Source: a virus. From it: a stretch of DNA of 22,541 nt. Positions 1 to 22,541 of the stretch are shown one piece after another (within the stretch, counting starts at the first letter, position 1; every line of letters begins with the position of its first letter). Made by a program: the position numbers and the translations under genes. The notes under the pieces were generated by a model. That model ran no database searches, was not told the DNA's origin, and was given only the letters and a program-made list of their open reading frames with translations. The DNA lies in the IMG/VR virus record IMGVR_UViG_3300042321_000120, positions 1 to 22,541 of that record, one strand, 5' to 3'.

Positions 1-46
1 GTTCCGCGTTTCTCTCTCCCCGAAGCTTTGAGAATTTGACAAAAAA

Positions 47-61
47 TATAACGATTTCTTT
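47..61 (+). promoter_or_regulatory. Possible -10 element before the first HNH gene
   Basis: A TATAAC hexamer at 47-52 ends nine bases before the ATG at 62. There is no Shine-Dalgarno sequence between them, so a very short or absent leader is possible. A TTGACA lies at 36-41 but is only 5 bases from the hexamer, too close to act as its -35. The window edge limits what can be said. Confidence 0.3.
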
Positions 62-322
62 ATGAAAAATATAAAAACAAGAAAATACAGTGCGAACTAC
101 AAGAAAATGCGCAAACTTATTCTTGCTACTTTGCCTATGTGTTTTTATTGTAAAAAAGTCAGAGCGACCACTATTGACCACGATCCACCAATTGACACCT
201 TCCCAGTACCAGAGCTGTGGGTTGGTACTCTAAGGCCAAGTTGCGCACATTGCAATTACAGTAGGGGGGCGATTTATGGCAACAAAAAAAGGAAAGCCAT
301 CAAAAACAGTCGTAAGTGGTAA
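62..322 (+). CDS. HNH endonuclease beside the terminase genes
   Basis: This 86-residue protein is a compact HNH nuclease. A CxxC pair (C27, C30) is followed by the DH of the HNH core (D39-H40) and a second pair, CAHCN, at 61-65; this is the zinc-stabilised beta-beta-alpha-metal arrangement. HNH proteins next to terminase genes are known in cos-type phages such as HK97, where they assist terminase in cutting genome ends, so a packaging role is the favoured inference. The gene overlaps the small terminase gene by 47 bp in another frame. It has no visible ribosome binding site. A homing-type HNH is the alternative, but the position argues for packaging. Confidence 0.85.
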   Translation: MKNIKTRKYSANYKKMRKLILATLPMCFYCKKVRATTIDHDPPIDTFPVPELWVGTLRPSCAHCNYSRGAIYGNKKRKAIKNSRKW

Positions 323-542
323 ATCTGATTTAGGCAGACATACAGCTGCAATGATTGATGCGCTTAAAGGTCGCAAAGATATTGACTGGGTTAAACAAGA
401 AATGTTACTAGGCTTATCACGCGCTTGGGATCTAATTGAGAAAACAGGGGACAATACGCATACCATCCCATCTATATCAAGAGAGCTGAGGGAAATATGG
501 GATATGTGCGGTTTGCCTGAACAAGATGACATTTTTAAGTAA
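276..542 (+). CDS. terS: Terminase small subunit (putative)
   Basis: An 88-residue basic, helical protein lying directly between the HNH gene and the large terminase. Small terminase subunits recognise the packaging site and load the large subunit. The sequence has no diagnostic catalytic motif, and the call rests on size, helical content (residues 20-55 and 66-80), basic N-terminus and position. The start at 276 is supported by a G-rich ribosome binding site, GGGGGG at 263-268. The 3' end overlaps the large terminase start at 526 by 17 bp. Short TerS proteins of this size are common in actinophages. Confidence 0.7.
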   Translation: MATKKGKPSKTVVSGKSDLGRHTAAMIDALKGRKDIDWVKQEMLLGLSRAWDLIEKTGDNTHTIPSISRELREIWDMCGLPEQDDIFK

Positions 543-1935
543 GTGTCCACCCAGGTGGGCATCTTTAAGAGATCCTGCCTGTGAGACTGATGGTGACAAG
601 ATGTCTATTGTTGCAGAGCTTTTAGGGTATAGCCTTTTTGAGTGGCAAAAATATGTGTGTGATGTAGGTCTTGAGAAAGATGCAACAGGCATGTACAAAT
701 ATAGGACTGTAGCCGCACAAGTCTCTAGGCAATCTGGTAAATCAAAACTTATAGAAACACGCATAGCTTATGAGCTGTTACAACCCAAAAGACATGTTGC
801 CTATACTGCACAAGATCGCAATATGGCTAAAGTTAAATGGGATGAGCATTTGTTGTCATTTATGATGTCACCTAAATTCAGTAAAAGGATTGGTAGAGTA
901 TCTAAAACAAATGGCAGTGAAAAAATTTATATGCGCAATGGCTCTACCTATGGCATTGTTACACCTAATGACAAAGGCGCACGCGGTCTCAGTTTAAATC
1001 TTATGGTTATTGATGAGGCACTTACTCATCCATTGTCATTGATTGCAAACCTACAACCAACCCTTGCTACAAAGCGCAATGGTCAATTATGGATTATGTC
1101 TAATGCAGGCAGACCAGGTGAGTCAGAGTTATTAGAACATTACAGAGAGCTTGGTCATAGAGAAATAGCAGATCCACAAAATAAACTAGCTTGGTTTGAG
1201 TGGTCACCTTTGTCAGATGATTTTGATTATATGGATGAGCGCGTGTGGTATCAGGCAATCCCTTCCTTGCATGAGGAAAAAGGCGTATTGCTTGAAGCTG
1301 TAAAAGAGGCTGCACAAACTAACAGCCCTGAAATCTTTACTAAAGAGTGGCTTAATGTCTGGCCAGCTAAAGATGCAGTACAAGTTATAAATACAGAGCT
1401 GTGGGACTCACTAGCTAGGACAGATGTGATTTTAGGTAATGAGGTAGTTTTTGGTGTTGACATATCTAGGGAAAGAGATCGCGCTACAATAGCTGTATCA
1501 GGCTTAGTGCGTGATTACACGCCTGTTGAGCTTATAGAGTGTAAAGAGGGTACATCTTGGGTATTGCCTAAATTAGTTGAGTTATGTAAAAAATATAAAA
1601 CCAAGGTAGTTATAGACACAGGCTCACCTGCGGCATCCTTGATCTTAGAGTTACAAAAGCAAGACATAGGTGTAATGGCAATACATCTAAGAGATTATGC
1701 AAGGGCTTGTGGATCATTTTATGATGCGGTTATGGCAAAGACTGTCTGTCATATAGATGATCCTAATTTGAGAGCTGCAATAATGGGATCTACAAAAAGA
1801 CCATTAGGAGACTCTTGGGCTTGGAATAGACAATCCACAACAAACATAACACCGCTTGTAGCAGTAACACTGGCACGCTATGGAGTAGTGACCAAGATAG
1901 ATGATAAACCAGTGGCTAGGAGTAAGATGTACTAA
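526..1935 (+). CDS. terL: Terminase large subunit (ATPase and nuclease)
   Basis: A 469-residue packaging motor. The N-terminal ATPase shows a Walker A-like segment SRQSGKS (residues 67-73), a Walker B VIDEA (161-165) and a coupling motif IMSNAG (190-195). The C-terminal RNase H-like nuclease has the expected acidic residues: D312 in GVDISRERD, D364 in VVIDTGS, and D429 in GDSWAWNR. The protein docks on the portal, pumps DNA into the head and cuts it. It ends in a TAATG overlap with the next small gene. Length and motif order are normal, with no sign of damage or of an intron. Confidence 0.95.
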   Translation: MTFLSKCPPRWASLRDPACETDGDKMSIVAELLGYSLFEWQKYVCDVGLEKDATGMYKYRTVAAQVSRQSGKSKLIETRIAYELLQPKRHVAYTAQDRNMAKVKWDEHLLSFMMSPKFSKRIGRVSKTNGSEKIYMRNGSTYGIVTPNDKGARGLSLNLMVIDEALTHPLSLIANLQPTLATKRNGQLWIMSNAGRPGESELLEHYRELGHREIADPQNKLAWFEWSPLSDDFDYMDERVWYQAIPSLHEEKGVLLEAVKEAAQTNSPEIFTKEWLNVWPAKDAVQVINTELWDSLARTDVILGNEVVFGVDISRERDRATIAVSGLVRDYTPVELIECKEGTSWVLPKLVELCKKYKTKVVIDTGSPAASLILELQKQDIGVMAIHLRDYARACGSFYDAVMAKTVCHIDDPNLRAAIMGSTKRPLGDSWAWNRQSTTNITPLVAVTLARYGVVTKIDDKPVARSKMY

Positions 1936-2081
1936 TGAAATACTTATCATCAATTTTACAAGTCGTAGGTGCAAGCGTATTAGTTGCAGGTGTCGCATCC
2001 TTCAATTCACTTTTAGGGGTAATATTAGGCGGTGCATTTTTAATTATTTTTGGTATTGCTTTAGAAATAAGAGGTAAATAA
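1935..2081 (+). CDS. Small membrane protein between terminase and portal
   Basis: A 48-residue ORF that shares a TAATG junction with both neighbours: its ATG overlaps the terL stop, and its TAA overlaps the portal ATG. It is almost entirely hydrophobic, with two predicted membrane segments (about residues 4-22 and 25-43) separated by SFNS, and ends in the basic tail EIRGK. The perfect fit between two packaging genes argues that it is translated. The function is not known. It might tether packaging or assembly to the membrane, or act in lysis, but nothing in the sequence decides this. Confidence 0.75.
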   Translation: MKYLSSILQVVGASVLVAGVASFNSLLGVILGGAFLIIFGIALEIRGK

Positions 2082-3253
2082 TGCTAGGCAGGCTCTTAAA
2101 AAGACAAATACAACCAGGCTTGGTTTATACCTCTCAAGGTTATGTTGACTCACTAGGTCGCGTTGGTAGATTTTTTGAGGGCAATTGGGCAGGGGCTTAT
2201 GTTGACCAAAATACAGCTCTTGGCATACCTGCTATTTATCGCGGTATATCTTTAATTGCAGATGCAATAGGCGCATTGGATCTTTGTGCATATCGTAATG
2301 ATAGAGAAGTAAAACCTAAACCAATAATTTTACAAAGACCAGTACCAACTGAGACACGCATGGAGACAATAGCTGCAATGGCAGCTGGTCTTGTTATGCA
2401 TGGTAATTACATTGCAGTATTAGGTGAACCTGGTGCTAATGGTTTGCCAGATCATATTTATCCTGTTGCACCTGATCGCGTGCAAGTAAGTAGAGACAAT
2501 GGCAGAATTATTTATCGCATTGATGAAAGAGTTTATGAAAAATCTGAGATCTTTCATATAAAGAATTTTACTATGCCAGGTGATTTAGTAGGTCGCGGAA
2601 TATTAGCAATAGCAAAACAATCATTAGGTAAAGAAATTGCAATCAATGAATATGCAAGTAGATACTTTGACGGCGGAGTAAATCCTACTGCAGTTATTAA
2701 ATCTGCAAATCCTGATCTTACAAGTGAGGAAGCTGATGCACTTAAAACTGCATGGATGGCTATGTACTCATCACGCAATAGATCACCTGTAGTAATGAAC
2801 GCATCTACAGACTTTGAAGTTTTAAGTAGCAACGCAGCGGAGTCACAATTAGTAGAGGCACAAACAGCTGGTCTTACTGAGGCCGCAAACATTATTGGTC
2901 TGCCTGGTTACTACTTAGGATCACCTAATGCCAGCCGCACTTATTCCAATGTTGAGCAGGAAAATTTACAGCTTGTTAAATGGTCAATCCAGCCGATTGC
3001 AGAAAGAATAGAGGCAGCATTTTCTGATTTGTTAGTCAGAGGACAAACTGCAAAATTTAAATATGAGTCATTATTAAAGACTGATACATCAAGTCGTTAT
3101 GCAGCTTATCAAACAGCATTAGCAAGCGGATTTTTAACTGTAGATGAAGTAAGAGATTTAGAAAATTTAGATCCTATGGATTATGAGGAAAGTGAACAAG
3201 ATGAGGAAATTGAAACTACCATAGATCAGGCAGAGGTAACTGAGTATGAATAA
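2081..3253 (+). CDS. Portal protein, HK97 family
   Basis: This 390-residue protein fits the HK97-type portal family in length, position between terminase and prohead protease, and sequence features. These include an N-terminal region with AIYRGISLIADAIG (residues 50-63) and a C-terminal stretch with YSNVEQENL followed by WSIQPIAERIEAAF. Portals form the dodecameric ring through which DNA enters and leaves the head and to which terminase and connector proteins bind. The C-terminal 25 residues are strongly acidic. The gene overlaps the protease start by 8 bp, typical of this operon. Confidence 0.92.
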   Translation: MLGRLLKRQIQPGLVYTSQGYVDSLGRVGRFFEGNWAGAYVDQNTALGIPAIYRGISLIADAIGALDLCAYRNDREVKPKPIILQRPVPTETRMETIAAMAAGLVMHGNYIAVLGEPGANGLPDHIYPVAPDRVQVSRDNGRIIYRIDERVYEKSEIFHIKNFTMPGDLVGRGILAIAKQSLGKEIAINEYASRYFDGGVNPTAVIKSANPDLTSEEADALKTAWMAMYSSRNRSPVVMNASTDFEVLSSNAAESQLVEAQTAGLTEAANIIGLPGYYLGSPNASRTYSNVEQENLQLVKWSIQPIAERIEAAFSDLLVRGQTAKFKYESLLKTDTSSRYAAYQTALASGFLTVDEVRDLENLDPMDYEESEQDEEIETTIDQAEVTEYE

Positions 3254-3803
3254 AGATAATGAAATAGAAAACAGACAATACCAAGTTGAGTTTGAGTTAA
3301 GACTTGCAGGTGGAGATGGTCGTACTATTTATGGCATGGCTGTGCCTTATAACAAAGAGCAGCGCATAAGTAGCACACTAACTGAGATATTTAGAAAAGG
3401 TGTTTTTGCGGATGTTATACGCGCACCTCACAGAGTAAAACTATTGCGTGGTCATGGTGAGAATAATGTTTTAGGTAGAGCCACTTTGTTAAAAGAGACA
3501 GAGGATGGTCTGTATGCAGAGTTTAGGATCTCAAAGACAAGAGAAGGTGATGAGGCTCTTGAGCTTGTAAAAGATGGCGCATTAGATCAGCTCTCTATCG
3601 GATTTATGCCTATTAAAAATCGTAAAAGGCCAGATGGAGTAATGGAAAGATTAAAGGCACATCTAGCTGAGGTATCACTTGTCACTTTTGGCGCTTATGG
3701 TGATATGGCTGCAGTTACAGGTGTTAGAGAAGGTCAACCATTATTAACCCCAAGACTAGATGAAGCTAGAAAAATTTTAAATGCCTTACAGCATAAAAAA
3801 TAA
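3246..3803 (+). CDS. Prohead (head maturation) protease, HK97 U35 family
   Basis: A 185-residue serine protease that removes scaffold segments from the capsid precursor. The catalytic positions expected for the family are visible: H70 in LLRGHGEN, S117 in QLSIGF, and the acidic E142 in HLAEVSLVTFGAY. The conserved early segment IYGMAVPYN is at residues 29-37. Its likely substrate is the N-terminal coiled-coil segment of the capsid protein encoded downstream. The 3' end overlaps the next gene by 23 bp. Lysine is encoded by AAA in 11 of 13 cases, typical of the left module. Confidence 0.93.
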   Translation: MNKDNEIENRQYQVEFELRLAGGDGRTIYGMAVPYNKEQRISSTLTEIFRKGVFADVIRAPHRVKLLRGHGENNVLGRATLLKETEDGLYAEFRISKTREGDEALELVKDGALDQLSIGFMPIKNRKRPDGVMERLKAHLAEVSLVTFGAYGDMAAVTGVREGQPLLTPRLDEARKILNALQHKK

Positions 3804-4482
3804 TCATCCTGATTGCGAAGGGTTCGCAGTAGTTAAAGACAGTAGCAATGAAGTTTTAGGCTGTCATAAAACACAAACACAAGCTGAGGATCAATTAACA
3901 GCTCTTAACATTGCAGAGTATGGCACTAGGGAATTGCCTGATAACTACAGACCAGCATCTAGTGATGATGTGCCTCAAGGTCGCAATTGTGGCAACTGTT
4001 ATTTTTATGAGGCAGGCTATTGTGATCTGTGGGATGCCAATGTGCAAAGTGATTATTATTGCAACAGGTGGGCAGCTATGAACCAAGAAAGACAAGAAAG
4101 TTACAGCCCTACAGCTGCAATGAAAGCTGAGGCACAAAGAGGTTTAGATTGGCGCAAAGAGTTTGGCAGAGGTGGCACTGAGATAGGTATTGCTAGAGCT
4201 AGAGATATTGTTAATGGAAAAAACTTACCCTTAGAAACAGTCAACCGCATGGTTTCTTTTTTTGCACGCCATGAAGTTGACAAAGAGGCAGAGGGTTTTA
4301 GTCCAGGTGAGGATGGCTATCCTTCCAATGGCAGGATTGCTTGGGCTTTGTGGGGTGGTGATGCTGGTAGATCTTGGGCAAACAAAATTGCAGACCAAGA
4401 AAGAGATTATGATGAGGATGATGACAAACCTAGATACAACACAGCCTTGTCTATGTTACAAAATTTAAAAAAACAGATATAA
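3781..4482 (+). CDS. Head-operon protein with HiPIP-like cysteine cluster
   Basis: A 233-residue protein between the protease and capsid genes, with three visible parts. Residues 1-48 form a small module containing DCEGFAVVKD and GCHKT. Residues 70-97 hold four cysteines (C70, C73, C81, C94) in the spacing C-x2-C-x7-C-x12-C-x2-W, which resembles a high-potential iron-sulphur protein. Residues 115-203 form a domain with GLDWRKEFGRGG, ARHEVDKEAEGF and RIAWALWGGDAG, a pattern I associate with phage head-region proteins of unknown role. The C-terminus is acidic (DEDDD). It overlaps the protease by 23 bp and is probably translationally coupled. A zinc site instead of an Fe-S cluster is possible. 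Confidence 0.75.
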   Translation: MPYSIKNNHPDCEGFAVVKDSSNEVLGCHKTQTQAEDQLTALNIAEYGTRELPDNYRPASSDDVPQGRNCGNCYFYEAGYCDLWDANVQSDYYCNRWAAMNQERQESYSPTAAMKAEAQRGLDWRKEFGRGGTEIGIARARDIVNGKNLPLETVNRMVSFFARHEVDKEAEGFSPGEDGYPSNGRIAWALWGGDAGRSWANKIADQERDYDEDDDKPRYNTALSMLQNLKKQI

Positions 4483-4564
4483 TTAAAGTAAGTCGTAGAA
4501 CACCTGACCCTGCTTTGCAGCGTGTCACACCTTCTCACCAATCAAACTAATTTATAGGAGAAAC

Positions 4565-5923
4565 ATGTCTAATGCTTTTTTAGCTTCTCTGCGTGAGAAG
4601 CGTGAGTCAAAGACTGCTCTTATTCAATCCACTTTAGATCGTGCAGCTGAGGAAGCACGCGATCTATCAGAGGTAGAACTTGCCAATGTAGAGGCACTAA
4701 ACCTTGAAATTAAAAAGTTGGATGAAAGAATTGAGCAGATGTCTGACATTGAAATCAGAAACCAAAAGGCAGCTGAGTTAGCTGCAAAGGTAGATGTAAA
4801 TGTAGATAACAAAAAGGAAGTTCGCGCTGGTGGCTTTAGTGTTACAAAAGAGGAACTAACCTATTCAGAGAGATCAGATAATGATTTCTTAACTGATGCG
4901 CTTAAGGCACAATTTAAAACTGATGGTGATGCGCAAGAGCGTATTCAACGCCATCAAAGAGAAATGGCAATTGAGAAGCGTGCAGTTAGCACATCATCAT
5001 TTGCAGGCCTAGTTGTTCCCCAGTATTTAGTCGATCTTTACGCCCCGTTAGCACGCCAGGGAAGACCCTTTGCAGATGCAGCACGCAAACACAATCTGCC
5101 TGCTCAAGGCATGTCGGTCGTAATATCAAAAATAAATACTGGTACTACAACAGCGTATCAAACATCTCAAAATACAGCTGCAGTATCACAGGATATGGCA
5201 GATACAACCCTTACTGTAAATGTAAATACAATTGCAGGACAACAATCAGTATCTAAGCAAGCATTACTACGCGGATACAACATTGAGGGAATTGTTTTAG
5301 GTGATTTAATTCGTGATTATCACACAAAACTAGATAACTCATTACTAAATGGATCAGGATCTAATGGTCAGCCATTAGGACTTGTGAATATGACAACTGG
5401 AATACTTATAACCTACACAGCTACAACTGGAACAGTTGCGGGTTTGTATCCGAAGGTCGCAGATGCGATACAGTCAATTCAAAGTAACATCTATACAAAT
5501 CCAAATGCAATTTTGATGCACCCAAGGAGACTTGGTTTCTTGTTAGCAGCACTTGACAGTCAAAATCGCCCATTGGTTGTACCTACTGCTTACAATCCAG
5601 TTAATGCAATCGGCACAGGTAACGGCACACCTACTTATGGTAACTCAGGTTATTCAATGTTAGGTTTGCCAATTATTACTGATGCTAATATTGCAACGGA
5701 TAAGGGTACATCAACAAATCAAGATACAATCTTTGTTGTAGATCTAAATGAGTGTCATCTATGGGAAGAGGCAGCAGCCCCTACTTATGTGACATTTGAA
5801 GAGCCTAACGGAAAGGTTGCAATCAATATTGTTTTGTTTGGTATGTCAGCCTTCACCGCAGATCGCTATGGAAAAGCTATTGCACAAATAAATGGCACTG
5901 GCTTGGCCTCACCTAGCTTCTAG
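4565..5923 (+). CDS. Major capsid protein, HK97 fold
   Basis: A 452-residue capsid precursor. Residues about 3-75 are a highly charged coiled coil, the expected delta (scaffold) domain. A linker follows, and the mature shell protein probably begins somewhere between residues 105 and 145. The core contains VVPQYLVDLYAPLARQG (150-166) and a long beta-rich C-terminal half including NAILMHPRRLGFLLA, characteristic of HK97-type subunits. The exact cleavage site cannot be fixed by eye. The gene has its own good ribosome binding site (TAGGAG) after an 82-bp spacer, and a strong hairpin follows it, fitting a highly expressed gene. Confidence 0.95.
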   Translation: MSNAFLASLREKRESKTALIQSTLDRAAEEARDLSEVELANVEALNLEIKKLDERIEQMSDIEIRNQKAAELAAKVDVNVDNKKEVRAGGFSVTKEELTYSERSDNDFLTDALKAQFKTDGDAQERIQRHQREMAIEKRAVSTSSFAGLVVPQYLVDLYAPLARQGRPFADAARKHNLPAQGMSVVISKINTGTTTAYQTSQNTAAVSQDMADTTLTVNVNTIAGQQSVSKQALLRGYNIEGIVLGDLIRDYHTKLDNSLLNGSGSNGQPLGLVNMTTGILITYTATTGTVAGLYPKVADAIQSIQSNIYTNPNAILMHPRRLGFLLAALDSQNRPLVVPTAYNPVNAIGTGNGTPTYGNSGYSMLGLPIITDANIATDKGTSTNQDTIFVVDLNECHLWEEAAAPTYVTFEEPNGKVAINIVLFGMSAFTADRYGKAIAQINGTGLASPSF

Positions 5924-5935
5924 AGTAAATAAGCT

Positions 5936-5967
5936 TCTAAGCCCTCTACCCTTCCAGAGGGCTTAGA
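5936..5967 (+). terminator. Hairpin after the capsid gene
   Basis: A perfect 12-bp inverted repeat, TCTAAGCCCTCT and AGAGGGCTTAGA, encloses an 8-base loop (ACCCTTCC). It starts 12 bases after the capsid stop codon. There is no T-run after it, so it may be a partial terminator, a 3' stabiliser of the capsid message, or both. Confidence 0.7.
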
Positions 5968-5975
5968 TCCTAACT

Positions 5976-6042
5976 ATGATTGGTATTTAAGATATGGAGA
6001 GCTTAATGTCCCAGAGCAAAACAGATTTTGGATACCAATCAT
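5976..6042 (+). promoter_or_regulatory. Inverted repeat pairing with the adaptor start codon
   Basis: ATGATTGGTAT (5976-5986) and ATACCAATCAT (6032-6042) are perfect 11-bp inverted copies. The right copy includes the first two bases of the ATG at 6041. Pairing in the mRNA would hide the start codon. The GGAGAG at 5996-6001 lies in the 45-base loop. Confidence 0.4.
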
Positions 6043-6664
6043 GGCTATAACAAATGGTTATGCAACACTTACACAAATTAAAAATTACTTGTCTATTTCA
6101 GACAGTACAGATAATGACCTATTAGAGGATTTAGTAGAGTCATCATCAAGATCTATAGATCGCATTGCCAATCGCAGATTTTATGCAGATGCTAATGCCT
6201 CAGCTAGAAAATACAGAGCATACTCAGATGTCTTTATTTACACAGATGATATCAGCTCTACATCAGGTTTAATTGTAAAAATTGATGAGGGTGGCAATGG
6301 CACTTACAGTAAAACATTGACTTTAAATACTGATTATATTTTAGATCCACTTACTGCCTCAGCTTTAGGCAGACCCTTTACACAATTGACAATGGTTTCT
6401 AATACTGAGAGCTGGCCAATATTCCCAGGCATTACACAAAATGGTTTGCGCCCTGGTGTTGAGGTTACAGCTAAATGGGGTTGGCCATCAGTGCCAGATG
6501 ATATAACTGTAGCTTGTCTTATCCTTACAGCTGATCTATACAAGCGTAAAGATGCCCCAGGTGGGGTTTTAGGTCTTGGAGATCTAGGAGTAATACGCAT
6601 GTCACCAGTTGGCAGAGATGTGACTAATATGGTTAGAGCCTATCAAAAGATTGCAATTGCATGA
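6041..6664 (+). CDS. Head-tail connector/adaptor, gp6-like
   Basis: A 207-residue protein directly after the capsid gene. The N-terminal segment YATLTQIKNYLSISDSTDN followed by a helix (LLEDLVESSSRSIDRIANRRF) is typical of HK97 gp6-like adaptors, which form a ring beneath the portal. The C-terminal half holds a beta domain and the segment DDITVACLILTADLYKR. No good ribosome binding site lies immediately before the ATG. The reading frame is also open for 36 codons upstream, back to 5933, without a usable start codon. The gene overlaps the next by 4 bp (ATGA). Confidence 0.85.
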   Translation: MAITNGYATLTQIKNYLSISDSTDNDLLEDLVESSSRSIDRIANRRFYADANASARKYRAYSDVFIYTDDISSTSGLIVKIDEGGNGTYSKTLTLNTDYILDPLTASALGRPFTQLTMVSNTESWPIFPGITQNGLRPGVEVTAKWGWPSVPDDITVACLILTADLYKRKDAPGGVLGLGDLGVIRMSPVGRDVTNMVRAYQKIAIA

Positions 6665-7071
6665 ACCCAAGTACAGTCAGAGATAATCTCAAGACCGCTT
6701 TACAAAGTATTACAGGTTTGCGTGTTATGGATTATGTACCTGACTCTGCCAATATACCTACCAACAATGCTTTTGCAGTAGTAGGTCAATTGTCACTTAA
6801 TTATGATTACACTTTAAGTAGAGGTTTTGACTTTGCCACCTGCAACATAATTGTAATGGTAGGTAGGATGAGTGAGAGAAGTGGACAAGAAAGATTAGAT
6901 GGGCTACTTGCCTCATCTGGTTCAACCTCAATTAAAGCCGCAGTTGAGGCTGATAAAACACTAAGCGGTGCAGTGCAAACTTTAAGAGTTGTGTCTGCAT
7001 CACCAGGCACAATAACATCCGCTAATATTGACTACCTGAGTTATCAATATTCAGTGGAACTAATAGGTTAG
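6661..7071 (+). CDS. Tail terminator / neck protein (putative)
   Basis: A 136-residue alpha/beta protein starting with a helix (TVRDNLKTALQSITGLRVMDYVP) and ending in a strand (YSVELIG). That overall pattern and the place between the gp6-like adaptor and the tail tube gene match siphophage tail terminator proteins, which cap the tail tube and join it to the head. There is no catalytic motif to confirm it. It starts within the stop of the adaptor gene (ATGA overlap at 6661-6664), implying coupled translation. A head-closure protein is the other option. Confidence 0.7.
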   Translation: MNPSTVRDNLKTALQSITGLRVMDYVPDSANIPTNNAFAVVGQLSLNYDYTLSRGFDFATCNIIVMVGRMSERSGQERLDGLLASSGSTSIKAAVEADKTLSGAVQTLRVVSASPGTITSANIDYLSYQYSVELIG

Positions 7072-7085
7072 AAAGGAAAAAACTC

Positions 7086-7490
7086 ATGGCAATATTCATG
7101 GGCAACAAGGTAGCGGTGGTTGTAGGAACTACAACTATCAGCGATCATGTTTCTACTGTAAGTTTAAATAGAGAAGTTGAGGCAGTTACTATCACCGCCA
7201 TGAACGATACAGTTCAAAATATGGTGGGTGGAGTTGAGGTTTCAAGTGTATCTATGGAAATTTTCAATGATTTTGCAGCTGCATCAGTTAATAGTTTGTT
7301 TGAAGATGCAATTGGATCAAAGTTAGCAATTAGATTAGTACCAGTAACAGGTACAGTTACAGCTACAAATCCAAGTTACAGTATGTCATGTCTTGTGACT
7401 CAGTGGACACCGATCTCAGGTGCTACAGACTCAGCTATGACTGCTAGTATAACAATTCCTGTAACAGCTATAACTAAGGCAACTAGCTAA
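7086..7490 (+). CDS. Major tail (tube) protein
   Basis: This 134-residue protein is beta-rich and dominated by small and hydroxylated residues (Val, Thr, Ser, Ala), with the segment SLNREVEAVTITAMNDTVQ near residue 25 and strands alternating to the C-terminus. It precedes the tail assembly chaperones, the normal place for the tail tube subunit that polymerises around the tape measure. It is short compared with many tube proteins (150-250 residues) and carries no Ig-like C-terminal addition. A purine-rich ribosome binding site (GAAAGGAAA) precedes the ATG. Confidence 0.8.
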   Translation: MAIFMGNKVAVVVGTTTISDHVSTVSLNREVEAVTITAMNDTVQNMVGGVEVSSVSMEIFNDFAAASVNSLFEDAIGSKLAIRLVPVTGTVTATNPSYSMSCLVTQWTPISGATDSAMTASITIPVTAITKATS

Positions 7491-7509
7491 TAATAAGAAA
7501 AGGTGGGAC

Positions 7510-7767
7510 ATGCACAAAATTGAAATAACAAAGAAAGACGGCAAGAAAGTTACTTACGATCTTACGCCATCTGCAAAAGTCGCTTTTGAAGCGGAGTTTA
7601 AAACAGGATGGCGTAAGCGGTTAGGTGAGCTACAAATGGAGTCAGATTTGTGGTGGTTTGCTTGGCGACTTGAAAAAGATCTAGGCAAAACAGAATTGCT
7701 TTATGGGGATGATTACATTAACCAGTATGTTGATGTGGATTTACTCTATGACTCAAAAAATGGTTAG
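7510..7767 (+). CDS. Tail assembly chaperone, short (G-like) product
   Basis: An 85-residue protein made when translation stays in the zero frame. It begins HKIEITKKDGKKVTYDLTPSA and carries SDLWWFAWRLEKDLG around residues 46-60, which resembles tail chaperone N-domains of actinophages. In lambda-like phages the short and frameshifted long forms bind the tape measure and recruit tail tube subunits. The stop codon at 7765-7767 lies four bases after the slippery heptamer. The start has a clear AAGGTGGG ribosome binding site. Confidence 0.85.
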   Translation: MHKIEITKKDGKKVTYDLTPSAKVAFEAEFKTGWRKRLGELQMESDLWWFAWRLEKDLGKTELLYGDDYINQYVDVDLLYDSKNG

Positions 7768-7922
7768 ACCGACATGGACAGATATGGGAATTGGCATCTG
7801 TGTCGGTGGCTACAGGAATATCTCCCAAGGATTTATTAGAGGTTGATCCTGCAGTTTATATGGCCATAAAAGCAATTTTGCAGGAAAGGGCAAAACAAAC
7901 TAAAACAGTAAGGCGTAGATAA
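7510..7922 (+). CDS. Tail assembly chaperone, frameshifted (G-T) product
   Basis: A -1 slip on A AAA AAT (7755-7761) joins residues 1-84 of the zero frame to 53 more residues beginning WLDRHGQIWE, giving a 137-residue fusion. The second part has no start codon at its 5' end, is open right up to the join, and ends with the basic tail TVRRR at a TAATG overlap with the next gene. This is the conserved tail chaperone arrangement between the tail tube and tape measure genes. The fraction of ribosomes that slip cannot be read from sequence. Confidence 0.87.
7755..7761 (+). promoter_or_regulatory. -1 ribosomal slippery site (A AAA AAT)
   Basis: The heptamer matches the X XXY YYZ form in the zero frame of the chaperone gene. 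After slipping, both tRNAs pair with AAA AAA and the next codon is TGG at 7761. The zero-frame stop follows at 7765. I did not identify a firm downstream pseudoknot. Confidence 0.85.
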
Positions 7923-8569
7923 TGATCAATGCAGATAGACGGCTCAAGTCGATCTATGTTGAAAATTTAGATGCTCTGTTAGCAAAATTAAAAGAAATAG
8001 ACCCAGAGGCTCACAGAATTTTTAGGCGTGAATTGCGCAAACAAATTAAACCTGTAGAGCAGTTAGCAAAAAAGTTTGTACCAGCTGAGGTGTTTCCAGG
8101 ATGGCGCGATACAAAGCCTTATTATCCTGCAGCTTGGGGATGGGCTAAAGACACAGTTCATAGAGGTAGGACTTATGGCAAAACAGGTGAGTCTAGGTGG
8201 CAATGGTCGCAAGAGCAAGCAAGATCAGGCATATCAATAAGTAATGCAAAAACAAAAGTACAAAGAATTAAAGGCACTACTTTTGGTGTAACAGCTTTAG
8301 CACTTATGAATAAGTCAGTACCAGGTATAATTTATGAATTAGCAGGATCAGGCAGTACTAGGTCTAAAGCAAAAACAAGGCGTGTTAGCCGTAACCCAGA
8401 GGCCAGTAATTTATTTATAAAAAGAGTAAATGAAACAAGCGGTACAATTGCCTCAGATGGTAAAGGAAAAAGGTTAATTTACAAGGCCACAGCTGAAAAA
8501 GGTGAGCAGGCTCTTGCTAATATTGCAGAGGTGTTAAAAAAATATCTAGGCAAAGAATTTAGAGGTTAA
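7922..8569 (+). CDS. Virion protein, possibly gp10-like
   Basis: A 215-residue basic protein between the tail chaperones and the tape measure. Its N-terminal helix (NLDALLAKLKEIDPEAHRIF) followed by RKQIKPVEQLAKKFVPA, and a late segment with VPGIIYELAGSG, are reminiscent of HK97 gp10-like minor head/tail proteins. Those usually sit upstream, between the connector and tail terminator, where no such gene is found here. The call is therefore tentative. The start codon overlaps the frameshift ORF stop as TAATG. The C-terminus is lysine-rich and helical. A tail-specific protein is equally possible. Confidence 0.5.
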   Translation: MINADRRLKSIYVENLDALLAKLKEIDPEAHRIFRRELRKQIKPVEQLAKKFVPAEVFPGWRDTKPYYPAAWGWAKDTVHRGRTYGKTGESRWQWSQEQARSGISISNAKTKVQRIKGTTFGVTALALMNKSVPGIIYELAGSGSTRSKAKTRRVSRNPEASNLFIKRVNETSGTIASDGKGKRLIYKATAEKGEQALANIAEVLKKYLGKEFRG

Positions 8570-8571
8570 TC

Positions 8572-10476
8572 ATGGCTTTAAGTAGCAATGTAGTCATAAA
8601 CTTTTTAACCAAGTTTGATAAAAAAGGTTTAGAAAAAGCTACAAAAGAGCTAAAAGGTTTTGATGCTTTTATTGCTAAAAGCAAGTTTGCAGGCAAAGCC
8701 GCACTTGTTACAGCTGGCATTGCAGGCGTTATTGCAATGGAAAGATTGGCTAGATCCTCAATAAGAGCTGCCCTTGAACAAGAAAAATTAGATAAATCTG
8801 TTGAACAATCATTAAGATCAATAAATGAATTAGGCTCAATTACAGCTTTAAACACTTTTATAAGTGATGTAGAAAAAGCTGCAAACATAACTAAAAATGA
8901 ATTGACACCTGCAATAAATGGTTTAATTATTCAAACTGGTGATCTAACAAAAGCACAAGATTTATTTAATATTGCAGTTGATACAAGTGCAGGTGCAGGT
9001 TTAAATTTAGCTCAAGTTTCAGATGCGTTAGGTAAAGCTAGTAGAGGTAATTTTAAAGCTTTAGGCGCATTAGGTTTAGGTTTTGATGCACTGACAGCTA
9101 AAGAAATTGGTTTAGCAGAGATCACAGATTATTTAACTTTAAAATTTGGTGGCGCGGCAGTAAGAGCTACAGAGACTTTTGGTGGTCAATTAGATGCTTT
9201 AAAAATTAGTGCAGGTGCAGCGCAAACAGCTTTAGGTGAAGGATTTATTACAGCTTTTGAAATTATTGCAGATGGTGGGGATGCAGCTGATTTTTTTGGC
9301 ACTAAATTAGAACAATTGGGATTAAATGGTGGTTATATTTTAATTGGCTTGGCAGATAAAGTTTCTAAAATTACAGATGCTTTTGATGTTTTAAGTTCAA
9401 AATTTGAAGGCACTGCGGCTGGCAATCTGTTAAAATTTTTATTTACTACAAAACAGATACCTGTTATTGGTGGATGGTTAGAGGGCTTTGAAAATCTAGC
9501 TAAAGAAGGCAAAAAAATTGCAGAGACTACAGGCAAAACTTTAGAGCAAACAGAGCAAGAGGCTGCAATAGCCAAAAAACTTGCAGCTTTGCAAGGTAAA
9601 TTAGACAAGATAGCAGCTGGAACTTTAAACAAACAGAAAAAATTAACAGCTGAGAAAAAAGCACAAGAGGCTTTAGATAAGAAAAAGGCAGAGCTTGAGG
9701 CTATGTTTGATATGGATCGCATTAACTTACAAGCTGCCTTGAGCCGCAAGTTAAATGCTGAGGATGAAATAAGAGTTAAGATATTACAAAAATTAGCTGA
9801 TGGTACAAAGAGTGCAGTAGATGAAGCGCAACGCTATGCAGATGTTTTAAAAGTAATTGAGGATGGACAGATTACTACTGCAGAGGTAGAAATGTTAGCG
9901 AAAAAATGGGGCATGACTACTGAGGGTGTTTTATTATATTTACAACAATTGTTTGCAGCTAATGAGGAATTGCGCAAAATGTTGGCATTGCTAGATGAGT
10001 TAAGCAAAAAGAAATTACCTCAAGTACCTTTAGGTCAAACTTTTGAATACCAGCAACAACAATTTCAACGCACTACATCTGCAGCATTTCAAGAGGCAGT
10101 TTTGACAGGTCAAGCCCCTAATGTTTTAGGCCAGGAAGTTTTTGAAAGTTTGAGACAAGAGGGTTTAAATAGGGCTATGTCTGGATCAAGTGCTAGATAT
10201 ACCGCACAAGCTGTAGATTATTTTCAAAAATTATTTGATGTGCCGCGTATGGCAGATGGTGGCATTGTAAATCAGCCAACTTTAGCAATGATTGGTGAAG
10301 CTGGTGCAGAGGCAGTTATTCCATTAGATCGCATGGGTAGCATGGGTACAAAGGTAGTTGTAAATGTACAAGGCTCTGTTATCTCTGAGGGTCAATTACA
10401 ATCTGTAATCCAAGATGTTTTGTATAACTTAAACCGAACTGGGGCGGTCACTCAGCTCACAAACTTAGGTAGATAA
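8572..10476 (+). CDS. Tape measure protein
   Basis: A 634-residue, helix-rich protein that sets tail length. A hydrophobic stretch (AALVTAGIAGVIAM) lies near residues 43-56. Alanine-rich helical segments continue to about 300, and a charged lysine/glutamate coiled-coil region covers about 320-480. Near the C-terminus, ADGGIVNQPTLAMIGEAG and AVIPLDRM form the well-known tape measure end motif. At about 0.15 nm per residue the tail would be near 95 nm, which is an inference from other siphophages. It is short for the family. It shares a TAATG junction with the next gene. Confidence 0.93.
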   Translation: MALSSNVVINFLTKFDKKGLEKATKELKGFDAFIAKSKFAGKAALVTAGIAGVIAMERLARSSIRAALEQEKLDKSVEQSLRSINELGSITALNTFISDVEKAANITKNELTPAINGLIIQTGDLTKAQDLFNIAVDTSAGAGLNLAQVSDALGKASRGNFKALGALGLGFDALTAKEIGLAEITDYLTLKFGGAAVRATETFGGQLDALKISAGAAQTALGEGFITAFEIIADGGDAADFFGTKLEQLGLNGGYILIGLADKVSKITDAFDVLSSKFEGTAAGNLLKFLFTTKQIPVIGGWLEGFENLAKEGKKIAETTGKTLEQTEQEAAIAKKLAALQGKLDKIAAGTLNKQKKLTAEKKAQEALDKKKAELEAMFDMDRINLQAALSRKLNAEDEIRVKILQKLADGTKSAVDEAQRYADVLKVIEDGQITTAEVEMLAKKWGMTTEGVLLYLQQLFAANEELRKMLALLDELSKKKLPQVPLGQTFEYQQQQFQRTTSAAFQEAVLTGQAPNVLGQEVFESLRQEGLNRAMSGSSARYTAQAVDYFQKLFDVPRMADGGIVNQPTLAMIGEAGAEAVIPLDRMGSMGTKVVVNVQGSVISEGQLQSVIQDVLYNLNRTGAVTQLTNLGR

Positions 10477-11729
10477 TGTCAGCTGCAGTTTTAAAAGTAG
10501 AGGTAGATTTTTCTCAGGGCGCAAGTTTTGACCCAGCTCTTGTGCTTGATGATCCTGCCACACCATTAGATGTTGCAGTATTAGGTATTGTAGCGGCAGA
10601 TGCTGTAGATATAACACCATTTGTAACTCAAGTATTTATTAGGCGTGCATTTAACAGATCATCTGACTCATTTACTGGTGGCAGTGCTAAAGTTGTCTTT
10701 GTTGATCAAACAGGTGAATTTAATCCTGCGAACACATTATCAGTTTTGTACGGCAAAATTAAACCTATGAGAAAGATTAGATTTACAGCTGAATTTAACA
10801 GTGTTAATTACAATCTAGGATCTTTTTATGTACAACAATGGGATTACAAAAGTCCTACAGGTTTTGACCCAGCCTATGTAACTTTAAATTGTGTGGATGG
10901 TTTTCAATTATTAAATCTGACTACAATAAATACTGTCTCTGGTGGCACAGCGGGACAGACAACTGCACAAAGGATTACAAACTTATTGGATGCTGGACAG
11001 TGGCCAATTGGTATGAGAGATATTTCAACTACGGCAACTACATTGGTGCAGGCAGATACAGGGGCATCAAGATCTTTACTAGGTGCGCTGCAGGTGGTAG
11101 AGCAGACAGACCTTGGGGCTTTATACATTGATGAAAGGGGCTTTGTTAAATTCCTATCGCGCAATGACATTATTACTGCATCAGGTGGCACATTGACTAA
11201 ATTTTCAGATCAAGTGGGGTCAGGTGACATCACTTACCAGGCAGCTCAATTTGATATATCAGATTATCAGCTTATAAATAAAGCTGAGGTTACCCCTACT
11301 GGGTTGACAACTCAGGTTGCATCTAATACTGACAGCATTGATGATTACTTCCAACATAGCAGAATTAGATCAGGCATTATGACTACAGAGGCAGATGCCC
11401 TAAACCAGGCTTTAATGATTGTAGCCTCACGCAAAGAGCAAGGGGTAGATCTACAATTAAACGCCTTGACTGTGGATGCTTATTCCTCAATTGATCCAGC
11501 TAGAGTAACTGCAGCTTTACAGTTAGATATATTTAACCCTATAGAGGTTACCCAAACTCTGCCTGCAGGCAATGTAGTAACTCAGAGCGTAATTGCGGGT
11601 GTCCAATATGAAATAACACCAAGTAGTTTTTTAGTAACATTTACTTGCGCTCAACCTTTTGCAAGTGGGTTTGTGCTAGACTCATTAGTAGATGGAATTT
11701 TGAGTGAAGACAGCTTGTCCTACAACTAG
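10476..11729 (+). CDS. Minor tail protein, tail tip/hub component
   Basis: A 417-residue, beta-rich protein following the tape measure. Segments such as DITPFVTQVFIRRAFNRSSD, FTGGSAKVVFVDQTGEFNP and LGSFYVQQWDYKSP suggest a gp27-like or distal-tail hub fold, a core part of siphophage tail tips that holds the fibres. I cannot separate distal tail (Dit) from tail-associated (Tal) roles by eye. No peptidase or lysozyme motif is visible. It begins inside the tape measure stop codon and is followed by a ribosome binding site for the fibre gene. Confidence 0.75.
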   Translation: MSAAVLKVEVDFSQGASFDPALVLDDPATPLDVAVLGIVAADAVDITPFVTQVFIRRAFNRSSDSFTGGSAKVVFVDQTGEFNPANTLSVLYGKIKPMRKIRFTAEFNSVNYNLGSFYVQQWDYKSPTGFDPAYVTLNCVDGFQLLNLTTINTVSGGTAGQTTAQRITNLLDAGQWPIGMRDISTTATTLVQADTGASRSLLGALQVVEQTDLGALYIDERGFVKFLSRNDIITASGGTLTKFSDQVGSGDITYQAAQFDISDYQLINKAEVTPTGLTTQVASNTDSIDDYFQHSRIRSGIMTTEADALNQALMIVASRKEQGVDLQLNALTVDAYSSIDPARVTAALQLDIFNPIEVTQTLPAGNVVTQSVIAGVQYEITPSSFLVTFTCAQPFASGFVLDSLVDGILSEDSLSYN

Positions 11730-11739
11730 GAGATAATCA

Positions 11740-13014
11740 ATGGCGGGTGCTGGTTACAAATTGTTTAATACTGGTGATGTTTTACTTGCCAGTGAAGTAA
11801 ATACCTATTTGATGCAACAAACAGTAATGAGTTTTGCAGACTCAGCCGCCCGAACCACTGCATTATCAGGTGTGTTGGCTGAGGGTATGGTCAGTTATCT
11901 TAGAGATACAAATGTGGTTGAAATTTACAATGGATCAGCCTGGGCATCATTAGATGATCCTAATGCTATTCAAAACACTATCGTTGATGCTAAAGGTGAT
12001 TTAATAACTGCAACAGCAGCAGATACACCAGCTCGCCTAGCAGTAGGATCTAATGGCGACACACTTGTCGCGGATAGTTCCGCAACTACAGGTTTGCGCT
12101 ACACACCAACAGGTTTGAGCAATCCAATTATCAATGGCGGTATGGATATATGGCAAAGAGGTACTTCTTTTACTGTTGGCAATACTGTTTATCTTATGGA
12201 TAGATGGTATAACACAGGCGATACCAACTTAACAGTTACAAGAGACACAGATGTTCCAACTAATCCTTATTTTAATTATTCTGCTAAATTGGTAGGAACT
12301 GGAACTCAATCAATAAGTCAAAAGATTGAATCTGCTAACTCTGCTAGGTTGGCTGGGCAGGTAGTTACTATTTCACTATATGCTAAAAAAACTAGTGGTA
12401 CTGGTGCCTTAAATATAAATATTTATTATCCATCAGCAACCGACAATTTTGCATCAATAACCCAAATTGGTTCAGCGTTACAAATGTCTAGTAATCCTGG
12501 TTCTTCTTGGACTAGATATTCTGTAACAACTGCTGCATTACCTGCTGATGTTCAAAAAGGTTTTGTTGTTTTAATTGACAATGTTAATACTCACACTATT
12601 TTTGTTACAGGTGTTCAGATTGATGTGGGTTCGGTTGCTTTACCTTTTCGCAGAGCAGGCGGAACAATTCAAGGCGAGTTAGCCGCTTGCCAGAGGTATT
12701 ATTATAGAAATACAGATAGTAGCGGTGTCGCTTATCAAGGTGTAGGTCAGGCTATGTCTACAACAGTTGTTGATACCGCTTACTTCTTACCAGTAACTAT
12801 GAGAACCAATCCATCTACCTTGGAAACTTCAAATATGGCAGTTTATGCTTCAGGTGCTACTAGAAGTGGCGGTACTTTTACTTTGCTATACGCAAATCAA
12901 AATACGCCCACAATTAGATACACACACGGATCGGCAGTATTTACAAATGGTAGTGCGGCTTGGTTAGTAGGAAATTCAGCAAATTGCTATGTCGGACTAA
13001 GTGCGGAGTTATAA
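11740..13014 (+). CDS. Tail fibre / receptor-binding protein
   Basis: A 424-residue fibre protein. Residues 1-70 form an attachment domain (YKLFNTGDVLLASEVNTYL, and EIYNGSAW). Residues 80-125 carry a linker with DAKGDLITATAADTPARLAV and GDTLVAD, a module common in phage fibres. From 128 on, INGGMDIWQRGTSF, LMDRWY and a jelly-roll-like beta region ending PFRRAGGTIQGELAACQRYYY resemble carbohydrate-binding fibre heads. About 90 further residues form the probable receptor tip. It is expected to bind cell-surface glycan. AGGAGAT precedes the start. Confidence 0.87.
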   Translation: MAGAGYKLFNTGDVLLASEVNTYLMQQTVMSFADSAARTTALSGVLAEGMVSYLRDTNVVEIYNGSAWASLDDPNAIQNTIVDAKGDLITATAADTPARLAVGSNGDTLVADSSATTGLRYTPTGLSNPIINGGMDIWQRGTSFTVGNTVYLMDRWYNTGDTNLTVTRDTDVPTNPYFNYSAKLVGTGTQSISQKIESANSARLAGQVVTISLYAKKTSGTGALNINIYYPSATDNFASITQIGSALQMSSNPGSSWTRYSVTTAALPADVQKGFVVLIDNVNTHTIFVTGVQIDVGSVALPFRRAGGTIQGELAACQRYYYRNTDSSGVAYQGVGQAMSTTVVDTAYFLPVTMRTNPSTLETSNMAVYASGATRSGGTFTLLYANQNTPTIRYTHGSAVFTNGSAAWLVGNSANCYVGLSAEL

Positions 13015-13016
13015 AA

Positions 13017-13151
13017 ATGGATAATGTTACTTTTTTTACAGATGAATTAAATGGTTCAGTACACGCCATAATTGACCGAGGCAATAATGAGTTTACTTCT
13101 ATGCTGAAATCAACTTATGATGAAATGATAGCGGCACAATCCACCCCGTAA
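13017..13151 (+). CDS. Small protein after the tail fibre
   Basis: A 44-residue ORF beginning MDNVTFFTDELNGSVHAI and ending with a helix containing YDEMIAAQ. The start at 13017 is two bases after the fibre stop. A longer in-frame version from 12960 would run through the fibre gene and is less likely. No strong ribosome binding site is seen, so expression may depend on translation of the fibre gene. The position suggests a fibre chaperone or accessory virion protein, but nothing in the sequence proves it. Confidence 0.65.
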   Translation: MDNVTFFTDELNGSVHAIIDRGNNEFTSMLKSTYDEMIAAQSTP

Positions 13152-13239
13152 GTGTGGAATAGTTAACTAGCTGATTAGTTCCTCCTGAGCAACGAGGTTA
13201 AAAGGCTCATATTTTTATGCCCAAAATCAAAGGAGAATA

Positions 13240-15456
13240 ATGGTTCCACCATATGGCGATGATATAACTGAACGCATACCCGTTCCATTATCTAATCCAG
13301 CAGGTGCTACATCTTATGCCTTAACTGGCGTTGCCTATGATATGGCTATTGCAGGATTACCATTCTTTGTTAATGCCTCCGATGATACACCTTATCGTAG
13401 AGTTACAGCACAGTATCGTAAGCAACAGATTGACCAAACTAGAGAAGCTGGTGAGCAGACACTTACTGGTTGGTGGTTAAGAAGTCAGTCATCATTTCAT
13501 CAAGGACAAGGTATTAACTTCTTTGAACCTATCCAAGATGAGTCATTAAGATTTCAATATACAGAATCTAAAGGTTGTGATATCTGGACTAGAGGACAGG
13601 TAACATTACTTAACTCTGTATCTAATGTGCATACAGTTACTGGTCCAATGAGATCTGATCTACGACCTAGCCAATATGTTAGATCTATTCAGTGGACAAA
13701 AAACAGTAATTTATATAACGGTATTTTATTAGCAGATGAATATGATATAGACAAAGTATTCCCTCGTATTACTGTATCTATTAACAACAAGGCTTTAACA
13801 TCTAACGTAGCAACACTTACTACCACAGCAGCTCACGGGCTATCTGTAGGTATGCAGATTACTATCACTGGAGTAGATGCTACATTTAATGGTGAGTACA
13901 CAATTACTGGTGTACCTACAACCACTACCTTTACCTATGCTAAGACAGCAACTAACGTAGTTTCAACTCCAGTATCTCCTGTTGGAACTGGCACTGCTGA
14001 GGTAATCCATTTTATAGATTACAACGCTGGTACGGATGATCCAGTATTTGGTATCTGCGATGATGGTGTGTATGCCTATTGGGTAACTAACCAAACCTCA
14101 GGTGGCGCTGATAAGATTCATATGTATAAGAAGTTACTTACAGATGATAGTTCAGTATCGCCTACCTTAATGTTTAATGCTACAGGTATTGTAGTTACTA
14201 ATGCAGTTTTAGAATTTACTAAAGAGCGTATTGTTGCCTGTATTAATAATAAGGTTTATGAAATATCAACTACTGCTACTGCTTTACCTACTGCTGTATA
14301 TACCCATTCAACAGATGACTTTGTTTATACTGGTATAACATCAAGCGGTGCAGCTATATATGTAACTGGCTATAGTGGTATTCAATCTACTATTCAGAAG
14401 TTTACTTTATCTACTACTGGAACTATGCCTACTTTAACTAGTGCCATTACTGCTGCTGAGTTACCAGCAGGTGAGAGAGTATTTGATATTTATTATTACC
14501 TAGGCTATATGGCAGTTGGTACTGATAAAGGTATTCGTATAGCAGTTGTATCAGATGATGGCTCTATTAACTATGGCCCATTAGTAGTAGAAACATCTCA
14601 ACCTGTCTATGATTTTGCTGCTAGAGATTCATATCTTTGGTGTGCATCTAGTGTAGATGGTGAACCTGGTGTAATTAGAATTAACCTAGGCTTACGCTTT
14701 GGTAATGATCTACTATTTGCTTATACAAATGATCTATATAAATCAGGAGTATCTGGCTTTACTACTACAGCTTGTGCCTTTATGGGTGATACTAACCAAC
14801 TAGCATTTATTACTGCTAACAATGGCACCACTGATGGTGCTATCTATATTGAAAATCTTAATGAGAAGATATCTGAAGGATATCTACAGACAGGCTTTAT
14901 CCGCTATAACACATTAGAGTTAAAGGTATATAAGTTATTACAGGCTAGAGTTGATAACTCTACTGGTGGATTAAATATAGATACCGTAACATTTGATGGG
15001 GATGAATACCGTATTGGTACCTTTGCACAGCAAAGTTCTGTACCTGAGGTAACAGTTTCATATCCAACAGGAGCGCAAGAGTATCTAGGATTTAAGTTTA
15101 CCCTTACTAGATCTACTACTAATACCTCACAAGGTCCAGTCTTTAATGGTTACAATCTTAAAGCATTACCTGCAGTACCTCGTCAGCGTTTAATCCAATA
15201 CCCACTATTCTGCTATGACCACGAGAGCGATAAGTTTGGTGTTGAAGAAGGATACGAAGGATCTGCATATGATCGTATGTCTGCATTAGAACAGGTAGAA
15301 AATGTAGGAGATACAGTTAGAGTTCAAGACTTCAGAACAGGTGAGTCATATCTTGGCCTTATTGAAGAACTTGATTTTATAAACAAGACACCATCAGGAC
15401 CTCGTTTCTCTGGCTACGGAGGAACACTGGTCGTAACAATTAGATCTATTTCATAG
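13240..15456 (+). CDS. Large beta-rich tail protein with inserted Ig-like domain
   Basis: A 738-residue protein expected in the tail. Residues 1-170 form a head domain with RVTAQYRKQQIDQTREAGEQ, GWWLRSQSSFHQG and INFFEP. Residues about 176-252 are an inserted module (NNKALTSNVATLTTTAAHGL, then YTITGVPTTTTFTYAK), a recognisable Ig-like repeat seen in phage tail proteins. The rest is a series of beta blades (FGICDDGVYAYWVTN, IYVTGYSGIQ, DSYLWCASS), suggesting a beta-propeller. The C-terminal 90 residues form a separate domain. AAAGGAG precedes the start after an 88-bp gap. Codon use is AAG-richer than in genes to its left. Confidence 0.8.
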   Translation: MVPPYGDDITERIPVPLSNPAGATSYALTGVAYDMAIAGLPFFVNASDDTPYRRVTAQYRKQQIDQTREAGEQTLTGWWLRSQSSFHQGQGINFFEPIQDESLRFQYTESKGCDIWTRGQVTLLNSVSNVHTVTGPMRSDLRPSQYVRSIQWTKNSNLYNGILLADEYDIDKVFPRITVSINNKALTSNVATLTTTAAHGLSVGMQITITGVDATFNGEYTITGVPTTTTFTYAKTATNVVSTPVSPVGTGTAEVIHFIDYNAGTDDPVFGICDDGVYAYWVTNQTSGGADKIHMYKKLLTDDSSVSPTLMFNATGIVVTNAVLEFTKERIVACINNKVYEISTTATALPTAVYTHSTDDFVYTGITSSGAAIYVTGYSGIQSTIQKFTLSTTGTMPTLTSAITAAELPAGERVFDIYYYLGYMAVGTDKGIRIAVVSDDGSINYGPLVVETSQPVYDFAARDSYLWCASSVDGEPGVIRINLGLRFGNDLLFAYTNDLYKSGVSGFTTTACAFMGDTNQLAFITANNGTTDGAIYIENLNEKISEGYLQTGFIRYNTLELKVYKLLQARVDNSTGGLNIDTVTFDGDEYRIGTFAQQSSVPEVTVSYPTGAQEYLGFKFTLTRSTTNTSQGPVFNGYNLKALPAVPRQRLIQYPLFCYDHESDKFGVEEGYEGSAYDRMSALEQVENVGDTVRVQDFRTGESYLGLIEELDFINKTPSGPRFSGYGGTLVVTIRSIS

Positions 15457-15464
15457 GAGCCATA

Positions 15465-15662
15465 ATGACCCCTTCTGACTGGGCTGCACTAGCAGTCTCT
15501 ATAACTACACTAATAGGCGCAATAGCGATGGGTGTAAGACACCTTGTGAAGCACTATTTATCCGAGCTTCGCCCGAATGGTGGATCAAGTTTAAAAGATT
15601 CCGTCAGTAGGTTGGAAAGACAAGTGGAGGAAATAATAAGTATACTTATCAACAAAAAATAA
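15465..15662 (+). CDS. Small membrane protein with C-terminal coiled coil
   Basis: A 65-residue protein with one membrane segment (about residues 7-24) followed by HLVKHYLSELRPNGG and an amphipathic coiled coil (43-64, DSVSRLERQVEEIISILI). It opens the lysis cassette and lies 9 bp after the large tail gene, whose stop overlaps its AGGAG ribosome binding site. The single TM plus cytoplasmic coiled coil suggests a holin partner or antiholin. A minor tail or scaffold role cannot be ruled out. Confidence 0.65.
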   Translation: MTPSDWAALAVSITTLIGAIAMGVRHLVKHYLSELRPNGGSSLKDSVSRLERQVEEIISILINKK

Positions 15663-15676
15663 ATAAGGGGGAATGA

Positions 15677-15922
15677 ATGGTTAAGGTTTACACATTACCA
15701 GATTGTGTGCAATGTGAGATGACTAAGAAGTTATTAGATAGAAGTAAAGTAAAGTATGAAGTAGTAGATATAAGCCAAGACCAAACTGCTAAAGAAACTG
15801 TAGAAGCATTAGGATATAAGCAGGCACCCGTAGTTGTTTATGATAAGTTCCACTGGTCAGGATTTAGACCAGATAAGATTAACGCATTACATTTGGCACT
15901 ACTAGAAAAAGGCGTAGCATAA
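15677..15922 (+). CDS. nrdH: NrdH-type glutaredoxin
   Basis: An 81-residue thioredoxin-fold protein. The active site CVQC is at residues 10-13, the conserved cis-proline is P51 in QAPVVVYD, and WSGFRP at 60-65 is the hallmark that separates NrdH-redoxins from ordinary glutaredoxins. NrdH supplies electrons to class Ib ribonucleotide reductase and is typical of Actinobacteria. No reductase gene is in the window, so it may serve the host enzyme or one encoded elsewhere on the phage. It sits inside the lysis cassette, which is an odd place. AAGGGGG is its ribosome binding site. Confidence 0.92.
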   Translation: MVKVYTLPDCVQCEMTKKLLDRSKVKYEVVDISQDQTAKETVEALGYKQAPVVVYDKFHWSGFRPDKINALHLALLEKGVA

Positions 15923-15942
15923 TATGGAAAAGGAAATAAAGA

Positions 15943-16386
15943 ATGAAACTTGTTGTAAAGAGAGCGACACCTGCTGCAATAGCAGTACTACGACAAGCGA
16001 CAGCATTGTGGCCCAAGCGCAAGAAAGCCTCAGACGGACTCTTGCCTTCATCGGCTCACATTAAACAAAGTCCCAACTCAGACCACAATACAGGACTAGC
16101 TGTAGATCTAACCCACGATCCAGATAATGGAGTAGATTGCAAAGATATCTATAAGAAACTACAGACAGATCGTAGAGTTAAGTACCTAATATTTAAAGGC
16201 AAGATCTGGAATCAAGTAGATGGTGAAAGAAGTTATAGCGGAAAGAATCCCCATAATAAACACTTGCATATATCCATAAAGGATCAGTATGCTAAAGATG
16301 ATTCCAACTGGTTCGGTTGGATGGGTGAGGTGCCTAAGAAGTTTACACTTCCTAAGCCATTACCTAAAAAGAAACAGGAGAAATAA
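15943..16386 (+). CDS. Endolysin, M15-like peptidase
   Basis: A 147-residue peptidoglycan peptidase. The zinc-binding pattern is visible: H48 and D55 in SDHNTGLAVDL, and H107/H109 in NKHLHIS, as in the D-Ala-D-Ala carboxypeptidase/L,D-endopeptidase (M15-type) fold. There is no signal peptide and no separate cell-wall-binding repeat, though the lysine- and proline-rich tail (KKFTLPKPLPKKK) could bind wall polymers. It overlaps the holin gene by TAATG and has an AAGGAAA ribosome binding site. Cleavage specificity cannot be told from sequence alone. Confidence 0.87.
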   Translation: MKLVVKRATPAAIAVLRQATALWPKRKKASDGLLPSSAHIKQSPNSDHNTGLAVDLTHDPDNGVDCKDIYKKLQTDRRVKYLIFKGKIWNQVDGERSYSGKNPHNKHLHISIKDQYAKDDSNWFGWMGEVPKKFTLPKPLPKKKQEK

Positions 16387-16595
16387 TGAAGGATCTACTA
16401 AAGAAGTTAAAGAGCAAGAAGGCTAAGGCTGCATTTAAGTCTTACCTACGAGCTGTACTTGCTTCAGCAGTAACAATGGGATTAGCACTAGCGGCTGACC
16501 TAGCACCAGAGTACGCAATCTTGATCGGATCTATCGCAGGTCCACTTGCTAAGTGGGCAGATAAGACTGAAAAAGAATACGGTCTGACTAAGTAG
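16386..16595 (+). CDS. Holin (putative), two membrane segments
   Basis: A 69-residue membrane protein directly downstream of the endolysin, sharing a TAATG junction with it. The lysine-rich N-terminus (residues 1-18) precedes two hydrophobic segments, SYLRAVLASAVTMGLALAA (19-37) and YAILIGSIAGPLAKW (43-57), with a charged tail ADKTEKEYG. Size, topology and place fit a holin that times pore formation for endolysin release. Eleven of 12 lysine codons are AAG, the opposite of the bias seen in the sampled head genes. An intrinsic terminator lies 26 bp after its stop. Confidence 0.8.
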   Translation: MKDLLKKLKSKKAKAAFKSYLRAVLASAVTMGLALAADLAPEYAILIGSIAGPLAKWADKTEKEYGLTK

Positions 16596-16620
16596 TTTTA
16601 ATACCGCGAGGCAATACAGG

Positions 16621-16650
16621 AGGGGCGCTTAACTGCGCCCTTCTTTTTTT
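16621..16650 (+). terminator. Intrinsic terminator of the late operon
   Basis: GGGCGC (16623-16628), loop TTAACT, and GCGCCC (16635-16640) form a perfect GC stem that A and G bases extend outward. It is followed by TTCTTTTTTT. This is a textbook rho-independent terminator for + strand transcription, 26 bp after the holin stop. It also overlaps the 3' end of the minus-strand gene 16629-16742. Confidence 0.93.
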
Positions 16651-16742
16651 ATGCCCTTTTCTTGTTCAAACTCACATAAACTGCCACTGCAATTATGGCA
16701 CTGGCAGTTTTGTTTTATTACTATATGATTACAGCATTTCAT
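16629..16742 (-). CDS. Cysteine-rich small protein, convergent with the late operon
   Basis: A 37-residue minus-strand ORF starting MKCCNHIVIKQ. It has six cysteines and two histidines, including CQCHNC at residues 13-18, then a lysine- and glutamate-rich tail ending KKEGRS. The spacing suggests metal binding, perhaps zinc. The start is chosen by an excellent ribosome binding site, AGGAGAGG, five bases upstream. A perfect TATAAT lies at 16790-16785. The gene runs into the late operon from the other side, and its stop falls in the loop of the late terminator. I do not recognise the family, and it may be a novel small phage protein. Confidence 0.6.
   Translation of the reverse strand: MKCCNHIVIKQNCQCHNCSGSLCEFEQEKGIKKEGRS
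16678..16710 (+). terminator. Second hairpin with T-rich tail
   Basis: AAACTGCCA (16678-16686) and TGGCAGTTT (16702-16710) pair perfectly, with an inner TGC/GCA extension after one mismatch. TGTTTTATTA follows on the + strand. It looks like a back-up terminator for the late operon, but the same bases encode residues 11-21 of the minus-strand small gene, so it could also control that message. Confidence 0.65.
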
Positions 16743-16784
16743 TTTTACCTCTCCTATGGCTAAGTATTTCTCAACCACAAGACA

Positions 16785-16877
16785 ATTATACTTTTGAGGA
16801 TTTTTCAGTTATCTAATAACTAGATTTTTTATGTGTGGTAAAAGCGCATTTAATAAAGACACGCCATAATTTGACAA
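16785..16877 (-). promoter_or_regulatory. Candidate promoters for the 37-residue minus gene
   Basis: On the minus strand, TTGTCA (16877-16872) and TATTAA (16855-16850) are spaced by 16 bases around a GGCGTGTC element (16865-16858). Nearer the gene, a perfect TATAAT at 16790-16785 has no good -35. Either could drive the gene. Between them, AGTTAT-CTA-ATAACT (16807-16821) forms a weak AT-only hairpin. Confidence 0.4.
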
Positions 16878-16886
16878 ATGTTTTAG

Positions 16887-17141
16887 CTACTCTTGGATGT
16901 AATCTGGTTTATCTATTGGTGTTGGCACAATAACAAGATTGCCACAGTTAGAACACTCACCGTCTAGGTGATACCAGGATAGTTGGTAATCATAGAAGGA
17001 TGCCATAATTGTAAAGGTCATAGAACCACAAGGACAGGCGTGAAGAGGACCAAGATCTCTAAGATCAGAACCAAATTTCGGCGGGAGCTTCTCCCTATTT
17101 TTTGACAGCCTTGGTAGACGGAACATAGAGACCGTAACCAT
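16887..17141 (-). CDS. Small zinc-ribbon-like protein
   Basis: An 84-residue minus-strand protein. Residues 20-84 look like a real conserved core: LPPKFGSDLRDLGPLHACPCG, then SFYDYQLSWYHLDGECSNCG and PTPIDKPDY. C36, C38, C63 and C66 form a zinc-ribbon-like set. The start is uncertain. The ATG at 17141 sits one base beyond a GC hairpin and has no usable ribosome binding site. An in-frame ATG at 17126 is the alternative. A stop codon separates it from an 11-codon leader in the same frame. The role is unknown; a small DNA- or protein-binding factor is plausible. Confidence 0.7.
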   Translation of the reverse strand: MVTVSMFRLPRLSKNREKLPPKFGSDLRDLGPLHACPCGSMTFTIMASFYDYQLSWYHLDGECSNCGNLVIVPTPIDKPDYIQE

Positions 17142-17142
17142 C

Positions 17143-17162
17143 GCGGCGCTTCAATGCGCCGC
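17143..17162 (-). promoter_or_regulatory. GC hairpin before the zinc-ribbon gene start
   Basis: GCGGCGC and GCGCCGC form a perfect 7-bp stem around a 6-base loop, ending one base before the ATG at 17141 on the minus strand. It overlaps a short in-frame leader reading frame (17186-17151) that has a GTGGAG ribosome binding site and stops with TGA in the loop. This resembles translational coupling or attenuation. Confidence 0.45.
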
Positions 17163-17209
17163 CCGTATTATTCGCCTTCGGCTCATATTTTACACTCCAC
17201 TATTAAAAA

Positions 17210-17238
17210 TTTATACGCGACACGCCAGAATGTGATAT
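17210..17238 (-). promoter_or_regulatory. Candidate minus-strand promoter with GGCGTGTC
   Basis: Minus-strand TATAAA (17215-17210) lies downstream of a GGCGTGTC element (17226-17219), with a poor -35 (ATATCA, 17238-17233). The element and its flank match the site at 16858-16876 in 16 of 19 positions. It would drive the leader and zinc-ribbon gene and overlaps the + strand HNH promoter. Confidence 0.35.
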
Positions 17239-17248
17239 AATTATATTA
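17233..17248 (+). promoter_or_regulatory. Extended -10 promoter giving a leaderless HNH transcript
   Basis: TGATATAAT (17233-17241) is a perfect extended -10 element. Six bases separate it from the ATG at 17248, so transcription is expected to begin at or next to the A of the start codon. No Shine-Dalgarno sequence is present. Leaderless mRNAs with this spacing are common in Actinobacteria. Confidence 0.7.
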
Positions 17249-17715
17249 TGAAACCTTGTGGAACTTTATCTGCTTATGCTAGACACATAAGAAGAAAAGA
17301 ACCTACTTGTCAACCTTGTAAAGATGCTAACGCAATTAGGCGTAGGCAGTATTACAAAGACAACCCTAAGAAAGTTTATGACATAAATAGAAAATGGGCA
17401 AAGAATAATTCTGAAAAAGTAAAATCATATAGCAGAAGAATCACTGCTAAAAGAAAAGCTCTTAAACTTTTTAACGGCCAAGAAAAATATACTGAAGAAG
17501 AAGTATTAAAGAAGTACGGAACTGACTGTTATATATGCTCTAATCCTATTGATCTATCCGCAAAGAGGCAAAGTAGTGGTGAAGGTTGGCAGTATGGTCT
17601 ACACCTGGACCATTTAATCCCTTTAAGCAAGGGAGGACCTGACACTATTGACAATATAAGACCTACTCACGCTATATGTAATATGAAAAAACATAATCTC
17701 CGAACCCACTATTGA
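17248..17715 (+). CDS. HNH endonuclease, free-standing
   Basis: A 155-residue HNH nuclease. The N-terminal part, CGTLSAYARHIRRKEPTCQPC (residues 4-24), is a small zinc-binding module often found in actinophage HNH proteins. A basic helical linker (30-90) follows. The nuclease core has C94/C97 (CYIC), DH at 121-122 in HLDHLIPLSKGG, N136 in DNIRP, and HAICN at 141-145. It has its own promoter and no operon partner, fitting a mobile homing-type gene. It separates the late operon from the early genes. Its lysine codons are mostly AAA, unlike most sampled genes to the right. Confidence 0.88.
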   Translation: MKPCGTLSAYARHIRRKEPTCQPCKDANAIRRRQYYKDNPKKVYDINRKWAKNNSEKVKSYSRRITAKRKALKLFNGQEKYTEEEVLKKYGTDCYICSNPIDLSAKRQSSGEGWQYGLHLDHLIPLSKGGPDTIDNIRPTHAICNMKKHNLRTHY

Positions 17716-17771
17716 TGTTATTACGGCCCTTCGGCGTGTCATAAGTACATCCCACACTTTTGTTGTAGTAG

Positions 17772-17780
17772 TGGTATTAT
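17772..17780 (+). promoter_or_regulatory. Candidate extended -10 promoter of the peptidase gene
   Basis: TGGTATTAT (17772-17780) has the TGn plus TATtAT form. A start near 17787 would give a short leader with AGGAG at 17795-17799. A GGCGTGTC element lies upstream at 17733-17740, in the same orientation as the gene. It is probably the head of the early-gene block. Confidence 0.5.
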
Positions 17781-17804
17781 TTATACCAAGAGATAGGAGT
17801 TGAA

Positions 17805-18374
17805 TTGACCGCGATAATTGGTATCCAAGGTAAAGGCTGGGCTGTTATAGCCTCAGATACAATGACTACCTATACTGACAAACCTTACATTGCTAAAGGC
17901 TATGACAAAATAGTTAAGGTTAATGAATATCTAATAGCTGTAGCAGGTGATGCCACTGCTGGAGATATCTTAAATAACTTATGGCAACCACCAAAGGTAG
18001 TTAAAACTCAAGAGCCTGATCGCTTCTTAATGATTAGAGTTCTACCATCTATCAAACAAACATTAACTGATGCAGGTTATGACCCTGCGCCTAAGAATAA
18101 AAATGATGATGACTCTGGGTGGGATGCTTTAATTTGTTTTAATGGAAAGATATATCAGATCAGTGATGACTATGGGTATATGAGAGATGATAGAAACTTA
18201 TATGGCATAGGCTCAGGTGGATCAATTGCTCTTGGTGCATTAGCTGCAATGGAGAGTGAGATTAGAACCCACGCTAAAGCAGCGAGTGCTGCAAAGAAAG
18301 CAATCAATATTGCCATACAGTACAACGTATGGTGTGGTGGAGTACCAACCATCAAGACTCAGTTCACAAAGTAA
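17805..18374 (+). CDS. Proteasome/HslV-like threonine peptidase
   Basis: A 189-residue Ntn-hydrolase resembling HslV and proteasome beta subunits. The start is TTG at 17805, placed by AGGAG five bases before it. After Met removal the protein begins with Thr1 (TAIIGI), and then D17 in AVIASD, the canonical spacing. The lysine expected at position 33 is K34 (or K30), allowing a one-residue insertion. GIGSGGSIALGALAA (residues 134-148) matches the conserved GSG segment. No propeptide is present, as in HslV. The predicted role is a self-compartmentalising protease. No ATPase partner (HslU or Mpa) is encoded nearby, so it might use host unfoldases. Confidence 0.82.
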   Translation: MTAIIGIQGKGWAVIASDTMTTYTDKPYIAKGYDKIVKVNEYLIAVAGDATAGDILNNLWQPPKVVKTQEPDRFLMIRVLPSIKQTLTDAGYDPAPKNKNDDDSGWDALICFNGKIYQISDDYGYMRDDRNLYGIGSGGSIALGALAAMESEIRTHAKAASAAKKAINIAIQYNVWCGGVPTIKTQFTK

Positions 18375-18379
18375 GGAAG

Positions 18380-18475
18380 ATGATGAAAGAAATATATTGG
18401 CAATTACAGTTTTATCTATTAGACTTAGAGATGTACAGATTTATTTTAGAATTTTTTATTAAGTGGGGATTATAG
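18380..18475 (+). CDS. Tiny ORF coupled to the exonuclease gene
   Basis: A 31-residue ORF beginning MMKEIYWQLQFYLLDLEMYR and ending FFIKWGL. It is dominated by aromatic and leucine residues, so it may insert in a membrane or bind another protein. AAGGAAG precedes the ATG, and its TAG stop overlaps the next gene's GTG start (TAGTG). That junction is the main reason to call it. It may act chiefly as a coupling leader. I do not recognise it. Confidence 0.5.
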   Translation: MMKEIYWQLQFYLLDLEMYRFILEFFIKWGL

Positions 18476-19428
18476 TGAGCGATCCAAAGCAGTTATTGAT
18501 TGATGTTCTACGAGCTAAAGATGCTGGTAGGGCTAGATCTAAACAGACACAGGTAGGTCCATCAGAGTTGGGTGGTTGCCGTAGAAAAGTTTGGTATCGT
18601 CTTAACGATCAACCTGAAACTAATGAGAACGAATTAAAGTTAGCAGCGATTATGGGTACTGCTATCCACGCTACTATTGAAGAAGCAATACGCAGTATAG
18701 ATCCAAAGGGTGAGAAGTATTGGGTTGAAACTGCAGTTGAGTATTCTGGGATGAAAGCGCATATAGATCTATTCATTCCAGAGACTGGCGATGTTATTGA
18801 TTGGAAGACTGTTAAGAAACAAAACCTTTCTTACTTTCCATCTAGTCAACAACGTTGGCAGGTTCAGGTCTATGGCTATCTGTTAGACAAGTCTGGGAAG
18901 GGGAAGCCTAGAACTGTCAATCTGGTAGCCATAGCCAGAGATGGCGATGAGAGAGATGTAGTTGTCCACTCTGAAGCATATGATCCTACGATTGCTGAAG
19001 AGGCTCTTAACTGGTTAGCTGCAGTTAAAGAGTCAGAGATAGCACCAGATCCTGAGAGAGATCAAAACTATTGCAAATCTTATTGCAAGTACTTTGATGC
19101 AACAGGAGAGATCGGATGTTCTGGCTTAAAAAAAGAACGTATCAAGGATGAGCTGCCTGTTATAGAAGACAGTAGCGTTGATCATTCAGCCTTGATGTAC
19201 TTGCAACTTGATCAACAGATAAAAGAGTTGACCGAAAAACGAGAGTCATTACGAACTGCGTTTGACGGTATAACTGGAGAGACTGCTAGTGGTGTACAGA
19301 TTACCTGGACAACTGTTAATGGTAGGTCTACAGTTAACACAGCCGAAGTAGAAAAACTACTAGGCTTTGTACCAAAGGTGGAGGGACAACCTTTCGCTAG
19401 ATTAAATATAAAAACTGGAGGAAAATAA
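18475..19428 (+). CDS. RecB/Cas4-like Fe-S exonuclease
   Basis: A 317-residue PD-(D/E)xK nuclease. Visible motifs are H65 in GTAIHATIEE, D98 in AHIDLF, D109 and K111 in VIDWKT, and QVQVYGYLL at 129-137 (the QxxxY helix). C35 together with C200, C204 and C215 matches the four-cysteine iron-sulphur arrangement of Cas4, AddB and related nucleases. The start is GTG at 18475, preceded by GTGGGG; an in-frame GTG at 18463 is less likely. It probably trims DNA ends for recombination or replication. The C-terminal 90 residues have a helix (LDQQIKELTEKRESLRTAF) and a beta domain. Confidence 0.87.
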   Translation: MSDPKQLLIDVLRAKDAGRARSKQTQVGPSELGGCRRKVWYRLNDQPETNENELKLAAIMGTAIHATIEEAIRSIDPKGEKYWVETAVEYSGMKAHIDLFIPETGDVIDWKTVKKQNLSYFPSSQQRWQVQVYGYLLDKSGKGKPRTVNLVAIARDGDERDVVVHSEAYDPTIAEEALNWLAAVKESEIAPDPERDQNYCKSYCKYFDATGEIGCSGLKKERIKDELPVIEDSSVDHSALMYLQLDQQIKELTEKRESLRTAFDGITGETASGVQITWTTVNGRSTVNTAEVEKLLGFVPKVEGQPFARLNIKTGGK

Positions 19429-19800
19429 ATGGCTGCACCTGAGTCAACTAAGTTTCAGATCAACTACAAGTTAGCTGATGGAACTTTAGTGAATCTATAT
19501 GCAACAAGTCAGACAGAGTTAGAGGCATCTCTAACATCTATTGCTGATCTATCAACACTCATTACTTCAACTGGCACCACACTTGGTGCTACTGCTCAAC
19601 CAACTGGTGGAGCAATTGCTTATGCTAAGAAAGCATTAGGCGCTACAACAATGTCAGCACCATCAGGTGATGCACCTGATTGCAAGCACGGGTCTATGAG
19701 CTTTAGATCTGGACAAGGAACTAAGGGTCCTTGGAAAGGTTGGATGTGCGCTGCACCTAAAGGTGCAACAGATAAGTGCGATACAGTCTGGATTAGATAG
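19429..19800 (+). CDS. Zinc-motif protein downstream of the exonuclease
   Basis: A 123-residue protein. Residues 7-45 form a small domain (FQINYKLADGTLVNLYA). A flexible Thr/Gly/Ala region follows. The C-terminus (85-121) has CKHG, FRSGQG, WKGWMCAAPKG and CDTVWI, with C85, H87, C107 and C117. That pattern appears at the end of several actinophage recombination or DNA-binding proteins. It starts immediately after the exonuclease stop, with GGAGG as ribosome binding site, so the two probably act together. A single-strand DNA-binding accessory role is a guess. Confidence 0.75.
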   Translation: MAAPESTKFQINYKLADGTLVNLYATSQTELEASLTSIADLSTLITSTGTTLGATAQPTGGAIAYAKKALGATTMSAPSGDAPDCKHGSMSFRSGQGTKGPWKGWMCAAPKGATDKCDTVWIR

Positions 19801-19803
19801 CAA

Positions 19804-20061
19804 ATGCGGGGGCCTCGTGAGTTTGAGAACCCCTCTTGTGCAGAGATATCAATGGATATGTTCTTTCCTGAAAGAGGAGAAGACTTATCCACAATAAGAC
19901 AGATTAGAAATGTCTGCAAGTTATGTCCCCACCAGCAAGAATGTGCAGAGTGGGGCATACAAAAAGAAAGATACGGAGTATGGGGCGGTTTGTCTGAGAC
20001 AGATCGTAGAGTAATCCGTAAACAAAGAAACATTATCCTAAGAGAAGAAGAAATTGCTTAA
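19804..20061 (+). CDS. WhiB-family Fe-S transcription regulator
   Basis: An 85-residue WhiB-like protein. It has the four cluster-binding cysteines C12, C38, C41 and C47 in the C-x25-C-x2-C-x5-C pattern, the turn GVWGG (58-62), and a basic C-terminal helix (TDRRVIRKQR). WhiB proteins are found only in Actinobacteria and their phages, and bind the primary sigma factor through a 4Fe-4S cluster. The phage copy may redirect host transcription. The ATG at 19804 lies three bases after the previous stop with no obvious ribosome binding site, but C12 needs this start. It overlaps the helicase gene by 8 bp. Confidence 0.93.
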   Translation: MRGPREFENPSCAEISMDMFFPERGEDLSTIRQIRNVCKLCPHQQECAEWGIQKERYGVWGGLSETDRRVIRKQRNIILREEEIA

Positions 20062-20902
20062 CTTAAATAGAGCTTGGAAGAGTACGACAACAAAGGCTAC
20101 CCCTTTGCCTATCGTCTGGAATGATTTAAAGTCCAAACAGATAAGGTTTAGAAGAGGTCAAGTCTGTATGATTGCTGCTGCTCCAAATGCTGGTAAGTCT
20201 ATGTTTGCTTTGATCTATGCGATCAAGGCTGATGTACCAACGCTTTTCTTTTCTGCAGATACTGATGTGGCTACAGTAATGATGAGAACTGCAGCACATA
20301 TCTCAGGTCATAATCAAACTCTGGTAGAAGAAAACTTAACTAAGAATAGTAAGTACTATGATGATAAGTTTGATAAGGTAAAAAATATACAGTGGGTCTT
20401 TGACTCATCACCATCACTAGATGATATTGAGTTAGAGATCAAGGCTTATATAGAACTTTATGGTATTCCACCAGAGTTAATTATTATAGATAACCTTATG
20501 AATGTGGTAGCTGAATCAGACAATGAGTGGGCAGGACTGCGAGCTATTATGGTTGAACTACACGATATGGCTAGACAGACTGAGGCTTGCGTAATGGTTC
20601 TTCATCACGTCAGCGAACAGTCTGAGTATGGTTCTACTACTGAACCACCTGCTCGTAGATCTATTCACGGTAAGGTATCTCAACTACCTGCAATGATATT
20701 AACACTGGGCTATGAACCTATAGGACAGTTGCTTAGAGTTGCTGCAGTTAAGAATCGCTTTGGTAAGCACAGTGCAGATGGTAAAGACTATGTATCTTTG
20801 TTTGCTAGTTATGGTTCCTGTCAGATCAGCGATGCTGATGAGTTTGGTCGTATGCTTGGTAGAGATGCAAGGTTTGAAAGTATGAGAGACAAGGTAGGCT
20901 AA
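20054..20902 (+). CDS. DnaB-like replicative helicase (RecA fold)
   Basis: A 282-residue RecA-fold ATPase with Walker A AAAPNAGKS (residues 41-49), Walker B LIIIDN (142-147) and the paired histidines H184/H185 in VLHHVSEQ. These match DnaB/RepA-type helicases reduced to the motor domain, without an N-terminal primase-binding domain. The start is TTG at 20054, overlapping the WhiB gene. The ribosome binding site is weak (AGAAGAAG). It probably drives fork unwinding together with the split primase downstream. A RadA/KaiC-like role is less likely. Confidence 0.85.
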   Translation: MLNLNRAWKSTTTKATPLPIVWNDLKSKQIRFRRGQVCMIAAAPNAGKSMFALIYAIKADVPTLFFSADTDVATVMMRTAAHISGHNQTLVEENLTKNSKYYDDKFDKVKNIQWVFDSSPSLDDIELEIKAYIELYGIPPELIIIDNLMNVVAESDNEWAGLRAIMVELHDMARQTEACVMVLHHVSEQSEYGSTTEPPARRSIHGKVSQLPAMILTLGYEPIGQLLRVAAVKNRFGKHSADGKDYVSLFASYGSCQISDADEFGRMLGRDARFESMRDKVG

Positions 20903-21072
20903 TGGCTAATACGGAGATACAGTATGTCAAGAAGAAGATTGCTAAGTTGGAAAATGATTTTGCTGCTTTTAGTTCTATACTTATTCAGGCGGGAATTATT
21001 GAAGTATATGAAGAAGATGGTCAGCAAACATATAAAGTAAACAAGGTTAAGGTAGATGAGCGCAAAGAATAA
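20902..21072 (+). CDS. Small coiled-coil-like ORF after the helicase
   Basis: A 56-residue ORF sharing TAATG with the helicase and overlapping the resolvase start by 17 bp. It starts MANTEIQYVKKKIAKLENDF, a charged helix with heptad character, then a hydrophobic stretch, and ends YKVNKVKVDERKE. The tight packing and AAG-rich codons argue that it is expressed. It may be a helicase loader or accessory protein, but no motif supports a specific role. Confidence 0.65.
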   Translation: MANTEIQYVKKKIAKLENDFAAFSSILIQAGIIEVYEEDGQQTYKVNKVKVDERKE

Positions 21073-21406
21073 ACGCAAGGGTGCATCCTTTGAACTAGAT
21101 GTAATGAAATGGTTTAGATCTAAGGGTGTTAATGCTGAGCGCTTACGCTTATCAGGACAAAAGGATGAGGGTGATCTAGTAGTTATAGTTGCTGGTAAAA
21201 CTTTTATCTTGGAGTTAAAGAATACAAAGGTATTAAACCTACCCCAGTTCTGGAGAGAAGCAGTTGTTGAAGCTCAGAACTATGCTAGTGCTAGAGGTAT
21301 AACACCAGCACCACTATCTTATGTGGTAGTTAAAAGAAGAAGTGCAGGAATAGAACAGGCTTGGGTGGTCCAAGACTTACAGCAATGGTTGGAGGAGAGA
21401 GAATGA
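21056..21406 (+). CDS. Holliday junction resolvase-like nuclease (Hjc type)
   Basis: A 116-residue PD-(D/E)xK nuclease. The N-terminus KRKGASFELDVMKWF gives E13. D40 lies in KDEGDLVV, and the catalytic pair E53/K55 in FILELKN. SGQKDEGD is close to the SGxxGxPD loop of archaeal Hjc resolvases. Phages use such enzymes to resolve branched DNA before packaging. AAGGTAG precedes the start. It ends in an ATGA overlap with the next gene. Confidence 0.82.
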   Translation: MSAKNKRKGASFELDVMKWFRSKGVNAERLRLSGQKDEGDLVVIVAGKTFILELKNTKVLNLPQFWREAVVEAQNYASARGITPAPLSYVVVKRRSAGIEQAWVVQDLQQWLEERE

Positions 21407-21648
21407 TTGATAGACCACCAGAGTATAATATGGCTTGCTACTGTGGTATGAAAATAAGTGGAACTAATGAGAAGGGTCTTGTTAGTTTATTAAAAAAACA
21501 TTTTGAATCAGGTGAATATCACCTTGCATATTTGTCAGTTCAAAAAGATTCTACAACAAAATCTGAATCAGAAAAGTTAGTAGACATAGCGATATCACTA
21601 AGGGAGAAAACTAATGCCAGTACCAAGCGGAAAGATAACCACTACTAA
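21403..21648 (+). CDS. Small protein with C2H2-like motif
   Basis: An 81-residue protein with CYCGMKISG followed by HFESGEYH. The two cysteines and two histidines suggest a zinc finger (C18, C20, H38, H45 by my count). A helical, charged C-terminus follows. The start at 21403 has an ideal GGAGGAGAG ribosome binding site and overlaps the resolvase stop as ATGA. A longer in-frame start at 21361 is not needed. The function is unknown. Confidence 0.7.
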   Translation: MIDRPPEYNMACYCGMKISGTNEKGLVSLLKKHFESGEYHLAYLSVQKDSTTKSESEKLVDIAISLREKTNASTKRKDNHY

Positions 21649-21763
21649 GATAATGCAAGGCTTAGATAAGGGAGAGCAATGCCAGGACAAGACTGGTCAA
21701 GAAGTAAACGAACAAACAGACGAAGCAACGACACCGATGCAAAGTCAATCCCAATCGGAGTAG
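21614..21763 (+). CDS. Short overlapping ORF, hydrophilic
   Basis: A 49-residue ORF starting MPVPSGKITTTKIMQGLDKG, then Gln/Glu/Thr-rich and ending QSQSQSE. It has AGGGAG seven bases before its ATG, but overlaps both the preceding gene and the primase start. The composition is low complexity, so it may be a chance frame. The ribosome binding site makes it worth recording. Confidence 0.4.
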   Translation: MPVPSGKITTTKIMQGLDKGEQCQDKTGQEVNEQTDEATTPMQSQSQSE

Positions 21764-22056
21764 TAGTACAGTTTTATGGTGGAGAAGTAAAAGAGGGTAG
21801 GGCAAGTTCAGTTAGGTGTGTAATGCACGATGACTCTCGCAAGTCAGCAGTGATGAACACAGTGGAGAACCTATACTTTTGTCATACCTGCGGTAAGGGT
21901 GGAAACACCATCAATGTTGTAATGGAAAAAGAAAGTTTGGAGTTTAAAGATGCTCTCGCAAGAGCAATTGAAATCTTATCTACAAGCGGCCACTCGCTAC
22001 CAGCAGGGTCTAAACGTAGAAACCGCAACCTTTCTAAAAGAACGTGGCATATCTAA
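21679..22056 (+). CDS. Primase zinc-binding domain (CHC2), separate ORF
   Basis: A 125-residue protein with the DnaG-type zinc module: C47 and H50 in RCVMHDD, then C68 and C71 in FCHTCGKGGN, followed by the helical segment FKDALARAIEIL. This domain reads single-stranded DNA for primer synthesis. In most primases it is joined to a TOPRIM catalytic domain. Here the frame closes after a basic tail (SKRRNRN) and the TOPRIM part continues in another frame. AAGGGAG precedes the start. It overlaps the second half by 107 bp. Confidence 0.85.
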   Translation: MPGQDWSRSKRTNRRSNDTDAKSIPIGVVVQFYGGEVKEGRASSVRCVMHDDSRKSAVMNTVENLYFCHTCGKGGNTINVVMEKESLEFKDALARAIEILSTSGHSLPAGSKRRNRNLSKRTWHI

Positions 22057-22541
22057 AGAGATAGCTGAGTCTTTTAGTTTAGGTACAGTAGTTGATCCGA
22101 TCCCTGAGCATCAGTTGTATCAGGGTTGGTTATCTATACCCTACTTTACTGCTCTTGGTATTTGTGTTGGCTTTAAGTTTAGAAGATTAGATGAAGGCAA
22201 ACCTAAGTATGGTATGGCTACTGGTCAGAAGACCCATCTATTTAATGTGAGTGCATTACTAGAACCTAAAGATACTATTGCAGTATGTGAAGGTGAGTTA
22301 GATGCAATCATTGCTACTGGTGCTTTAGGTATACCAGCACTTGGTGTTCCTGGTGTTGCTGCTTGGAAACCACACTATGCAAAGCTAATGAATGGGTATG
22401 GACAGGTATTAGTAATAGGTGATAATGATGTTAAGGAAGATGGTTCTAATCCAGGAGCTGAGTTTTCTAGGAGAGTAGCATCAGAAGTTATCAATGCAAG
22501 TATCTGTGTCCTTCCTGCTGGAATGGATCTAAATGACCTAT
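21950..22541 (+). CDS. Primase TOPRIM domain, truncated by window edge
   Basis: At least 197 residues, running off the right edge. It starts MLSQEQLKSYLQAATRYQQG, then FLKERGISKEIAESFSLG, a typical primase linker helix. TOPRIM motifs follow: EGELDA (114-119) and GDNDV (157-161) with the metal-binding acidic residues. The start at 21950 has GGAG seven bases upstream, so it can be translated on its own. It is in the +1 frame relative to the zinc-domain ORF. The two ORFs together make one primase, as a split gene or through frameshifting. Confidence 0.87.
   Translation, partial: MLSQEQLKSYLQAATRYQQGLNVETATFLKERGISKEIAESFSLGTVVDPIPEHQLYQGWLSIPYFTALGICVGFKFRRLDEGKPKYGMATGQKTHLFNVSALLEPKDTIAVCEGELDAIIATGALGIPALGVPGVAAWKPHYAKLMNGYGQVLVIGDNDVKEDGSNPGAEFSRRVASEVINASICVLPAGMDLNDL

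Follow-up and report, generated by a model that had tools for sequence, protein, structure and literature searches.

The window, the whole stretch of DNA analysed here, is a 22.5-kb virus record (IMGVR_UViG_3300042321_000120, positions 1 to 22,541) in which the head genes follow the order portal, S78 protease, the open reading frame (ORF) at 3781–4482 and capsid. This ORF, which shares 23 bases with the protease gene, encodes a 233-aa protein and is a real gene, judging from the conserved MPYSI N-terminus with which dozens of relatives also begin. The features considered are as follows.

2081–3253, plus strand: portal protein
3246–3803, plus strand: prohead serine protease (Pfam Peptidase_S78, E=5e-20)
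3750–3800, plus strand: C-terminal tail of the protease, PRLDEARKILNALQHKK, resembling PRYNTALSMLQNLKKQI
3781–4482, plus strand: accessory head-operon protein, 233 aa, with architecture A-B-C and a C-terminal tail
3781–3924, plus strand: module A, residues 1–48, a predicted beta-beta-beta-alpha mini-domain (pLDDT ~82)
3925–4095, plus strand: module B, residues 49–105, a predicted HiPIP-fold four-cysteine module (from profile searches and the predicted fold of a relative)
3988–3999, plus strand: C70-x2-C73, predicted cluster ligands 1 and 2, invariant in A5
4021–4023, plus strand: C81, predicted ligand 3
4060–4071, plus strand: C94-x2-W97, predicted ligand 4 and invariant Trp
4099–4398, plus strand: module C, residues 107–206, a helical domain (phrog_2859) widespread in phage head genes
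4429–4479, plus strand: C-terminal tail of the 233-aa protein, PRYNTALSMLQNLKKQI, a proposed procapsid-targeting signal
4565–5923, plus strand: major capsid protein, HK97-type (Pfam Phage_capsid, E=2e-18)

A four-cysteine module in a head-operon protein

The 233-aa protein begins MPYSIKNNHPD with module A, and no twin-arginine or hydrophobic leader can be read from its sequence. Single-sequence searches of Pfam, NCBIfam and the PDB returned no match, PADLOC likewise gave none, and the Pfam search recognised no enzymatic domain in what is a multi-domain, modular, head-associated protein. Module A corresponds to a portion of phrog_80, the head maturation protease profile, and weakly resembles DUF2188. 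The protein as a whole matched positions 1–171 of the 607 in phrog_80, that is, the N-terminal extension only, while the catalytic part of phrog_80 is absent from it and is the neighbouring gene in the window. A sequence-only reading of this DNA had counted the two flanking domains towards the novelty of the protein; both are real (residues 1–48 and ~107–206), but module C belongs to a widespread phage family (phrog_2859), and head proteases often carry module A (phrog_80).

Cysteines occur at positions 12, 28, 70, 73, 81 and 94 and a tryptophan at 97. The first two cysteines lie in the N-terminal part, and the others form exactly C70-x2-C73-x7-C81-x12-C94-x2-W97, so that the motif first described stands as written, between an S78 protease gene and an HK97-type capsid gene. 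Shuffling the residues of the protein 200,000 times produced the pattern C-x2-C-x5-20-C-x11-14-C-x2-W at a frequency of 4e-5, or at 1.9e-4 when W, Y or F was allowed at the last position, and the motif was absent from every other predicted protein of the window. Among 124 distinct B modules, two were cut by contig ends, and the 122 complete ones all kept the four cysteines and the tryptophan (122/122), a count somewhat biased by the inclusion of the cysteines in some search patterns. The spacing between the third and fourth cysteines was 12 in all phage B modules, and the loop between the second and third varied from 7 to 30 residues, the window's C-x7-C being shorter than in the high-potential iron-sulphur proteins (HiPIPs) examined. 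No partly degraded four-cysteine site was seen among the relatives found. Homologues without the four cysteines, named beforehand as evidence against a cluster site, did not appear as such: relatives keep all four or lose the whole module, as in contig L016 discussed below.

Resemblance of module B to HiPIPs

A profile of 70 modules searched against 177,635 PDB sequences placed HiPIPs at 14 of the 15 best matches (best E=0.00097), several of them variants of one Chromatium protein, with at least six different HiPIPs represented. The sole exception among those 15 was FlhC at rank 8, a protein that carries a zinc site. With a 30-member profile, ranks 1–9 in the PDB were all HiPIPs. Across 24,736 Pfam models, HIPIP was matched by 54 of the 70 members, more than any other model (best E=0.0002), followed by DUF7140 with 32/70, and a few zinc-ribbon models matched weakly. 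The gathering cut-off of HIPIP (PF01355), 22 bits, was not reached by the relative L181, which is among the best-scoring members at 21.9 bits, and the window protein gave no match to it; L181 likewise stayed below the 27-bit cut-off of DUF7140 (PF23601) with 21.7 bits.

Profile–profile comparison by hhalign of module B with seven HiPIP sequences (that of C. vinosum and six from plasmids) gave a probability of 94.9 and E=4.6e-8. The 30-member alignment scored 35.0 against HiPIP, a score reached by none of 200 shuffles with the cysteines fixed (12.0 ± 2.7, maximum 20.8) and by none of 200 with cysteines and tryptophan fixed (12.9 ± 3.2, maximum 25.9), indicating that the likeness goes beyond the Cys and Trp columns. 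The short-loop subset, to which the window's module belongs, scored 34.5 (shuffled 12.3 ± 3.1). In the reverse direction, a HiPIP HMM searched over 5,293 distinct phage ORFs retrieved only B modules or their five-cysteine relatives among its best 60 matches. A scan of genome contigs found matches only in three contigs of one Microbacteriaceae metagenome-assembled genome (MAG), which we read as phage-derived, and PF01355 run over that whole MAG matched three B modules and nothing else. Taken singly, the E-values of these reverse searches were weak (best 0.01), and it is the order of the matches that counts. An individual E-value near 0.01 decides little, given that the full-length profile also matched a bovine ultralong-CDR antibody at E=0.0054.

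Structure prediction against HiPIP, proposed as a check in the sequence-only reading, agreed with the profiles. AlphaFold without templates modelled the module of L181, a long-loop relative ~51% identical to the window's over the module, with a pLDDT of 95.1 and a pTM of 0.78; HiPIP structures belong to AlphaFold's training data. Foldseek with this model over 350,542 chains placed HiPIPs at ranks 1–13 (query TM 0.59–0.71, none with E<0.001), followed by 2y8n_B, a chain of a glycyl radical enzyme (GRE) entry that we take to be the small subunit of 4-hydroxyphenylacetate decarboxylase (HPAD). In VIA-align, 14 HiPIPs scored Z 6.0–7.6 over residues 1–61, the whole module, and the next row 4.0; a Z below 8 is not decisive alone, and the evidence lies in the clean gap between HiPIPs and the rest, the next structural matches being the HPAD small subunit (2y8n_B) and MasB (9o8u_B). 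A full-length AlphaFold model of the window protein left the B region unresolved (pLDDT ~50), with no useful Foldseek match. A structure search among viral models pointed to XkdF-like, prohead-protease and portal proteins. Taken from profiles and from the model of a relative, module B very probably has the HiPIP fold; a closeness first suggested by cysteine spacing is thus backed by profile searches, a shuffle-controlled profile–profile comparison and a high-confidence predicted fold.

HiPIPs are known as exported electron carriers, and glycyl radical enzymes make use of their fold as well. Module B has in common with PF01355 the four cysteines, identically ordered and almost identically spaced, a CxNCxF/Y motif, an aromatic residue after the fourth cysteine and the predicted fold. 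By contrast, its C3–C4 spacing is 12 rather than the 13 of the HiPIPs examined and its C2–C3 loop is very variable, and whereas HiPIPs are free periplasmic carriers, the phage version is a module within head proteins, one of a shuffled set. Since it lacks a Tat or export signal and stays below the Pfam cut-off, we name it a HiPIP-fold module and not a classical HiPIP. The GRE accessory subunits (HPAD gamma, BSS beta/gamma and MASS beta/gamma) likewise have the fold as a small accessory domain with no part in respiration or photosynthesis; they differ in being subunits of anaerobic enzymes, and their likeness to the phage module is structural.

A mobile module, an optional slot and a protease-like tail

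Distinct ORFs carried module B in the architectures A-B-C (29), A-B-D-C (17), A-B-C-S78 (51), A-B-C-D-S78 (14) and portal-B-C-D (3), where module D is DUF5824, and A-C without B also occurs. As order and content vary among relatives, B appears to be an independent unit. In the Pontimonas phage phiPsal1, an isolate with a named host, A-B-C-S78 is the annotated prohead protease (AUV61415.1; BFVD A0A2K9VGN9, 484 aa, the two being assigned to each other by that length). There, A, B and a diverged C form one N-terminal extension, the model of its B reaching TM 0.98 to the L181 module model, but the modules are fused to the protease, whereas in the window they constitute a separate gene downstream of it. 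The portal proteins of L027, L028 and L041 bear B-C-DUF5824 as a C-terminal extension. Another kind of B-like module, CSNCAFYEGPRACEIVAGDIDPNAICKFW, occupies the same setting before S78 in L018–L020, with a similar one in L194, whose ORF from 3765 reads A-B-D-C-B', two different HiPIP-like modules in one protein.

A five-cysteine module, CxNC...GWC....FxC.....CxxW, related to module B by profile, either ends S78 proteases or stands alone as a protein encoded close to the head genes (L077, 3001–4365; L253–L332; L085, 2015–2749; DSL-LC01). Its comparison with HiPIP was weak (probability 51 over 16 columns), and we gave it no weight as evidence. In the Actinomycetia phage DSL-LC01 it is the protein annotated 'High potential iron-sulfur protein' (WJZ48512.1), which like module B has CxNC...C...C..W and adjoins a module-C head protein, but has five cysteines and a long loop, the HiPIP likeness of the five-cysteine type being confined to 16 columns around CxNC. 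A HiPIP-like label has already been given to a few phage proteins by automatic annotation; the paper on DSL-LC01 mentions neither iron nor this annotation in its main text, and our literature search found no paper joining HiPIP with phage heads. Module C also occurs in one chain with protease and capsid in Roseobacter and Synechococcus phages (L082, 3028–5952; L084, 2965–5475).

The closest comparison for the window is L016, whose portal and protease are 99.2% and 99.5% identical to the window's and whose corresponding gene keeps A, C and the tail and lacks B, the missing stretch being essentially 3925–4095. B therefore fills an optional slot between A and C and is apparently not needed for head building itself, provided that the phage behind this metagenomic contig is viable, as we assume. 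The role of assembly factor, one of the functions first proposed for the protein, is weakened by this natural deletion as far as an essential role is concerned, and in that form we dropped it.

The C-terminal tails of the 233-aa protein and the protease have in common the motif A-x2-(I/M/L)L-x2-(L/I). Over nine non-redundant pairs, mean tail similarity was 23.2, compared with 13.1 ± 1.2 for shuffled tails (maximum 17.7 of 2000), 11.4 for portals and 13.3 for capsid proteins, and for the window's own tail the protease ranked first of 26, narrowly (21 vs 20). The motif, written after inspection of these tails, ended 55 of 72 A-B-C-type ORFs, 59 of 70 stand-alone S78 ORFs and 2 of 3139 others, in ORFs that are partly redundant; related sequences are not independent, so these statistics are inflated. 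The pattern suggests that the separated A-B-C part kept its access to the procapsid through a protease-like tail.

Possible roles within the head

With moderate confidence we propose the 233-aa protein to be procapsid cargo, an accessory protein inside the head of an actinobacterial phage, with a HiPIP-fold middle module and a predicted [4Fe-4S] cluster. Module B would bind one such cluster through C70, C73, C81 and C94, shielded by W97 and neighbouring aromatics. The tail in common with the protease would take the protein into the procapsid; in other phages the modules are covalently joined to the N-terminal side of the protease, or ride on the portal. Such co-assembly is, from the fusions and the tail, reasonably likely. 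Inside the head, the Fe-S domain may stabilise or control conformation, as HiPIP-fold subunits do in glycyl radical enzymes, or may be cargo let out on ejection; an accessory function of this kind is the role we would tentatively name, by analogy. Known HiPIP-fold proteins bind [4Fe-4S], and for the GRE subunits the roles given are help with solubility or, as is thought, control of conformation (PMC12358834). In T4, internal proteins are dispensable, a targeting sequence takes some of them into the prohead, and one, IPI, is injected (PMC9958956). There are also multidomain effectors borne by phages as portal fusions (PMC5512222). These three precedents are why we favour an Fe-S accessory head protein. 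The T4 internal proteins resemble the present case in being non-essential and in entering the prohead by means of a short signal at one terminus, for which the tail is proposed here, and differ in that the signal is N-terminal, reported in IPII and IPIII and not in other core proteins, and in lacking Fe-S (PMC9958956). An Fe-S cluster in a phage structural protein, here predicted, has a parallel in the lambda gpL and R4C hub tail-tip proteins; these belong to the tail and not the head, are reported essential for tail assembly, and have no reported relation to HiPIP (PMC10276861).

As for the group bound, we consider [4Fe-4S] probable rather than zinc. That the fold derives from HiPIP but holds structural zinc, the module being only a small rigid protein–protein docking domain, would suit a cytoplasmic phage protein without an export signal, zinc being common in phage proteins, and would accord with the weak matches to DUF7140 (32/70) and a few zinc-ribbon models and with FlhC as an intruder among the best PDB matches. 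Yet zinc ribbons have a second CxxC knuckle that is missing from the C-x2-C ... C-x12-C spacing, the HiPIP similarity extends past the Cys columns, and the proteins matched by structure, HiPIPs and the GRE accessory subunits that have their fold, bind [4Fe-4S] (PMC12358834), leaving the zinc alternative unlikely. A zinc-ribbon identity of module B was considered and dropped. That the cysteine pattern arose by chance in an unrelated domain fits the failure of the window sequence alone to match any Pfam family, but is strongly disfavoured and was dropped, as no shuffle that held Cys and Trp in place scored as high as the real alignment, and reciprocal searches and the predicted fold agree.

For the function of the preferred Fe-S head protein, two more specific readings were weighed. 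The protein could be packaged in the mature head and pass into the host together with the DNA, where it would provide iron, as first suggested, or a redox or anti-defence activity; the tail in common with the protease, the optional slot seen in L016, the fusion to portals, as for polyvalent-protein domains (PMC5512222), and the non-essential, partly targeted T4 internal proteins with injected IPI (PMC9958956) are all compatible with such virion cargo. However, maturation can break down and expel what a procapsid contains, and the few iron atoms that one virion could bring would hardly matter as a supply, so that we hold it doubtful. Alternatively, the cluster could act as a redox or oxygen switch on the linked or neighbouring S78 protease in prohead maturation, given that covalent fusion to that protease is recurrent (51 A-B-C-S78 ORFs), a related five-Cys module sits at protease C-termini, and GRE HiPIP-fold subunits are thought to control conformation. 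The L016 protease, 99.5% identical, nonetheless does without the module, portals also carry it as a fusion, and its position relative to the protease is variable, making a switch quite improbable. The fullest version, in which phages of aquatic actinobacteria carry a [4Fe-4S] HiPIP-fold protein inside their heads, delivered by the tail that it shares with the maturation protease, and use it either as redox-active or iron-bearing cargo of the virion or to gate maturation by redox state, is offered as speculation.

If the fold assignment holds, the HiPIP fold, moving as a module among head proteases, portals and a protein of its own in the head operon, would have its use extended to virus assembly, and the four-Cys-invariant, loop-tolerant pattern would predict Fe-S chemistry inside the procapsid. 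The tail in common with the protease would be a candidate capsid-targeting signal for HK97-type phages.

Elsewhere in the window, a WhiB-family protein (19804–20061; Pfam Whib, PF02467, E=8e-16) is a second probable [4Fe-4S] protein. WhiB, the Pontimonas host of phiPsal1 and the Microbacteriaceae MAG matches together point to an actinobacterial host. A Cas4/PD-(D/E)XK-like nuclease (18463–19428) has a cysteine cluster at its C-terminus and is possibly another Fe-S protein, and a proteasome-subunit-like Ntn hydrolase with a TTG start lies at 17805–18374 (Pfam Proteasome, E=1e-7, residues 2–56 alone matched). The structural gene block is closed by a glutaredoxin at 15677–15922 (E=1e-14).
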